In this document: piece by piece, positions 1-64,000 of the stretch
How the letters are laid out: each line of letters starts with the position of its first letter
Numbering within the stretch: position 1 is the stretch's first letter
Assembly: GCA_001543015.1 (NCBI GenBank)
Contig: LFLC01000025.1
Span: 1 to 64,000 of the forward strand
Reading direction: 5' to 3'
Length of the DNA: 64,000 nt
Source: Nitrosopumilus sp. LS_AOA
Lineage (GTDB): Archaea; Thermoproteota; Nitrososphaeria; Nitrososphaerales; Nitrosopumilaceae
Position numbers and translations under genes: made by a program
The notes under the pieces: generated by a model
Seen by the model: the letters and a program-made list of their open reading frames with translations, nothing else
The model's database searches: none
What the model was told of the DNA's origin: nothing

Positions 1-760
1 ATATAATTAAAAATTGTTTTTTATCACAAAAGAACAATACATCATTTTTTGGAATTTTTATTTTTACCTTATCTGGAATCCTAATGGAATCCATTGATTC
101 AGAAAGAAGTTTAGAGAACAATATCTCTTCAAGATTCAGTGGTTTTTCTCTTACAAAATTCAACACATCTTCTATTTGGTGGGTAATTCGTTCAATTGAT
201 CGTTCTGCACGATCTAATTGTTTTTGTTTCATTTCATCTGCACCATATAATATTTTTAAATTCTCTAGAGAGACCATTAGTATAGATAAAGGATTTCTAA
301 TATCATGTGCAATTCTTGCAGAGAATTCACCTAGCAGAGCAAGTTTTTCTTGACGGTTTCGATTTTTTGTTAAAATCAATTTTTGATTTAAATCTGAAAT
401 ATTTGAAATATCTTTTCCTGTAATTAAATAACCTCTTACATGATTGTTATTATCACGTAATGTAATTCCACTCCAGACAGATGAAAACGGATCACCTTCT
501 TTTCTTTTTACTCTAACTGGAACATTTTGTATTATGTTTGTAATTTTTAATTCTTTAAAAGATGATTTGATGATTTTTTTATCTTCATCCACAATTAGGT
601 CAAGGGGTACACCAAATCTAATTAATTCTGCTTTTTTATAATTTAAATTTTTTTCTAAATATTCATTACAATCAATTATTTTCCCACTATCATCTAATAA
701 TATCATCATATCTGGTGAACTTTCAATTAATATGTTAGATATTTGATTAGATTCAGTCAT
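1..760 (-). CDS. PAS-domain sensor histidine kinase (3' part beyond window edge)
   Basis: The frame is open from ATG at 760 down to base 1, so the protein is cut by the window edge after about 253 residues. Residues 1-115 read as a PAS sensor domain. A HisKA dimerisation domain follows, with H-box SARIAHDIRNPLSI and phospho-acceptor His152. The ATPase domain would lie outside the window. No signal peptide or membrane segment is visible, so it is probably a soluble sensor. It lies 95 nt downstream of a receiver protein on the same strand, which is the likely phosphorylation partner. The H-box closely resembles those of the kinases at 17694 and 30642, suggesting one expanded kinase family. The partner assignment is inference. 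Confidence 0.9.
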   Translation of the reverse strand, partial: MTESNQISNILIESSPDMMILLDDSGKIIDCNEYLEKNLNYKKAELIRFGVPLDLIVDEDKKIIKSSFKELKITNIIQNVPVRVKRKEGDPFSSVWSGITLRDNNNHVRGYLITGKDISNISDLNQKLILTKNRNRQEKLALLGEFSARIAHDIRNPLSILMVSLENLKILYGADEMKQKQLDRAERSIERITHQIEDVLNFVREKPLNLEEILFSKLLSESMDSIRIPDKVKIKIPKNDVLFFCDKKQFLII

Positions 761-855
761 TATTTACTTAACCTCATAGTTTATGAGATATATAATAACA
801 TTTTATCAAAGCAGGTAAAAAAATATAAAATAAAATTATTATTTCAGATAATCAT

Positions 856-1212
856 TTAAATTATTTTCATAAACTTTTCTAACTGTTTACAAGAACATGG
901 TTTTTCTATTATTTCAGTTACTTTGAATAATTTGATCTTTTTTTCATCATTTTCATTACAGAAACTTGTCAAAATGATTACTTTGGCTAGAGAATTTATT
1001 TTTTTGATATGTTCAAGACCATACAATCCATCATAAACAGGCATGTTAAGATCCAATAAAACAACATCAGGATTATGTTTTTTATATAATTGAACTGCAT
1101 CTAATCCGTTTTCCCCACATCCTAAAATATCAAATCCCCGAAGACTTAGATAATCTGAAAGTGATTCAAGCGTATCAACATTATCATCTACAACAATTAC
1201 TGATTTATTCAT
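856..1212 (-). CDS. Stand-alone CheY-like response regulator
   Basis: The 118-residue protein is a single receiver domain. It has the acidic pocket D9-D10, phospho-acceptor Asp54 in LLDLNMP, conserved Thr82/Ser83 and Lys104 in EKP. No DNA-binding or enzymatic output domain follows, so it must act by protein contact or as a phosphate relay. It is transcribed just ahead of the PAS histidine kinase (95 nt gap), forming a two-component pair. A second stand-alone receiver occurs at 32548 next to another kinase. The family call is secure; the target is unknown. Confidence 0.93.
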   Translation of the reverse strand: MNKSVIVVDDNVDTLESLSDYLSLRGFDILGCGENGLDAVQLYKKHNPDVVLLDLNMPVYDGLYGLEHIKKINSLAKVIILTSFCNENDEKKIKLFKVTEIIEKPCSCKQLEKFMKII

Positions 1213-1620
1213 GGTTAACTAGATGAGGTTAGAATTTCATTATATCCACCAGTATGTAATTTTTAGTACAGACACGTATCTCAGGCTCAAAAAAAAGATG
1301 AATTTTGATTAGATGTTATGGAATTTGAATTATTTTAAAAAATATTCACAATTATCCTAGATGAACATTTTAATATAATTTAAAAAGTTTGATTAATTTT
1401 TTAAACAGATACCAGGTTAGTGTGTATTTTGTATTATTTTCTAGAATTGTTATGATTTAATTTTTTATTTACTCAAATCTGATTCGTTGTAAAAGATCAT
1501 TATTATTTTCTCTTTGTTCACAAAAATAATATCGATCATTGACGATCATCGCAATGATCGATTCAAAAAATAATTTTTATATATCATTTTTCAAGATGGT
1601 GAAGATATGAGGGTCATACG
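1213..1620. other. Intergenic region, 408 nt
   Basis: No convincing gene was found. The stretch is AT-rich and holds the divergent promoters of the receiver gene (minus) and the zinc-ribbon gene at 1621 (plus), plus the palindrome at 1531-1562. Confidence 0.6.
1531..1562. promoter_or_regulatory. Inverted repeat, candidate operator
   Basis: Perfect 11-bp arms ATCGATCATTG and CAATGATCGAT flank a 10-nt centre that itself contains CGATCATCG, giving three related CGATCAT-like blocks. It ends about 12 bp before a TATA-like tract (1574-1583), which lies about 40 bp before ATG 1621. That is where an archaeal regulator would bind beside the TATA/BRE. Regulatory function is inferred from position and symmetry. 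Confidence 0.5.
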
Positions 1621-1728
1621 ATGATAAAGATTTGTAAATGGTGTGGAGATAAATTTGAAAATAGAGCTACTGATTTTTGCTCAAGTATATGCTCAAGCCA
1701 CGACATAGAATACAAAATAACTACCTAA
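1621..1728 (+). CDS. Zinc-ribbon mini-protein, 35 aa
   Basis: ATG 1621 gives a 35-residue protein with CKWCG near the N-terminus and a CSSIC pair further on, spaced as in a treble-clef or zinc-ribbon knuckle. GAGG lies about 10 nt before the start and a TATA tract about 40 bp before it. Its stop is 1 nt from the convergent TRIC gene's stop. Function is unknown; metal binding is inferred from the cysteines. Confidence 0.6.
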   Translation: MIKICKWCGDKFENRATDFCSSICSSHDIEYKITT

Positions 1729-1729
1729 A

Positions 1730-2368
1730 TTATTCTGAAGTCTCTTTTACTTTGGGTAAATTCCAATGATACTTCATTGCAAGTAATCTTGTTCCAGTAG
1801 CTACTACTATACCAATAACTGATGCAATTTGAATATCTACACCTGCATTTAGAATACCATAAAAGACTACTATTCCAATGATACTGGCAACAGCATATAC
1901 TTCTTTGACAAAAACAATTGGTATCTCTCTGACAAATACATCTCTCAATATTCCACCACCAATTGCTGTAATCATTCCTCCAAATAGCATTGGAAGAAAC
2001 TCCATTCCAACTACCTGATATGCAATAGATGCACCCAAAATTGAAAACACTCCTAATCCTATAGCATCAAAGACTAACCAAATGTTCATTTTACTTCTAA
2101 ATTTTGTATACAAGAAAAACATTACAACTCCAACTACTACAGTAATTGAAATGTAGATAGGATCAGAGAACGCAGTAGGAAATCTACCAAAAATTACATC
2201 ACGAGTAATACCACCTGCCACTCCAACTACAGTAGCTAGTACTATAATTCCAAAAATGTCTGCTTTGTGAGATATTGCTTTTGATGCTCCAGTTACTGCA
2301 AAAGCAATTGTCCCCAAATAATCTAAAATACTAATGAAGCCATCTATTGGAAAAGAGAATTCAACCAA
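1730..2368 (-). CDS. TRIC/UPF0126 family membrane channel-like protein
   Basis: The 212-residue protein is almost entirely hydrophobic, with about seven membrane helices. It carries the duplicated glycine-rich motif of the family: GVAGGITRDV near residue 50 and AIGGGILRDV near residue 138, each followed by an F/V-R-x-I/F-P segment. Prokaryotic TRIC/UPF0126 proteins (YadS/YvgT type) form trimeric cation-permeable channels, so potassium or another monovalent cation is the likely substrate by family. The length is normal. The start is TTG 2368; no later ATG would preserve the first helix. Confidence 0.88.
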   Translation of the reverse strand: MVEFSFPIDGFISILDYLGTIAFAVTGASKAISHKADIFGIIVLATVVGVAGGITRDVIFGRFPTAFSDPIYISITVVVGVVMFFLYTKFRSKMNIWLVFDAIGLGVFSILGASIAYQVVGMEFLPMLFGGMITAIGGGILRDVFVREIPIVFVKEVYAVASIIGIVVFYGILNAGVDIQIASVIGIVVATGTRLLAMKYHWNLPKVKETSE

Positions 2369-2449
2369 ATCAATACAAACTGTACAGCTAGTGCTAATTA
2401 AGATTGATAAAAATAAAGATCAAAATTAAATTGAAAAAAGTATAGTTTT

Positions 2450-2770
2450 CTATCCAAATAGTGAAGACAAACCTTCCATGGCTGCTTCTTCGTTCTTTGG
2501 CTCTTCTTTCTTTTCTTCTTTTGCTTCTCCACCGGCTGCTGGTGCATCTGCTGCTGCTGCTGCAACTGCTACAGGTGCGGCTTTAACTGCATCATCGATA
2601 TTAATATCGGCTAATGCTGCAACTAGAGATTTAACTTGGGCTTCATTAACTTCAGCGCCAGATGCTTTAACAACTGAACTGAGATTTGCCTCATCAACGT
2701 TTTTTCCTAGCTTGTGAAGAAGTAAAGCAGCGTAAACATATTCCATTGTATCGAGATTTTCTTGGGGCAT
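2450..2770 (-). CDS. rpl12: Ribosomal protein P1 (archaeal L12)
   Basis: The 106-residue protein has the archaeal stalk layout: an N-terminal helical dimerisation domain starting [12 protein letters not shown], an Ala-rich hinge, a Lys/Glu-rich linker and the conserved GLSSLFG tail that contacts elongation factors. It forms the ribosomal stalk on P0/L10. ATG 2770 is the first start; Met9 is an alternative, and homologues commonly begin at MEY. In many archaea P1 follows L11-L1-L10, but here those genes are absent and the upstream neighbour is an unknown protein, so the stalk gene has separated from its usual partners. Confidence 0.95.
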
Positions 2771-2811
2771 AATATAAAACTATGGAGAAATTATGCCTAG
2801 AAATTTGAATT

Positions 2812-3321
2812 TTAGTTTAAAATTTTCAGACTTCTACAAACAGCGTAGAGAGTTCTTTTGAGATGTTTATCAGTTAGAGTATCCATTCTATTTTTTAAAA
2901 TTCGTTTTGCCTCATCTTGTTTATCCCCTACAGGCAATGATAGAACTGCATTGATGAATTCAGGTATTGATTCTCGAATCCACCCATCAAGCATTCCATA
3001 GACTTGTGGAGGTATTAGATCGCACTTGTCTTTATCAAGATCAATAATGTCCGTATAATTTTCATGCTCCACCCTATACACTAAAGCTAATACAACATTA
3101 TCAGGAGTTGGGTATTGTAAAATTTCTCGGGAACGCTCACCAGTCTTTCCTTGAGCAAGTTTGTTTTTGAGGCCTACGGGATTAACAATAATACCATTAA
3201 TTCCGACTTTATTATCCTCAATACCTGTAACGGTTCCAAAGATAAAGTCAAAAAATTCTCCATTTTTTTTAGTAGAGAAAATATTTGTTCCAATAGAGAG
3301 TTCTGGTTTTTTCCCAAACAT
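2812..3321 (-). CDS. Conserved-looking hypothetical protein, 169 aa
   Basis: Not recognised. The soluble protein begins with a beta-rich segment of about 70 residues (GTVTGIEDNKVGINGIIV), possibly a small barrel, followed by an alpha-helical C-terminal half ending in basic residues. It has no signal peptide, membrane helix or cysteine motif of note. It sits 41 nt upstream of rpl12 on the same strand and is divergent from alaS, so it may be co-transcribed with the stalk gene. A translation-related role is only a guess from context. Confidence 0.75.
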   Translation of the reverse strand: MFGKKPELSIGTNIFSTKKNGEFFDFIFGTVTGIEDNKVGINGIIVNPVGLKNKLAQGKTGERSREILQYPTPDNVVLALVYRVEHENYTDIIDLDKDKCDLIPPQVYGMLDGWIRESIPEFINAVLSLPVGDKQDEAKRILKNRMDTLTDKHLKRTLYAVCRSLKILN

Positions 3322-3452
3322 GAGTAATCTGAAAAGGATATTCTATTTAATCTATGATTAAGTGGTGATTCTTTACCGAAAAATTGAGCATAGTTTTCTT
3401 AAAGATCATCCTAGCGTTAATTCTTAATATCAGGGAATTAGAGTCTCCAACG

Positions 3453-6122
3453 TTGGACAAAAGCCAAATTCTAAAAGAATTCTCATCAGACCCTGACAAA
3501 TATTACAATGTCAAACTATTCGCAGAACAAGGATTCACCAGGAAAGCATGCACAAAATGTGGCAGATTCTTTTGGACATTAAACGCGGATAGAGACTTGT
3601 GTCCTGATGATGGACTAGACACATATTCATTCATTGGAGATCCACCTACAACAAAACGATTTGATTATACTCAAGCTTGGAAGCAAGTAGAAGAATTTTT
3701 TGTAAAAAACAATCACACATCAGTGAGCAGGTATCCTGTGGTTTGTCGATGGCGTGATGACTTGTATTTTACAATTGCATCAATAGTTGACTTTCAAAGA
3801 ATAATGGGTAGTAAGGTAGTCTTTGAGTTTCCTGCAAATCCACTAGTAGTACCGCAGACATGTTTACGATTCAAGGATTTAGAAAATGTCGGAGTTACAG
3901 GTAGACACTTTTCATCTTTTTGCATGATAGGGCAACACAGTGTTCCTGATTTGGGAGGATACTGGAAAGATGAATGTGTTGATTTGGATTATAGATTATT
4001 GACTGAGCAATTTGGAATTAGAAAAGAGGAAGTAGTCTTTGTTGAGGATGTTTGGGCGGGCGGTGGTTCGTTTGGTCCATCACTAGAATATTTTGTGCAA
4101 GGATTAGAGCTTGGTAATGCAGTGTTTACTGAATTTCAAGGAGAGTTAGGCCAGCATACAACACTTGACCAGAGAGTAATTGACATGGGTGCAGGACTTG
4201 AGAGATTTGCATGGATAACAAATGGAACCCCTACAGCTTATGATTGCTGTTTTGGTCCAATTAACCAAATGTTATTTGAAAAAGTTGGAATTGATTCAGA
4301 TTCTAATGTGTTGAGAAAATACTTTACAGAAATTGCGCGAGTCATTGACAAGTTTGATGATCTAAATGTAGTTAGACGACATGCAATTAAAACTGCAGGA
4401 GTTACTGATTCACAATTAAAAAATATGATAATACCACTTGAAGGAGTGTATCTAATTGCTGATCATTTGAGAACTTTGATATTTGCAATTGCTGATGGTG
4501 CGCTACCATCAAACGTTGGTGGAGGGTACAACTTACGAATGATGTTGCGACGAATCAATGGAACAATTAATCGACTAGGATTGAAACTAGACATTGATGA
4601 GTTAATTGATACTCATATTGATTATTTGAAAGATACGTATCCAGAGCTTGATGAGAAAAGAGGAGACGTTAAAGAAATTCTAAGAATTGAATCAGGCAGA
4701 TACGAGGAATCAAAAATCCACATGAAGAAAAAGGCTGAAAAGATTCGAGGTAAAGGAGTACCAACAGTTGATGAATTAATCACACTCTACGAATCAGATG
4801 GAATTACACCTGAATATCTCAAGGAAGTGGATGCAATTACGGAAATCCCCTCATCATTTTATGCAAAACTATCTGATTTGCACCAGTCAGATAAGAAAAA
4901 ACCAATGGCGCAATTAGAGTTAGATGGTATAGCAGAAACTGAAATGTTATTTTACAAAGATGACCCAATGGAGTTTGAAGCCAAAGTTCTCAAAGTCTTT
5001 GAGAAAGGAGTTGTGCTTGATAGGACATCATTTTACGCACGAGGTGGAGGACAAGAACCTGACTTGGGTAGTATTGCTGGAAGTAAAGTAATTGATGTGA
5101 ATAAACACGGTGGAATAATTTTGCACGAGCTTGAAGGTGGAATTCCAAAGGAAGGTGATACTGTAAAATGTTTAGTCGATGTAACAAGACGTGCAAACAT
5201 TACAAAAAACCACACAAGCACTCACATACTAAACACATCATCACGAAAGATTCTTGGTTCATGGATTTGGCAACACTCTGCATTCAAAGATGTAGATCAT
5301 GCTAGGTTGGATATCACACACCACTCATCATTATCTGATGAGGAAGTACAACAAATTGAGGATGCAGCAAATCAAATGGTTAAAGAAAACATTCCAGTAT
5401 CCATTGATTACTATGACAGAGGAACTGCAGAACAGAAATATGGATTTAGAATTTATCAGGGCGGTGTAGTTCCAGTAAAGTCAGTAAGAATTGTATCAAT
5501 TGCGGATAAAGACATTGAGGCATGTGGTGGTACACATGTAAAAACAACAGGAGACATAGAACTAATTAAAATTACAAAGACTAAACGAATTCAAGATGGT
5601 GTAGTTCGTTTAGAGTTTGTCTCAGGACCTACAGCTGCTGCATACGTTGAGCAACAAAAAGTATTACAAGTAAAAAATGCTGAAGAGTCTGCACAAAAAG
5701 AAATCAAAGAAAAGGTACGAGAAGAAAATAAACAAAAATCTCGTGACTTGATTCCTATTTTGTTAGATGAGGTACTAGCTGGAAACTCTGGAGATATTGG
5801 AAAAATTTCAGTCAAAAACAAATTGTGTTTTACTGCTGATGAATCCTATGATGATTATTTCCATCAAAACTTTGGAAAGAAGCTAGTGAGCAAAGAGGAT
5901 ACTGCAGCTTATTGTGGAATATTTGAGGCAGGACCAACAATTAGAGTAATGATATTCGCAGGTACGAAATCAGGCGTTGATGCAGGCACAATTGCTCGTG
6001 AAATTTCAACTATTTTGGGTGGTTCTGGAGGCGGAGATTCTAAATTTGCACAAGGTGGAGGAAAAGACACATCTAAAAAAGAGCAGGCAATAGCCAAAGC
6101 AAAATCAATGATTTTAGGATGA
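3453..6122 (+). CDS. alaS: Alanyl-tRNA synthetase
   Basis: This is class II AlaRS of the archaeal type. It opens with a zinc-binding segment (CTKCGRFFWT, then CPDD), followed by the aminoacylation core, tRNA-recognition helices, an editing domain with HxxxH (HTSTHI) and CxxxH (CGGTH) zinc ligands, and a C-terminal coiled coil plus Gly-rich domain. The frame is open back to TTG 3384, but those extra 23 residues are hydrophobic and unlike AlaRS. TTG 3453 (LDKSQILKEF) is the better start. leuS begins 4 nt after its stop, so the two are one operon. It charges tRNA-Ala in the cytoplasm. Confidence 0.96.
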   Translation: MDKSQILKEFSSDPDKYYNVKLFAEQGFTRKACTKCGRFFWTLNADRDLCPDDGLDTYSFIGDPPTTKRFDYTQAWKQVEEFFVKNNHTSVSRYPVVCRWRDDLYFTIASIVDFQRIMGSKVVFEFPANPLVVPQTCLRFKDLENVGVTGRHFSSFCMIGQHSVPDLGGYWKDECVDLDYRLLTEQFGIRKEEVVFVEDVWAGGGSFGPSLEYFVQGLELGNAVFTEFQGELGQHTTLDQRVIDMGAGLERFAWITNGTPTAYDCCFGPINQMLFEKVGIDSDSNVLRKYFTEIARVIDKFDDLNVVRRHAIKTAGVTDSQLKNMIIPLEGVYLIADHLRTLIFAIADGALPSNVGGGYNLRMMLRRINGTINRLGLKLDIDELIDTHIDYLKDTYPELDEKRGDVKEILRIESGRYEESKIHMKKKAEKIRGKGVPTVDELITLYESDGITPEYLKEVDAITEIPSSFYAKLSDLHQSDKKKPMAQLELDGIAETEMLFYKDDPMEFEAKVLKVFEKGVVLDRTSFYARGGGQEPDLGSIAGSKVIDVNKHGGIILHELEGGIPKEGDTVKCLVDVTRRANITKNHTSTHILNTSSRKILGSWIWQHSAFKDVDHARLDITHHSSLSDEEVQQIEDAANQMVKENIPVSIDYYDRGTAEQKYGFRIYQGGVVPVKSVRIVSIADKDIEACGGTHVKTTGDIELIKITKTKRIQDGVVRLEFVSGPTAAAYVEQQKVLQVKNAEESAQKEIKEKVREENKQKSRDLIPILLDEVLAGNSGDIGKISVKNKLCFTADESYDDYFHQNFGKKLVSKEDTAAYCGIFEAGPTIRVMIFAGTKSGVDAGTIAREISTILGGSGGGDSKFAQGGGKDTSKKEQAIAKAKSMILG

Positions 6123-6126
6123 TACT

Positions 6127-8994
6127 ATGACAATTAACTGGAATGAAATAGAAACAAAGTGGCGTAAAGTATGGGATGAATCAAAAGACTTTGAAACAAA
6201 TCCAAATGAGAAACCAAAGAAATTCATTACAGTAGCTTATCCTTACCCAAATTCTCCGCAACACATCGGACATGGCAGAACATACACACTAGCTGATGTT
6301 CATGCAAGGTACTATAGAATGAAAGGGTACAATGTACTATTCCCAATGGGATTCCATTATACTGGAACTCCAGTGCTGGGAATGGCCAAACGAATTCAAG
6401 CAGGAGAGAAAGAAATTCTTGATGGGTTGAGAAATGTATACAAAGTTCCTGAAGATGCAATCAAAACATTTGTTGAACCAATAAAAATTGCAGACTATTT
6501 TCATGAAGAGATAAAGTCTGGCATGATTGAGATGGGTTATTCCATTGATTGGCGTCGAGAGTTTACTACCATAGTTCCAGGGTATCAGAAATTTATTGAA
6601 TGGCAAATTACCACACTCAAAGAGAATGGAAAAATAATTCAGGGGAGTCATCCAGTTGGATGGTGTCCTAATGATAGTAATCCAGTGTCCCAACACGATA
6701 CAATGGGCGATGTTGAACCAAAGATTGATGATAAGAATTTCTTGGTAAAGTTTGTCTTTGGGGAATTTATTTTCCCAGTTACAACGTTACGTCCAGAAAC
6801 TATCTTTGGTGTTACGAATCTGTGGGTTAATCCAAATATAATTTACAAAAAATTAACAGTTGATGGGGAGAAATGGATTGTATCTAAAGAGTGTGCATAC
6901 AAGTTACAATTCTTTGATAAAGTAATAACAGAGGATGGAGAAATTGCAGGGACCGACATCATTGGGAAATATGCCAAAACTCATGATGGACGAGACATTC
7001 CAATACTACCTGCAGAATTTGTAGAGCCTGGAATGGGGACTGGTCTTGTAATGTCAGTACCTGGCCACGCACCAAAAGACTACCAAGCACTCTTAGATTT
7101 GAAGGCTAAAGGGTATGAACTAGCCGTAAAAATCGAACCAATCTCAATCATAGTTACAGAAGGGTATGACAAATTCCCAGCTCAGCAGATTTGTGAAAAG
7201 TTGGGTGTGACTCATCAGTCAGATGAAAAATTAGAAGAGGCTACAAAGGAATTGTACCTCAAAGAGTTTACTGATGGAAAATTAAATGAGCGATGTGGAG
7301 ATTTCAATAATGAAAAAGTAAAGTTTGGTCGAGATAAAGTACGAGTATGGTTGGCAGAGAATAAACATTTAGAAAAATTCCCTATCCTTGAGAATGCACC
7401 AGTACATTGTAGATGTGGAACTCTGTGTGTTGTGAAGATTTTGAATAATCAATGGTTTTTGAATTATGGTGATGAAGAATGGAAGGTGCAAGCTCGTAAT
7501 TGTTTTGATGAGATGAACATTCTACCAAATAATATCAAAACAGAATTCAAAGAAGTAATCGATTGGTTACATGAGCGAGCATGTGCAAGACAACAAGGGT
7601 TGGGGACAAAACTACCATGGGATAAGGATTGGATTGTTGAATCACTCTCAGATTCAGTCATCTACATGGCATACTATACCATATCACGATTTGTAAATGA
7701 TGGAACTGTAACACCTGAGAATCTAACACATGAATTATTTGATTACATTTTACTTGACAAAGGTGATGTAAATAAAGCTGCTAGTACATCCAAGCTTGCA
7801 GAGGATATCATTGAAACATTGAAAGAAGAATTCAATTACTTTTACCCAGTTGATTCAAGACATTCAGGTAGAGACTTGGTGCAGAACCATTTGTCATTTT
7901 TTGTATTAAACCATGTAGCAATATTTGAGAAAAAATTATGGCCAAAAGAAATTGTAGTCAATGGTTCAGTAATGATGGATGGAGCTAAAATGAGTAAGAG
8001 TATGGGAAATATTATTCCACTTCGTTCAGCAATTAGAGAACATGGGGCTGACCCAATTAGATTAGCAATCATATCATCAGCAGAACTACTCCAAGATGCT
8101 GATTTTAACATGGAGTCAGTTATTGGAATTCAAAGCAAGCTGTTATCACTGTTAGATGAGTGCTCTAGGCTCAAAAATGATCCGATTTCAGGCTTGGAGG
8201 CTGAAGATAAATGGATTTTATCAAAATCTCAGAGGATGATTGCTCAAGTTACAGAATCAATTGAAAAAATGAGATTACGTGAAGCACTCCATGATATACT
8301 ATTTTCATTTGAATCAGACTTGAGTTGGTATAACAAAAGAGTGCAAGCTAAAGGCAGAGAAAATATTACAGGAATAATGTATAAAATAAATTCTGCACGA
8401 GTTGCAATGCTATCCCCATTTGCACCACACATAGCTGAGGAAATGTGGCAGCAGCTTGGTGGTGAAGGTTCAGTTTCAAAATCAGATTGGCCTGCATATT
8501 CTAAAGATGATGTTGATGCTACATCAATACAGTCTGAGAATTTACTAAAAGGAACCATTGATGATATTGCAAATATTCTCAAAGTTACAAAAATCACTCC
8601 AAAGAAAATTACAATCTATGTAAACTCTGATGAATTAAAATCCAAAGTGTATCGTAAAGTACTTGGGATTATGGTTGGAGGACAAAACAACATGGGGGTG
8701 GTTATGAAGGAGTTAATCGCTGACCCAGAAACTACAGTTGCTAAAAAAATGCCTGACTACATCCAAAAGGTGATTAAAGATTTACATTCAGAATCTGAAG
8801 AGATTAAGCAGATGAAGCTTGAATCAGATTCCTTTGATGAGAAAAAATTTCTCTCTGCAGAGTTATCAAGCATTGGTAAGAAAGAATTTGGTGTAGAGAT
8901 TACAGTGTACTCTGCAAGTGATGCAGACATTTATGATCCTAAAGGTAAGGCACGCCATGCAAGACCATTCAAACCAGCAATACTAATTGAATAG
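6127..8994 (+). CDS. leuS: Leucyl-tRNA synthetase
   Basis: This 955-residue class I synthetase has the signature HIGH (residues 46-49) and KMSKS (621-625). Between them lies the CP1 editing insertion, with the threonine-rich TTLRPETIFGVTN strand. After KMSKS comes the helical anticodon-binding domain (about 700-790) and an archaeal/eukaryotic-type C-terminal extension. It charges tRNA-Leu and edits mischarged tRNA. ATG 6127 follows the alaS stop by 4 nt, consistent with translation from one bicistronic mRNA. Length and domain order are normal. Confidence 0.97.
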   Translation: MTINWNEIETKWRKVWDESKDFETNPNEKPKKFITVAYPYPNSPQHIGHGRTYTLADVHARYYRMKGYNVLFPMGFHYTGTPVLGMAKRIQAGEKEILDGLRNVYKVPEDAIKTFVEPIKIADYFHEEIKSGMIEMGYSIDWRREFTTIVPGYQKFIEWQITTLKENGKIIQGSHPVGWCPNDSNPVSQHDTMGDVEPKIDDKNFLVKFVFGEFIFPVTTLRPETIFGVTNLWVNPNIIYKKLTVDGEKWIVSKECAYKLQFFDKVITEDGEIAGTDIIGKYAKTHDGRDIPILPAEFVEPGMGTGLVMSVPGHAPKDYQALLDLKAKGYELAVKIEPISIIVTEGYDKFPAQQICEKLGVTHQSDEKLEEATKELYLKEFTDGKLNERCGDFNNEKVKFGRDKVRVWLAENKHLEKFPILENAPVHCRCGTLCVVKILNNQWFLNYGDEEWKVQARNCFDEMNILPNNIKTEFKEVIDWLHERACARQQGLGTKLPWDKDWIVESLSDSVIYMAYYTISRFVNDGTVTPENLTHELFDYILLDKGDVNKAASTSKLAEDIIETLKEEFNYFYPVDSRHSGRDLVQNHLSFFVLNHVAIFEKKLWPKEIVVNGSVMMDGAKMSKSMGNIIPLRSAIREHGADPIRLAIISSAELLQDADFNMESVIGIQSKLLSLLDECSRLKNDPISGLEAEDKWILSKSQRMIAQVTESIEKMRLREALHDILFSFESDLSWYNKRVQAKGRENITGIMYKINSARVAMLSPFAPHIAEEMWQQLGGEGSVSKSDWPAYSKDDVDATSIQSENLLKGTIDDIANILKVTKITPKKITIYVNSDELKSKVYRKVLGIMVGGQNNMGVVMKELIADPETTVAKKMPDYIQKVIKDLHSESEEIKQMKLESDSFDEKKFLSAELSSIGKKEFGVEITVYSASDADIYDPKGKARHARPFKPAILIE

Positions 8995-9094
8995 GATTTT
9001 GTTCATCTAATACAAGTCATACAAATTCATGATTCAACTCCACGTGGATTCAGGTACCTTATTGGTGATAGAAATGGACGCAGTTAGGTACAAA

Positions 9095-9577
9095 TTAAAT
9101 TTTTGAGAGAATTTTCTTCTTTTTTTCCTGGAATTCTTTGTTTGTAATTATTCCTGCCTTCTTTAATGCACCAAGTTTTTCTAGTAAATCAAGGTTTTTT
9201 TGTTTTGATTGTGTACTCTTTTTTAATTTAGATTTGAGCATTCCACTTTTTTGTAGAATTGAATCACTAATCTCATAACCTTTCTTCTTTGCTTGTTTAA
9301 CAATTTCTTCAGATTTTTCACGCGTAAGCTCATGAACAAATTTGTTCTTTGTTGCCATCTTACCTAACTCTTTAGTTTTCCTCCTAGCAAGACGAGTTTG
9401 GAATTTTAGATCTTTTATAATTTGATCTTTTGTTTTACGTTTGAATCTACGTGTATATTCTTCAATTACAAGTATTGGGAAAGGAGAATATTCCACATCA
9501 AGATAGTATTTGATAATAGTGTCATCAGGTAATTTTTTTAGATATTCTTTGAGTGATTTTTCTGATTTTAATTCCAT
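9095..9577 (-). CDS. Hypothetical protein with SHOCT-like C-terminus
   Basis: The 160-residue protein is highly basic (Lys-rich) and has no membrane segment. The last 30 residues (LLEKLGALKKAGIITNKEF followed by a Lys-rich helix) match a SHOCT-type short helical domain, usually C-terminal and thought to mediate oligomerisation or nucleic-acid contact. The N-terminal 60 residues look like a small helical domain. It is convergent with leuS. A dispersed 17-nt repeat lies just upstream of its start (9625-9641). Function is unknown. Confidence 0.75.
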   Translation of the reverse strand: MELKSEKSLKEYLKKLPDDTIIKYYLDVEYSPFPILVIEEYTRRFKRKTKDQIIKDLKFQTRLARRKTKELGKMATKNKFVHELTREKSEEIVKQAKKKGYEISDSILQKSGMLKSKLKKSTQSKQKNLDLLEKLGALKKAGIITNKEFQEKKKKILSKI

Positions 9578-9624
9578 ACATTAAATTCAGTACGTACTCA
9601 TAAAAAGATTGTAGATTCAATTCC

Positions 9625-9660
9625 TTAGAGGCTTGAACCATGTATGGAGATAAAATGAAA
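9625..9660 (+). repeat. Dispersed intergenic repeat, copy A
   Basis: TTAGAGGCTTGAACCAT at 9625-9641 is identical to 22994-23010 and is followed in both places by a TGGA(g)ATAAAATGA segment. A diverged copy lies at 25731-25765. All are intergenic. Read on the minus strand, the core GGTTCAAGCC resembles a tRNA B box, but no tRNA folds here. Confidence 0.5.
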
Positions 9661-9722
9661 CGGTGAAAGGTGAATAGAATTGGAAATATGGTTTAATATT
9701 TTAAAATCAAAAATTATTCAAA

Positions 9723-10832
9723 TTGAATAAAAAAATAATTCTACCAATTGTCATCACAAGTATAGCATTTTTTGCATTTGTTGTTTTTAATGGGGAATTA
9801 GGGCCTCAAAGTATCATAAATTCTGGAGAATCACATGGTACTGATTCTTTAGATTTTAAAATGATGGAAACTAATGGTGTAAAACACCTAATCTCACTTG
9901 ATAAAATCAGAGGAGGTGGACCACCAAAAGATGGAATTCCATCAATTGATAATCCCATATTTGCAAATGTTTCAGAGTCTCAATTCATCTTAGACTCTGA
10001 TACTGTAATTGGATTAGAAATTAATGGAGAGACAAAAGCGTATCCTATTTTTATTTTGGTTTGGCATGAAATAGTTAATGATACAGTTGGGGATACTCCA
10101 GTGTCAGTCACTTATTGTCCACTGTGTTATACCAATCAAGTCTTTGAGAGAATGGTTAATGGTGTAGAAGTAGAATTTGGTACGTCTGGAAAATTATACA
10201 ACAGTAACTTGTTGATGTATGATAGGTTAACGGAATCATATTGGAGTCAAGCACTTGGTGTGGCAGTAAAAGGGGAATTGACGGGATATCAATTAAATTT
10301 AATTCCGTTTGATGTAATTACTTGGGGTGATTGGAAAATACTTCATCCCGATACTCTAGTGTTAACTACTGATACTGGATACACACGTTCGTATGCAACT
10401 GATCCTTATGGAAGTTATTACACAGAACCACGAATTATGTTTCCAGTTGAATATAGAGATGATAGAATGAGTCCAAAAGAAATTATTATTGGATTTAATG
10501 AAAATGAAACATACAAGGCATACAAACAAAATGATATTGAATCAAATGTAATAATTAATGACTCTATTGGGGAAACACCCATACTACTTGTGTCATTATT
10601 TTCTGAAAACTCTCGTGCTTTTGTAAGAATAGTTGATGATAAAATATTAGATTTTGTGTATAATGATGGAAAAATTTTTGACACACAAAGTGATTCAGAA
10701 TGGAACTATGATGGGTTGGCAATATCAGGTGAGTATGAAGGGAGTCAATTGAATAGAATGCCAATTGAGCCTGGATTTTGGTTTGCATGGGTTGCATTTC
10801 ATCCAGATACTCTAGTTTTTGGAGATGGGTAA
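9723..10832 (+). CDS. Secreted/anchored DUF3179 domain protein
   Basis: TTG 9723 opens a 369-residue protein with an N-terminal hydrophobic signal or anchor (residues 5-22). The rest is a DUF3179-type domain, recognised by KAYPIFILVWHEIVND, VTYCPLCYTNQVFE and the repeated HPDTLVL/HPDTLVF segments. It is predicted to be extracytoplasmic; the biochemical function of the family is not established. The PLCYT cysteines could bind metal or form a disulfide. Its stop is directly followed by ATG of the next gene (TAAATG), so the two are translationally coupled. Confidence 0.88.
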   Translation: MNKKIILPIVITSIAFFAFVVFNGELGPQSIINSGESHGTDSLDFKMMETNGVKHLISLDKIRGGGPPKDGIPSIDNPIFANVSESQFILDSDTVIGLEINGETKAYPIFILVWHEIVNDTVGDTPVSVTYCPLCYTNQVFERMVNGVEVEFGTSGKLYNSNLLMYDRLTESYWSQALGVAVKGELTGYQLNLIPFDVITWGDWKILHPDTLVLTTDTGYTRSYATDPYGSYYTEPRIMFPVEYRDDRMSPKEIIIGFNENETYKAYKQNDIESNVIINDSIGETPILLVSLFSENSRAFVRIVDDKILDFVYNDGKIFDTQSDSEWNYDGLAISGEYEGSQLNRMPIEPGFWFAWVAFHPDTLVFGDG

Positions 10833-11315
10833 ATGAGACCTATCCAAAAAGCAAGTATCGTTGGAATCATTACAATGGTTTTGTATCTTTTTGTAGTTGT
10901 AATTACAACTCCAGCATTAGAACCACTTGCTGCAATTAGTGCAGCGTTTCAACTAAATGTTATAGTAATAATTGGAATGGGGGTTGGAATTGGATTACAA
11001 GTTTTCTTGTCTGAGAAAAGTAAATTATTAGGATGTAAACTTTCAATAAAGAAAAAAGCATTTGGAGGAAACTCTGGAAGTGTTGCTACAACATCATTTT
11101 TCTCGTTTTTCTCACTTGTTCCACTAGGTTGTTGTGGTTGGTGGCTCTATGCATTATCCTTACTACCAGGAATTCTTGGAACAGGAGCAACAGCTGTACT
11201 AATACAGTATAGTCAAGTTTTAGCATATTTGGGATTGGTAGTTATCTTTGGATTTGCAGGACTGACATCTTACAAATTAAAACGTGAGCAGCAATTACAA
11301 AAAATATCGAGTTAA
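10833..11315 (+). CDS. Four-helix membrane protein with intramembrane Cys pair
   Basis: The 160-residue protein has about four hydrophobic segments (residues 8-28, 38-58, 88-118, 122-146). The third contains GCCGWW, an adjacent cysteine pair inside a membrane helix. Such pairs occur in small metal-transport proteins such as MerT, but overall similarity to those was not established. Its ATG abuts the DUF3179 stop, implying a joint membrane/surface function. A convergent 48-aa Cys-rich peptide lies 23 nt downstream. Metal handling is an inference. Confidence 0.75.
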   Translation: MRPIQKASIVGIITMVLYLFVVVITTPALEPLAAISAAFQLNVIVIIGMGVGIGLQVFLSEKSKLLGCKLSIKKKAFGGNSGSVATTSFFSFFSLVPLGCCGWWLYALSLLPGILGTGATAVLIQYSQVLAYLGLVVIFGFAGLTSYKLKREQQLQKISS

Positions 11316-11338
11316 ATTATCAAACTAGTTTTAATTCA

Positions 11339-11485
11339 TTATGATTTTATTTTTCTAAATAATTTTTTAATTCCTCTATATGCTAATACAGGGATAATGC
11401 ATGTTGGACATCCAATTTTACTAATAGAGCAACAACACATACAATCACATTGACCTTTTTCATGCTTACAATTATCACAAACCAT
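11339..11485 (-). CDS. Cysteine-rich peptide, 48 aa
   Basis: ATG 11485 yields 48 residues with nine cysteines: CDNC near the N-terminus, then CDCMCCC at residues 13-19, then CPTC at 26-29, and a basic tail. The density suggests a metallothionein-like or iron-sulfur/zinc-binding peptide. It is convergent with the membrane protein carrying the GCC motif. Short length and lack of a recognised family limit confidence. Confidence 0.6.
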   Translation of the reverse strand: MVCDNCKHEKGQCDCMCCCSISKIGCPTCIIPVLAYRGIKKLFRKIKS

Positions 11486-11573
11486 ATTATTTTTTAATTC
11501 GCATAATATTTAATCAAATACCCACATTTGCAGAACATTTCTAAAGGAGAAAATAAAGTTCTAAAAATATTAC

Positions 11574-12131
11574 ATGGATAAAATAAAAAGTGCAGAATTA
11601 CTTGCTAAACAGAAACATTCAGGGCAATTAAGAAAAGATGGTGTTACTACATATTCAAAACATCTTGAGGATGTAGTAGGTAGGCTCAAAGGACTAGGAG
11701 TAGTTGATGAGGCAATACTTTGTGCTGGTTGGCTGCATGATACTATAGAGGATACTGAAACTAGCTTTGAGGACTTGTTTCGTCAATTTGAGAGTGAAAT
11801 TGCAGTTTTGGTTTTATCATTATCTAAAGACATGTCACTTACAAGGAAAAAAAGAGAGCAGGGATACGTAAAACAACTCAAACTATCATCCTCTAATGCA
11901 AAACTAATCAAGCTGTGTGATATTTCAGCGAATCTGAGTGATATAAAAAATTGGGATGCATCAAGATCAAAGAAATTACGACAAGTAAAAAAAATAAGAC
12001 ATTACTTGAGTATAATCAAAAATGATTTAATTTGCAATGTAGAGTATCCAATGGTTATCACACTAATGGAGAGTGTAAATTTGATTCTAAAACAATTTCA
12101 TCTTCGACCAATATCTTTGCAAGTAAAATAA
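11574..12131 (+). CDS. SpoT/MESH1-like HD phosphohydrolase
   Basis: The 185-residue protein matches the hydrolase (HD) half of RelA/SpoT enzymes. The metal ligands His30, His55-Asp56 (WLHDTIEDT) and Asp116 (KLCDISANL) are in the usual order, and the N-terminus has the typical AKQKHSGQLRKDG. There is no synthetase domain, so it resembles stand-alone MESH1-type proteins, which hydrolyse (p)ppGpp or dephosphorylate NADPH. The true substrate here is unknown. ATG 11574 follows an AAGGAG-like tract about 30 nt upstream. It is monocistronic. Confidence 0.88.
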   Translation: MDKIKSAELLAKQKHSGQLRKDGVTTYSKHLEDVVGRLKGLGVVDEAILCAGWLHDTIEDTETSFEDLFRQFESEIAVLVLSLSKDMSLTRKKREQGYVKQLKLSSSNAKLIKLCDISANLSDIKNWDASRSKKLRQVKKIRHYLSIIKNDLICNVEYPMVITLMESVNLILKQFHLRPISLQVK

Positions 12132-12195
12132 TTAATTTTGAATCATGCCAACTCCAACTTAATCCCATGAAGAGAAAAGAGTTTAGAAACTATAC

Positions 12196-12354
12196 TTACA
12201 AATCTGTACTCAATGTTTTTAATGCAAAATTATTACAATTTGGACATCGAATTTTTTTCAATAGTTCTGCATGAGTTTTACTTGACTCTTTAGCATACGT
12301 GAAATGTTTCCCACAATCTTCACACATGCCAGGTATGCCTTCCTTTAGAACCAT
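12196..12354 (-). CDS. Zinc-ribbon mini-protein, 52 aa (paralogue 1)
   Basis: ATG 12354 gives 52 residues with two knuckles, CEDCGKHFTY and CPNC, separated by a basic helix. About two thirds of positions are identical to the protein at 13260-13418, including the ending NFALKTLSTDL. Probably a zinc-binding nucleic-acid or adaptor protein. The coding region is supported by amino-acid conservation between the two copies. Confidence 0.75.
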   Translation of the reverse strand: MVLKEGIPGMCEDCGKHFTYAKESSKTHAELLKKIRCPNCNNFALKTLSTDL

Positions 12355-12416
12355 ATTTTGAATAAATTCGGTGTGAACTTAAGCCTATTGAAGTTTAGAA
12401 TTAAACTATCTGAAAA

Positions 12417-12641
12417 TTAAACGCCCCAAGACTTAGTGTTTGTTCTTTTGAATCCACCTTTATCCCGTTTGGAATGCTTTGCTTTGTAATTTACCAAAAC
12501 AATACCACTGGCAAAACTAACACCACAAACTACTAAGAGTGGCATAATTGCCTCTCCGGGCAAAGAATCCAAGCTTACAGTAATAATTCCAATAATAGCT
12601 GAAATAATTATCAAAGCAAACCCCGTACGCCTATTACTCAA
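12417..12641 (-). CDS. Small membrane protein, 74 aa
   Basis: TTG 12641 opens a protein with two membrane helices (residues 7-24 and 33-51) joined by a short acidic turn, followed by a strongly basic cytoplasmic tail (KAKHSKRDKGGFKR). No family recognised. It lies between the two paralogous zinc-ribbon genes on the same strand. Confidence 0.6.
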   Translation of the reverse strand: MSNRRTGFALIIISAIIGIITVSLDSLPGEAIMPLLVVCGVSFASGIVLVNYKAKHSKRDKGGFKRTNTKSWGV

Positions 12642-12921
12642 TACAATAGTAAATTTTCTATGAACTTAAGCCTGTTGTAAGATAATTTTACGGATAAAAT
12701 TCAGACCCTAGTTTTTTATTAAAATAATTAATTAATTCAGGATTCAATAGTTACTCTACTTGTGGAATATTTCATTGATAGAATGGTTGGAGTACCAGCT
12801 CGAATCCATCTGAATATTATATCATCAATATGTAGTTGCATTTTGTAAAGTTGAATCTGTTCTAGGAAGATATTATGTGAATATGATTAAAGATTTTTAG
12901 GTTATTGTAGAATGAATACGA
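12642..12921. other. Intergenic region without recognised gene
   Basis: About 280 AT-rich bases with no frame longer than some 20 codons and no hairpin of note. It ends in the promoter of the structured leader at 12953. Confidence 0.6.
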
Positions 12922-12922
12922 A

Positions 12923-12930
12923 TTTAAATA
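12923..12930 (+). promoter_or_regulatory. TATA box of the hairpin leader / 50-aa gene
   Basis: TTTAAATA is followed about 25 bp later by the base of a strong hairpin (12953), so transcription is predicted to begin almost exactly where the RNA structure starts. Confidence 0.5.
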
Positions 12931-12952
12931 CAAATTTTGTTATACTAGATTA

Positions 12953-13045
12953 GTGTAAGTGAGAGAAAAGAGCGTCGAGACGTCATTCTCTCCTTTGACA
13001 CGAATTTTTCAAGTGATTAGAGTTTAGAATTAAATTACTCTAATC
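12953..13045 (+). ncRNA. Structured 5' leader or small RNA, two hairpins
   Basis: The first hairpin pairs GTGT (12953-12956) with ACAC (12998-13001) and GAGAGAA (12961-12967) with TTCTCTC (12986-12992), enclosing CGTCGAGACG. The second has perfect 9-bp arms GATTAGAGT (13015-13023) and ACTCTAATC (13037-13045) with a 13-nt loop. A TATA box sits at the right distance upstream and the 50-aa gene starts 20 nt downstream. It could be a cis-regulatory leader or a stand-alone RNA with the second hairpin near its end. No known riboswitch was recognised. Confidence 0.45.
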
Positions 13046-13065
13046 TAAGGAATTTCAGGATTAAA

Positions 13066-13218
13066 ATGAGTGATTCAGAAATTCCATCCAAGGAAGAAAT
13101 TATTAAAAATATGGCAAAACACCTACAAACTCATCCTGAAGATGGTGAGGAAGTGTTACTTCGAATATATGATCTTGCTTTTATCAAAGGAGAGATTCAA
13201 GGTGCAAATAGTAAATAA
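13066..13218 (+). CDS. Small acidic helical protein, 50 aa
   Basis: ATG 13066 opens a 50-residue soluble protein predicted to be mostly helical (EEIIKNMAKHLQTHPEDG, then EVLLRIYDLAF). Not recognised. It follows the two-hairpin leader, so its expression may be controlled by that RNA. Confidence 0.55.
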   Translation: MSDSEIPSKEEIIKNMAKHLQTHPEDGEEVLLRIYDLAFIKGEIQGANSK

Positions 13219-13259
13219 TTTTCTACAATAATTTTGAACTAGGAATTTAGAAACTCTAC

Positions 13260-13418
13260 TTACAAATCTGTACTTAATGTTTTTAATGCAAAATTCCCAC
13301 AATATTGACATCGAAGTTTTTTCAATATTTCTGAATGAGTGTACATAGATTTTTTAGAATACGTAAAGTGTTTCCCACAATCTCCACATATACCTGGTAC
13401 GTCACCCTTTGGAATCAT
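13260..13418 (-). CDS. Zinc-ribbon mini-protein, 52 aa (paralogue 2)
   Basis: ATG 13418 gives 52 residues with CGDCGKHFTY and CQYCG knuckles. It has the same length and architecture as the protein at 12196-12354, with roughly 35 of 52 residues identical. Both genes lie on the minus strand about 0.9 kb apart, so a local duplication is likely. Confidence 0.75.
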   Translation of the reverse strand: MIPKGDVPGICGDCGKHFTYSKKSMYTHSEILKKLRCQYCGNFALKTLSTDL

Positions 13419-13531
13419 GTCTTGCTAAATTCTATATGAACTTAAGAGTTTAGAATATTAAAAAAAATAAAAAAAGAATATTTGAAAATAATCAAGTTTA
13501 AAATTAATCAAACGAAACTAGTCTAAATTCT

Positions 13532-13663
13532 CTATTTTTGGTTTTTCTTTTGGTAACATTCTTTACAAAATACCGGTCTATCTGCTGCTGGCTCAAAAGG
13601 AACTTCAGTTTCTTTTTTGCACTCAGAACAGGTACATTTGTACATTTTTCTGTCTTCGGACAT
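13532..13663 (-). CDS. CxxC zinc-ribbon protein, 43 aa
   Basis: ATG 13663 opens a 43-residue protein reading CTCSECKKETEVPFEP, then RPVFCKECY and a basic tail. This matches the small CxxC-x-CxxC zinc-binding proteins with a P-V-Y/F-C-x-x-C second knuckle. A longer frame over the same bases (13504-13737) reads through without these motifs and is a shadow. Zinc binding is inferred from the motif; the role is unknown. Confidence 0.7.
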   Translation of the reverse strand: MSEDRKMYKCTCSECKKETEVPFEPAADRPVFCKECYQKKNQK

Positions 13664-13899
13664 AATTCGCAACTAAGTTTGGTCCTATAATAACTGGAGT
13701 ATTTGGAGTTTAGAATATTATTCCAAGATACAACCAAGGGAAATTCTCAGTCTCAAAGGGTCTAGCAGTTAAGAAAATTAAAGGTAACTCTACATTTGTG
13801 CCAAAAGGATAGTGGAATTTTTCCTCTTTTTTTGAGTCCTAAAATCTAGTCGATGATTTTCTTCTCTTAATATTGATGATGTGGTTGAGGAAATTGTAG

Positions 13900-14142
13900 A
13901 TGACTCTAAAAATGAATTTACTAGTTGGAGGAGTTGCTGTTTTGTGTTTTATCGCTCTAGTTTTTGTTCCATGGGATGAAGAAAATATTGCACCAGAAAT
14001 TGTCAATACTCCAGTAGATGAGGAGCAAATCGCTTGCATAGAAATATGGCAACCAGTTTGTAGTATCAATGGAGTGACCTATAGTAATTCATGCTATCTA
14101 GAGGTAGCAGATGACACACTAGATCACGAGGGTGAATGTTGA
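13900..14142 (+). CDS. Membrane-anchored Kazal-type protease-inhibitor domain protein
   Basis: The 80-residue protein has an N-terminal membrane helix (residues 6-24), a short acidic linker, and a C-terminal Kazal-like domain. Cysteines 46, 54, 65 and 80 follow the spacing C-x7-C-x10-C-x14-C with the hallmark PVCSINGVTYSNSC. The usual first and fifth cysteines are missing, leaving two predicted disulfides. Kazal domains inhibit serine proteases outside the cell. The large subtilase at 19296 in the same window is a conceivable target, but this is speculation. ATG 13912 (Met5) is an alternative start. Confidence 0.85.
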   Translation: MTLKMNLLVGGVAVLCFIALVFVPWDEENIAPEIVNTPVDEEQIACIEIWQPVCSINGVTYSNSCYLEVADDTLDHEGEC

Positions 14143-14169
14143 TTAATTACTCATCCATACAATATTGAA

Positions 14170-14358
14170 TTATACTAAATTTTGAATTCTACCAACGCTA
14201 CCATCCTCTAATTGTACCTTAATCCCATGAGGATGAAAGTGACTTGATGTAAGAATTCTTTTCACAATCCCTTGAGTTAATTTTCCTGAACGCTGGTCTG
14301 CCTTTTGTACTATTTGTACTGTAATGCCTGGAGTAATTTTATCTCGAGTGATATTCAT
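14170..14358 (-). CDS. YwbE family protein (DUF2196)
   Basis: The 62-residue protein matches YwbE throughout: an ITPGITVQIVQKADQRSG core, then LTQGIVKRILTSS and HPHGIKVQLEDGSVGRIQ. The family is a small beta-barrel protein of unknown function found in bacteria and archaea. Its length is typical and the start is ATG 14358. It is convergent with the Kazal gene. Confidence 0.88.
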   Translation of the reverse strand: MNITRDKITPGITVQIVQKADQRSGKLTQGIVKRILTSSHFHPHGIKVQLEDGSVGRIQNLV

Positions 14359-14462
14359 TACACTATAACAATTTACAGCTTATTTCTATTCTACTGAATT
14401 ATAAAATAATTAAAATTTCAAATTCAACCATTTATACAATTATTATGATAAACGTATGATTC

Positions 14463-15167
14463 GTGTCTGCAAAACGAGATTATTATGAAGTATTAGGAGT
14501 TTCTAAATCATCATCAATTGATGAATTAAAAAAGCAATATAGAAAATTAGCATTAAAATTCCATCCGGACCGTAATCAACATGCAGATACACAAGAACAT
14601 TTTAAAGAAATTTCAGAAGCATACGCCGTACTATCTGATGGTAAAAAAAGACAACTATACGATTCACATGGTCATGCTGGTGTTGATGGAAGATATTCTA
14701 GTGAAGATATTTTTCAAGGTGTACAAAGAGGAGGTGGATTTGATTCTAATGATGTGTGGGGATGGCGTAACAAAGGTAGTGCGCTATACTTTCTTGGCAA
14801 ATACGATGAGGCAATCAAATGTTACGAGCATGCAATTACAATTGATCCTAATAATCCAATTGTATGGAATAACAAAGGTCTTGCACTGTATCATCTTGGC
14901 AAATACGATGAGGCAATACTATCATACGAGCATGCAATTACAATTGATCCTAGTGATGCTGATGCCTGGAATAGTAAAGGTAATTCATTGAGTGCCCTTG
15001 GCAAATACGATGAGGCAATACTATCATACGAGCATGCAATTACAATTGATCCTAGTGATGCTGATGCCTGGAATAGTAAAGGTAATTCATTAAATTCACT
15101 TGGCAAGAGTGATGAGGCAAAAAAGTGCTTTGAGAAATCTAAAGAATTGGAAAATGATGAGGACTGA
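14463..15167 (+). CDS. DnaJ-domain/TPR fusion protein
   Basis: GTG 14463 opens a 234-residue protein. Residues 4-70 form a J domain with the catalytic HPD at 34-36, which stimulates Hsp70 (DnaK) ATPase. A short Gly-rich linker follows, then four 34-residue tetratricopeptide repeats. It lacks the zinc-finger and C-terminal substrate domains of classical DnaJ, so the TPRs probably supply client or partner binding. The TPR units are almost identical in DNA (102-bp period, see repeat entry), which implies recent expansion or gene conversion. A TATA-like tract lies in the AT-rich region near 14400-14430. Confidence 0.92.
14793..15139 (+). repeat. 102-bp coding tandem repeat (TPR units)
   Basis: The segment starting CTTGGCAAATACGATGAGGC recurs at 14793, 14895 and 14997, with a diverged fourth unit at 15099. 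The period is exactly 102 bp. The units at 14895 and 14997 are near-identical over about 98 bases. Each encodes one 34-residue TPR. Confidence 0.9.
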
Positions 15168-15201
15168 TACTAAAATCTCAAATCAGATGTAATGAATCAG
15201 T

Positions 15202-15609
15202 CTAAAGTTTTAAAAATAATATTTCTTGATTAATTTTTCCCAATTCAAATTCAAATGAATTAATTGTAATCATAAAACTAGATTCTGTCCAATCACGATT
15301 TTCTAATACTGTAAGGTATTTTTCATAATCTGTTTTTATTATTAATAACTCTGATAGATATTGAGTATCATCAATTTGCATATTTTCATGCATAAAATAG
15401 AAAGTATTGTATTTGTCACTTATCGTTATCATATAATTTAAAACCGCATCCTCATCAAATGTCTTATTTGAATTTTGTATTTCAATGCCAGCTAATGAAA
15501 ATAACAAAAATCCAACTAATGAGGCAATCAATAAGACCTCTTTGTGTTTTAAAATTTTTGATTTGAGAATGGATTTCTTTTTGAATTCATTAAAATTAAT
15601 TACATCCAT
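15202..15609 (-). CDS. Hypothetical membrane-anchored protein, 135 aa
   Basis: Not recognised. It has a basic N-terminal cytoplasmic segment (residues 1-22), one membrane helix (24-42), then about 90 residues predicted outside, rich in aromatic and acidic residues and likely helical. It lies 35 nt from the convergent DnaJ-TPR gene. The start is ATG 15609. Confidence 0.6.
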   Translation of the reverse strand: MDVINFNEFKKKSILKSKILKHKEVLLIASLVGFLLFSLAGIEIQNSNKTFDEDAVLNYMITISDKYNTFYFMHENMQIDDTQYLSELLIIKTDYEKYLTVLENRDWTESSFMITINSFEFELGKINQEILFLKL

Positions 15610-15716
15610 ACTGTAGTTACATTGTTAGAAGTATTTCTTGGAAGATCTGCTTATTTTGAGCAGATGTATTGGTTTATGCTATAGTTTCTAAGAATATTGA
15701 GAATTTACAAGTTGAA

Positions 15717-15911
15717 TTATTTTCTACTCTCATTTACCTTGTCAATTATCATCTGAACACAAACATGACAAATCACTGATTTCTCATCCATACTACGAAT
15801 AATCTTATCATCCTGGAATGCTGAATCGTAAGTTGCACCAATGACTATTTTATTACTCCACACATCATAATCGCCTTTCTCTTTTGAGCAGGATATGCAA
15901 TTCAACATCAT
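15717..15911 (-). CDS. Small zinc-knuckle protein, 64 aa
   Basis: The chosen ATG 15911 gives CISCSKEKG near the N-terminus and CHVCV near the C-terminus, a plausible four-Cys zinc site. The frame is open to 15938, but that start would overlap the upstream gene. Starting at 15911 leaves a normal 10-nt gap. Function unknown. Confidence 0.55.
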   Translation of the reverse strand: MMLNCISCSKEKGDYDVWSNKIVIGATYDSAFQDDKIIRSMDEKSVICHVCVQMIIDKVNESRK

Positions 15912-15921
15912 ACACCACAAT

Positions 15922-16110
15922 CTAATTGGGATAACCAACAGTTCTCATGCCAAAACAAACCTTGTTTCCATTACTCCAACATTTACAAGAACAAGAAACA
16001 GCTAGTCCAGTTTCCAAGTCTTTGACAACTTTATGAAAAATTCCCGCTCTAATTTTTGATTCAATGGATATTGTTTCATATCTATCAGTGGATTTATCTG
16101 AGTTTTCCAA
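15922..16110 (-). CDS. Small Cys-rich protein, 62 aa
   Basis: TTG 16110 opens a 62-residue protein with a CSCKCW cluster and a fourth cysteine (KVCFG), suggesting metal binding. It ends 10 nt before the zinc-knuckle gene at 15911, so the two may form a small operon. No family recognised. Confidence 0.5.
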   Translation of the reverse strand: MENSDKSTDRYETISIESKIRAGIFHKVVKDLETGLAVSCSCKCWSNGNKVCFGMRTVGYPN

Positions 16111-16317
16111 TATTGTTAGTTAATTATCTCCTCCTAAAAAAAGTCATTCCACCCCAACATCATACATCAAATAGAAAATACCACTAATTATTCACAAGAC
16201 GAATAATTTCTTCAATCTTAAAGAGTTTGTAAACAGTCCCATGAATTTCTAAATGAATTAGTACAACTGTAGTTTACAGGACTGAATCCATAGAGACCTA
16301 CAGTATTGATAAAATAC

Positions 16318-17451
16318 TTAGTTTCCTTGAATGTATCCATTTTGAATTAATGCATTTAACCCATCAAAAAATATTCTATCATCAAGTTTTTGGTCAGCCC
16401 AAATTTTTGCACGATTCTTAAACCAATCAGGGATTATTGAATCAGATGAATCAGATACTATCAAACTAGTATCAAATGGCACATAATTAAGAGCATCATA
16501 AATTTTATTTTCTAAAGGAACTATTAGTGATTCATTTGGACTATTGATATTTTTATTTTTTAATGTTTTATCCAAAATTGAAAATCCATTAGAAATAGAT
16601 AATTGAGTAGTGGAAATTGAAAGATTACCATCCACAGTTACATCTACAATGGCTTTAATAGAATTTAGATATGATTCATCATTTATCATTCCATCAAGCC
16701 ACCAAATAGTGATTATACGTTGTAATTCTTTTACGACCTGAGAAGAATATAGATCATCAGGATAAAATTTCATAGAATCTTGATTTACTATTTCTTCAAT
16801 TGGGGCAACTACTGAAAATGTTTTACCTGAAATCGCTGAACGAATAATTGATTTAATTTCAGAACATGCAACACTTCCAATTTTATTTGAGCAATCATCA
16901 TAATCTAATTCATGTGAATGAAGTAATCGTTCTATTGATTCTAAATTATGTCCATGATAGGACAGAATGAAATGAGAAATTTGGTGTGTCAAATTAAAAG
17001 ATGGTTCTGTAAATTCATATGCTGAACTAAACTTAGGAGGTTCTATTACCATAATAACATGATTTTGTGTTCTATCTGATCCAAAATGTGCATACAATCC
17101 TTCATATCCAAATTTAACAAACATGTTATTACCAATTCTTTCATCAAAAACAAGAATTTTCAAATCAGATTCATTTGAAATTGTATTTTCAAAATATTGT
17201 AAAGAAAAAATACAAACAGGTTCAATCATGTGAGAATCAAGTTTGTATAAATCAAAATATTGCTTAGTTAAATCTACAATTTCATTAATTCTATTCTTTT
17301 CATATACTTTACAATCAGAATTATCTGAAACAAAAATAATTTGCCATGAAATATCATTATCTAAAGAAGGTTCAGCATATACTTGATTTACAGTAATTGA
17401 AAAAAATAAAATTAATAAAAATGGAAAAAATAAATTTTTATGAAATATCAT
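16318..17451 (-). CDS. Secreted protein with C-terminal 'W-module'
   Basis: The 377-residue protein has a signal peptide (residues 1-26, ending VYAEP). A central region contains an HxxxH-like stretch (LTHQISHFILSYHGH) that resembles a metallopeptidase zinc site, without a clear downstream ligand. The C-terminus (about 340-375, IPDWFKNRAKIWADQKLDD) is the module repeated in the secreted proteins at 33614 and 62146. The last residues read NALIQNGYIQGN. A surface role is likely; peptidase activity is a weak possibility only. Confidence 0.75.
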   Translation of the reverse strand: MIFHKNLFFPFLLILFFSITVNQVYAEPSLDNDISWQIIFVSDNSDCKVYEKNRINEIVDLTKQYFDLYKLDSHMIEPVCIFSLQYFENTISNESDLKILVFDERIGNNMFVKFGYEGLYAHFGSDRTQNHVIMVIEPPKFSSAYEFTEPSFNLTHQISHFILSYHGHNLESIERLLHSHELDYDDCSNKIGSVACSEIKSIIRSAISGKTFSVVAPIEEIVNQDSMKFYPDDLYSSQVVKELQRIITIWWLDGMINDESYLNSIKAIVDVTVDGNLSISTTQLSISNGFSILDKTLKNKNINSPNESLIVPLENKIYDALNYVPFDTSLIVSDSSDSIIPDWFKNRAKIWADQKLDDRIFFDGLNALIQNGYIQGN

Positions 17452-17693
17452 TTTTTAACAGATCTCACTATTTGTTCAATATCACATGAAATGTAGATAA
17501 TATTTAGAGGAATATCTTGAGTCTGCATAGAATTTTAGGGTATTTTTGGTATATCATTAGATGTGTTTACAATATTTACAAACAATTTTTGTACTAAACA
17601 TCATAATTTACGATATATTGTATCTTTTTCGTTACAATGATAGCTTACTTTCAACAAGCTACCCTTTAGCACTTAAAATAGAGAAGTAAGCAT

Positions 17694-19232
17694 GTGAAGA
17701 TTAAGACCAAATTACTGCTAGAAGTGTTTGTTTTATTTTTATTAATTGGGACAATTTCATTAATTTCGATAATTAATACAAAACAAGTTCAAGAAACATT
17801 TTCTAGTATTTCTACTGAAACACTTCCAGTTCTAAACACATTAAAAAATATGCGTTATGCATCAACACAACTTTCAGCAGTCACCATGGAAATAATTTTG
17901 ATTGAAGATGAAACAAGGAATTTGTCAGGTGAACAATATCAAGAATTAGAAGAGATATTGGAAATGACTTTTTTCAAAATTGAACAGTCAAAAACATTGT
18001 TTAATGAATCATTTTCAGAATATTCCAATATTATGATTGAAAAATATTCTGATGATGTAGATAACACAGAAAATTTAGCTGAAAAATGGAATGAAATGAT
18101 ATTTATTTCAAATAAAATGATTCAATTAAAAACTTCAGGTACCTCAGGTGTAAAAATATTAAACTTGAATAAAGATTTTGATATATCTTATGAAAACATG
18201 AATAAAGAAATTGATCATTCCATAGAATCAACTACTGCAAACATTGAACAAAGACAAATCCGTATTGAATCACTAATCAATGAAATTACATGGAGTGTTG
18301 TTATTGCACTTAATGTATTTATCATAATCGTATTAGCCATAAGAGTATTTATTTTAAAATCAATTTCAAATCCATTAAATGAAATGAGACACGTAACAGC
18401 ATCTATTGCAAAAGGGAATTACATATTATATCCTGAAAAAGGAAATGATGAGATTTCAGAGTTAGGAAAAGACATCAATATCATGTCAAAAGATCTTAAA
18501 GGACTCCACAAAACAATTATAGAAAAAGAACGTTTATCATCAATTGGTAGTTTAGCCACACGTCTTGCACATGATATAAGAAATCCATTATCAATTATTA
18601 AAAATAGTTTTGAAATAATTGAAATAAAGGTTGAAAATGATCCAGATAAGACCATTAATTCTAATTTAACTAGAATACAAAGAGCAATTGAAAGAATTTC
18701 TCATCAAACTGAAGATGTGCTTGATTTTGTAAATGTCACAAAATTACAATATGGTTTACATTCTATAGAAAAGGTAATTCGTTCAACTGTATTAAATACA
18801 ATTATTCCAGAAAGAATTAAAATCAATATTTCAAACAATGATTCGATAATTCCTTGTGATGCATACAAACTTGAGATAGTTTTTGGGAATTTGATAAATA
18901 ATGCATGTTATGCAATTCCACAAGGAGGAGAAATATCATTTAATGTGATAGAGGAGGAGGAACATCTAATCATTGAAATGCAGGATTCAGGAAAAGGAAT
19001 ACCAGAAGACATTATTGGAAAAATATTTGATCCGTTATTTACCACTAAACAGATTGGAACTGGGTTAGGATTAGCTAGTTGTCAAAGCATTATTGAGGCC
19101 CATGGTGGTAAAATTTCTGTTAAAAATAACCCTACAAGATTTACCATCAAATTACCAAAACATCCAAATAATTATCAATTACCTGCAAAAAAAGAATTTG
19201 CTATACGAAAAGAAATTGTTGAAGCTAACTAA
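17694..19232 (+). CDS. Membrane sensor histidine kinase (orphan)
   Basis: GTG 17694 opens a 512-residue kinase. It has a first membrane helix (7-27), an extracytoplasmic four-helix-bundle-like sensor (about 28-198), a second helix (199-222), HAMP (about 223-275), HisKA with H-box TRLAHDIRNPLSI (phospho-acceptor His293), and HATPase with NNACYA, DSGKGIPE and TGLGLAS boxes. It probably senses an extracellular or membrane signal. No receiver gene is adjacent; the next gene, 63 nt downstream, is a secreted subtilase preceded by its own promoter and palindrome. A TATA-like GATATATTG lies at 17612-17620. Confidence 0.93.
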   Translation: MKIKTKLLLEVFVLFLLIGTISLISIINTKQVQETFSSISTETLPVLNTLKNMRYASTQLSAVTMEIILIEDETRNLSGEQYQELEEILEMTFFKIEQSKTLFNESFSEYSNIMIEKYSDDVDNTENLAEKWNEMIFISNKMIQLKTSGTSGVKILNLNKDFDISYENMNKEIDHSIESTTANIEQRQIRIESLINEITWSVVIALNVFIIIVLAIRVFILKSISNPLNEMRHVTASIAKGNYILYPEKGNDEISELGKDINIMSKDLKGLHKTIIEKERLSSIGSLATRLAHDIRNPLSIIKNSFEIIEIKVENDPDKTINSNLTRIQRAIERISHQTEDVLDFVNVTKLQYGLHSIEKVIRSTVLNTIIPERIKINISNNDSIIPCDAYKLEIVFGNLINNACYAIPQGGEISFNVIEEEEHLIIEMQDSGKGIPEDIIGKIFDPLFTTKQIGTGLGLASCQSIIEAHGGKISVKNNPTRFTIKLPKHPNNYQLPAKKEFAIRKEIVEAN

Positions 19233-19237
19233 TTTTC

Positions 19238-19247
19238 AATATTTAAT
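19238..19247 (+). promoter_or_regulatory. TATA-like box of the subtilase gene
   Basis: AATATTTAAT lies about 25 bp before the palindrome at 19265-19285, placing the predicted transcription start inside it. Confidence 0.4.
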
Positions 19248-19264
19248 CCAATCATAGAAAAAAC

Positions 19265-19285
19265 GTTTGTAATTCAATTACAAAC
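19265..19285. promoter_or_regulatory. 21-bp palindrome, candidate operator (subtilase)
   Basis: GTTTGTAATT-C-AATTACAAAC has perfect 10-bp arms and ends 10 bp before ATG 19296. The same outer arms, GTTTGTAAT and ATTACAAAC at the same 21-bp length, occur before the DNRLRE protein gene (21810-21830). A one-base variant lies at 36692-36711. It overlaps the predicted transcription start, as a repressor site would. Confidence 0.65.
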
Positions 19286-19295
19286 AGAAGGTCAT

Positions 19296-21725
19296 ATGGG
19301 ATTTAATCCTAATATTCATACGTTGAAATTCAATATAGGTAAAGACAATCTAAGCTCAAAAGTAATCATTCTATCTTTAACAATTTTACTCATGACGTTT
19401 GGTTTTGCTGGTACCGATTTTGCATTTGCTCATCATAAAGATGGTCATGATAATGGAGGAGGTAATGATAATGGGAATAACGGAAATGGGAATAATGATA
19501 ATGGGAATAATGATAATGGGAATAACGGAAATGGGAATAATGATGAAGACACAGCACTTGATAAAGCAGAGAAAGAGGCAGAGGAAGCTATAGAAAAAGC
19601 TGAGAAAGAGGCAGAGGAAGCTATAGAAAAAGCTGAGAAAGAGGTAGAGAAATTAAATAAATCAATTGATAAAACAGTCATAATTCATAATGCAGTTATT
19701 CGCGCAGTAGATAAAATAATTGAAGACACAGAAGAAGAAGATGAAACACTAAATGATGTTGAAAGAGATGTAAATGACGCTAAAAAAGAATCTAAGAAAG
19801 GAATCTTAGTTGCCAAAGTTTTATCAAAATTAGACATAAAAAAAATAGATAATCAATTTGAAGGAAAAACATATGATAAAAAATATATCAAAGAATTAAA
19901 ATTAATTGAAGAAAAACTTGTTAAAGATATTCAAAAAGTAAAATCAAAATACTTTGAAACTATTCTTAAAGTAAATCCGGGACATACTATTGAATCAGAC
20001 AATATAGAACAAACAGAGGTTCAGGAAAAACATTCTGAAATGAAATCACAAAAGAATGTTGGAATGGTTGCAAAAAAAGTAGATAATCAAATCAAACAAC
20101 TATTGCAAGATGATAATCCAGATGAAAATGCATGGAAATTTGGTGTAGATTCATTCAAAGGTAAAACAAGAATCGTATTAGAATTAAACAATGCAGATCC
20201 TGAGACTATTGAAAAGATTCAGAGTTTAGCAGATATTGAAATACAAGATGGTAATTTGGTACAAATTTCAACAGATACTCAAAATATTTCAAGAATTAAT
20301 GCATTAAAAAGTGTGGAGAAGACAAGAAATACTACAAACCTTTCAGACTTTACTGAAGAAGGATTTAAAAAAGTAAAATCACCATTTTTGAATTCAGATG
20401 AAATAATCAAAACAGTTGGAGATGTAAAATACTCTAATCTCATACAACTAAGTAGTGATATTTCTGATTTGAATTATATCACAGATAATGATTACAACTA
20501 TCCAATTTCTGAAGGAGTCTATGCAATTAATGCAGATATTGTTCACAGTTCAGGAATTACAGGCAAAGGTGTTAAAGTTGCAGTACTTGATCTAATATTT
20601 GATATAGATAATCCAAAAATTTCTGATAACATTGTAGACTTTCAATCATTTAGAAATTCGTTTGAGAATTCAATGATTCTTCAATCAATTGAACAAGGAG
20701 AAAGTGTTAGTCACGGAACAGCAGTAGCTGAGATTATTTCAGATGTTGCACCTAATTCTGAATTATATCTATATGAAATGAACACTGATGTTGAATTTGG
20801 ACGTGCAATTGATGAGGCAATTGCAAATGATGTTGATGTAATTGCAATGGCTGCAGGATGGCCTAATTTACCAACAGACGGTACTAGTTTTATTACTAAA
20901 AAAGTTGAATATGCAATTGAACAAGGAATTTCAGTCATAGTGCCATCAGGAAACTTTGCACAAAAACACTGGGAAGGACAATTTTCAGATAATGATCTTA
21001 ATGCATGGCATTCATTTGCAGAAAATGATGAAGGTCTAACTATCACAGTTTCAGAATCACAGGTTAGTAATAATGTGCCAATAATGATTTATCTTAATTG
21101 GGATGATGGGAATGGTGATTATTCAGACTTTGATTTAGTTTTAGTTGATCCACTTGATCAGATTGTAGAATATTCTGCAAACACCCAAACGTCTACATCT
21201 AAAAAAGTTGAAAGTGTATTCTTTATGCCACATATGGCAGGATTATATGCTATAGGAATTTCTTATGCAGGAGTACTACAATCGCTTAACGATGTTCCTG
21301 ACCATTCTACGTTAGAATTATTCTCAGTCAACAACAGTGTAGAATATCCCATATCTGCAGGCAGTGTAGTAGTTCCAGCTGATGCTCAAGGAGTAATTGT
21401 TGTAGGGGCAGTTAATACATCAAATGGAATCTTGGAATCATTTAGCTCACATGGTCCTGCAAATAATGGAAAAACTGTTCCAAATGTAGTAGGACCAAAT
21501 GGGGTCACAACAATTGCATATGATGGAAATCTATTCTTTGGAACATCTGCAACCACACCTCATGTTGCAGGAATTGTTGCACTTTTAATTGATGCAGATC
21601 CTGAACTTTCACCTGAACAATTAATAGATAAAATTGAACAACATGCAAATACAGATGCTACACAAACAAATCAAAATGAATATGGTTTTGGCATAGTTGA
21701 TGCATCATTCATTATTGAAAATTAA
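19296..21725 (+). CDS. Secreted subtilisin-like serine protease (S8)
   Basis: The 809-residue protein has a signal/anchor helix (about 25-50), then an Asn/Gly repeat and a charged coiled coil built from 11-residue AEKEAEEAIEK repeats (about 90-130). A helical pro-region precedes the S8 catalytic domain. The triad is Asp432 (VAVLD), His473 (SHGT) and Ser751 (GTSATTPHVAG), with oxyanion Asn553 (PSGN). Between Asn553 and Ser751 lies a beta-rich insertion of about 150 residues. All catalytic residues are present, so activity is likely. An extracellular proteolytic or processing role is expected. It is preceded by a sensor kinase and by a palindromic operator. Confidence 0.93.
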   Translation: MGFNPNIHTLKFNIGKDNLSSKVIILSLTILLMTFGFAGTDFAFAHHKDGHDNGGGNDNGNNGNGNNDNGNNDNGNNGNGNNDEDTALDKAEKEAEEAIEKAEKEAEEAIEKAEKEVEKLNKSIDKTVIIHNAVIRAVDKIIEDTEEEDETLNDVERDVNDAKKESKKGILVAKVLSKLDIKKIDNQFEGKTYDKKYIKELKLIEEKLVKDIQKVKSKYFETILKVNPGHTIESDNIEQTEVQEKHSEMKSQKNVGMVAKKVDNQIKQLLQDDNPDENAWKFGVDSFKGKTRIVLELNNADPETIEKIQSLADIEIQDGNLVQISTDTQNISRINALKSVEKTRNTTNLSDFTEEGFKKVKSPFLNSDEIIKTVGDVKYSNLIQLSSDISDLNYITDNDYNYPISEGVYAINADIVHSSGITGKGVKVAVLDLIFDIDNPKISDNIVDFQSFRNSFENSMILQSIEQGESVSHGTAVAEIISDVAPNSELYLYEMNTDVEFGRAIDEAIANDVDVIAMAAGWPNLPTDGTSFITKKVEYAIEQGISVIVPSGNFAQKHWEGQFSDNDLNAWHSFAENDEGLTITVSESQVSNNVPIMIYLNWDDGNGDYSDFDLVLVDPLDQIVEYSANTQTSTSKKVESVFFMPHMAGLYAIGISYAGVLQSLNDVPDHSTLELFSVNNSVEYPISAGSVVVPADAQGVIVVGAVNTSNGILESFSSHGPANNGKTVPNVVGPNGVTTIAYDGNLFFGTSATTPHVAGIVALLIDADPELSPEQLIDKIEQHANTDATQTNQNEYGFGIVDASFIIEN
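19458..19665 (+). repeat. Coding low-complexity repeats in the subtilase
   Basis: 19458-19548 repeats AATGGGAATAAT/AACGGAAATGGG units encoding Asn-Gly linkers. 19567-19665 contains about three 33-bp units encoding AEKEAEEAIEK, an 11-residue coiled-coil repeat. Both are in frame. Confidence 0.85.
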
Positions 21726-21787
21726 TTAAATTCTTAAAATCATATTATTTGTTTTAATATTATGATGTATTGTTAAAATAATTTAAA

Positions 21788-21801
21788 ATATATCTATAAA
21801 T
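21788..21801 (+). promoter_or_regulatory. TATA region of the DNRLRE gene
   Basis: ATATATCTATAAAT is centred about 27 bp before the middle of the palindrome at 21810-21830, so the operator would overlap the start of transcription. Confidence 0.45.
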
Positions 21802-21809
21802 TTTAAAAT

Positions 21810-21830
21810 GTTTGTAATGACATTACAAAC
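21810..21830. promoter_or_regulatory. 21-bp palindrome, candidate operator (DNRLRE gene)
   Basis: GTTTGTAAT-GAC-ATTACAAAC has perfect 9-bp arms and the same length as the palindrome before the subtilase. It is placed between the TATA region and the start codon (ATG 21866). Confidence 0.65.
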
Positions 21831-21865
21831 AAGTCTATACTAACAAGAAATTGTATATTATTGTA

Positions 21866-22777
21866 ATGAAACAAATAACTACAGTTGATCATTCTGGAAA
21901 ACAACTTCTAAGTATGATGGTAGTTGCAGGTGTAATTTTTTCTGGCATGACTTTTTTTATGCTAAGTGAAGGATTTGCAACAACACTATCTGAAAATGAT
22001 TTTAAAACTCTATGTGATACAGGATTATGTTTTGATCCTACAACTGCAATGTTTCCTACAGGAGTATTCATTCAACAAAGTCAAAATTTTGATTCACAAA
22101 TAATGAATCAAAATAGTGAAAGTTTTTCAGCATTTAGAGCTGTAAAGACATCAGTTATGGACTTTGATTTGACTGATAGTTCAGCAATTCTATATTCAGT
22201 AAAAGATAGTTTTGTTAGAGAAGGACTTCAAACATCAAATGAAGGATCAAATGATGTACTACGTGTAATGGGTACAGGTCCAACAAATAACCGTGCTTTA
22301 ATCGGTTTTGATGATTCACAGATAGGTACAGTGTTAGAAAATAGATCATTGGAATCTGCAAAATTGAAAATTTTTGTTGTTGATAATGATGGAAAATGGC
22401 AAGAAGGACAATCAGTAATTATTCGAAGTCTCACTGAAAATTGGGAAGAAGGAATTGGTGCAAATGCACCGTTTGCTAATTTTGTTGGCACCCAGAAAGG
22501 TGTGACATGGGATTGTTCATCTAAAGATAATGACTGTACAAATTGGGATGGAGGTAGTTTTATGGCTACAGTTACTGACTCAGTAGTTATCTCAAATGAA
22601 ATGTCTGGAAAATGGATAGAATTTGATGTTACAAAAGATATTGAAGCCTACTTGAATGGCGCTCCAAATTATGGATGGATAATCATGAAAAACGATGAAG
22701 ATGCATCAGGAAGGATAAACATTGCTGCCAGAGAGACGCAGACAAACACCCCACAATTGGAATTAATTTTTACATAA
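21866..22777 (+). CDS. Secreted DNRLRE-domain surface protein
   Basis: ATG 21866 (a TTG 15 nt upstream is less likely) opens a 303-residue protein with a signal peptide (residues 15-39 region, ending SEGFATT). The C-terminal 190 residues read as a DNRLRE-type beta-sandwich: DSFVREG, LRVMGTGPTNNRALIGFD, then SLTENWEEG and WDCSSKDNDCTNWDGG. These domains are found in bacterial and archaeal surface proteins and resemble carbohydrate-binding modules. It shares its operator palindrome with the subtilase, so co-regulation is likely. A ligand cannot be assigned. Confidence 0.82.
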   Translation: MKQITTVDHSGKQLLSMMVVAGVIFSGMTFFMLSEGFATTLSENDFKTLCDTGLCFDPTTAMFPTGVFIQQSQNFDSQIMNQNSESFSAFRAVKTSVMDFDLTDSSAILYSVKDSFVREGLQTSNEGSNDVLRVMGTGPTNNRALIGFDDSQIGTVLENRSLESAKLKIFVVDNDGKWQEGQSVIIRSLTENWEEGIGANAPFANFVGTQKGVTWDCSSKDNDCTNWDGGSFMATVTDSVVISNEMSGKWIEFDVTKDIEAYLNGAPNYGWIIMKNDEDASGRINIAARETQTNTPQLELIFT

Positions 22778-22879
22778 TATTCCAAAAACAATTTTTTATT
22801 TTTTTTAATTAAGTAATTAAACCAGACAAAATAACCAAATTTCAAATTATTTTGCATATGTGGCTGCGATCATTCACCA

Positions 22880-22984
22880 CTACTTTATTTTTTCAAGTTC
22901 CACAGTCATTGATTGAACCTGTTCCTGTAATTCCTCCATAGTTTTCTCAACTCTAGTAAAGTCAGAAATAGTTAAAAATTTCAA
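22880..22984 (-). CDS. Possible coiled-coil peptide, 34 aa
   Basis: TTG 22984 gives 34 residues, mostly a charged helix (VEKTMEELQEQVQSMTVELE). The amphipathic pattern suggests a real short coiled-coil protein, but there is no independent support. A dispersed repeat (22994-23022) lies directly upstream. Confidence 0.35.
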   Translation of the reverse strand: MKFLTISDFTRVEKTMEELQEQVQSMTVELEKIK

Positions 22985-22993
22985 GTTGAATCA

Positions 22994-23030
22994 TTAGAGG
23001 CTTGAACCATTTTTGTGGATAAAATGAGAC
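22994..23030 (+). repeat. Dispersed intergenic repeat, copy B
   Basis: It shares TTAGAGGCTTGAACCAT and the following TGGATAAAATGA with copy A at 9625. It sits between the possible coiled-coil peptide and the CDGSH gene. Confidence 0.5.
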
Positions 23031-23060
23031 ATAGAAAAGAGGAAAAAATGGCTTGAAAAT

Positions 23061-23237
23061 CTAATCACAGACTTTGATTTCAGATGCTTCTGCTTTGAAA
23101 CCAGATTTTGCATGTGTGCCATCACAGTTTGGTGATTTTTCAGATTTACCACATCTACATAATGCACATAGTCGAGCTCCATCAAGTTCTACAATTAATG
23201 GACCATTCTCTTTTGCATTGATTGTTACTTTTACCAT
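23061..23237 (-). CDS. CDGSH iron-sulfur domain protein, 58 aa
   Basis: ATG 23237 opens a 58-residue protein with the complete mitoNEET-type motif CRCGKSEKSPNCDGTH. The [2Fe-2S] ligands are Cys27, Cys29, Cys38 and His42, followed by the usual Gly-Phe (HAKSGF). Single-domain CDGSH proteins are known in bacteria and archaea and act in redox or cluster transfer. A longer frame on the same bases (22994-23185) is a shadow. The motif makes this call firm. Confidence 0.9.
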   Translation of the reverse strand: MVKVTINAKENGPLIVELDGARLCALCRCGKSEKSPNCDGTHAKSGFKAEASEIKVCD

Positions 23238-23315
23238 ATTGTGATGTATCCATTACAGTATATTATCATGTCTTAAGATACTCTAAAGGGTTTTTTTGCA
23301 TAGTTAAAAAAATAA

Positions 23316-23465
23316 TTATAGAGCTATTGCAATTTTCTCTATTGCATATAACTCACATGTGCATTCTCTACAATTACCTATTGAGAAAGTGAGATTCTTT
23401 GTGTATTTCATTTTATGGTCTTGCTCAGAGTGTCCACAACCACAAAGAATGTGATCAATTCCCAT
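23316..23465 (-). CDS. Zinc-binding mini-protein, 49 aa
   Basis: ATG 23465 gives 49 residues with CGCGHSEQDH near the N-terminus and CRECTCE in the middle, a likely zinc site. Its start is 1 nt past the stop of the 51-aa gene upstream, so the two are a tight operon. Not a recognised family. Confidence 0.6.
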   Translation of the reverse strand: MGIDHILCGCGHSEQDHKMKYTKNLTFSIGNCRECTCELYAIEKIAIAL

Positions 23466-23466
23466 T

Positions 23467-23622
23467 TTATTCCACTAATTTCTCAATCTCTTTTTCTAAT
23501 TCTTTGAGAATGGAGTCATCAAGTGAAGACATTACTTGGCTAAATAATTCGTGCATTAGTTTTGTAGAGATGATTTTACTCATAAGGGATAGTTTGATCA
23601 AATCAAACAGATGCTTGAACAT
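23467..23622 (-). CDS. Small helical protein, 51 aa
   Basis: ATG 23622 opens 51 residues predicted to be helical, ending in a charged coil (SILKELEKEIEKLVE). It is followed 1 nt later by the zinc mini-protein. Its upstream leader is strongly structured. The first codons also overlap a hairpin (23592-23608), so either the leader structure reaches into the gene or the true start is later. Confidence 0.5.
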   Translation of the reverse strand: MFKHLFDLIKLSLMSKIISTKLMHELFSQVMSSLDDSILKELEKEIEKLVE

Positions 23623-23645
23623 ACTGTTTTTAAAAATTATCAAAG

Positions 23646-23740
23646 TGAGATTGAAAGAGCTGAATAGGCCCCTCCAATCTCATGAAGAATGGAGAGTTCC
23701 GTTCTTCATAATTGCGTTTTGATTACCCGATTTGGTAATC
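23646..23740 (-). ncRNA. Structured leader / small RNA with three stacked hairpins
   Basis: Three perfect or near-perfect stems lie next to each other: TGAGATTG/CAATCTCA (23646-23653 with 23675-23682), an 11-bp stem with one G-T pair (23682-23692 with 23699-23709, 6-nt loop), and GATTACC/GGTAATC (23721-23727 with 23734-23740, 6-nt loop). The region is richer in G+C than its surroundings. A TATA-like TTATAATTATACA (minus strand, about 23800-23812) would start a transcript near 23778 running through it into the 51-aa gene. The strand is inferred from this promoter; no Rfam-type class was recognised. Confidence 0.5.
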
Positions 23741-23823
23741 GCGATTTTTGGAATCACGCAAACTAACTAACAGCATAGTAATGTAAAAACTAACTTGAAT
23801 TGTATAATTATAATTTGTAGAAT

Positions 23824-24126
23824 CTAGGATTTGGCAATATCAAAGTCTTCACGACCATTACCAAATCTTTGTTTGATAATTTTCACCCTATGCTTTTTAC
23901 CTTTGAGAATATCTTGGGCTAGTTGAGTAGGCTTTCCATTATCATAAAATTTTGATAATATCATTTTTCGAGAGGTGTAAAAGTGTGATACCCCATCAAA
24001 TTCCTCCTCAGTGGCGATATTTACCTCAAAAATCATCTCTTTTCCTACTTTGCGCTCAACTGACTCTACAGATATTATCGTAAATACTCCTTTATCATCA
24101 AGCTTTGAGAGTGATGCTTCTGCCAT
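23824..24126 (-). CDS. Hypothetical soluble protein, 100 aa
   Basis: Not recognised. It is a mixed alpha/beta protein starting MAEASLSKLDDKGVFTIISV, with a basic C-terminal third (KGKKHRVKIIKQRFGNGRED). It has no membrane segment or Cys motif. Regular composition, a good ATG start and a frame with no competing overlap support a real gene. An OB-fold-like beta pattern is conceivable. Confidence 0.7.
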   Translation of the reverse strand: MAEASLSKLDDKGVFTIISVESVERKVGKEMIFEVNIATEEEFDGVSHFYTSRKMILSKFYDNGKPTQLAQDILKGKKHRVKIIKQRFGNGREDFDIAKS

Positions 24127-24230
24127 GTAGCAAAATTATTCATTCCAAAATATAATCTAAAAGATCTCAACTAAATTCCACATAGATAGATGTAGAGTTA
24201 CAGTAAAGTAGCTTAATTTCAAAATTTATC

Positions 24231-25223
24231 GTGAGTATAATGGCATTTACTAGTTTAGTATTTTTTAGTTTAAGGAGTAAATTATTGGTACTAGTTTTAT
24301 CCTCATCATTAATTTCTATAGCAATTACTACAATTTTATTTTTAAATTTTGAAAATATTTCAATTTTTAAGTTGGAAGAAAATATTATTGGGATTGGCAT
24401 AGTATTGATGATTGGAATAAGTATCACCACAGTAATTCTATCAAAACGTCTCTCAGAACCAATAACTAGACTAAATGATGCTGCAAACAAAGTATCAAGG
24501 GGGAATTTTGATGTTAAAACCAACATTACTACACATGATGAGATTGGGCAACTCTCAAAAACATTTGATGAAATGGCAAAAAATCTTCTTGATGCAAAAA
24601 TAACAATCAAACATAATGAAGATGTCATAAAACAACAAGAGGGTATTTTACTAAAATTTACTAAACATACACAAAATGATTGTGTTGGAGTAATTGACAT
24701 GAAAGATTCTACTAAAATTTCAGCTCAACTATCAGAGGATGATGTTACCAAATTATACGAAATATTTCTAAACTTTATGGCAAAAGTGGTTCTAAAGTAT
24801 AATGGCCAAGTGATAAAGACTATCGGAGATGCTTTGCTCTTTAGATTTGCAAATATTGATCCAAATGATTCAAAACAAATGAAAAATGTTTTAGAATGTT
24901 GTCTAGACATGATTGAATCTCACAATTCCCTAAAAGAGAAACTTTTAGCAGAAAACATGCCTGAATTAAATTATAAAATTAGTGTAACATATGGTTCTGT
25001 GAGTGTAGCTCAAAGTAGTACATCAATTGTAAATGATATTTTTGGACCTACAGTTAATCGATGCTTTAAGATAAATTCCAATTGTCCCGTAAATTCAATG
25101 ATAATTGGTGGTAACATGTATAAATTTTTGAAAGATTTTCAGGAATACAAGTTTGAAGAATTATCAAATGATGAAATGAAACAAAAGTATGGTTATACAA
25201 TTTTTAAAGTAAGAAGAAAATGA
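24231..25223 (+). CDS. HAMP-linked class III nucleotide cyclase
   Basis: GTG 24231 (or ATG 24240) opens a 330-residue protein with two membrane helices (about 17-40 and 48-68). A HAMP domain (LSEPITRLNDAANKV; about 70-122) and a class III adenylate/guanylate cyclase domain (about 150-310) follow. The metal-binding aspartates are Asp156 in GVIDMKDST and Asp200 in IKTIGDALLFRF. There is almost no extracellular loop, so the input probably comes through the membrane or HAMP. Substrate choice (ATP or GTP) cannot be told. It lies alone on the plus strand. Confidence 0.88.
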   Translation: MSIMAFTSLVFFSLRSKLLVLVLSSSLISIAITTILFLNFENISIFKLEENIIGIGIVLMIGISITTVILSKRLSEPITRLNDAANKVSRGNFDVKTNITTHDEIGQLSKTFDEMAKNLLDAKITIKHNEDVIKQQEGILLKFTKHTQNDCVGVIDMKDSTKISAQLSEDDVTKLYEIFLNFMAKVVLKYNGQVIKTIGDALLFRFANIDPNDSKQMKNVLECCLDMIESHNSLKEKLLAENMPELNYKISVTYGSVSVAQSSTSIVNDIFGPTVNRCFKINSNCPVNSMIIGGNMYKFLKDFQEYKFEELSNDEMKQKYGYTIFKVRRK

Positions 25224-25383
25224 TAAAATAATATTTTTGTTTAGAATTATATACTCAATTCTACATAAACCCAGATAACTTTTTTGGGCATAAAAAAGAT
25301 GCAAATAGTTGTGAAAATTAATAATAATTTTCATCAACAATACACTATCTAATGTTTAAATCAATAATTATTGAAGATTATTT

Positions 25384-25509
25384 GTGGATAAAACAGAATT
25401 TTATATTTGTAAAAATTGTGGAGCGAAATTTCCATCAGCTGAAATTAGACTTTATTGTAAAGTATGTAAATCAAATTTAGATAAATCAGGAAATTTACCA
25501 AAATTCTAA
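25384..25509 (+). CDS. Zinc-ribbon mini-protein, 41 aa
   Basis: GTG 25384 opens 41 residues with ICKNCGAKFPS and YCKVCK, a classic two-knuckle zinc ribbon. It lies in the intergenic stretch after the cyclase. Function unknown. Confidence 0.6.
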   Translation: MDKTEFYICKNCGAKFPSAEIRLYCKVCKSNLDKSGNLPKF

Positions 25510-25621
25510 ACTCATCAGAATTAGTCGCATTACAGATTCAATTCTTTAGGCACTAGGACCACATTATTTACGATTCAAAAAGATCTATTTCTTTTTAGAT
25601 TAAGAGTTTAGAATCTAGTTT

Positions 25622-25714
25622 ATGGAAATAGGGCAAATCATTATTCCAGTATTGATAGTTCTTGCAGTAGGCATTTTCGTAGGAACTAGAATATGGATTA
25701 TGTTTAGAAAATAG
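25622..25714 (+). CDS. Single-helix membrane peptide, 30 aa
   Basis: ATG 25622 gives one membrane helix (IIIPVLIVLAVGIFVG) and a short basic tail (RKxx end). GTTTAGAA octamers flank it at 25606 and 25716. A small membrane protein is plausible, but length limits certainty. Confidence 0.45.
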   Translation: MEIGQIIIPVLIVLAVGIFVGTRIWIMFRK

Positions 25715-25730
25715 TGTTTAGAATGAATCC

Positions 25731-25765
25731 TTAGAGGTTCAGATACTTGTTTGGATGTAAAATGA
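25731..25765 (+). repeat. Dispersed intergenic repeat, diverged copy C
   Basis: TTAGAGGTTCAGATAC followed by TTTGGATGTAAAATGAGA aligns with copies A and B over about 35 bases with several differences. It is preceded, as in copy A, by ATTC/AATCC. Confidence 0.35.
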
Positions 25766-25779
25766 GATGCAGATAAGCA

Positions 25780-26409
25780 TCAATTAGATTTTTTCTTCAA
25801 AACTGCAAACCATGATTTTGGATAAAATTCAAGGGTTCCACGAAATTCACTATCAATAATTTTTTCAATATCAAAATTTACATCAAAAGAATCTATAATT
25901 TCTTGTTTTGAGAGTTTGTGCGGCATGCCATCATCTGCCAAGTTTTTCTCCACAACACTCATGCATTTTAAAAATAAAATTCCATCATCATTTAAAATTC
26001 GTGTAATTTGCTTTACATATTGAGGTCTTTGTGATACATCAAATATATGAAAAATTCCCCTATCAAAAATAAAATCAAATTTTTTATCTACAAGTTTTGA
26101 ATCTAAAATATCATCTACCAAAAAATTAACATCATTTGAGAGTTTTTTAGCTGTATTAATAGCACTTTGAGAAATATCAGTTCCAGTTACATTAAAATCG
26201 TATTTTGATAATTGTAATGCTTGTGTTCCAGGACCTGTACCTAAATCCAAGAAATTACCAACATTGTAATTATTTGTTTTAATTTCATTTTCTAAATCAT
26301 GATCTAAATTTTTCTCATACCAAGGCATTACCTCAACTTTAGTTTTCTTATAGTAGTCATCCCAACCCGGAAAAGTTTCTTTAAAATTTTCCAATTCTTT
26401 CTCAGTCAT
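25780..26409 (-). CDS. Class I SAM-dependent methyltransferase
   Basis: The 209-residue protein carries the SAM-binding motif I FLDLGTGPGTQAL near residue 52, the acidic motif II (VTGTDIS) and the post-III segment FDFIFDRGIFHIF. The F-D-R-G-x-F-H pattern resembles the thiopurine/tellurite-type (TPMT/TehB-like) subgroup, which acts on small molecules. The substrate is unknown. The start is ATG 26409. It lies 86 nt downstream of the transporter start region on the same strand, with no obvious link. Confidence 0.85.
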   Translation of the reverse strand: MTEKELENFKETFPGWDDYYKKTKVEVMPWYEKNLDHDLENEIKTNNYNVGNFLDLGTGPGTQALQLSKYDFNVTGTDISQSAINTAKKLSNDVNFLVDDILDSKLVDKKFDFIFDRGIFHIFDVSQRPQYVKQITRILNDDGILFLKCMSVVEKNLADDGMPHKLSKQEIIDSFDVNFDIEKIIDSEFRGTLEFYPKSWFAVLKKKSN

Positions 26410-26495
26410 GTATTCAAATTAAAAATTACTATTCATAAAGAATTCGAATTGCCTGTACCAATCTTTAGTAGTCATATACAATTGATTTGAGAAAT

Positions 26496-27941
26496 TTATC
26501 TTCCCCAAACCATTGGTACCAAGTATACCAGCATTACAGTAACTATTGGAATGCAAATAAGATCAAATGGTAATCCATAACGAACCATTTGTTTGATTGT
26601 TACATAGCCGCTTCCAATAGCAATTGCATTTGGCGGAGTTCCAACTGGCATCATAAATCCATAACTTGTAGCAAATGCGACTGGTGCCATCAGTAAAATT
26701 GGATCAAGTTCAGTCGTTGCTCCTAAAACTGCCATAATTGGTAACAACAATGCAGCTACTGCAGTGTTACTCATCAATTCACTTGTAAGCATTGTAATTG
26801 TTACAATTACTAGTACAATCAAAAAATAATCTAATTCCCCCACAAACAACAACTTGTCTGCTATCCACATATCAAGGCCTGTAGCAGTAAAACCACTAGC
26901 CAAAGCCAAACCACCTCCTATCAGTATTAAAACGCCCCATGGAATTTTTCTGGCAGTTCTCAAATCAAGTAAACGCTGTCTCTTTAGTCCTGAAGGTAAA
27001 ATGAGTAGGGCTGCAACTGCAACTAGAACTATCACATGATCCCCCACAAAGGGAAGCAAGTCTTTCCAGAATAGACCACGAGTAATCCACGCAATTGCAG
27101 TTGCTGCAAATATTATTAGAACAATTTTTTCACTTCTACTCCAATTTCCAAGATTTCTTAATTCTTCAGTGATAATGTTTTTGTCTTTGAGTATTGGTTT
27201 TTTGTTATCTAATCTTGCAGTAGTTGTCATGTATACCCATAACACTAAAAGAGAAACAACACTAATTGGAATTCCAACTAGCATCCAATCAAAGAAAATT
27301 ATCTCAACTCCTGCAAGTGAATCACCAAGAGATGCAAAAACTGCATTAGGGGCAGTACCAATCATAGTTGATAACCCCCCTAGACTTGCAGCATATGCAA
27401 CAGATAGTATCAAACATGTTGCAAATCTTTTTTTCTGTGCAACATCAACTTGGGATATTACTGCAATTGCAATTGGAAGAATTAACAGGGTAGTTGCAGT
27501 GTTTGTAATCCATGCACTCATGCATCCAGTAACAATAATGAAACCCAAAATGATATTTTTTGGTTTTGTTCCAACTATTTTTAGAGTGTTAAATGCAAAT
27601 CGTTTGTGAAGATTTACTTTTTCTATTGTCTTTGCAAGTAGGAATCCACCCATCAGTAAAAATACCAATTTATCACCATATGCAGAAATTACTTTGTCAA
27701 TGTCTGCAATGCTAAAGAGTGGAAATACAAACAATGGGATTGATGCAGTGGCATAAAATGGAATTGCCTCAGTTGCCCACCATATTGCCATCCATACAGA
27801 TAATCCTAAAACAAGTTTGGCCTCAAATGCTAACCCGTCTATTGGATAAGAAATAATTATTGCAAATAAAATTGGAGATAACACAAATCCGGTAAGTCGT
27901 ATTTTGCTGTGTAATGGAATCCACGTGTTAAAATTATTCAT
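26496..27941 (-). CDS. SLC13/DASS family anion transporter
   Basis: The 481-residue protein has about 11-12 membrane helices. It carries family hallmarks: WWATEAIPFYATA near residue 55, ITNTATTLLILPI near residue 145, a second SNT motif (SELMSNTAVAALLLPI) and the C-terminal GFMMPVGTPPNAIAIGSGYV signature. DASS proteins take up dicarboxylates, citrate or sulfate with sodium. The duplicated SNT-type motifs are both present, so it should be functional. The exact anion cannot be assigned. It starts at ATG 27941 and is monocistronic. Confidence 0.92.
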   Translation of the reverse strand: MNNFNTWIPLHSKIRLTGFVLSPILFAIIISYPIDGLAFEAKLVLGLSVWMAIWWATEAIPFYATASIPLFVFPLFSIADIDKVISAYGDKLVFLLMGGFLLAKTIEKVNLHKRFAFNTLKIVGTKPKNIILGFIIVTGCMSAWITNTATTLLILPIAIAVISQVDVAQKKRFATCLILSVAYAASLGGLSTMIGTAPNAVFASLGDSLAGVEIIFFDWMLVGIPISVVSLLVLWVYMTTTARLDNKKPILKDKNIITEELRNLGNWSRSEKIVLIIFAATAIAWITRGLFWKDLLPFVGDHVIVLVAVAALLILPSGLKRQRLLDLRTARKIPWGVLILIGGGLALASGFTATGLDMWIADKLLFVGELDYFLIVLVIVTITMLTSELMSNTAVAALLLPIMAVLGATTELDPILLMAPVAFATSYGFMMPVGTPPNAIAIGSGYVTIKQMVRYGLPFDLICIPIVTVMLVYLVPMVWGR

Positions 27942-27964
27942 TAAAACAATTCATCTCAGAATAT

Positions 27965-28108
27965 TCATTTTTTACTTCTCTTGTTAGTTATTTTTTTAAT
28001 CAACATCACTACTAGTATAGTCCCAATACTTGCCCCCAACATCAAATGGATGGGTTCATAGGAGAATAGTAATTCTTTGGTAAAAAATAGAGCAATATTG
28101 TTTAACAT
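27965..28108 (-). CDS. Small membrane protein, 47 aa
   Basis: ATG 28108 gives a 47-residue protein with one membrane helix (LMLGASIGTILVVMLI) and a strongly basic C-terminus. It is 23 nt upstream of the transporter gene on the same strand, so it may be co-transcribed as an accessory peptide. Confidence 0.5.
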   Translation of the reverse strand: MLNNIALFFTKELLFSYEPIHLMLGASIGTILVVMLIKKITNKRSKK

Positions 28109-28152
28109 TATTTATTCCTGCTTTGGATTATGCCACAATAATATTTGAGAAT

Positions 28153-28335
28153 TTATTTTACCTGAATCCAGCAATTCTTTACATTACACTGACCGCATTT
28201 GGTGTTTTTATTCCATTTCTCAAATGATGTACCATTTGAAATTTTAACTACTGTAATTCTTTTACACCCAGTACATTGTACCTTAACAGAACTATTTCCT
28301 GTCTTATCTTCTACAAACCAGTCTTTGAATCCCAT
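28153..28335 (-). CDS. Zinc-ribbon protein, 60 aa
   Basis: ATG 28335 gives a 60-residue protein with CTGCKRITV and CGQCNVKNC, a likely zinc ribbon with an extra cysteine. The frame is open to ATG 28365 (70 aa), but that start overlaps the nuclease gene by 25 nt. The later start leaves a 5-nt gap. It is the last gene of the cluster 29041-28153. Confidence 0.6.
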   Translation of the reverse strand: MGFKDWFVEDKTGNSSVKVQCTGCKRITVVKISNGTSFEKWNKNTKCGQCNVKNCWIQVK

Positions 28336-28340
28336 ATCAT

Positions 28341-28835
28341 TCAACATCCATGCTTTACAGCCCATGTTGTAGTTGAAAACTCTGATGAATCACAAAATCT
28401 ATCCTCCAAGTATCCCAAGTTGGCATCAAGTAGTTCTTGATTCAATATTACATCATTACAATATACTAGACCAATAATTCTACCAAAACTACCCAATACT
28501 TGCCCATCATCCTCATCAACTACTACAGTAGACCCAACAGGGCAAATGGTTTCAATGAAATTTTTAGAATCAATGCCACCAAATCCTTTGAGTTCTGGTG
28601 CTGATGATAGTGAAAATCTAATTGATTCTCCATTAACTTTGAGTGTATCACCATCAATTACCTCAGTTACTACACCTGCAAAGCATTTGGCAGCACCCAT
28701 ACAGTCAAGTGAAACATTAACTTCCTCAACAACTAGTATAACATCATCAATTTCCTTAGTCTCTCCACCTAACTGACTAGCTACAATCCCTAAAACTGCA
28801 ACAACAATAACTATACCAATAATTAGTAATTTCAT
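28341..28835 (-). CDS. Membrane-anchored staphylococcal-nuclease-like protein
   Basis: The 164-residue protein has an N-terminal membrane helix (3-22) and a thermonuclease (SNase) fold: VTEVIDGDTLKV (Asp61), IRF (Arg73), then APE (Glu81), and FGRIIGLVY with the second catalytic Arg. The family's calcium ligand Asp40 (in VDTPE) is replaced by Ser78 (SSAPE), so nuclease activity is doubtful. Five cysteines suggest extracytoplasmic disulfides. Its ATG overlaps the upstream gene's TGA by 4 nt (ATGA), showing translational coupling. Confidence 0.82.
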   Translation of the reverse strand: MKLLIIGIVIVVAVLGIVASQLGGETKEIDDVILVVEEVNVSLDCMGAAKCFAGVVTEVIDGDTLKVNGESIRFSLSSAPELKGFGGIDSKNFIETICPVGSTVVVDEDDGQVLGSFGRIIGLVYCNDVILNQELLDANLGYLEDRFCDSSEFSTTTWAVKHGC

Positions 28836-29041
28836 TCCATTCCTTTTTCCTGCTTTATTTTTTTAATCACATCAGCTACTAGTTGTTCATCTTTTGCAAC
28901 TAATTCTTGGAGTTTTACTTTATACTCCTCATCGCCCCATTTATCAAATGCAAACATATTTTTTACAAGATTTACAATTTCTGATTTATTTCTCTGATGG
29001 TCTAGTTTTACTTTATCAGCATCATCCATAATATCACCCAA
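28832..29041 (-). CDS. Small charged helical protein, 69 aa
   Basis: ATG 29041 (or ATG 29029, Met5) opens a helical, highly charged protein with WGDEEYKVKLQELVAKDEQL in its middle. It is soluble and has no recognised family. It overlaps the nuclease-like gene by ATGA, so they form an operon. Confidence 0.65.
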   Translation of the reverse strand: MGDIMDDADKVKLDHQRNKSEIVNLVKNMFAFDKWGDEEYKVKLQELVAKDEQLVADVIKKIKQEKGME

Positions 29042-29068
29042 ATATTTCTGAACTTAAAGATATTGAAA

Positions 29069-29257
29069 TTATGAATTAATGAATACTTTAGAGTTTGATA
29101 CAGTCATCATCTGTATTGTTTTAATTGGAATATTTTCTTTATTTGAAATATCTAGCAGTTCATCATGATGCTCATCATCCAAATGCTTTAGAAACTCATC
29201 TTCATCAATATTATTTGCTTTGAATGCACATCCCTCAAAGACACAGTGAAAATTCAA
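29069..29257 (-). CDS. C2H2-like zinc-finger protein, 62 aa
   Basis: TTG 29257 gives HCVFEGCAFKANNIDEDEFL followed by KHLDDEHHDE. The Cys-x4-Cys then His-x4-His spacing resembles a C2H2 finger, with an acidic C-terminal half. DNA or protein binding is possible. The same family type is scattered among archaeal small proteins, but the exact family is not recognised. Confidence 0.6.
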   Translation of the reverse strand: MNFHCVFEGCAFKANNIDEDEFLKHLDDEHHDELLDISNKENIPIKTIQMMTVSNSKVFINS

Positions 29258-29297
29258 TAATTACAAACAAACTAAATTCATTTTTAAGAATTATCCA

Positions 29298-29405
29298 TTA
29301 CCGATACATGGCATACAAAACATACAAAATTGATGCAGCAATAATAGAGATTCCAGTAATTCCTAGTAATTGTTTGCCTGAAAATACGCTTGCTCTAAAA
29401 CTCAT
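29298..29405 (-). CDS. Membrane peptide, 35 aa
   Basis: ATG 29405 gives 35 residues with one helix (LLGITGISIIAASILYVLYA) and a polar N-terminus. The strand and frame are uncertain because an overlapping plus-strand frame also exists, but this one has the more protein-like composition. Confidence 0.4.
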   Translation of the reverse strand: MSFRASVFSGKQLLGITGISIIAASILYVLYAMYR

Positions 29406-29445
29406 GTTCTTTGTACAAGAATTTTAAAATTAAGCGTATTGAAAT

Positions 29446-29580
29446 TTAGTATTTTTTTGGTTTTTTGGCCTTTTTGTTTAGTTGTTGTTCGCTCTTGTAT
29501 TTTTTAACTCGCTGTTTTTGCTCAGCTGCCTTTTGTCCTTTCTGTTTACGATTATCTTTTTTCTTTGATTTTTTCTCCAT
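29446..29580 (-). CDS. Lysine-rich basic protein, 44 aa
   Basis: ATG 29580 opens a 44-residue protein with roughly 40 percent lysine and many glutamines. It is likely disordered or a single helix that binds nucleic acid. It begins 10 nt after the stop of the upstream Cys protein (29591). Confidence 0.5.
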   Translation of the reverse strand: MEKKSKKKDNRKQKGQKAAEQKQRVKKYKSEQQLNKKAKKPKKY

Positions 29581-29590
29581 TTCTCATCAC

Positions 29591-29731
29591 TCAAAGTCCT
29601 TCTTCATTCAAATCAGATTCGGGAGTCACATTATCAAAGCTCATATCAGGTTTCTGACAAGACGCACATTTCTCCATAATACCGAATTGATTCATGTATT
29701 TTCCTTTTCCATCACATCTAAAACAATTCAA
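29591..29731 (-). CDS. Zinc-knuckle protein, 46 aa
   Basis: TTG 29731 gives NCFRCDGKGKY followed by CASCQKP. The first knuckle resembles a DnaJ-type CxxCxGxG half-site. The acidic C-terminus ends 10 nt before the lysine-rich gene, with which it probably forms an operon. Confidence 0.5.
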   Translation of the reverse strand: MNCFRCDGKGKYMNQFGIMEKCASCQKPDMSFDNVTPESDLNEEGL

Positions 29732-29823
29732 TTCTGATCTACTGTGGTTAGTTCAGCAATAAGGTTTCTGGCAAGAATTAACACAATAACCAACCGCTTT
29801 TAATTCAAAATTACTTAAAATCT

Positions 29824-29964
29824 ATGAGGACGAGCATGATGGATTTACGAGAAGCCAATATCTGTTATGGTTGTGGGGAGAAATGGAATCATGCAAATCA
29901 GTATAATCATTTGTGCAATGTGTGTAGGTACAAAAATGGGATTCAATCAAAAAGATATAATTAA
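29824..29964 (+). CDS. Zinc-ribbon mini-protein, 46 aa
   Basis: ATG 29824 (Met5 or Met6 possible) gives CYGCGEKWNH and CNVCRYKNG, a two-knuckle ribbon with a basic tail. Its stop overlaps the convergent YkgJ gene by 4 nt. Confidence 0.6.
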   Translation: MRTSMMDLREANICYGCGEKWNHANQYNHLCNVCRYKNGIQSKRYN

Positions 29965-30512
29965 TTTTTGATAACTAGTGATACTTTATCAAAGCTAAAT
30001 TTCAAAAATTCAGATAGAGATTTTTTTGCTCCATCTGTTTCATTCCATTCGGCTACTAGATTATCATAAAACTGCCATTCATCTTTGTCTTTTTTAAGAT
30101 GAATGCTCATCATGGATTCAAATGCACTAGTATCCCAATCAGTTGGACACATAATATCATCCATCTGAATGAATTTTCCATTTTTAAATCCAAAGGGATA
30201 TGATTTGCAAACACTTGGTTTAATCTCATTAACAGTACATCGATAGATATCTTTTGATTTTTCAAGGAATATACATGCACCATCTTTTTGTTTTAATGCC
30301 AGGTCTAGTAGTCCTTCTTGAACTTTAATTCCCAAATCAAAATCTTTGGCACCAAAAAGCTCAAGGAATGATTCAGGAGATTTTTTTAATCCAGTTGAGA
30401 GTCGGTAAATATCATGAGCATTTACAAATATCGTATACTCTTTGCAACAGTTTGTATCACATGTATCGCAAGGAAATGCTCCAGGATCATTTGAAATTAC
30501 TTTTAATTTCAT
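29961..30512 (-). CDS. YkgJ family cysteine-cluster protein
   Basis: The 183-residue protein begins its core with CDTCDTNCCKEY and later has CIFLE, then CTVNEIKPSVCKSYPFGF. This is the YkgJ/UPF0153 pattern, in which about eight cysteines bind a metal or iron-sulfur cluster. The biochemical role is unresolved. A second, larger member is at 37877. The start is ATG 30512. Confidence 0.88.
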   Translation of the reverse strand: MKLKVISNDPGAFPCDTCDTNCCKEYTIFVNAHDIYRLSTGLKKSPESFLELFGAKDFDLGIKVQEGLLDLALKQKDGACIFLEKSKDIYRCTVNEIKPSVCKSYPFGFKNGKFIQMDDIMCPTDWDTSAFESMMSIHLKKDKDEWQFYDNLVAEWNETDGAKKSLSEFLKFSFDKVSLVIKN

Positions 30513-30599
30513 AGATTATTATCGTGAATTTAGGTATTAAATGTGTAAAATAACATTCCAAAGTAATTCAGTTATCTCAAAATAGTTGTTATTCTCTTA

Positions 30600-30611
30600 A
30601 GATATAATAAA
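30600..30611 (+). promoter_or_regulatory. TATA box of the kinase at 30642
   Basis: AGATATAATAAA lies 30-40 bp before TTG 30642, implying a very short or absent leader. Confidence 0.45.
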
Positions 30612-30641
30612 TTCATTAACTACTAGCACCATTTACTCATA

Positions 30642-32522
30642 TTGAAGATTAAATTCTCACTAATTGTTTTATTTTCTCTAATTATAGTTTTCACAGTGGG
30701 TAGTATCTCATTTTTAGTTTTTGAGGTAATAACTGCATCAAGTATTGATGCAGAACTAGAAGAAATGTCATACAAACTAAATGTGCGAGATGCACAATTA
30801 CAAACACTTCACAGTAGAGCAAATGAAGACGTGGTTTTTGCACTAAAAAATCCAAAATTTGTGGAATATTTTGAATTATCCGAAACCAGGGAGGGTAATA
30901 TTTTTGAAAATGATGTTTTGCAATTCACAGATAATCAACGTGAAATCAAAAAGGACTTGGAGCAATGGGTTTATCATTTCCAAAACAAATTTCAAGTAGA
31001 TGAGACATGTCTTATTGATTCAACAGGTCAAGAGCATCTTAGACTAGTTTTCCAGAATATTGAAGTTGATGAATTTTTATCCCCTGAAGAAATGAGTGCA
31101 CCATTTTTCACACCATCCTTTGCACAAGAGCAAGATGAAGTATATGTTCAGTATCCTTATTTTTCTCCTGATTCGTTTCGATGGGTCTTTGCATACACAT
31201 CACCAATTGTGTTAAATGATGGAGAGAAACCAGCATTTTATCACTTTGAGATGCCTGTGAATGTTTTCCAAGATATTATTTCAATTGATCATGGACGAAT
31301 GTATGTAATTGATCCTCAAGGATATCTAATTGCAGACTCTGCATATTCATATCCTACAACAAACATTTCTGAAGAATTTGAGCAATATTTTCCACAAAGT
31401 AATACTATTTTACAATCTATAAATTTTGAAAAAATTCAAAGTCAAATTGAATTAAATGGTTCAGGAAATCTTCAATTTGTAGATGAGTCAGGAGAATCAC
31501 AATACATTGTTTTCAAAAAACTTTCAACATTTGACTGGATTTTAGTTTATCAAGAATCAGAAGCTTTGATGTTATCTGAAGTTCAAACAGAATACGGAAG
31601 TGTATTTACAACTATATCACTAATTTCAATATTTGTTGCTATTTCAGGTATTGTTGGAATAGTTATTGTATCAAATAAAATAACCAGACCAATTATTGAA
31701 TTAAGAAATGCAACTAAAAAAGCAGAATCAGGTATCTTTGAAGATCACATTAAGATTAATGGTGCAAACGAGATAACAGAACTTGGAGAATCATTTTCAA
31801 AAATGTTCTCATCAATTAAAAAAACAATTGAGCTTGAAAAGAAACTTGCATTATCTGAACAAAAATTAAAAAATGAAAGATTTGCAGTAATTGGTGAGTT
31901 ATCTGCAAGAATTGCACACGATATTAGAAATCCACTAAATGTAATTCAAGCTTCATTAGAAAATTTGAGTTTTGCACAAGATAATCCTAAGATTTTTGAA
32001 AAATCAATAAAACTCTGTTTTAGATCAATTGACAGAATTGCACATCAAGTTAATAATGTAATGGACTTTTTGAAAAATTCTGAAATTCAATCTGAAGAAA
32101 TTCATCTTAAAGAAATAATTGATAGCCTCATATCTGAAATGATTATTCCTGATGGAATCAAAATCAATCTACCTGAAAATAATGGGGTAATACAAGGTGA
32201 TAAAATTAAACTAGAGGCACTATTTTCTAATTTGATTATTAATGCAATTCAGAAATTAGAGAAAAATGGAATTATTACAATTAGAATTTCTGAGAAACCA
32301 AAGAATATGATTCAAATAGAAATAGAAGATGACGGACATGAAATTCCTGAGGAAAATCTTGAGAAAATATTTGAGCCGCTATTTACTACAAAACAAACAG
32401 GTACTGGATTAGGTTTAGCAAGCTGTAAGAATATTGTAAAACAACACGATGGAAGTATTTCTGCTAAAAACAATCCAACTGCATTTACAATACTTTTACC
32501 TACGAGAATTTCAAAAGATTAA
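30642..32522 (+). CDS. Membrane sensor histidine kinase with extracellular sensor
   Basis: TTG 30642 opens a 626-residue kinase. It has a first membrane helix (6-28), a large extracytoplasmic sensor (about 30-322) that looks like a Cache-type domain (YVIDPQGYLIADS), a second helix (about 323-345), HAMP, HisKA with ELSARIAHDIRNPL (phospho-acceptor His426), and HATPase with the final TGTGLGLASC box. The partner is almost certainly the receiver 25 nt downstream. Its catalytic half is strongly similar to the kinase at 17694. Confidence 0.94.
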   Translation: MKIKFSLIVLFSLIIVFTVGSISFLVFEVITASSIDAELEEMSYKLNVRDAQLQTLHSRANEDVVFALKNPKFVEYFELSETREGNIFENDVLQFTDNQREIKKDLEQWVYHFQNKFQVDETCLIDSTGQEHLRLVFQNIEVDEFLSPEEMSAPFFTPSFAQEQDEVYVQYPYFSPDSFRWVFAYTSPIVLNDGEKPAFYHFEMPVNVFQDIISIDHGRMYVIDPQGYLIADSAYSYPTTNISEEFEQYFPQSNTILQSINFEKIQSQIELNGSGNLQFVDESGESQYIVFKKLSTFDWILVYQESEALMLSEVQTEYGSVFTTISLISIFVAISGIVGIVIVSNKITRPIIELRNATKKAESGIFEDHIKINGANEITELGESFSKMFSSIKKTIELEKKLALSEQKLKNERFAVIGELSARIAHDIRNPLNVIQASLENLSFAQDNPKIFEKSIKLCFRSIDRIAHQVNNVMDFLKNSEIQSEEIHLKEIIDSLISEMIIPDGIKINLPENNGVIQGDKIKLEALFSNLIINAIQKLEKNGIITIRISEKPKNMIQIEIEDDGHEIPEENLEKIFEPLFTTKQTGTGLGLASCKNIVKQHDGSISAKNNPTAFTILLPTRISKD

Positions 32523-32547
32523 ATGATTTATTATATTGTGTAATATT

Positions 32548-32907
32548 ATGAGTGAACAAATTCTATTAATTGATGATGATTTAGACATACTTGAAGTTTT
32601 TGGAATGGCTTTAGAAACATTAGGCCACAATATCATCACGGCTGCTGATGGTGACGAAGGAGTGGAGATGTATAAAAAACATAAACCTTGTATGGTTTTT
32701 TCAGATATTAAAATGCCAAAAATGGATGGATATGAATTATTTTCAACTATCCACAAATTAGATCCTAAATCAAAAATTGTTTTTTTTACAAGTAATGATA
32801 ATGCAGTAAAAACGCTTGATGCAAAAGTAAATGGTCTTTTAGATATAATACACAAACCTGTCAAAATCAAAGATTTTGATCAAATAATAAAAAAATACAA
32901 TTGTTAA
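32548..32907 (+). CDS. Stand-alone CheY-like response regulator
   Basis: ATG 32548 (Met5 of the open frame) gives a 119-residue receiver with DDD at 9-11, phospho-acceptor Asp53 in FSDIKMPKMDG, FFTS and the terminal HKP lysine. No output domain follows. The kinase gene ends 25 nt upstream, so they form a canonical pair whose downstream target is unknown. Confidence 0.93.
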   Translation: MSEQILLIDDDLDILEVFGMALETLGHNIITAADGDEGVEMYKKHKPCMVFSDIKMPKMDGYELFSTIHKLDPKSKIVFFTSNDNAVKTLDAKVNGLLDIIHKPVKIKDFDQIIKKYNC

Positions 32908-32944
32908 ATGAAAAAATTTTGAAACAATACATTTACAAGAATAT

Positions 32945-33079
32945 TTAATTTTCTTTCTTTGGTTTCTTGTTGTCTTTTTCATTAAAGAATAAATCAGAAT
33001 CACCTTCTTTTGCCCTGTACTCATCATGCTCTTTTTTATTTTTGATCATTTTTTCACGATAATCATCCTCAATAGTCAT
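32945..33079 (-). CDS. Small charged protein, 44 aa
   Basis: ATG 33079 gives a helical, Lys/Glu-rich protein (EDDYREKMIKNKKEHDEYRA). It begins 2 nt after the stop of the 82-aa gene upstream, so the two are co-transcribed. Not recognised. A frame overlapping on the same strand (32839-33027) is a shadow. Confidence 0.55.
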   Translation of the reverse strand: MTIEDDYREKMIKNKKEHDEYRAKEGDSDLFFNEKDNKKPKKEN

Positions 33080-33081
33080 AT

Positions 33082-33330
33082 CTAGAATTTTTTGACTTCA
33101 GGAATCTTGTAATTTCCAATGTCATACCCATCACGTCGTAAAAATTTCAAAGTAAATTTGTAAATTAATTCATCATGATTGACTTGCTCTAAAATTTCAG
33201 TCCACAATACCTTGCCATTAGTATCAATTTGTTTTTTAAAATCAGGATTTAGAGACTCTGCTAATTCCTTGCATTGCTCCAAAGTTTTACCATTTTTGTA
33301 GGCGCGAACTCGTCTATCACAACTCTCCAT
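33082..33330 (-). CDS. Hypothetical soluble protein, 82 aa
   Basis: ATG 33330 (MESCDRRVRAY) is preferred over ATG 33348, which would add six mostly hydrophobic residues. The protein has a basic N-terminus, a helical middle and a C-terminal LKFLRRDGYDIGNYKIPEV. No family recognised. Confidence 0.6.
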   Translation of the reverse strand: MESCDRRVRAYKNGKTLEQCKELAESLNPDFKKQIDTNGKVLWTEILEQVNHDELIYKFTLKFLRRDGYDIGNYKIPEVKKF

Positions 33331-33447
33331 TATACAATAATACCACATATTGTAAATAAATAATTATTCAAAATTTGATAGATAATTTGGATATAATTTC
33401 ATAAAAATCTACAATATACTTTTTAATTATTATCGCCTATAATACAC

Positions 33448-33546
33448 ATGACGAGAACAGAAAGAAGAAGAGACACTGCACATCCAACAAGAGATGGAAA
33501 ACACAATCCGATATGTATCAATCCAGACTGCAAGGATTGTACCTAG
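33448..33546 (+). CDS. Small basic Cys protein, 32 aa
   Basis: ATG 33448 gives an Arg-rich N-terminus (TRTERRRDT) and a C-terminal CINPDCKDC cluster. A TATA-like TTTTTAATTATTAT lies about 25 bp upstream, suggesting a leaderless transcript. Short, hence only moderate support. Confidence 0.45.
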   Translation: MTRTERRRDTAHPTRDGKHNPICINPDCKDCT

Positions 33547-33613
33547 TTTTATTTTTCTACAAAGCAGAAAGTAAAATCTACGTTTAATATCCATTAATTT
33601 AGAAATCAAAATC

Positions 33614-35068
33614 ATGAAAGGAGTTATTTTACTTTTAACAATAATTGCAAGTTTAGGGTTTACAGGTACAGTTTACGCTCAAAATTCAGGCGGTGTAAAT
33701 GTTGATGGGTCTTGGTATTTGGGGGAAGGTCTCAAAAAGGGAGACTATTTTGAATACAAACTATGCGACATTGATTTGAATTCATGTCTCCCAATAGAGT
33801 TGAAAATTTGGATTAAAGGGGACAGAGTAAATGTTAGTGAGACATTGTGGGATGCACAAATTCTAGTAATAGACCAAGACAAAAAAATCAAAGGCTCATG
33901 GGGATTAGGAAAAACTGCACCAACACCAATTCTTTTTGATGATGATTTATCAGACTATGCAGTTGCATTCAAGTCAACAATTGCATGGCTTGGAGCATAT
34001 GTTACAGCAAATGAGAATGACAGAATTCATGGACCTAAAGAGTTCAAGAGTGCATCATGGGGAACATTGGGTCCAGTTGGCGGTGGACTGTCATCTAATT
34101 TAATTCCAAATAGAGCAGAAACAATTACTACTCCAAGTGGAACACTAGATACAATTGTTGTTGGGTGGTACAATGATAATGATAATGAGATTTGGTTAGT
34201 TGATGATTTTCCATTTCCAGTCAAAGCAAAAACTTTTGCAGGAATGGCATCAGACAATGTTCCAATAATGTATGAGTTTGAATTACAACAGTACAAACAA
34301 AACATTACAGAGGATCCATTCAAAGATGTAGTAGAGTCAATCAATAAAGCAGAGGAACTTGGTTGTGATACAAAATTTTTAGATTACACCAGCAAACGAA
34401 TTCCTACAAACACATATTCATTAATGGTTCAATACAACCATTCTCCAGAATCACCACTTGAAGGATGTGACATTGATTGGAAAATTAATTTCTATAGCAA
34501 GTATAATGAAACTAGAATTTTAAAGCAAATTCATTACGATGTGTGGATAGTAGATGAGAAAGACAATTTACTATTCTCTTATGCGCAAAGCATAGGAAAG
34601 GAGTTTCTATTTACAGAATACGGTCAAGTTGAGCACCTACTACCAGTTAATCAAGAGGCAGAACTAGTACGATATGCAGTATTTGTGTATGGTACAGGGC
34701 CAGAAAATGAATTAGACACTGAGCTGAGCGGATACGCAATAATTGAGGTACAAATCGAGGAGAATCCATTACTTGAAAAACTAAATGACAATACTGCAGA
34801 ATCAAAAATTCCTTCATGGATAAAAAATAATGCAGAATGGTGGGCTGATGGTGCAATAGATGATGATGCATTTACTCAAGGAATAGGATTTTTAATCAAA
34901 GAGGGAACTATTTCAGTTGAATCAATATCACAAAATGGTGGAGAGGTAAAACAAGTACCAGAGTGGGTTAAAAATAATGCAAAGTGGTGGGCTGAGGGTA
35001 CAATAGATGATGATGCATTTATTCAAGGAATTGAATTCCTAGTCAAAGAAGGAATAATTCAAGTGTAA
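33614..35068 (+). CDS. Secreted protein with two C-terminal W-modules
   Basis: The 484-residue protein has a signal peptide (1-22, ending VYAQN). A globular region of about 230 residues begins SWYLGEGLKKGDYFEYKLCD. A second domain (about 235-385) follows, then two tandem copies of a roughly 40-residue module, IPSWIKNNAEWWADGAIDD and VPEWVKNNAKWWAEGTIDD, each ending in a LIKEGTI/LVKEGII turn. The modules recur at 16318 and 62146 and may bind a shared surface partner. The N-terminal family is not named with confidence. Confidence 0.8.
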   Translation: MKGVILLLTIIASLGFTGTVYAQNSGGVNVDGSWYLGEGLKKGDYFEYKLCDIDLNSCLPIELKIWIKGDRVNVSETLWDAQILVIDQDKKIKGSWGLGKTAPTPILFDDDLSDYAVAFKSTIAWLGAYVTANENDRIHGPKEFKSASWGTLGPVGGGLSSNLIPNRAETITTPSGTLDTIVVGWYNDNDNEIWLVDDFPFPVKAKTFAGMASDNVPIMYEFELQQYKQNITEDPFKDVVESINKAEELGCDTKFLDYTSKRIPTNTYSLMVQYNHSPESPLEGCDIDWKINFYSKYNETRILKQIHYDVWIVDEKDNLLFSYAQSIGKEFLFTEYGQVEHLLPVNQEAELVRYAVFVYGTGPENELDTELSGYAIIEVQIEENPLLEKLNDNTAESKIPSWIKNNAEWWADGAIDDDAFTQGIGFLIKEGTISVESISQNGGEVKQVPEWVKNNAKWWAEGTIDDDAFIQGIEFLVKEGIIQV

Positions 35069-35139
35069 AATCACAGAGTATCAAAATCATTCAGAGGGAA
35101 AAGAGAACAAGTTATGTATGAAAGAAAAAATTAAAAAAT

Positions 35140-36183
35140 ATGATTTCAGAAATTAATCACACTGAATGGCTAAAACTAAATCAATTCTTGTATGAAATTA
35201 AAAAAATAAACTCACCATGTGTTACAGTTTACTATCCATATGGGAAGGGGAGTGAAACAATCACACTATTACAATCAACAAAAAGAAATGAAACATTTGA
35301 AAAAATTCAAAACAAAATTCAAATCAAAATCAAAGAGTTAAAGAAAAATCCAACATCTGCGGGGAAATTTACAAAGACTCTATGCGTTTTTGGCTGGATG
35401 AATAATGGTAAAGTGGTGATTAAACAAATTGGAACCTCAAAAAAATTACCATACATCTACATGGCATCAAAAAAACCATACATCAAACCATTCAATGACA
35501 TTCTAAAGACAAACTATGATGTCCTGCTAGTTACCATTGATCAAAAGACTGCAAAAATCCAAAAATTTCATGGAGAGCAAATAATTCAAGAATCAAAGTT
35601 GAGAATTGATTTACAAGGAAGGCATAGAAAAGGCGGTCAGTCTCAAGGACGATTCCTTAGAGCCAGGCAGACAAAAATTCATGTATTTTTCAAAAAAGTG
35701 GCAAACAAAGTCAGATTACTGGATGATAATTCAGATTTGATATTACTTGGAGGAGCAGGTATTGCAAAAACGGAATTCTTTGATGAAATAGATTCAGAGT
35801 TAGCAAAAAAAGTCAGGTTTGTAGAGGAGTTATCATTTTCAACTACTCAAAACAAAATTTATGAAAAAATCATAAAACATCTTTACCAGTATAGAAAAAA
35901 ATATGTTGCAGAAATTATTGCCAAGTATGAAACACTAGTCAAAGACGGACTAACTGCAAAAAGAAATGATGTAATCTACAAGGCATTACAAATTGGTGCA
36001 GTAGATACTCTAATTGTGTCAATGGATTATCACAATAATGTACAATTTAAAAAAATTATACAAATGCTTGAACTAGCAAAAGGTACATCATGTAAAATTG
36101 AATTTGCAGCAGCTAAAAACATTATCAAAAGACTAGAGATTGATAATGAAGTTATAGCAATACTACGTTACAAAATAAAATAA
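35140..36183 (+). CDS. eRF1-like GGQ protein (Vms1/VLRF1-type)
   Basis: The 347-residue protein carries a GGQ-type motif, GRHRKGGQSQGRFLRARQ (Gly165-Gln167), in the position used by eRF1 and Vms1/ANKZF1 to reach the ribosomal peptidyl-transferase centre. It lacks the NIKS stop-codon motif of aRF1, and its N-terminal domain is short. It therefore fits the eRF1-like families that rescue stalled ribosomes by cutting the tRNA CCA end or releasing the peptide. The C-terminal region (about 265-345) resembles an eRF1 domain 3 fold. Archaeal ribosome-quality-control function is inference from family. Confidence 0.8.
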   Translation: MISEINHTEWLKLNQFLYEIKKINSPCVTVYYPYGKGSETITLLQSTKRNETFEKIQNKIQIKIKELKKNPTSAGKFTKTLCVFGWMNNGKVVIKQIGTSKKLPYIYMASKKPYIKPFNDILKTNYDVLLVTIDQKTAKIQKFHGEQIIQESKLRIDLQGRHRKGGQSQGRFLRARQTKIHVFFKKVANKVRLLDDNSDLILLGGAGIAKTEFFDEIDSELAKKVRFVEELSFSTTQNKIYEKIIKHLYQYRKKYVAEIIAKYETLVKDGLTAKRNDVIYKALQIGAVDTLIVSMDYHNNVQFKKIIQMLELAKGTSCKIEFAAAKNIIKRLEIDNEVIAILRYKIK

Positions 36184-36185
36184 AC

Positions 36186-36330
36186 AGAAAGGCACACAAG
36201 ATTAAGACCAACTCCTGTAAGGAACTGATGACATCTTTACCACTTAAGATCAGAAACGAGTTGTTCCTTGATGACAGTGATTTGTCTTAAGGTCTGAAAC
36301 GATTAGTTTCAAACGACAGACGTCCTTTCT
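36186..36330 (+). ncRNA. Structured RNA candidate with duplicated C/D-like boxes
   Basis: About 145 nt are enclosed by a terminal stem AGAAAGG (36186-36192) / CCTTTCT (36324-36330). Inside, AAGGAAC (36219-36225) pairs with GTTCCTT (36263-36269), and GAAAC pairs with GTTTC (36296-36310). A 43-bp direct repeat gives TGATGACA (36226, 36269), CTTAAG, and CAGAAACGA / CTGAAACGA (36251, 36294). TGATGA plus CTGA resemble box C and box D of archaeal methylation guides, with 19 nt between C-like and D-like boxes, longer than usual. It starts 3 nt after the GGQ-protein stop. The class is unassigned. Confidence 0.6.
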
Positions 36331-36480
36331 AATTCTATTATGTGAAGTTCATATTTAACAACTTCTACTATATACTACTTTTAGTTCCAACCGATCAAGC
36401 ATCAAAAATTATTATTTATATAAAAAATAAAAAAACTTGTCATGTATTTTGAAAATTAATTACTTGTCAAAGAATTTTTT

Positions 36481-36657
36481 TCAATATACTCGTGCACTGT
36501 TTACTACTACAGGGACATTAAGCATTAAAACACTCAACAATGCAATCATTCCATATTTGGCAGTTCTTAATGCTGAGAATTGGTTCGGAGATTCAACAGA
36601 AAAATCCGCATATGAGATGTTTTTGGATGTTATCTTTGTGTCTTGTATGTTAAACAT
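36481..36657 (-). CDS. Small membrane protein, 58 aa
   Basis: ATG 36657 (the frame is open to GTG 36681) gives a polar N-terminal half and a C-terminal membrane helix (YGMIALLSVLMLNVPVVV) ending in a short tail. It competes with a plus-strand frame at 36437-36685, but its hydrophobic pattern is more protein-like. The palindrome at 36688-36715 lies 31 bp upstream, at operator distance. Confidence 0.5.
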   Translation of the reverse strand: MFNIQDTKITSKNISYADFSVESPNQFSALRTAKYGMIALLSVLMLNVPVVVNSARVY

Positions 36658-36687
36658 GAAAAAGATTTTGTGTAAAATCACTTAAGG

Positions 36688-36715
36688 GATTGTTTGTAAT
36701 GTGATTACAACAATC
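36688..36715. promoter_or_regulatory. Variant of the 21-bp palindrome between divergent small genes
   Basis: GATTGTTTGTAAT-GTG-ATTACAACAATC is a near-perfect inverted repeat with one unpaired base. Its core GTTTGTAAT-N3-ATTACAA matches the operators at 19265 and 21810. It lies between the minus-strand membrane protein and the plus-strand 27-aa gene and could control either. Confidence 0.55.
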
Positions 36716-36747
36716 AGTTCATTAGTTCTGTTTTCTAATAGATTTTC

Positions 36748-36831
36748 ATGACTAAAAGAGGGGAATTGATACTAGATCATCTTGATGGTTTTATGAAACA
36801 ACCAGAATCAGAAGCTGAAAAATACAGATAG
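36748..36831 (+). CDS. Possible small protein, 27 aa
   Basis: ATG 36748 gives MTKRGELILDHLDGFM and an acidic tail. It is soluble and probably helical. Only its position behind the palindrome supports it. Confidence 0.3.
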   Translation: MTKRGELILDHLDGFMKQPESEAEKYR

Positions 36832-36866
36832 TGTATTTATTAGGATAAACTAGTCTGCTAGATATC

Positions 36867-37880
36867 TTGAAAATAGCAGTAATGGGAATGGGTGTAGCCG
36901 GATCCTATCTAATGGCTAGACTAAAAGATTCTGAACACGAGGTTACAGGTTATGAGCGAAGTACAGAAGAAAACCATGATTCCATTTGTGCATGGGGTAC
37001 AACCAAACCAGTACTAGCAGCATTTTGTAAAAAGGTAAATCGAAATTTTGATGATTTTCTAATCCATGATGGAAAAAATATGCATGTAAAGATGAGTAAT
37101 GATTTGAAATTTGATATTAGACTACATGGATTATGTACATACAACAAACTAGCACTAATCAAAGATTTCATTAAAGATTCCAAAGTAATTTACGGCAAGT
37201 CTGTAAAATTAGAAGAGCTGGAAAAAGAGTATGATCTAATTATTGATTGTACAGGATTTCATAGGATTTATCTTCCAAGATTAAAAGAGGATTTTTTCTT
37301 GCCAACATACGAATACAAAGTAGAGTATGAAAATGGCGTACCATATGATGACTTTTACATAGAACCATTTCCTGGAATGTCAGGATATTTTTGGTATTTC
37401 CCACTAGGTGAGAAATGGGCTATTGTTGGTGCAGGTGACTACAAAAAGAACCATGTCAAGGTAACTGATGATTTTATGAAAAAACATGGTGGTAAGATAA
37501 TTCAAACTAAAGGTAGACCGATTAGACTAGCAACTCCCAATCATTGCAAGCCATTTTACAAAGGAAAAGTAGTTGGGGTGGGTGAATCAATTGGAACAGT
37601 TTATGCATTATTAGGGGAGGGAATAATTCCTGCCATGCAATGTGCAGATATTTTCCTTGAAAACATGAATGACTTTGCAGCATATGAGAAAGCAGTTGAA
37701 AAACATTTCAAAATATATGGAAAGGTCTTCAAGTTTGTAAAAGCAAAGATTAACAAAAAATTCTCGCTACTAAAATCACTACCAGATTTTCTGGCAATAT
37801 TCTTCTACATGAAAAAGAATCAAGATAGATTTGGAATGGATATCAATATTAGTGATTTAATGAAAGTGGCAAAAGCCTAA
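36867..37880 (+). CDS. Geranylgeranyl-reductase-family flavoprotein
   Basis: TTG 36867 opens a 337-residue oxidoreductase with an N-terminal FAD-binding GMGVAGSYLMARL (Gly7-Gly12) and a YERS acidic end. A later segment, GKVVGVGESIGTVYALLGE, corresponds to the second FAD contact of the GGR family. Archaeal members saturate the isoprenoid chains of membrane ether lipids, or other prenyl compounds. The protein is shorter than typical GGR (about 390-450 residues), so the substrate is uncertain. It overlaps the convergent YkgJ gene by 4 nt. Confidence 0.8.
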   Translation: MKIAVMGMGVAGSYLMARLKDSEHEVTGYERSTEENHDSICAWGTTKPVLAAFCKKVNRNFDDFLIHDGKNMHVKMSNDLKFDIRLHGLCTYNKLALIKDFIKDSKVIYGKSVKLEELEKEYDLIIDCTGFHRIYLPRLKEDFFLPTYEYKVEYENGVPYDDFYIEPFPGMSGYFWYFPLGEKWAIVGAGDYKKNHVKVTDDFMKKHGGKIIQTKGRPIRLATPNHCKPFYKGKVVGVGESIGTVYALLGEGIIPAMQCADIFLENMNDFAAYEKAVEKHFKIYGKVFKFVKAKINKKFSLLKSLPDFLAIFFYMKKNQDRFGMDINISDLMKVAKA

Positions 37881-38581
37881 ACAAAACTTACAGAACCAAA
37901 CCCTTCACGATTTGTTCTATTTGATGCCATGTTGTAATCATAGATTGTTTTTGAATATGCTTGCAGTTCTTCTTTCATTTGATCTAAATTATCTGCCAGA
38001 TAAAATCCAGGACAGTCTCCTGTGAATTGGTATGTTGCATGAACACGTGCAAGTCCCTGTTCGTTTTCAAGCCAGGATGCAAATGGATACAAATAGCACA
38101 CTCCAGGCCTGTCAGGATGCATGCTACATCCACCTTCTTTATCTAAAAATCTACAAGAGATGTGGGTTCCATCTTCAGATTCTGTCTCATCTGTTTTTCT
38201 TTTTAGATTAATTGTAGTCATTGTAGTCATTTGTCCTGATGGTCCAGGTTCAGTATATGTTACAGTGAGTGTTTCATTTTTAATAAAATCAGATGTGTTT
38301 TTGTATTTTAGTCCCTTGCCAATTGTGATTAAATCATCAGATGTTAATGGTAGTCTTCCTTGTCTATCACAACAGTTGTGACAGTCAGGCCAAAAGCATT
38401 TCCATAAAATGTATTTTTTCTCAGAGACAAGATATGGTACATGAAACACCACATCTTTGACTTTGATTGCATAGTCTGAGACATTGGTAATTTTTCCCAA
38501 CACGAATTTACGTATTATTGGGTCTACATCCCAATCTTTTTCCAATAGATTTAATGATTCTTCAATTTCAGTTTGAGACAA
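37877..38581 (-). CDS. YkgJ family cysteine-cluster protein (long form)
   Basis: The 234-residue protein has the YkgJ cysteine pattern: WKCFWPDCHNCC near residue 58, CRFLDKEGGCSMHPDRPGVC in the middle, and CPGFYL near the end. It is longer than the paralogue at 29961, with extra N-terminal residues. A metal or iron-sulfur cluster is expected; function unknown. It is convergent with the GGR-like gene (4-nt overlap). Confidence 0.85.
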   Translation of the reverse strand: MSQTEIEESLNLLEKDWDVDPIIRKFVLGKITNVSDYAIKVKDVVFHVPYLVSEKKYILWKCFWPDCHNCCDRQGRLPLTSDDLITIGKGLKYKNTSDFIKNETLTVTYTEPGPSGQMTTMTTINLKRKTDETESEDGTHISCRFLDKEGGCSMHPDRPGVCYLYPFASWLENEQGLARVHATYQFTGDCPGFYLADNLDQMKEELQAYSKTIYDYNMASNRTNREGFGSVSFV

Positions 38582-38616
38582 CTATCAAGTTATAACATCT
38601 CAGACAGTTGTTATTA

Positions 38617-38937
38617 ATGTTGAGTGAAAAAGGTAAATACGCAACAGCTACTGAAAACAGAAGATTTGTGTGGGCAGAAATTATTTGGCCATTAATTTTA
38701 GAAATAAATGATGTGATATTTACTCTACAACAATTTCAAAATAAAAGACAAAGAGTGTGTGAGAGAAAAAATATTTCAATAAACATCCCATCAAGAGGAT
38801 TAGCGTCATTATTACAAAGAGGAATTATAGTTAAAGAAAATAATGTCTATTCAATTCATTACAAGTTAATTCCGTACATGCGATTAAAAGCAACATGTGA
38901 TTATGCAACTGCAATACATGAAGTACGAATAAAATAA
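38617..38937 (+). CDS. Hypothetical protein, 106 aa, possible winged helix
   Basis: ATG 38617 is preferred to TTG 38608. The 106-residue protein is soluble and basic. The segment SINIPSRGLASLLQRGIIVK followed by NNVYSIHYKLIPYM resembles the recognition helix and wing of a winged-helix fold, but this is a visual impression. It is upstream of tRNA-Gln. Confidence 0.6.
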   Translation: MLSEKGKYATATENRRFVWAEIIWPLILEINDVIFTLQQFQNKRQRVCERKNISINIPSRGLASLLQRGIIVKENNVYSIHYKLIPYMRLKATCDYATAIHEVRIK

Positions 38938-38950
38938 CCACAGCAAATCA

Positions 38951-38960
38951 TTATATTCTA
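38951..38960 (+). promoter_or_regulatory. TATA box of tRNA-Gln
   Basis: TTATATTCTA lies 24-33 bp before the tRNA 5' end, the canonical archaeal spacing. Confidence 0.6.
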
Positions 38961-38983
38961 AAACACCAGAATTTGTTGCAGGT

Positions 38984-39071
38984 AGCCCGATAGTCTAGTG
39001 GTCAAGGATTCTGCCCTCTGGATCTCAAGAGTGGATAGGCGGGGACGGCAGTTCGAATCTGCCTCGGGCTA
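38984..39071 (+). tRNA. tRNA-Gln (CTG) with intron
   Basis: Acceptor arms AGCCCGA (38984-38990) and TCGGGCT (39064-39070) pair, with discriminator A at 39071. The T arm is GGCAG-TTCGAAT-CTGCC. The anticodon stem CTGCC (39011-39015) pairs with GGCGG (39038-39042), leaving 22 nt. A 7-nt loop C-T-CTG-G-A plus a 15-nt intron (about 39022-39036) at the canonical 37/38 site explains this. The A1-T72 pair suits archaeal tRNA-Gln. The intron boundary could shift by a base or two. CCA is not encoded. Confidence 0.88.
39022..39036 (+). other. tRNA-Gln intron (predicted)
   Basis: ATCTCAAGAGTGGAT would be removed by the tRNA splicing endonuclease between positions 37 and 38. Exact ends are inferred from the anticodon loop fit. 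Confidence 0.6.
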
Positions 39072-39095
39072 CTGTGAAAATATTTTTTAAAAATT

Positions 39096-39695
39096 CTATC
39101 TTGATGCTTGTGCTATTCGCTCTAATTCATGTTTCTTCTTTACAGAAGGAGCATTGGAATCATTATTTGCTGCAAGCATTAATTGTTCTGCCATGTGTTC
39201 TTCAATTGGTTTTGGATTTGAAAATGTTGCCTCTTTGATTGCATCAGCGATAAATTTCAAAGCCATGTCAACTCTTCTAATCGGGGCCACATCAACTGAT
39301 ACGTGATATGTGGTACCACCATAAACAATTCGAGTTGTATCCTCGTTTGGTGCAGAATTCTCTACGGCTCTAACTAAAACCTCAACTGGGTTTTGTCCAG
39401 TTTTTAGTGCAATAATATCAAATGCAGTTTTTACGGTATTGAGAACTTTGATTTTCTTTCCAGTCATTCTACCAGTGTTTTTTGCATATTTCTTTCCGAA
39501 ATGCATTGTCTTGTTGATTAATCTCTCAACAATGTTAACATCTGCTTTATTGAATCGTTTTAGTGCAGAACGACCAAAAGTATAAGGAAGAATTTGTTTT
39601 CTTAATGAAATTGCAGTCTTTAATCCAGGATCTTTTATTTCAATATCAGATAAATCCCATTTTCTAAATAATAATAGATTTTTAGTTTCAGCCAT
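39096..39695 (-). CDS. rps7: Ribosomal protein uS7
   Basis: The 199-residue archaeal/eukaryotic-type S7 contains the helical core NPVEVLVRAVENSAPNEDTT followed by YHVSVDVAPIRRVDMAL. It organises the 3' major domain of 16S rRNA at the ribosomal E site. It is the last gene of the RNA polymerase/ribosomal operon, starting 2 nt after the rps12 stop. Elongation-factor genes often follow in other archaea, but here the tRNA-Gln gene lies on the opposite strand. Confidence 0.97.
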   Translation of the reverse strand: MAETKNLLLFRKWDLSDIEIKDPGLKTAISLRKQILPYTFGRSALKRFNKADVNIVERLINKTMHFGKKYAKNTGRMTGKKIKVLNTVKTAFDIIALKTGQNPVEVLVRAVENSAPNEDTTRIVYGGTTYHVSVDVAPIRRVDMALKFIADAIKEATFSNPKPIEEHMAEQLMLAANNDSNAPSVKKKHELERIAQASR

Positions 39696-39697
39696 TT

Positions 39698-40135
39698 CTA
39701 TCTCCTTGGTTTCTCCTTCTTTCCAATTACTAGTTCATGAAGTGATGTACCATTAACTTTGAAAACTTTGAATCTAACTCCAGGAATATCGCCCATTGCA
39801 CCACCTTGTGTTGCACCCATTCCTTGAATATGAACCTCATCGTGTTCATCAATGAAATTCATTGCACCGTCTCGTGGCAAAAATGCTGTAACTGTTTTAC
39901 CGTTTTTAATTAATTGAACACGAACACATTTTCTAATTGCAGAGTTTGGTTGTTTTGCAGCAATACCAACTTTTTCTAAAACAATTCCTCGTCCTTGTGG
40001 TGCACCTCCAAGTGGATCTGATTTTTTATCAATTCCAAGTTTTCTTCGTTTGTAAGTAGAAATTGCCCAACGCTGTTTTTTCTTTTTCTCAGTTAGTACT
40101 CTGCCTGCAAATAATCCTAGTGGTGATTTTCTCAA
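39698..40135 (-). CDS. rps12: Ribosomal protein uS12
   Basis: The 145-residue S12 has the invariant decoding-centre segments [15 protein letters not shown] and [16 protein letters not shown]. It contacts the A-site codon-anticodon duplex. It lies between nusA (3 nt gap) and rps7 (2 nt gap), the usual archaeal order. Confidence 0.97.
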
Positions 40136-40138
40136 CTT

Positions 40139-40603
40139 TTACAGCTCCATTGCTGCCCGCTCAGGGCTATTAATTAATACACTTGCAATACCAAAATATC
40201 TTTTTGCAAGGAGTCTTGCTTTTTCTGCATTTCTTCCTTCTCGTCCTACAACGATTCCTTTCTTTCTTGGGTCTACCAAAATAATTGCCTGTTTTGACCC
40301 ATCTGGTCGGGTATTTATTTTAACTTCAGAGATTAGTTTTGAATTAAGTAAACTAGACAAAAATGCTGCTGGATCTTCATTATATTCTACCAATTCCACA
40401 TTTCTCTTGATAATATTTTGTAATGATTTGATATGCATTCCACCTTTACCAATTGCTAGTCCCATTTTTCCATTATTTACTACAAAAATTACTCTATCTT
40501 GTTTTTCATCTTCAATACAATCACGTGCAGTAGCACCAGTGACATTTTGGAAAAGTGACATCAAACGCATTTGATCTGTTGTAAGCTTAATTGATTGTGT
40601 CAT
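40139..40603 (-). CDS. nusA: NusA-like KH-domain transcription factor
   Basis: The 154-residue archaeal NusA has two KH domains and lacks the bacterial N-terminal and S1 parts. GKMGLAIGKGGMHIKSLQ is the first GxxG loop (about 50-65) and KKGIVVGREGRNAEKARLL the second (about 113-130). It binds RNA and is thought to influence elongation or termination. It is placed in the conserved L30e-NusA-S12-S7 order, with a 60-nt gap after L30e. Confidence 0.95.
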   Translation of the reverse strand: MTQSIKLTTDQMRLMSLFQNVTGATARDCIEDEKQDRVIFVVNNGKMGLAIGKGGMHIKSLQNIIKRNVELVEYNEDPAAFLSSLLNSKLISEVKINTRPDGSKQAIILVDPRKKGIVVGREGRNAEKARLLAKRYFGIASVLINSPERAAMEL

Positions 40604-40663
40604 AAGATATCCGGATTATCTCCAACAAGAAAAGTCTCATTTAAATCTACATTTAAGGAAATT

Positions 40664-40990
40664 CTAATCATTTGTTTTCTCAGCTTCTGTGTCTTTTAAA
40701 ATTGATTTGATGTTTGCATCGTCAATTGATGTAAATGAAATTGTTGAAATTCTAAATTGTAAGCCACATAATCTACCCAATGCGACTGAAGTTCCCTGAA
40801 AGTTAACTAGGGGTATTTTTTCTTTTTTTGCATCTGATTCAATTTTCTCAAACATTTCTTTTTTTACTGATTGAGATAACACTATTAGCTTGGAATTTTT
40901 TATAGAGTTTAAAACTTGTTTAGAGCCCATTGTTAATCTATCCTCTTTACGGGCATCCTTCAATGATTTTTCAAGTATCTTAACTACCAT
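40664..40990 (-). CDS. rpl30e: Ribosomal protein eL30
   Basis: The 108-residue L30e/L7Ae-fold protein has KQVLNSIKNSKLIVLSQSV and LVNFQGTSVALGRLCG. It starts the ribosomal half of the operon. In most archaea it directly follows rpoA2; here a 1.6-kb secreted-protein gene and the LSm gene intervene, with a 70-nt gap upstream, so it may have its own promoter. Confidence 0.93.
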   Translation of the reverse strand: MVVKILEKSLKDARKEDRLTMGSKQVLNSIKNSKLIVLSQSVKKEMFEKIESDAKKEKIPLVNFQGTSVALGRLCGLQFRISTISFTSIDDANIKSILKDTEAEKTND

Positions 40991-41060
40991 TCCTTAAGTC
41001 GATCGTCTTCGTAGGGCTTTATAGGTTTATGGAAGATTTACGGATATTACAACTAAAAAA

Positions 41061-42629
41061 TTAGTTTAGAAAATTAAAAAAATTACCAAAAGAAGAAAAT
41101 ACAGAATTTATTTGTTCAAAAAAATTCATTGGTTTTTGTTTTTCATTATTAGTTGGTATAGTTTTTTCAATAACTGGTTCAGTGTAAATAATATTTTTAC
41201 TAGTTGATTCATCAACTAAAAAATTTGCAGTTTCTAGATTTTTTTGAATGGTAATTGAATTAGGGTTTTCATCTAAAATTTCCATATACAATAAAATTGC
41301 ATCATCAAGATTTCCCAAAGTGGCAAGAGCGTTTGCCTTGTTATTTTTAGCAGGTAAAAAAGTTGAATCAATTTCTAGTGCCAAATCATAGTAAAAAATC
41401 GCCTTAGTGAAATCACCCAATTTACCTATTGCAGAGCCTGTGTTTACAAGAATTTCCACATCATTTGGATCTTTTTTCAAAGAGTCTTTGAAAAAATTCA
41501 AAGAGTCATCAAAGTTACATAACCGATACAATGCAGGTCCCATTCCATCATAGTATGAAATCATATCAACAAAATTACTTGAATCACATTCTAAATTAAT
41601 GTGGTTAAGAATTTTCCCCAACTCTACATCTTCAATAGAGAGATTGTTTTGTTTTTTAATTTCTGTTGATGGTAAATTGATTTCTAAATTATTTTCCACA
41701 CCAATCATTTTTGTATTAATAATTTCAGAGGGGTTTGTTTTCTCATCTGACTCATCAGCATTCTTTGGAATTATAGAGTCATCAGAAATTATAGTTTCAT
41801 TTTCTATAGTTTCATGGTTAATTTCCTCATCAATTATTTCATCATCAGGTAAATCACCAACATTAGAAATAATTTCATCAGATGTATCTACAATATTTTC
41901 ATCCAGTGTTTCATTAACATCTACAATTTCTTCATCAGAAATTATTTCCTTTGATACTTTGGAGTATTCAAAAAAAGATACAGTCTCAGATTCTGCATAG
42001 TGTGCTTTAACTGAATACATTCCTTCTGTTCTAAAATTCACTCCATCTTTAACAAGAAAACTTGTGGAGAATTCTAAATCAGAATTTACATTTCCAAAAT
42101 AAAATCCAATAGGCATTCCAAAAGGATCGTAGATTCCAATTAGTACAGTTGGTGAATCAAATGATGAAACAAGTCCCGAAATTTTTACAATATCAGAATT
42201 AGTGTACTGTTGTTTTTCAGTATACAAAAGAAGGATTTCAGGTGTACTCACAGATTCAATAATTAATTCAGGTTCAGTTGATTGAATTTCAAAGTAATAG
42301 TTTTGAGTGATTTGGCCATACTCAAACTTTATTGTATATTCTCCAGTTTTTTCATAAAATGGTGAGTCAATGGAGATTGATTTACCAAATGTCTGACTAG
42401 AAATTTCTAAATTATATGCTGATAAAATTTTCCCATCAGGGTCATACACACTCATGGCAATTATCGGCATACCAAAATCAATTATCTCACCTGAAATCAA
42501 TATAGTGTCACCAAGTTCTGGTTGTTCATTATCAATAGATACAACAAATGAATCAGCAAAAATTGGTGTAAAGAGTACTGGAGATAGGACACTTAGTACA
42601 AACAATATTCCTAGTATGTATCTCAACAT
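41061..42629 (-). CDS. Secreted Ig-like/TPR protein inside the RNA polymerase operon
   Basis: The 522-residue protein has a signal peptide (1-25, ending IFADS) and two Ig/MG2-like beta domains (about 27-115 and 130-225) of the same type as the PEFG proteins at 50536-54143. A highly acidic linker (about 230-300) is followed by TPR repeats (about 330-460, LGDFTKAIFYYDLALEID). The tail ends FFNFLN, without PEFG. It appears to be a cell-surface scaffold. It lies between lsm and rpl30e on the same strand as these core information genes, an unexpected place. Gaps of 70-79 nt on both sides allow independent promoters. Confidence 0.85.
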   Translation of the reverse strand: MLRYILGILFVLSVLSPVLFTPIFADSFVVSIDNEQPELGDTILISGEIIDFGMPIIAMSVYDPDGKILSAYNLEISSQTFGKSISIDSPFYEKTGEYTIKFEYGQITQNYYFEIQSTEPELIIESVSTPEILLLYTEKQQYTNSDIVKISGLVSSFDSPTVLIGIYDPFGMPIGFYFGNVNSDLEFSTSFLVKDGVNFRTEGMYSVKAHYAESETVSFFEYSKVSKEIISDEEIVDVNETLDENIVDTSDEIISNVGDLPDDEIIDEEINHETIENETIISDDSIIPKNADESDEKTNPSEIINTKMIGVENNLEINLPSTEIKKQNNLSIEDVELGKILNHINLECDSSNFVDMISYYDGMGPALYRLCNFDDSLNFFKDSLKKDPNDVEILVNTGSAIGKLGDFTKAIFYYDLALEIDSTFLPAKNNKANALATLGNLDDAILLYMEILDENPNSITIQKNLETANFLVDESTSKNIIYTEPVIEKTIPTNNEKQKPMNFFEQINSVFSSFGNFFNFLN

Positions 42630-42708
42630 ATTGCAAAATCATAATTTTGTATTTAATAAATACGTAGGAATGATACTTATTGAAAAATCATTAGAAAATT
42701 TAAAATTT

Positions 42709-42939
42709 CTATTTTTTATCATTAGGCAAAGAGATTAGTAGAACATTATCTCCACGCAATAAAATTTTTCCAAGTTTTTTTGGAGTACTTTCAGTGACAT
42801 CTTCTGCATCCTCAAGGGTTAGATTCATGTGAATATCAAAGTCTTTGAGAATTCCTTGAAGAGATGTTTTATTTCTTAATCGAAGTAAAACTACTTTATC
42901 TCGATTATTTTTCATTAATGTTGAAATTTCATCTGCCAT
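42709..42939 (-). CDS. Sm-like (LSm/SmAP) RNA-binding protein
   Basis: The 76-residue protein matches archaeal Sm1: VVLLRLRNKTSLQGILKDFD and the Sm1 HMNLTLEDAE, then the Sm2 LGKILLRGDNVLLISLP. It is expected to form a heptameric ring that binds U-rich RNA. It lies 20 nt downstream of the rpoA stop, so it is probably co-transcribed with the polymerase subunits. Confidence 0.95.
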   Translation of the reverse strand: MADEISTLMKNNRDKVVLLRLRNKTSLQGILKDFDIHMNLTLEDAEDVTESTPKKLGKILLRGDNVLLISLPNDKK

Positions 42940-42959
42940 AATTATTACCCTAAAAATTA

Positions 42960-45900
42960 TTACTCCTTTTTCTTTTTGCTTACTTGCATGTAAAGATCAA
43001 CTGTACCACTTCCAATTGGAATGTTACTACCAACAATTACGTTTTCAGTAATTCCTAAAAGTTGTTCAACTTCACCAGCTAGTGCTGCATGAGCAAGGGT
43101 TGGGACTGTAATCTCAAAGGCTGCTCGGGCAAGAACACTGTTCTTGGAACCAGCAATACCGTGTCTGCCGATTTGTTGCATGTATCCTCTAGAACACATC
43201 AAATCAGATACCAACATGATGTATCTATTATCAACTTCTAATCCTTGGTCACCCAAGGTATGGTTTAGTTCGTTAATCAAAGCATTTCTTGCAGCCTCTA
43301 TTCCCAGAGTTCCTGCAATCTCAAAGACGTTGTTTGTTCTGACATTCTCTTTATCAATTCCTTGTACTTCAAGAACTTTGGCAATGTTTGAACCAGTGGT
43401 CTGAATTACCCATTCATCATCTTTTTGAACTAGAGTTACTCGTTCAATATCTGGAACGCCTTTAACAGTAGTGTTTAGAACCTTATTTCTAATTGCAATA
43501 GCTGTTGCAGTGTCTGATTCCTCAACTAGATTTAGTGTGATTAATTCGCCCACAGTCTCCATTTTGAATTTCTTATTTGATGCGAGTGCATTTTCTACAT
43601 CAGCAACACTGCAGCCTCTCTCTCGTAATCTATTTTCACTTAGAATTAATTTAATATTTGTAGAATAATCAGTTTCACTATCAATAATTAATGCACTAAC
43701 TTTGGTTTGCAAAATATTTCTTGCAACCTCGATTGCTTTTTCTCGAGATTTTTTCAAATCGGCTTGAAGGTAAATATCCATAGTTGGGGTTACTGGTTTC
43801 TTTCGTGCATCAACTAGTTCAATTAATCTTGGAAGACCCAATGTAACGTTTCTTTCTTTAATTCCTGCAAAGTGGAATGTTCTCAATGTCATCTGAGTAC
43901 CAGGTTCACCAATTGATTGTGCAGTAACAATTCCAACTGCTTGACCAGGTTCTACTTGGGCTTTGTTGTATAGTGCTAATCCTTTCTTGCAAACAATTTC
44001 TACACCGGCTTTACTGAGAGTGGATTTTTGTAATGCTTCAGTTAAATTATTTGTTAATCTTGGATTAAATGTTTTAGTGTATTTTTTAGTCAAAGTTTCA
44101 ATTTCTTCTTTTGTTGCTTTCTTTCCTGAATCAATCATAGATTGGGATTCTGCCAATCTAACACTGTTAAATGCCTCACCGTGATCACTTTTTGCCACAT
44201 CGATTCCATCCTCACCATAAAGGAATTGAACAATGTGTCCGTGTGGATCTCTAACTGTACCATCATATTCTAATCTAATGTGCTCTAATGCGTTAATCAA
44301 TCTACGTTGCATGTAACCACTTTGTTGTGTTCTAACTGCAGTATCTACTAGTCCTTCACGACCACCCATTGCATGAAAAAAGAATTCCAATGTAGTAAGA
44401 CCTGTTCTGTAATTCGATTTTACAAATCCATGAGCATCAGGGTTAGGGTCATTTTCTTTATAGTGTGTTAATGAACGATTATTGAAACCAGTATTCATTC
44501 TATCTCCTCTTCTTGATTGTTGTCCTAGTGCTCCTGCCATCTGACCCACATTAAGTGCTGAACCCCTTGCACCAGTTGTTGCCATAATTTTTCCAGCATT
44601 AGAATCATCAAGGGATGAATTTGCAGTAGCGCCTGCTTTCTCTCTTGCTTTTCCTAGTTCATTGACAATGTATGCCTCAAGAGCTTCATCTGCCTTCATA
44701 CCTCTTGTGAGTTTGAGGGTTCCTTTCTCATGTTGTTTAGTTAAATCAGCTACAACGCCATAGGTTGCTTTAATGTCATCAATGATTTGTTGCTCACTCT
44801 TTTCAGGTACTTCAAGATCACCATAACCATAACTAAAACCATAATGAGTGATGAATTGTTTTACCATAATTAGAATAGAGTTTAGGAAATCCTTTCCAGT
44901 TTGATTACCATAGTCTTTTGTAATTCTATGCAAAACACTTTCTGGCTCTTCTGCACCAATTGAGGTTTTGTCAATTACACCGCTGATTAGTTCACCGTTT
45001 TTAATTACAACGTCTTTTTCTTTTCCGCCAGTTCCCTTTGACCATTTTGATGTTAGAACATAGTTGAAGTCTTTAGGTAAGAATAATGAGAATAATTGTT
45101 TTCCAGTGTATGCAGGACCATCTTTAGTTTTGGTACCAGGTTTTGGAAGTACACCCAAATAATTTCCAAGCATTGCAAGATTTGAGAATTCTTGTACAGT
45201 TAGTGTTGTGTCATCTTTAGTTAAGAGATAAGCACCGGTAACAAAGTCTCTTAGTGCACCAATAATTGGGCCACCATATCTTGGAGAAATTAATTGATCC
45301 TGAACTCTCATTAGTAGAATAGCTTCTGCACGTGCTTCCTCACTCTGAGGAACGTGAAGGTTCATCTCATCACCATCAAAGTCTGCGTTGTATGGAGGAC
45401 AAACTGATGGGTGTAATCTGAATGTTTTACCTGGAAGAACATGGACATAGTGAGCCATGATTGACATTTGGTGCAGTGATGGTTGCCTATTAAACATAAC
45501 AATATCACCATCAGACAAGTGTCGCTCAATGAGATATCCATTCTCAAGTGTTTCAGCAATAGTAGAACGGTCTTCTACGAAATCTAGTCTAATTTTTACG
45601 CCATCAGGTCTTACAATATAATTTACACCAGGGAATATTTCAGGTCCATTAATTACTAATTTTCTCATTCGCTCAATGTTCCACTCAGTAACAATTTCAG
45701 GAATAGTTAGTTTCATGGCAACTACTTGAGGAACACCAACTTCAGATAAATCCAGATTTGGATCAGGTGAGATTACAGTACGACTAGAAAAGTCAACTCT
45801 CTTTCCAGATAGGGATCCTCTAAATCGTCCCTCTTTTCCTTTGAGTCTTTGAGTTAAGGTTTTGAGTGGACGGCCAGAGCGATGATGAGCTTGTGGAATT

Positions 45901-46757
45901 CCTGAAACTTCATTATCAAAATATGTGGTTGTATGGTATTGTAACAAGTCAACTAAATCTTGAACAATTAATGGAGGAGTTCCTGCATCTTTACTTTCTT
46001 TTAGTCTTTGATTAACTCGGATAATATCTACCATTTTGTGTGTCAAATCATCTTCTGAACGGATTCCAGTCTCCAAAATAATTGATGGTCTTACAGTTAC
46101 TGGAGGAACTGGAAATGCTTGAAGAATAAACCACTCTGGTCTTGCTGTGATTGGATCGTAATTTAGTAATTTTAAGTCTTCATCAAGGATTTGTGTAAAT
46201 CTTTCTCTAATTGTAATTGGTAATAATCGATGCTCGCCAATTTCTGTTTTCTCTACAAAGATTGTTGGTTTTGTAAAGATTAATTCGTATTGTGCTTTTC
46301 CGCAATGAGGACATTCTTTGGCTTTTTTAGCTTTTTCAATAATTTGTTCTGGAATACGTTTTTGTGAAACTATGGTGTATGCAGCTTTTTTATCTTTAAT
46401 AGCTTTGAAAGTATCTAAATCTTCTTGAGGAACTTTGAGTCTTGCACAAGAACGACATGTTGATTGTAAGAGTTTGTAGATATTATCAATAAATGCAATA
46501 TGCAAAATTGGTTCTGCTAGTTCTAAATGTCCAAAGTGTCCAGGACATCTTGCAGCAGTATTTCCACAAGTTAGACATTTTTGTCCAGGCTCAAGTGTAC
46601 CCAGTCTGCCATCCATAAGACCTCCTTGCACAGCCATTCCGTCTTCATCATAAGTTTCAGGTGCCGTAATTTCTGCAACAGAGTATTTTCTAATTTCAGT
46701 TGGAGACCAGATTGAGAATCTGATTGCGTCAATTGCTTTGATTGCTTGAACAGACAT
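42960..46757 (-). CDS. rpoA: RNA polymerase subunit A, unsplit (A'+A'')
   Basis: At 1265 residues this single gene contains both halves that most archaea encode as rpoA1 and rpoA2. The N-terminus carries the zinc motifs CLTCGNTAARCPGHFGH and CPHCG. The catalytic NADFDGDEMN lies at 457-466 (Mg-binding Asp459, 461, 463). The A'' part begins around residue 890 and contains PGQAVGIVTAQSIGEPGTQM with the trigger loop/bridge region. A single rpoA is characteristic of Thaumarchaeota. Its start overlaps the rpoB stop by 1 nt. Confidence 0.97.
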   Translation of the reverse strand: MSVQAIKAIDAIRFSIWSPTEIRKYSVAEITAPETYDEDGMAVQGGLMDGRLGTLEPGQKCLTCGNTAARCPGHFGHLELAEPILHIAFIDNIYKLLQSTCRSCARLKVPQEDLDTFKAIKDKKAAYTIVSQKRIPEQIIEKAKKAKECPHCGKAQYELIFTKPTIFVEKTEIGEHRLLPITIRERFTQILDEDLKLLNYDPITARPEWFILQAFPVPPVTVRPSIILETGIRSEDDLTHKMVDIIRVNQRLKESKDAGTPPLIVQDLVDLLQYHTTTYFDNEVSGIPQAHHRSGRPLKTLTQRLKGKEGRFRGSLSGKRVDFSSRTVISPDPNLDLSEVGVPQVVAMKLTIPEIVTEWNIERMRKLVINGPEIFPGVNYIVRPDGVKIRLDFVEDRSTIAETLENGYLIERHLSDGDIVMFNRQPSLHQMSIMAHYVHVLPGKTFRLHPSVCPPYNADFDGDEMNLHVPQSEEARAEAILLMRVQDQLISPRYGGPIIGALRDFVTGAYLLTKDDTTLTVQEFSNLAMLGNYLGVLPKPGTKTKDGPAYTGKQLFSLFLPKDFNYVLTSKWSKGTGGKEKDVVIKNGELISGVIDKTSIGAEEPESVLHRITKDYGNQTGKDFLNSILIMVKQFITHYGFSYGYGDLEVPEKSEQQIIDDIKATYGVVADLTKQHEKGTLKLTRGMKADEALEAYIVNELGKAREKAGATANSSLDDSNAGKIMATTGARGSALNVGQMAGALGQQSRRGDRMNTGFNNRSLTHYKENDPNPDAHGFVKSNYRTGLTTLEFFFHAMGGREGLVDTAVRTQQSGYMQRRLINALEHIRLEYDGTVRDPHGHIVQFLYGEDGIDVAKSDHGEAFNSVRLAESQSMIDSGKKATKEEIETLTKKYTKTFNPRLTNNLTEALQKSTLSKAGVEIVCKKGLALYNKAQVEPGQAVGIVTAQSIGEPGTQMTLRTFHFAGIKERNVTLGLPRLIELVDARKKPVTPTMDIYLQADLKKSREKAIEVARNILQTKVSALIIDSETDYSTNIKLILSENRLRERGCSVADVENALASNKKFKMETVGELITLNLVEESDTATAIAIRNKVLNTTVKGVPDIERVTLVQKDDEWVIQTTGSNIAKVLEVQGIDKENVRTNNVFEIAGTLGIEAARNALINELNHTLGDQGLEVDNRYIMLVSDLMCSRGYMQQIGRHGIAGSKNSVLARAAFEITVPTLAHAALAGEVEQLLGITENVIVGSNIPIGSGTVDLYMQVSKKKKE

Positions 46758-49700
46758 TAGATTTTCTCCTTTATCATTAATCTTGGGGCAATGTTAAGAC
46801 TCTGCATTTCTTGTAGTAATAATTTGAATGCATAAGCTACTGATACTGAAGAAACTTTTGCTTTATCACCACAAACTCTACAAATGTATTTTCGTTGTTT
46901 AACATCATGATATGCTACAAGACCACATCGCTCACAAACAAAGATATCTGATTTATCAGATTCATCAAGTAATCTATCTTTTAGAATCATTGAAGCACCA
47001 TATGCAATTAAACAGTCTCTCTCCATTTCACCAAATCTTAATCCACCACCTCGTGCTCTTCCTTCAGTTGGTTGTTTAGTTAACATCTGAACTTGTCCAC
47101 GTGCTCTTGCATGAATTTTATCAGCTACCATGTGGTGAAGTTTTTGATAATATACCACACCAATAAAGACCTCAACTGGAAATGCTTTTCCAGAACGTCC
47201 ATCATACATTATTTCTTTACCAGAATATTTGAAATCGTGTGCATCCATTACTTCTTTTACCTCATCCATTTTTTCTCCAACAAATGCAGAACCATCAAAT
47301 CGTTTTCCACGGAATGCTGCAGCTTTGCCACAGATTGATTCCATCATCATTCCAACAGTCATTCTAGATGGGAATGCATGAGGATTAATCAAAACATCAG
47401 GGGACATGCCTTCTGCAGTGTATGGTAAGTCTTCGGCTTTTGCAAGCATTCCAAGAATTCCTTTTTGTCCGTGTCTTGATGCAAATTTATCACCAATTTC
47501 AGGAATTCTCATATCTCTTGCACGAACTTTGTACATTTTTCCACCTTCATTTGATTGAGTCATAACAATAGTATCAATTACACCACTTTCAGATGGTCTT
47601 ACACCAATTGAGGTATCTCGTCTGTAAGGACCAGTTGATTCAAACTCTCTATATTCCTCCATGAATCGTGGAGGACTAGTTTTTCCAATTAGGATATCAC
47701 CACCCTTTATTTTGGATTCAGATGCAACAATTCCATCATCTTCAAGTAGTCGGTATGCACGCTCACCCTTGTAACCTCGGATATTATCCTCAGCGTTTGG
47801 AATCATAAATTCGTCACGCATTCCACCAGGGTATTGTTTTGCTTCAGCATCATAAATTCTAAAAAAGAATGTTCTACCAAGACCTCTATCAACTGAGGCT
47901 TGACTGAGAACGATTGCATCCTCAATGTTGTAACCATCAAATGGTAATACTGCAACAATGCAGTTCTGACCTGCAGGTCTGTCTTCTAATCCTAAAAGTT
48001 TCATAGCTTTGGTATTTACAATTGGAACTTGTGGGTATAGCATCAAGTGTTGTCTCACATAGGTACTAGTATTCATCATTGGTGTTGAGAATCCTAAACT
48101 TTGTTTTGCCATTGCAGATTCGTATGTATTTCTTGGAGATTGATTATGTTCAGGATATGGAATGATTGATGCACCTGCTCCTAAAATTGCTGGAGGGAAT
48201 ACTTCAAGGTGAGTATGTTTCTTTGAATCTTTTTCATCTAGTGCAATGTAACAATTTTCTTCCTCGTTTGCATCAATTGTTTCTAAAACACCCATTCTCA
48301 ACAAGTCAGTCCAAGAAACTAATTTCTTGGAAATTTTATCTAACAATTCTGATGTAAGTAATGGTTTGTTATCTTTGATAATTATTAGTGGTCGTAAAAC
48401 TCGTCCGGCATTACAATTAACATATAGTCTTCGAGTTGAGCCTTCGATATCTGATTTATGAAATGATATTCCAACGTGTGGATGAATCTTTGAGTCTCGT
48501 CTAAGTTCTCTTAGGGATAATGCTAGTTCCGCACCATCTTTGTAATATCCAATTAAACGTCCATCAACAAATATTCTAGTTCCATCTTTTTTCAAATCTT
48601 CTTTGGCATCAAAAAAGTGTACAGTTCCAAGATCAAAGAGCTTTTCAACTATTTCCTCCGATGGTATATTTATTGAGATAATTCCAGATAATGCCAAATT
48701 CTTTACCAAACCACAGTTAGAACCTTCAGGGGTCTCACTTGGGCAGATTCTACCAAAGTGAGTTGAATGTAAATCTCTTGCCTCAAAGTTTGGCTGCGTT
48801 CTACTGAGTGGGGATTGAATTCGTCTAAGATGACTAATTGTAGAGAGGTAATTTGTTCTATCAAGTAATTGAGTAACACCGACTCTGCCCCGTCCCCAGT
48901 TTCCAGTAGCAATAGCATTGTTTAGTTTATCAGTAATAATTCCGGGTCTAATTGCTGCAGCAACTGCATTAATTCCTCGTTTTTGACCTGATCTTTCTAA
49001 TTGGTATTTCATGTCTCGAACCAAATTTCTAAATGCAGTTCTAAACAAGTCTGCTAACATTTGTCCTGCAAATTTGATCACTTTATTTCCATAATGATCC
49101 TTGTCATCAGGTTTAATCCAACCAAGTTTTAGTTCTAGTAATTTACAAGCAGCCTCACCCAAAAATTGAGCTTTTTCTTTTCTATTCTCAGGATGCTTAC
49201 CCAAGTGAGGTAAGAGTCCCCAATCAAGTAAAGTCTCTGCACGTTTTATCTGAAATTCTTCTAACATTCCAGGTGCAATTCTTTTACTGATGTAGACTAC
49301 TGCATCTTTTGCAGTTGGTACATCACCTGCTTTCTCAAATGATCCTTCCAATTCATCTTGAAGGTCATCTACTAGGGAAACTGCTGCTGCAATTTCTCTA
49401 TCAGATTCTAATCCAAGTGCTCTCATTAATGTAACAACAGGAATATCAACAGGGGAACCAGGAATTCTTGCAACAATTAATCCATCATTTTTCATGACAA
49501 GTTCTAGTTTTGCACGATACCCAACAATTGAAGAATATACTTTAGCTTTGAAAACAATGTTGCCACCTACTTTTTCTCTATCTACAATAATTTTGTTGTA
49601 AGAGAGATCTTCTAATCCAACTATAACTCTCTCAGAACCATTAATGATAAAATATCCACCAGGATCATTTTGATCCTCACCATGTTCAATTAATTTTTGA

Positions 49701-50104
49701 GTAGAGAAATTATGTAAAATACATGCATTAGATTTTGCCATAACTGGTACATCGCCAATATGAACAAATCTTGATTCCAAAATTTTTCCATCTTCAATAA
49801 CACTTGCCTCCATCATTACAGGTGCAGAATATGAAACATTTCTCAAACGAGCCTCAGCTGGTGTAATGTGAGTAATAGAACCATCAAGTTCCATCATTCG
49901 TGGTTGTTGAAGTTTGACTTTTCCTAGTTGAATTTTGTATGGATATTCAGCATTTTCAATATCAATTTGTCCAACTTCATTAATTATACTTTGGAGTCCT
50001 CGTTCTAAAAATTCATCAAATGAATTGAGATGTTGACGTGCAATACCTTCACGTTTTAGAATATCTTGAATTACTGGCCAGCGTTTTATTGAAGGATGTA
50101 CCAT
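46757..50104 (-). CDS. rpoB: RNA polymerase subunit B
   Basis: This 1115-residue, unsplit B subunit contains GQKRGINAVAAAIRPG, the hybrid-binding segment ICPSETPEGSNCGLVKNL, the catalytic-centre region EIGDKFASRHGQKGILG and a C-terminal zinc ribbon (CERCGLV and CRVCG) with the clamp segment KLLLQEMQSLNIAPRL. It starts right after rpoH (50105), with no gap. Some archaea split this gene into B' and B''; here it is whole. Confidence 0.98.
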   Translation of the reverse strand: MVHPSIKRWPVIQDILKREGIARQHLNSFDEFLERGLQSIINEVGQIDIENAEYPYKIQLGKVKLQQPRMMELDGSITHITPAEARLRNVSYSAPVMMEASVIEDGKILESRFVHIGDVPVMAKSNACILHNFSTQKLIEHGEDQNDPGGYFIINGSERVIVGLEDLSYNKIIVDREKVGGNIVFKAKVYSSIVGYRAKLELVMKNDGLIVARIPGSPVDIPVVTLMRALGLESDREIAAAVSLVDDLQDELEGSFEKAGDVPTAKDAVVYISKRIAPGMLEEFQIKRAETLLDWGLLPHLGKHPENRKEKAQFLGEAACKLLELKLGWIKPDDKDHYGNKVIKFAGQMLADLFRTAFRNLVRDMKYQLERSGQKRGINAVAAAIRPGIITDKLNNAIATGNWGRGRVGVTQLLDRTNYLSTISHLRRIQSPLSRTQPNFEARDLHSTHFGRICPSETPEGSNCGLVKNLALSGIISINIPSEEIVEKLFDLGTVHFFDAKEDLKKDGTRIFVDGRLIGYYKDGAELALSLRELRRDSKIHPHVGISFHKSDIEGSTRRLYVNCNAGRVLRPLIIIKDNKPLLTSELLDKISKKLVSWTDLLRMGVLETIDANEEENCYIALDEKDSKKHTHLEVFPPAILGAGASIIPYPEHNQSPRNTYESAMAKQSLGFSTPMMNTSTYVRQHLMLYPQVPIVNTKAMKLLGLEDRPAGQNCIVAVLPFDGYNIEDAIVLSQASVDRGLGRTFFFRIYDAEAKQYPGGMRDEFMIPNAEDNIRGYKGERAYRLLEDDGIVASESKIKGGDILIGKTSPPRFMEEYREFESTGPYRRDTSIGVRPSESGVIDTIVMTQSNEGGKMYKVRARDMRIPEIGDKFASRHGQKGILGMLAKAEDLPYTAEGMSPDVLINPHAFPSRMTVGMMMESICGKAAAFRGKRFDGSAFVGEKMDEVKEVMDAHDFKYSGKEIMYDGRSGKAFPVEVFIGVVYYQKLHHMVADKIHARARGQVQMLTKQPTEGRARGGGLRFGEMERDCLIAYGASMILKDRLLDESDKSDIFVCERCGLVAYHDVKQRKYICRVCGDKAKVSSVSVAYAFKLLLQEMQSLNIAPRLMIKEKI

Positions 50105-50356
50105 TTAGACTTCCACCACATATCGATAGTAAAGGCTAGTTCCAGCAGTTGGACTGTCTCTAGTAATTTTTATCATATCACCAGGTTTTATTCCAAGTCC
50201 CAAAATTGCAGGATCGTTTACAAAAATTAATGGTAATTCAGTTGGTTTACAATTGTATTTTTTTAAAACTTCTTCAGCTTCTGCTTTAGAAATGATTTCA
50301 TGTTTTGGTACATAGATATGATTAGGTACTAGGACTTGATTTTTCTTAATTGCCAT
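50105..50356 (-). CDS. rpoH: RNA polymerase subunit H
   Basis: The 83-residue protein matches archaeal RpoH/Rpb5 C-terminal domain: HIYVPKHEIISKAEAEEVL, LPLIFVNDPAILGLGIKPGD and TSLYYRYVV. It is the first gene of the rpoH-rpoB-rpoA operon and contributes to the DNA entry jaw. The divergent neighbour is the first PEFG-CTERM gene, 179 bp away. Confidence 0.96.
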   Translation of the reverse strand: MAIKKNQVLVPNHIYVPKHEIISKAEAEEVLKKYNCKPTELPLIFVNDPAILGLGIKPGDMIKITRDSPTAGTSLYYRYVVEV

Positions 50357-50502
50357 CTACGAGACCTCCAGACACAACATTAACTGTAATTGTAAATAAT
50401 GCACACAAACTGTCAAAAATTCACGCTCAGGTTAATATATATCTAATCTGAAATTCGGCAACAAACAATGATTTTTCTACTTTGTCAACATAATTTTTCA
50501 CA

Positions 50503-50514
50503 ACCTTAAATAGT
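50503..50514 (+). promoter_or_regulatory. TATA box of the first PEFG gene
   Basis: ACCTTAAATAGT lies 22-33 bp before ATG 50536. Transcription would begin at or next to the start codon, so the mRNA should be leaderless. Confidence 0.5.
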
Positions 50515-50535
50515 AGAAATCTGGGCGTAAAACTA

Positions 50536-51384
50536 ATGAAATCACATTTGACGGTGTTTGCCTTAACTGCAATCTTAATTGTAAGTATTGGTATGGCACC
50601 AGCATTTGGACAACTCACAAATGAATCGATTGTTGTTACTACAGACAAAGCATCCTATTCAGAGGGTGAAACAATTGTAATAACAGGTGAAGTAAGAGAC
50701 TTGTATTCTGGAACTCCAGTAAGTGTTATTGTTAAAGCTCCTAATGGGAACTTGGTATCAATTGCACAAATAGACGTTGGTGCGGATAAAAAATTCAGTA
50801 CTGAAATGACTGCAGGAGGAGCACTAATGAAATCAGAAGGTGCATACATAGTTACAGCTCAATACGGAACCGTAAATCGATCAGCTGAAACAACATTTGA
50901 ATTTGGAGGAGCTGCAACAACTACAACTCCACCAGATGAAGATGGATCCATGGTATCTGATACTATGGTTTCAATGGGAGATGGTAATGGCTCAATAGGC
51001 TATGAGATTACAGGTGGACAATTACTAAGTATTACACCTGATGTGGATGCAAATTCACTGATAGTCGGTATTGATGCTACAAGTGATGGTTCACTTACAT
51101 TAACAATTCCTAGATCAGTAGCAGATGCATTACTTGAAACAGGTGAAGATGATGAGTTCTTTGTTTTAGTTGACGGAGAAGAAGTTGACTTTAGTGAAGA
51201 TGTTACATCAACAGATAGAACACTCACCATAGCATTTCAAGCAGGATCTGAAGAGATCGAAATAATCGGCACATTTGTAGTTCCAGAATTTGGTACAATC
51301 GCAGCCATGATTCTAGCAGTAGCAATTGTTTCAATAATTGCAGTATCTGCAAAATCAAGACTTAGCATTATGCCAAGATACTAA
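50536..51384 (+). CDS. PEFG-CTERM surface protein 1
   Basis: The 282-residue protein has a signal peptide (1-23, ending AFGQL), one Ig/MG2-like beta domain (about 30-115, VTTDKASYSEGETIVITGEV) and a second beta domain (about 150-250). It ends VPEFG followed by a membrane helix and a basic tail (SRLSIMPRY). This is the PEFG-CTERM sorting signal recognised by a thaumarchaeal archaeosortase, so the mature protein is expected to be cleaved and attached to the cell surface. First of four tandem paralogues; it shares a 147-bp 3' cassette with the next two. Confidence 0.93.
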   Translation: MKSHLTVFALTAILIVSIGMAPAFGQLTNESIVVTTDKASYSEGETIVITGEVRDLYSGTPVSVIVKAPNGNLVSIAQIDVGADKKFSTEMTAGGALMKSEGAYIVTAQYGTVNRSAETTFEFGGAATTTTPPDEDGSMVSDTMVSMGDGNGSIGYEITGGQLLSITPDVDANSLIVGIDATSDGSLTLTIPRSVADALLETGEDDEFFVLVDGEEVDFSEDVTSTDRTLTIAFQAGSEEIEIIGTFVVPEFGTIAAMILAVAIVSIIAVSAKSRLSIMPRY

Positions 51385-51423
51385 AATTACAACTTTTTTT
51401 CATTTTTTAAATATACATAAATA
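51277..51423 (+). repeat. 147-bp PEFG/terminator/promoter cassette, copy 1
   Basis: The block begins GTAGTTCCAGAATTTGG (VPEFG codons), runs through the membrane helix, stop codon, the T-rich terminator-like AACTTTTTTTCATTTTTT and the TATA-like TTTAAATATACATAAATA. It matches 52204-52350 over its full length with a few differences. Its last part serves as promoter for the next gene (51433). Confidence 0.9.
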
Positions 51424-51432
51424 CAGAGATAT

Positions 51433-52311
51433 ATGATTTCAAATAGGATGAATTTTAAACGTTCTACGACATCAATGGCAATTGCCCTAATGGTATTGTC
51501 ATTAATCTCAGTGACTGCAATTCAACAAGATGCTTTTGCTCAAAGAAGCCAAGGAATCTCAATTACAGCCACAGCTGACAAAGGTTCAGACACCATTATG
51601 ATAATGGGTGAAACAATTTCAAATATTACAGATGTTACATTTAGAGTTACATCTCCAAGTGGAAATAATGTAGTGGCTATTGGTCAAATTTCACCAGTTA
51701 ATGGAAGTTTTGATTTAGAGTTAAAAATAGGTCAAATGTGGAGTGAAGATGGATTTTATACAATTACTGCTATGCAGTCTGTTGTACAAAATTCATTGTA
51801 TACTTTGAATGTTGAAGTTGAAGTGATAAATGGAATGGTAGCAAGTAATACTTCTGTAACTGAATCTAATTTAGAAACAGGTATTCTCGGATATTCAGAA
51901 CCAAAAGACACTAGAGATAGAGGACTTGAAATTAATGCAGAAGCTGAAATGGGTTCAGACATGATTGAAATCACAGGTATGACAGACAGATTAGGTACAG
52001 ATGTTACATTAACTGTAGTTGCACCAAATGGAAATATTGTATCCATTGATCAAGTATCACCAGCACTTAATGGTGAATTTACTTCCGTGATTACAACAGG
52101 TGGACCACTATGGAAGCAAGATGGATTCTATACTGTAACTGCAAAACAATTTAATGATTTTGCATATACTGCTTCAACTGAAGTAGATATCAAAGACGGT
52201 CTTGTAGTACCAGAATTTGGTACAATCGCAGCAATGATTCTAGCAGTAGCAATTATTTCAATAATTGCAGTATCTGCAAAATCAAGACTTAGCATTATGC
52301 CAAGATACTAA
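51433..52311 (+). CDS. PEFG-CTERM surface protein 2
   Basis: The 292-residue protein starts at ATG 51433 (Met6, ATG 51448, is an alternative). It has a signal peptide ending DAFAQ near residue 37, two Ig/MG2-like beta domains (about 45-135 and 165-255; SDMIEITGMTDRLGTDVTL) and the terminal VPEFG-helix-SRLSIMPRY signal. The two domains resemble each other, indicating an internal duplication. The TATA element inside the preceding cassette lies 13-27 bp upstream. Confidence 0.93.
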   Translation: MISNRMNFKRSTTSMAIALMVLSLISVTAIQQDAFAQRSQGISITATADKGSDTIMIMGETISNITDVTFRVTSPSGNNVVAIGQISPVNGSFDLELKIGQMWSEDGFYTITAMQSVVQNSLYTLNVEVEVINGMVASNTSVTESNLETGILGYSEPKDTRDRGLEINAEAEMGSDMIEITGMTDRLGTDVTLTVVAPNGNIVSIDQVSPALNGEFTSVITTGGPLWKQDGFYTVTAKQFNDFAYTASTEVDIKDGLVVPEFGTIAAMILAVAIISIIAVSAKSRLSIMPRY

Positions 52312-52350
52312 AATTACAACTTTTTTTCATTTTTTAAATATACATAAATA
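52204..52350 (+). repeat. 147-bp PEFG/terminator/promoter cassette, copy 2
   Basis: Same content and length as copy 1: PEFG codons, membrane helix, stop, T-run and TATA element, ending ACATAAATA. The following gene starts at ATG 52375. Confidence 0.9.
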
Positions 52351-52374
52351 GAGACATGTGCAAATCGCAGCAAG

Positions 52375-53274
52375 ATGAACAATCGTACGATGTTTACACT
52401 ACTAGTCTTTTTGACGGCAGTCAGTACTATAACTATGTCATCAGCATATGCTGAAGAATACAAACCAGGTGCTGTAATTCAATCTTTGGAAGAAGCAAGA
52501 ATGACAGCAAATGAAATGTTGCTTCAAGATCTTCCAGTATCTATATGGACAGATAAAACAGATTATGCTCATAATGAAATGATTATGGTAACAGGCCAAG
52601 TAGCAAATGTAGCTTCTGGATTTCCAGTTACAATTACTGTTGTTAGTCCTCTAAACTCCATTGTTACAATTGATCAACTCACTGTAGCAGATGATGGAAG
52701 TTTTGAGACAACACTAAACACAGCAGGTAACTTATGGAAATACGATGGTACCTACACCATTAAAGCAAACTATGGAAGTGCTGAAAAAAGTAACAGTGCT
52801 AAAGTGGTACTAAGTGGTGGAGTTGACTATATACCAAATTACTCAACACCAACAACAACACCAGACATACAGTGTGGTGCTAATGAATTAACTGCAAGTG
52901 GTCAATGTGTACCATTTAGCATTTCAGGTGGAGAAGTAACTAGTACAACTATCAATGCAGGTGATAATGGTTCAATTATCATTAGTATCAACGCCGAAAA
53001 TGACGGAACATTAACAGTAACCCCATCAAAAACAACAGCAAAAGGTATCTTCATGGTACTAGTTGATGGAGAAGAATGTAATGAGCCAGAATGTGAAATT
53101 GTTGGAAACAAAGTAACAGTCATGTTCCAAGCAGGCGCTGAGACAATTGAAATAGTTGGTACCCATGTAGTTCCAGAATTTGGTACAATCGCAGCCATGA
53201 TTCTAGCAGTAGCAATTGTTTCAATAATTGCAGTATCTGCAAAATCAAGACTTAGCATTATGCCAAGATACTAA
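52375..53274 (+). CDS. PEFG-CTERM surface protein 3
   Basis: The 299-residue protein has a signal peptide (1-25, ending AYAEE), an Ig/MG2-like domain (about 55-150) and a linker with CGANELTASGQCVPF whose two cysteines may pair. A second beta domain includes ECNEPECE, and the protein ends VPEFG-helix-SRLSIMPRY. It is the only one of the four with several cysteines. It follows the cassette promoter of copy 2. Confidence 0.93.
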   Translation: MNNRTMFTLLVFLTAVSTITMSSAYAEEYKPGAVIQSLEEARMTANEMLLQDLPVSIWTDKTDYAHNEMIMVTGQVANVASGFPVTITVVSPLNSIVTIDQLTVADDGSFETTLNTAGNLWKYDGTYTIKANYGSAEKSNSAKVVLSGGVDYIPNYSTPTTTPDIQCGANELTASGQCVPFSISGGEVTSTTINAGDNGSIIISINAENDGTLTVTPSKTTAKGIFMVLVDGEECNEPECEIVGNKVTVMFQAGAETIEIVGTHVVPEFGTIAAMILAVAIVSIIAVSAKSRLSIMPRY

Positions 53275-53301
53275 AATTACAACTTTTTTTTCATTTTTTA
53301 A
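53167..53301 (+). repeat. PEFG cassette, copy 3 (shortened)
   Basis: Identical design over about 135 bp up to the T-rich terminator (one extra T); it then diverges before a separate AAATATACAAAC promoter-like tract for the fourth gene. Confidence 0.85.
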
Positions 53302-53339
53302 TAGTAAAGGAAATATACAAACATGCATGAAATATTTTT

Positions 53340-54143
53340 ATGAGTTCTAAAATTTTTTATAGCATTATATTTTTACTAGTAATTTCAGCTGGTTCAGTTT
53401 TTGCACAAGAATCTCTAATTTCTGTTCAAACAGATGACAAAAATTATGATGAAGGAGATACCGTTGTTATTTCAGGACAAGTAACTACAGTAATTGGGAA
53501 TACTCCAATCACACTACAACTATTCACTGAAGGAAATCTAGTGGAGATAGCACAAATCACAGTAGCACAAGATGGAACTTATTCACATACAGTACTTGCA
53601 GAAGGTCCATTATGGAAAAAACAAGGTCAGTACATAGCTAGAGTATCATATGGAACAGGAAATATCGCAGAAGTTGAATTTAGTTACATACCCGCATCAG
53701 AAGCAGTTGTAAATACAGAAATTTTTGATGTGAATGCTGGAAATAAAGGAACATTTGATGTAGAGTATTCTATCAAAGGCGGTACAGTTAAAGACATTAT
53801 AGTTAATTCAAATAATTTTGCACTTGAGATACTAATTGATACAGTTGATGATGGGTCCATTACATTAGATATGCCCAGAGAATTCATCGGTGCTGAAAAA
53901 CAAGATGGGAAAGATGAGATGTTTATTATTTTAATTGATGGGATAAATGTGGCATATGAAGAATCAGCAGTATTTTCAGAATCAAGAGTGATAACAATAA
54001 ATTTTGAAGAAGATGATTCAAAAATTGAAATTATTGGGACATTTGTAGTTCCAGAATTTGGCACTATAGTGATGATGATTTTAATGATAAGTATTATGAC
54101 AACAATTATCATTACTAGAAACAAATTTCAAATAAAAATTTAA
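53340..54143 (+). CDS. PEFG-CTERM surface protein 4 (diverged tail)
   Basis: The 267-residue protein has a signal peptide (1-22, ending VFAQE), an Ig/MG2-like domain (about 28-120, VQTDDKNYDEGDTVVISGQV) and a second beta domain. The terminal VPEFGTI is followed by a membrane helix and KFQIKI instead of the SRLSIMPRY tail. The sorting motif is intact, but the DNA of the C-terminus is not the cassette. It overlaps the convergent cysteine desulfurase by 4 nt. Confidence 0.92.
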   Translation: MSSKIFYSIIFLLVISAGSVFAQESLISVQTDDKNYDEGDTVVISGQVTTVIGNTPITLQLFTEGNLVEIAQITVAQDGTYSHTVLAEGPLWKKQGQYIARVSYGTGNIAEVEFSYIPASEAVVNTEIFDVNAGNKGTFDVEYSIKGGTVKDIIVNSNNFALEILIDTVDDGSITLDMPREFIGAEKQDGKDEMFIILIDGINVAYEESAVFSESRVITINFEEDDSKIEIIGTFVVPEFGTIVMMILMISIMTTIIITRNKFQIKI

Positions 54144-55309
54144 TTATCAAAAGTGAAAGAATATTTTTCTTTAAAAGGTGAAACTGATCTTAGTTCTTGA
54201 ATTATTTCTTTTAGAGAATCAACTGTTTGCTCTATTTCTTTCTCATCATTGAATATTCCCATAGTTAATCGTAAAGAGCCAGTAATTTGTTCAAGTGAAA
54301 ATCCCATTGATTCTAAAACATGTGAAGCTTTTTGAGTATTAACAGAGCATGCAGAACCAGTTGATGCTGCAATTCCATATTCATCGAGTTTGATTATTAG
54401 ATCTTCCCCATTGACTCCAAGAAATGTAAAATGGGCGTTGTTTGGTAATCTAGATTTGGAATGACCATTTAATGTGACTTTAGGAATTTCATTAAATATT
54501 TTTTTAACTAGAATATCTCGAAGTTTTTTTGTATGAGAAATATTTTCAGAAAGATTATTTTGTGCAATCTCACATGCTTTTCCAAATCCCACAATATTTG
54601 CAACATTTTCAGTTCCAGAACGCAATCCATGTTCCTGACCACCACCTAAAATGACAGGATCAATGGAGATACCATTTTTGATGTATAATGCGCCTATTCC
54701 TTTAGGACCATAAAGTTTGTGAGAAGAGATAGACAGTAAATCTATGCCTAATTCCTTGACATTAATAGGGACTTTACCAACTGCTTGGACTGCATCAGTA
54801 TGAAAAAGTACATTATGTTTTGAGCAAATTTTAGCAATTTCAGATATTGGCTGAATTGTACCAACCTCATTATTTCCAAACATTATTGAAACTAGACAAG
54901 TTTTTTCAGAAATTGTATTTTCAATATCTACAGGGTTAATCATTCCAAAACTATCAACAGAGATGTAATCTATATCAAATCCATTTTTAGATAATTTTTT
55001 ACATGGTTCTAAAATTGCATCATGTTCAATTAAAGATGTAATAATTTTACTGGAGGGATTTTTCATTGCAATGCCATTTAATGCAGTATTATTTGATTCA
55101 GTACCTCCAGATGTAATTAAAATTTCAGAAGGATCAGCATTAATTAATAATGCAATTTGCTTTCTTGCTTTTTCAATTGCTTTATGGGCCAATCTACCAT
55201 ATCGATGAATAGATGATGGATTACCATATTGTTCTTTAAGATATGGAAGCATTACATCTAATACGTCATCATGAATTTTTGTAGATGCTGCATTATCCAG
55301 ATAAATCAA
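54140..55309 (-). CDS. Cysteine desulfurase (NifS/IscS family)
   Basis: The 389-residue PLP enzyme opens with IYLDNAAST and has HTDAVQAVGKVP, the PLP lysine Lys198 in SSHKLYGPKGIG and the sulfur-carrying Cys321 in STGSACS. It removes sulfur from cysteine for cluster or cofactor assembly. Its start overlaps the larE stop by 4 nt, so sulfur delivery to LarE (or regeneration of it) is a reasonable hypothesis. It could equally serve general Fe-S biogenesis. Confidence 0.96.
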   Translation of the reverse strand: MIYLDNAASTKIHDDVLDVMLPYLKEQYGNPSSIHRYGRLAHKAIEKARKQIALLINADPSEILITSGGTESNNTALNGIAMKNPSSKIITSLIEHDAILEPCKKLSKNGFDIDYISVDSFGMINPVDIENTISEKTCLVSIMFGNNEVGTIQPISEIAKICSKHNVLFHTDAVQAVGKVPINVKELGIDLLSISSHKLYGPKGIGALYIKNGISIDPVILGGGQEHGLRSGTENVANIVGFGKACEIAQNNLSENISHTKKLRDILVKKIFNEIPKVTLNGHSKSRLPNNAHFTFLGVNGEDLIIKLDEYGIAASTGSACSVNTQKASHVLESMGFSLEQITGSLRLTMGIFNDEKEIEQTVDSLKEIIQELRSVSPFKEKYSFTFDN

Positions 55310-56103
55310 TCTGTGATCACATTAATTTTTCCTGGTTTATACCCTTCTTGATCAATTTCAACGGTTCTAAATCCAATCATGTTTAATTTCTCAGTAATTT
55401 GTTTTAAAATTTTAGTATCAAATACAGAAATCATTTCTTTGTCAACTTCAATTTTTGCAGAACCATCATAATCACGTACTCGAACTTGTTTTACATTAGT
55501 TAATTGTTTTACAATTGTCTCACCGAGTTCTATTCTAGTTAATCTTTCAGCAGTTACTCTTTGGCCCCAAGGAATTCGGGATGCAAGACAAGAATTTGAT
55601 GGTTTATCAAATACAGATAGCCCAACAGATTTTGCAGTATCCCTAATTTCTGATTTTGAGAAATTAGTGTCTACCAAGGGACTTTGAATGCCGTTTTGCT
55701 TTAATGCCTTAATTCCAGGCCTATAATCACCCAAATCATCAAGATTAGTGCCATCAACAATAATTTTGATATTATGTTTTTTAGCTAATTCGATTAAATG
55801 ATCACCTAATTCCAGTCTACAATGAAAACATCGATTAGAATCATTTTTTGTAAATTCTGGATTTTCAAGTTCATCATAATCAAGTAAAAGTTGTTTAATT
55901 CCAATCTCAGAGCAAATTTGTTTTGAGGTTTGTAGTTCTTCTACAGATAATGTTTTGTAATCAGCAGTAACAGCAATTGCAGAATTTCCTAATGTTTGAT
56001 ATGCAGCATATGCAACAAGTGCACTATCAACACCACCAGACAATGCAATCATTACTTTATTTTTATCCTCAAACCAATTTTCTAGTTCATCAAGTTTACT
56101 CAT
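55306..56103 (-). CDS. larE: LarE-like ATP-dependent sacrificial sulfur transferase
   Basis: The 265-residue PP-loop ATPase has SGGVDS (22-27) binding ATP, NRCFHCRLEL, and the conserved SNSCLASRIPWG with Cys172 at the position of the sulfur-donating cysteine of Lactobacillus LarE. LarE adenylates pyridinium biscarboxylate mononucleotide and gives its own cysteine sulfur to build the nickel-pincer nucleotide. It is translationally coupled to larC (1-nt overlap upstream) and the desulfurase (4-nt overlap downstream). Confidence 0.93.
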   Translation of the reverse strand: MSKLDELENWFEDKNKVMIALSGGVDSALVAYAAYQTLGNSAIAVTADYKTLSVEELQTSKQICSEIGIKQLLLDYDELENPEFTKNDSNRCFHCRLELGDHLIELAKKHNIKIIVDGTNLDDLGDYRPGIKALKQNGIQSPLVDTNFSKSEIRDTAKSVGLSVFDKPSNSCLASRIPWGQRVTAERLTRIELGETIVKQLTNVKQVRVRDYDGSAKIEVDKEMISVFDTKILKQITEKLNMIGFRTVEIDQEGYKPGKINVITD

Positions 56104-57326
56104 TACAAATTCTCCAATTTTTCAATTTCTTTTCTCAATAATGAGTCAGTTTCTTTAATTGATTTATTAATTAAATTTGAAATGTTTTTCAAATCATCAA
56201 ATTCTATTTTAAAATCAATTTTTCCTTTAAATGATGATTTTTTGTAGTGTACTTGAAATGATTGTCCATCTAAAATTAAAGAAATCTCATGAATTGAACG
56301 TGGGACAATAAATCTATTTGATTCAGAGATTCTCACCCCCAAAGTACCAGTTTCAAGTACTAGTGTATCAACTAATTCATCCACATGTTCATCATTGCAA
56401 ATAACTGATACAAGATTTGTAGGTCGGCCTTTCTTTGTAATTCCATGATAAATTGAAACGTCTTTAGCACCTTTGTCCATTAATTTTTCAATTAGATGAC
56501 CCAATATTTCTCCAGAAACATCATCAACGTTTGTTTCAAGTATTTTTACAGTGTCAATCTCAAAATTGTTTTCAGTGCCTCTAACAATTTTTAAAACATT
56601 TGAAAAAGAATCAAACTCTTTTTGTCCTGCACCATAACCAATAGAGTCAATCTTCATTGAAGGGTAAAAATCAATGGCATTGTTTGTCAAAGATGTCAAA
56701 ATACAGGCGCCAGTTGGAGTGGTGAGTTCTTCATTTGCGTTATTTCCTTTAATTTTTAAATCAGAATTCTTGAAAATCTCAAGAATGGCACTTGCAGGAT
56801 TAGACATGGTCCCATGAGAAAAAGTCACGGTACCACCCCCCACAGAAATAGGTAAACATAGAATTTTCTCATCAAATAATTTCAAATTATCCAAGGCAAT
56901 GGTTATGCCAACGATATCCACCAAAGTATCAATGCTTGAGGCTTCATGAAAATGGACAGAGTCTTCAGGAACTCCATGAATTTTTGCTTCAGAAGAAATC
57001 AAAGTATCAATACAAGATTCTGCAAAGATTTTTCCTTTATCAGAAAGTTCTAGGGCATTAACTGAATCAATGATTGCTTTTTTTATTTCAGAACCCTTTC
57101 GTTCATGTACATCTTCATTAATTTCTAAAAGTAACTGAATAGATTGAACTCCATTTTTTTGAATTTTTTGGAAATCGATTTTTTTTATAGTAGAATTTGA
57201 GAGAAATTTTTCTGATTGTTTAATGCCAGAAATTATTTTATTTTTATCAGCACCCAAATCAACCAAAGAGCAAAGAAGCATATCTCCAGATATTCCTGCA
57301 ACCAAAGGATCGATCACAATTACCAT
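56103..57326 (-). CDS. larC: LarC nickel insertion protein (unsplit)
   Basis: The 407-residue protein (former DUF111) starts VIDPLVAGISGDMLLCSLVD and has the typical HFHEASSIDTLVDIVG and the C-terminal NVDDVSGEILGHLIEKL region. LarC inserts nickel into the pincer cofactor using CTP. In Lactobacillus plantarum it is made by a ribosomal frameshift from two frames; here it is one continuous frame. First gene of the larC-larE-desulfurase operon, divergent from mdh. Confidence 0.94.
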   Translation of the reverse strand: MVIVIDPLVAGISGDMLLCSLVDLGADKNKIISGIKQSEKFLSNSTIKKIDFQKIQKNGVQSIQLLLEINEDVHERKGSEIKKAIIDSVNALELSDKGKIFAESCIDTLISSEAKIHGVPEDSVHFHEASSIDTLVDIVGITIALDNLKLFDEKILCLPISVGGGTVTFSHGTMSNPASAILEIFKNSDLKIKGNNANEELTTPTGACILTSLTNNAIDFYPSMKIDSIGYGAGQKEFDSFSNVLKIVRGTENNFEIDTVKILETNVDDVSGEILGHLIEKLMDKGAKDVSIYHGITKKGRPTNLVSVICNDEHVDELVDTLVLETGTLGVRISESNRFIVPRSIHEISLILDGQSFQVHYKKSSFKGKIDFKIEFDDLKNISNLINKSIKETDSLLRKEIEKLENL

Positions 57327-57414
57327 GATTCAAAATCATCAAAAATGCTTATAAATTCGTCTAAAAATTAATGAATTTCATTAGATTTAATTATTGAAAT
57401 TTTCGGTGAGATTC

Positions 57415-58329
57415 ATGATTACAATTATTGGTTCTGGAAAGGTAGGTGGAGATGCTGCTTTATTTTCTGCACTAAAAAAATTAGATGATCAAATTTTGTT
57501 ATTAGATGTTGTTAAAGGACTTCCACAAGGAGAAGCAATGGATATCAACCATATGTTATCAGAACAGGGAATTGATGTTGAGGTAAAAGGTTCAAATGAT
57601 TATGCAGATATGAAAGGCTCAAACATTGTTGTAGTTGTTGCAGGTTCTGGAAGAAAACCAGGAATGACAAGAATGGATCTTTTGAAGATTAATGCTTCAG
57701 TTGTCAAGAGTGTTGTTGAAAATATCAAAAAATATGCTGATGACTCTATGATCATTCCAGTTACAAATCCACTTGATCCAATGGCATACGTCACATACAA
57801 AGTCTCAGGATTTGATAGGAGTAGAGTATTTGGAATGGGAGGAATGCTAGACTTGTCAAGATTCAAACAATTTATCCATGAAGCAACAGGGCATTCACGT
57901 GATTCTATCAGAGCATTAGTAATTGGAGAACATGGAGAAAATATGCTTCCATTACCAAGATTTTCATCAATATCAGGAATTCCATTATCAACTTTTCTTG
58001 CAAAAGAAAAATTAGATGAACTAGTTCAAAACACAAAACAAGTTGCAGCCAAAGTCATCGAATTAAAAGGCGCAACAGTACATGCTCCAGGAAATGCAAT
58101 ATCTGCAATTCTTGAGGCAGTTGTAAAAGATAGAAAACAAGTCATGCCAGTTGCAACATATCTTGATGGAGAATATGGACATTCTGATGTTACAATTGGA
58201 GTTCCAGCAGTGATTGGAAAGAAAGGTGTAGAAAAAATTATTGAACTAGACCTAAATGATGAAGAAAAACAAGTCTTTGATAAAGGGGTAGAGAGTGTAA
58301 AGGGTGCCATTTCAGGCATTGAGATCTAA
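57415..58329 (+). CDS. mdh: Malate dehydrogenase (LDH/MDH family)
   Basis: ATG 57415 (Met8 of the open frame) is chosen because [12 protein letters not shown] begins the Rossmann fold directly. The 304-residue enzyme has the substrate loop [12 protein letters not shown] (Arg favouring malate), NPLDPMAYV and catalytic GEHGENM. It interconverts malate and oxaloacetate. larB starts 34 nt downstream, so mdh heads a plus-strand group with larB and the radical-SAM gene. Confidence 0.95.
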
Positions 58330-58362
58330 GCATTTTTTTATCTAAACAAAGAAAAAAGATTA

Positions 58363-59136
58363 TTGGAAATTCATGAGATTTTAGAATCATTAAAGAAAGG
58401 TAAAATTTCAATAAATAATGCAAAAAAACTTTTGTCACTTTATGCAATAGAGGAAATAGAAGGGATTGCAAAAATTGACATCAATAGAAGAAAAAGGAAA
58501 GGAATTCCAGAAGTAATTTTTGCAGAAACAAAAGAACTTGATGAAATTAAAAAAATTACTAAAAAAATTCTAGAGAAAACAAATTCAGTAATTATTTCAA
58601 GAATTAAAAAAGAGGATTATTCAAAAATTATGATATTTGCAAAGAGATTAAAAGTTAAAATAAAGATTGGAAAAAATTCATCATCAATATTATTATTTAA
58701 AAAACCAATAAAATTTCATGGGGGAAAAGTTGGAATTATCACAGCTGGGACGTCAGATGTTGGAGTGGCAGAAGAATCAAGGCTAATGTGTGAGGCAATG
58801 AACTGTAAATGCATTACAAGTTATGATGTAGGAGTTGCAGGAATTCAAAGAATATTTCCAGTATTAAAAAAAATGATCAAAGAAGATGTTGATTGCATCA
58901 TAGTTGCTGCAGGTATGGAGGGGGCTTTAGCTACATTAGTTTCCACATTGGTAGATATTCCAATAATTGGAATTCCAATATCAGTAGGATATGGATATGG
59001 AGGAAAAGGAATCACTGCACTGGCATCAATGCTTCAAAGTTGCTCATTGGGGTTATCAGTAGTCAATATTGATAATGGAATTGCAGCAGGAAGTATTGCA
59101 GCAAATATTGCAAACAGAGCAATAAGAAAAAAATAA
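58363..59136 (+). CDS. larB: LarB, pyridinium biscarboxylate synthase
   Basis: TTG 58363 opens a 257-residue protein with a family-specific N-terminal half. A C-terminal PurE-like (AIR carboxylase) domain contains GIITAGTSDVGVAEES, SYDVGVAGIQR and GMEGALATLVSTLVDIPIIG. LarB carboxylates nicotinic acid adenine dinucleotide in the first step of nickel-pincer nucleotide synthesis. It lies on the strand opposite larC/larE, about 1 kb away, behind mdh. Confidence 0.94.
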   Translation: MEIHEILESLKKGKISINNAKKLLSLYAIEEIEGIAKIDINRRKRKGIPEVIFAETKELDEIKKITKKILEKTNSVIISRIKKEDYSKIMIFAKRLKVKIKIGKNSSSILLFKKPIKFHGGKVGIITAGTSDVGVAEESRLMCEAMNCKCITSYDVGVAGIQRIFPVLKKMIKEDVDCIIVAAGMEGALATLVSTLVDIPIIGIPISVGYGYGGKGITALASMLQSCSLGLSVVNIDNGIAAGSIAANIANRAIRKK

Positions 59137-59201
59137 AATCAAAAAAGGCATTACATTAAACTCGTAAATGATATATAACATACTTTGACCAGATTGAATA
59201 A

Positions 59202-60782
59202 TTGGCTGGCAAACGTGTTGTACTTACTGCTGATCGTAGTTTAATGACAAATTATAGAGGAAATTTTCTATATGGTTTTATTGCATGTGGACCTTATGAG
59301 GTTTTACCAGAATGGGTTTTTGATAAAGTATTTTGTCCTTCAGTAGAAACTGATCCAATTACAGGAGAAGTCAAAGTTGCACAGATAGGACTAAGAAGAA
59401 TAGAGAGTTCATTGATTCAAGGGGGATACAAAAAAGAGGATGTTTTCATGGCACATCCTGAAATGTTACACAAATCCATTGGACCAGATACCAAAATTGT
59501 TGGAATTAATGTAATGGATCCATTAGGAATGGCACCAGTTACTACAACAATGTCACCTGAAAAATTATCATACATTGCAATGAAGTTTAAAAAAATGTGT
59601 GCAAGTATTATTCAACTCAAAAAGAAATATGATTTCAAAGTAGTGGTAGGAGGTAATGGAGCATGGGAGTTAGCAAAATCAGATAGAATGAAAATTCATG
59701 GAATAGATACAGTAGTTGTAGGTGAAGCTGATGAGTTAGCAGTGGATTTATTCCAAGATTTAGAGAAAGGTGATGCACCAGAACTAATGCATTGTTTTGT
59801 AAGAAATCTTGAAAATATTCCAACCATTGAAGGTCCTACAATTAATTCACTAATTGAGGCAATGAGAGGATGTGGACGAGGATGTGACTTTTGTGATGTC
59901 AATAAAAGATCAAAGAAAGATTTACCAATTGAGAGATTAAAGTACGAAGCAAAAATTAACTTAGATTATGGCTTTGATTCAATTTGGTTACATTCAGATG
60001 AAATGTTACTTTATGGCTGTGATAATAGAGATTTTATTCCAAATAGAGATGTAATTGTTGATTTATGGAAAGGACTCAAAGGATTAGGTGCAAACTTTAT
60101 TGGAACTACACATATGACATTTTCTGCAGTTGCAGCAGATCCTACATTAATGGAGCAAATTGCACAGGTAAATGGACAAGATAAATCAGGAAGATGGCTT
60201 GCAACTAATTTAGGAATTGAAACAGTTTCACCAGCAATGGTAAAAAAACATCTGGGTGTTAAAACCAAACCGTTCTCAACTGAGGAATGGGGTAGTGTTG
60301 TAAGAGAAGGAGCAAAAATTCTTAATGACAATCATTGGTTCCCAGCTGCTACAATAATTATTGGATGGCCTGACGAAACACCAGATGATGTTCAGTATAC
60401 AATTGATATGCTTAGTGACTTTAGAGAGATGGATTTTAGAGGATTAGTAGCACCATTATTGTATCAAGACTTTAGTGAAAGGAATTCAATGCATTTTGGA
60501 AACTTGAATGAGGCACAGTTTACATTATTTTGGAAATGTTGGGAAAATAACATGCGAGTCATCAATGATATCATTCCAATTATTCTTAGAAACAACACAT
60601 ATGGACCACCAATGAAAGTTTTCATGTACGGAATTCTCAGAGCAGGAACTTGGGCAATAATGAGATATCTTAGAGGGTTATGTAAAGACCTCTTTAATGG
60701 AAAAACACCTGATCAAATCATGGATAAATATGCAAGAAGTAGATCTGTGTCTGCTCCAAAAATGCAAATAAAGAAATTATAA
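59202..60782 (+). CDS. B12-binding-domain radical SAM protein
   Basis: TTG 59202 opens a 526-residue enzyme. The N-terminal about 190 residues resemble a cobalamin-binding Rossmann domain (VVVGGNGAWELAKS, VVVGEADELAVDL). The radical-SAM domain follows with the cluster motif CGRGCDFCDV (CxxxCxxC, near residue 222-229) and downstream beta strands (IGTTHMTFSAV, GIETVSPAMV, TIIIGWPDETPDD). Such enzymes methylate or couple unreactive carbons. In archaea some build tetraether lipid rings (Grs type) or other lipid/cofactor bonds; assignment to one is not possible here. It overlaps the convergent gene by 6 nt. Confidence 0.88.
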   Translation: MAGKRVVLTADRSLMTNYRGNFLYGFIACGPYEVLPEWVFDKVFCPSVETDPITGEVKVAQIGLRRIESSLIQGGYKKEDVFMAHPEMLHKSIGPDTKIVGINVMDPLGMAPVTTTMSPEKLSYIAMKFKKMCASIIQLKKKYDFKVVVGGNGAWELAKSDRMKIHGIDTVVVGEADELAVDLFQDLEKGDAPELMHCFVRNLENIPTIEGPTINSLIEAMRGCGRGCDFCDVNKRSKKDLPIERLKYEAKINLDYGFDSIWLHSDEMLLYGCDNRDFIPNRDVIVDLWKGLKGLGANFIGTTHMTFSAVAADPTLMEQIAQVNGQDKSGRWLATNLGIETVSPAMVKKHLGVKTKPFSTEEWGSVVREGAKILNDNHWFPAATIIIGWPDETPDDVQYTIDMLSDFREMDFRGLVAPLLYQDFSERNSMHFGNLNEAQFTLFWKCWENNMRVINDIIPIILRNNTYGPPMKVFMYGILRAGTWAIMRYLRGLCKDLFNGKTPDQIMDKYARSRSVSAPKMQIKKL

Positions 60783-61100
60783 ACTTTCTATAGCAGTATC
60801 TGCTATTGTGTTTCGCTTTGGTGTTATAGAAACAAAGTATACCTTGTCTGCCCTCTCAATTGCTTCAACCTTTTTGAATGATTTTGATGCAACATCAAAT
60901 TCATAAATTCCAGATTCAAGTGTACCTTTAGCATAAAGCATTAGATATGTCTCTCCAGTTGCTGGACTAAGTGGTATAAATGACATGATGTATCCTTTGT
61001 AAGAATTTACAGGCAATGTATTTTTCATTGGCGGAGCTGCTGATGCCATATACATGAAAAAATCCTCAATTGTATCAAATTCTTCATACTCAACATGCAT
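60777..61100 (-). CDS. Hypothetical protein, 107 aa
   Basis: Not recognised. It is a soluble beta-rich protein starting HVEYEEFDTIEDFFMYMAS, with repeated short strands (YKGYIMSFIPLSPATG, YLMLYAKGTLESGIYEFDV). It has no Cys or membrane segment. It is convergent with the radical-SAM gene (6-nt overlap). Confidence 0.7.
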   Translation of the reverse strand: MHVEYEEFDTIEDFFMYMASAAPPMKNTLPVNSYKGYIMSFIPLSPATGETYLMLYAKGTLESGIYEFDVASKSFKKVEAIERADKVYFVSITPKRNTIADTAIESL

Positions 61101-61152
61101 GAAATAGAATCATGTGGTTGAATATAATAACCTACTAGAATAAGGAATTAAA

Positions 61153-62091
61153 TTATTTTCGTGATTTGAAATGCTTGTAGGATTTAACTCCAATTAATGC
61201 AGGTGCTGCAATGTACATTCCCAAGTTTAGTAAAATTACAGAAAGTCCCAATCCTAAAACATCAGATTCTGAACCATTTTCAGCTAAAGTCATAATTGAT
61301 AATGTAGAAATCATTGGTGTGATAAATACTCTAACTGCTTCTTGGAACATTGGATTTTCTCGTTCCATATCAGCAATTATTGGTGAGAATGAATAATACA
61401 ATTGATTAAATCCTGTCATAAATGCAGTTCCAGATTCTGTACTCATTACAGTATTATCTCTAATTTCTCTCAAGAATTGAACTTGAGGTGCTAGTTCTGT
61501 GCCATATGCTGCAGTTGCAATCAAACAACCACCACCACTCTTTGGAGTTGGTTCTGTAGTTTTAATTACTTGACAAATTCCATCTACTAATTCAGTTCCA
61601 GATCCACATGTTGGTTCAGGTTCTGGTGTTGGTTCAGGTTCTGGTGTTGGTTCAGGTTCTGGTGTTGGTTCAGGTTCTGGTGTTGGTTCTGTTGTTGCAG
61701 AACCATCAGCAGTAAAAATAAAAGTACTTGTAATTTTTTGAGCTCCATATTTAGCACGAATTTCATAATCACCACTAGAATTCATTGTACCACCAGCTTT
61801 CAAAGAGTATGAATAATTTCCATCATTATCAGGTATCACTTGAGCAATTGTTACAATATTTCCATCAGGACTAACAACCAGGATAGTTACTGATTGTGGA
61901 TAATCTGCCAGAGTTTTAATTGAACCAGAAATTATAATGCTATCACCGCTTCCATATGATGGTAAATCAGAACCAACAGATAATGGAAGAACAGAAGCTT
62001 CTTGAGCATATACTGCACCGGATAAACCATAAGATAGAATTGATATAGATAATAATGCAAATGCAAAGAAACCCATTAATCTCATTTTCAT
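61153..62091 (-). CDS. Secreted Ig-like protein with CFI-box-type C-terminus
   Basis: The 312-residue protein has a signal peptide (1-29, ending VYAQE), one Ig/MG2-like domain (about 38-128) and a (PEPTPE)n hinge of about 26 residues. A Cys-containing segment CGSGTELVDGICQV precedes GGGCLIATAAYGTELAP, the CFI-box-type motif seen before C-terminal sorting/anchor regions. It ends with a membrane helix and KSYKHFKSRK. Unlike the cluster at 50.5-54 kb it has no PEFG signal, so a different attachment route is likely. Confidence 0.87.
   Translation of the reverse strand: MKMRLMGFFAFALLSISILSYGLSGAVYAQEASVLPLSVGSDLPSYGSGDSIIISGSIKTLADYPQSVTILVVSPDGNIVTIAQVIPDNDGNYSYSLKAGGTMNSSGDYEIRAKYGAQKITSTFIFTADGSATTEPTPEPEPTPEPEPTPEPEPTPEPEPTCGSGTELVDGICQVIKTTEPTPKSGGGCLIATAAYGTELAPQVQFLREIRDNTVMSTESGTAFMTGFNQLYYSFSPIIADMERENPMFQEAVRVFITPMISTLSIMTLAENGSESDVLGLGLSVILLNLGMYIAAPALIGVKSYKHFKSRK
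61613..61690 (-). repeat. 18-bp coding tandem repeat
   Basis: About four copies of GGTTCAGGTTCTGGTGTT (plus strand) encode the Pro-Glu-Pro-Thr hinge of the surface protein. It is in frame and would vary in copy number by slippage. Confidence 0.9.
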
Positions 62092-62145
62092 TTTGATTCA
62101 TGGTTTTGAGTATTTATGTATTCAATGAAAGAAAAATTGACCTGA

Positions 62146-64000
62146 TTATATTACAATTATACCTTTATTGACCAAGTATTGAATCGATTTTACAAAGTCT
62201 TCATCAGGAATTTTATTATCGGCCCACCATTTTGCATTATTTTTTATCCAATCAGGAATTTCTTGTTCAACTCCAGCCCCATCTGAGGATTAACAGAAAT
62301 TATTCCAATATCTATTAGATGCTCAAGTCCTGAAATAAATTCTTCATCAGAAATACTATCTGATGACCACCAATTGGCATTATTTTTTATCCAATCAGGA
62401 ATGTCTTCTGAAATTACAGAAAATGATAAAGTTCCAAGATTTTTACCGTTATAGGAGAGTTGAAGAAAATATGTTCCAGGTAAAGAATCAGGATTTACAG
62501 TAAAAATTGATCTATAGCTACCATTAGCACTTAGAGAAGCCCCAAAGCTTTGATTGGTTCCATCAGGATTTGTAAGAATAATAGATAAAGGAATTCCACG
62601 TTTTTGATTCTCAACACTGCCAGATAAGATAATTTCTTGAGTTAAACCAATACCAGGTAATGGAACTTTATCTTGACTTAATTTTGCTGGACTAGAAAAT
62701 GAGATAGTGGTTTTTGAACTCAATAAACTGAAAATATTTTCATTTCCTGAATCATCACGTGAATCATAATAACGTGCATCAAGACTACCACCAGCAGTTG
62801 AGATTAGTTTTGAACCTGTTTTATCACAAATTTGAGAAGGCATCTTGAAAATACCCTCAAAAATTCCAGTACTTGGTCCCGTTTCAACAAGTGTAAACCC
62901 AGTTGATGCCAAGCCTCCATGTTCAACACCATTAATTGTACAACGCTTGTAACGAATGTCTTTGAGTTTTACCTCTAAGAGAATTTCCCCATCTTTTCCT
63001 ACAGCATCAACATTGATGGAATTTGGATCATTAATTGTTTGGTAAATATCAATGGTGTTACTTTTCAAATTAAGATCAGAGTCCTTTAAAATAATTGTTA
63101 CAGGTTGACCAAATCGAAATGTTGTTGATTCAGTAGAAACAACTCCAGAATGTGTAGGGATGTCAGATTTAATTGAAGTAATAGTATTCAAACCAACTGA
63201 ATCTAAATCAAAATAAGAAATTACTATTCCTTCTTCATCAACTAGTCTATCAGTTACAATAATTTTAATTTCATCATTAATGGTTTGAATTGTTTGAATA
63301 AAATTAGGATCAAGTATGTTTAATTGATTAGTTACGGCATATTCTATAGTACCATCAAAAATAGAAGAGTTGTCTTGAGTTTCTTCTAACTCAAAACGAT
63401 AAATTGAATTGTTTACACTATTTTCATTTTGTAATCCAAAAGAAAAGATATCAAAAACAATTGGTTGGTTATTTATCTCACTAGAAATAGTAATCACACC
63501 TGCGTTATCATTTGATGAATCAAAATCAATTACTAAAAATACAGTTCCACTTTTATCTGCAATATCAGTTATATCAGAATCATCAATTTGGATAAATCCT
63601 TGAGAGGATGAAATATCACCAGCATCAATTATTGTAATAGATGAATCTCCAAGTGTTCCAAAAGAAAGAGAAAATGAAGTATCACCAAAATTTGAAACCC
63701 CCAAATCATTTACAAAGGATCTTAAATCATAATTTATCCAATTTGTACCACTTGTACTTGATTGAGATGAATCAAGCAATAATGAGGATAAGGATGAGGC
63801 AGAAAAACCCAAATTTACTGAAAATATTTCATATGAGCCATTTGTAACTGTGTCAATAATGAGCCTGTCAGAATTTGTATCAGGCACAGATGAATTTGCA
63901 GCAACTCCTGCAGTAAGTGGAGGGGATGATGAATGAAATTGCACATTTTGAGCATTTTCTAAAGTTAAAGGATTCCCAATAGTTATTGCAGGAATAATTG
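62146..64000 (-). pseudogene. Large secreted surface protein, frameshifted, 5' end beyond window
   Basis: The frame is open from base 64000 (PAITIGNPLTLENAQN) to a stop at 62244, so the N-terminus lies outside the window and GTG 63944 is not the real start. It contains repeated beta domains, a segment TSTGTFEG-like (GPSTGIFEGIFKMPSQ) typical of thaumarchaeal surface proteins, an Ig-like domain and one W-module (IPDWIKNNANWWSSDS). A -1 frame change at the CCCC run 62277-62280 joins a second W-module (IPDWIKNNAKWWADNKIPD) ending at 62146. Either a sequence error, a real mutation or programmed slippage. Confidence 0.8.

Follow-up and report, generated by a model that had tools for sequence, protein, structure and literature searches.

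CsrB/RsmY-type sponge RNAs are bacterial RNAs in which one RNA gene presents several copies of one short hairpin, with the motif GGA in the apical loop. Archaeal box C/D sRNAs are characterized by conserved C (RUGAUGA) and D (CUGA) boxes on the transcribed strand, forming a kink-turn, and archaeal H/ACA sRNAs by hairpins with an internal pocket, an ACA box ~14 nt past that pocket, and a kink-turn or K-loop for L7Ae in the upper arm. Few marine microbes are as abundant as ammonia-oxidizing archaea, and our literature search found little on their regulatory RNAs.

The locus described here lies in a window of 64,000 nt (the whole stretch of DNA that was analyzed) and likewise carries several copies of one hairpin, three in number, in a single RNA. 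Compared from general knowledge, it differs from CsrB/RsmY-type RNAs in being archaeal and in that the fixed bases belong to an internal loop, NUC/CUUA. It falls in the size class of box C/D sRNAs and shares hairpins with an internal pocket with H/ACA sRNAs.

The initial annotation recognized no known RNA class in this segment, and this assessment was borne out. When Rfam 15 was searched with the 64-kb window and 15 homologous loci, tRNAs were the only families to reach the gathering threshold, and all sub-threshold matches had E-values of at least 0.06. A literature search, with subscription papers outside its scope, turned up no such RNA in any title or abstract, and passages of PMC2864571 and PMC3088659 describe none. 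The Tan1 RNA found in a Red Sea metatranscriptome (PMC5069720) comes from Euryarchaeota and is a different RNA.

Structure and strand of the element

The segment had originally been proposed, from a reading of the plus strand, to be a strong structured RNA. The structure is upheld and the strand is not. Folding of the minus-strand segment yields -45.0 kcal/mol (z -4.43), with 0 of 200 shuffles as good, whereas the plus-strand segment folds weakly to moderately (z -1.61; 15 of 200 shuffles equally good). The predicted minus-strand fold, a closing stem enclosing three tandem hairpins, is identical to the structure derived from comparative data, and each hairpin contains the same 3x4 internal loop, 5' NUC / 3' CUUA. 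The features of the locus are as follows.

36186..36330, minus strand: three-hairpin small RNA gene of about 145 nt (minus-strand fold; 125.5-bit match to covariance model R1)
36324..36330, minus strand: 5' side of the closing stem, AGAAAGG, pairing with 36186-36192 and covarying, e.g., ACAAGACC/GGUUUUGU in L019
36186..36192, minus strand: 3' side of the closing stem, CCUUUCU (fold and comparative data)
36284..36321, minus strand: hairpin 1, GUCU-GUC-upper stem with apical loop UAAUC-CUUA-AGAC (alignment and fold)
36240..36280, minus strand: hairpin 2, lower stem UCACU/AGUGG, internal loop GUC/CUUA (alignment and fold)
36198..36237, minus strand: hairpin 3, lower stem AAGAU/AUCUU, internal loop GUC/CUUA (alignment and fold)
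36351..36358, minus strand: TTAAATAT, resembling a TATA box, 20 nt upstream of the closing stem's first base, kept in nearly all homologs
36362..36380, minus strand: upstream conserved block, consensus TAGTAGGAAAAAGTAGTGC, here AGTAGTATATAGTAGAAG (homolog alignment)
36166..36185, minus strand: T-rich stretch GTTTATTTTATTTTGTAACG after the RNA, a probable terminator judged by sequence, overlapping the convergent GGQ gene at its end
35140-36183, plus strand: gene for a GGQ-containing eRF1-domain-2-like protein (Pfam eRF1_2, baeRF_family10, acVLRF1)

Read as a TATA box, TTAAATAT stands at the usual archaeal spacing from the RNA start. The strings on which the earlier proposal was built are in place: AGAAAGG at 36186 and CCTTTCT at 36324, AAGGAAC at 36219 and GTTCCTT at 36263, TGATGACA at 36226 and 36269, CTTAAG at 36243 and 36286, CAGAAACGA at 36251, and CTGAAACGA at 36294. 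An internal direct repeat also exists, its best form having 29 of 43 identities at an offset of 43. The repeat units number three rather than the two of the suggested duplicated core, the third being 36198-36237.

Comparative support for the structure

Homologs were sought by BLASTN in 60 relatives. Most of the 36 genomes from the same genus have them (a few matches are to the neighboring GGQ gene instead), and none was found in 24 genomes of other families. Two covariance models, R1 for the triple RNA and R2 for one hairpin unit, were trained on sequences from these genomes, and their E-values derive from a shortened calibration on short random sequence. Full-length R1 matches are present in most same-genus genomes; low-scoring matches (around E 1e-5) were left out of membership.

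In an alignment of 23 homologs in the minus orientation, the three-hairpin consensus pairs 91.5% of cells, and 25 of its 48 pairs show two-sided changes. This level of pairing was reached by 0 of 500 shuffles, which do not keep the relatedness among sequences. The signal collapses when the structure is slid by one column, a control that favors the structure because the consensus was hand-written from the same 23 sequences. For example, one pair in the lower stem of hairpin 2 changes from A-U to G-C in 9 genomes, and hairpin 1 has the stem GUCUGA/UCAGAC in place of AUCAG/CUGAU. Similarly, 10 of the 11 pairs in the single-hairpin model R2 show a two-sided change. Both 7-bp stems named in the initial annotation can be judged by the same data: the closing stem AGAAAGG/CCTTTCT covaries across homologs, whereas AAGGAAC/GTTCCTT proves to be a chance match, with 49.4% of cells paired compared with 48.9% in shuffles (23 homologs).

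When the hairpin stems are read on the minus strand, G-U pairs number 64 and A-C pairs 9; reading the plus strand swaps these counts. Because G-U pairs greatly outnumber A-C pairs, and because the TATA-like box lies upstream on the minus strand, the minus strand is strongly supported as the coding strand of the triple RNA. Positions 36186-36330 are therefore almost certainly a structured RNA of that strand. The complementary strand reads UAAG/GAN with N variable, which we take to resemble the UAA/GAN internal-loop motif; however, by the G-U/A-C counts and the promoter, UAAG/GAN is here the non-transcribed strand.

The same strand assignment bears on whether the RNA might guide methylation (box C/D) or pseudouridylation (H/ACA). 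Plus-strand TGATGA and CTGA strings, along with the pocketed hairpins, speak for this interpretation. However, TGATGA lies on the non-transcribed strand, its TGAT being one side of a covarying stem and its last bases part of the internal loop, and neither string is conserved as a box. Conserved C and D boxes are missing from the transcribed strand, and strand, structure, and conservation all depart from those of archaeal box C/D sRNAs. As for H/ACA sRNAs, an ACA follows the hairpin in 9 of 66 cases (14%) compared with 18.6% of background windows, and the apical loops are of 4-5 nt. The pocket sequence does not vary, as that of a guide would from target to target, and no Rfam family other than tRNAs matched. 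As judged from these alignments, a guide RNA is already contradicted by the comparative data and seems extremely improbable.

Other known motifs were considered by inspection. The upper arms of the hairpins end in 4-5 nt loops such as UAAUC, and since no tandem G-A was seen on either strand, a kink-turn appears unlikely. A hammerhead was suggested by the core-like plus-strand sequence CUGAUGA...GAAAC and was also rejected, because the stem needed beside the core fails to form in unit two and because this sequence lies on the wrong strand.

Neighboring genes

The GGQ gene is convergent with the triple RNA and ends 3 nt from it, and this proximity to a ribosome-rescue-like gene had been taken as suggestive. 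The link fails in relatives: of 23 homologous loci, just 1, that of the host genome, has GGQ next to the RNA, and in genome G007 its homolog lies ~32 kb from the RNA. A functional association was rejected because GGQ is not kept at this position. The triple RNA instead has a geranylgeranyl-reductase-like (GGR-like) gene as neighbor in ~20 loci, and in 16 the gene on its opposite side is nitroreductase-like. Elsewhere in the window, a tRNA-Gln (CTG) gene at 38984-39072 on the plus strand is 89 nt, longer than usual, and possibly contains an intron.

Single-hairpin genes and their promoters

Dispersed hairpins were found with a DNA pattern and then with R2. Loci outside the triple RNA in the host genome are C12:78792-78834(-), C31:22274-22316(-), C37:36028-36070(-), and C52:77209-77252(+). 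Five dispersed single hairpins were folded and gave z-scores between -4.4 and -5.6. The unit comprises a lower stem of 4-12 bp and an upper stem of 5-9 bp, often with one bulged base. Among single hairpins, the 3' side CUUA is kept in 64 of 65, the 5' side is NUC with N being G, C, U, or A, and G-U pairs exceed A-C pairs by 31 to 6.

The small apical loop AC-(U)AAUC-GU is frequent in single-hairpin genes and in hairpin 1. Together with the several copies per genome, this recurrent UAAUC could point to regulatory antisense RNAs whose exposed loops pair with mRNAs. Such a role seems quite unlikely to us, however, since the fixed bases lie inside the stem and the apical loops of hairpins 2 and 3 vary among aligned homologs.

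The sequence [CT]TAAATA occurs within 75 nt upstream of 41 of 68 hairpin loci, most often at a distance of 32-34 nt from the model start; among background windows its frequency is 1.3%. This enrichment supports the view that hairpin genes carry their own predicted promoters; a promoter-pattern scan of the host genome returned mostly background. Across relatives, single hairpins have diverse neighbor genes in mixed orientation, which argues against a cis element, although 12 of 68 lie <150 nt before a same-strand gene and some of these could be leader elements. We conclude that the hairpin RNAs very probably constitute a free-standing gene family.

A genome can have as many as 18 hairpin matches, and upstream blocks are common to unrelated sites within one genome, so the hairpins might also be viewed as a MITE-like element, mobile or repetitive DNA that spreads with its upstream region. 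However, two loci keep their neighbors across species or genera: one single-hairpin locus has the same convergent neighbor in g1, g24, and g25, and the triple RNA keeps its place next to the GGR-like gene, a pattern of vertical inheritance. Moreover, the distance to the TATA box is fixed, and covarying stems that prefer G-U over A-C are not expected from selection on DNA alone. A mobile element is thus a poor prospect as an explanation.

Distribution

Strong R1 matches to the triple RNA occur in g1 and g25. In g37 (L223) the triple form has another closing stem, UUACAAGG.../...CCUUGUAA, and g34 (L212, L213) has two tandem hairpins. Hairpins of any form were detected with R2 in 152 of 250 genomes and in 11 of 22 genera of Nitrosopumilaceae; some same-genus genomes rated >90% complete have no match. 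In a class-wide sample of 250 genomes, 98 of 99 matching genomes belong to Nitrosopumilaceae and one to f8 (G360).

The exact consensus pattern was present on 66 contigs from 84,980 named genomes, all thaumarchaeal or archaeal by title except one labeled Phycisphaerae, which is probably mis-binned. The label of another matching contig, Nitrososphaeraceae (F1_bin.41, 17,643 bases), is probably wrong. A viral origin of the hairpin was rejected, given 0 exact matches to the pattern in viral contigs. In the genomes searched, the hairpin RNA family is almost confined to one archaeal family, Nitrosopumilaceae.

Proposed function

On balance, we lean toward a reading in which the minus-strand small RNA gene is the three-hairpin member of an RNA family whose hairpins serve as docking sites, the triple RNA acting as a sponge or scaffold. 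The triple RNA would be a free-standing gene transcribed in vivo. The same unit occurs in single-hairpin RNAs with their own promoters, in two-hairpin RNAs of some genera, and in the three-hairpin RNA. Every hairpin could then offer a docking site to a single shared partner, probably a protein that binds RNA. Two observations point this way: fixed sequence is largely limited to the internal loop, the stems for the most part preserving pairing alone, and the hairpin is reused at valencies of one, two, and three in free-standing genes. The triple RNA may sequester this partner as a multivalent sponge or scaffold, comparable in function to CsrB-type RNAs. The protein docking and sponge step is tentative, with the chances slightly against it.

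Counting against docking, a fixed internal loop also fits a small-molecule aptamer or a tertiary contact. The hairpin might therefore bind a small molecule or ion, making the RNAs free-standing sensors or buffers, and freely covarying stems around a fixed loop suit such a role. Nevertheless, free-standing aptamers are rare, and the diverse neighbors give the hairpins no consistent place before the genes of one pathway. An aptamer consequently appears unlikely.

Extending the docking proposal, one RNA-binding protein might be controlled by dedicated hairpin RNAs with one, two, or three sites, each RNA with its own promoter, as an archaeal post-transcriptional regulon. This extension is rather doubtful; if true, archaea that abound in the sea would have their own, independent equivalent of the bacterial Csr system. 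The conserved gene family, with several RNA genes in each genome that share a fixed internal-loop signature, offers a direct handle for a partner search, and the covariance models can be used to annotate hairpin RNA genes in other genomes.

Additional hairpin contexts

Several hairpin loci have distinctive surroundings. In L094, L108, L111, and L126, a hairpin lies ~49 nt before a conserved same-strand gene of 127 aa and is possibly a leader element. The g34 genomes (L212, L213, L214) have a conserved GUCCGAAGGUUCAUCACCUG leader upstream of their hairpins. In two g33 genomes (L088 and L220), an elongation-factor-2-like gene ends a short way before the hairpin, and after the hairpin comes a conserved GGUUCAG..CCCGAGGGGAAACUCAAGUCUGA stretch, possibly a further structured RNA domain. 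In g36 (L210, L211), the genes on both sides of a single hairpin appear to resemble phasin genes in sequence.
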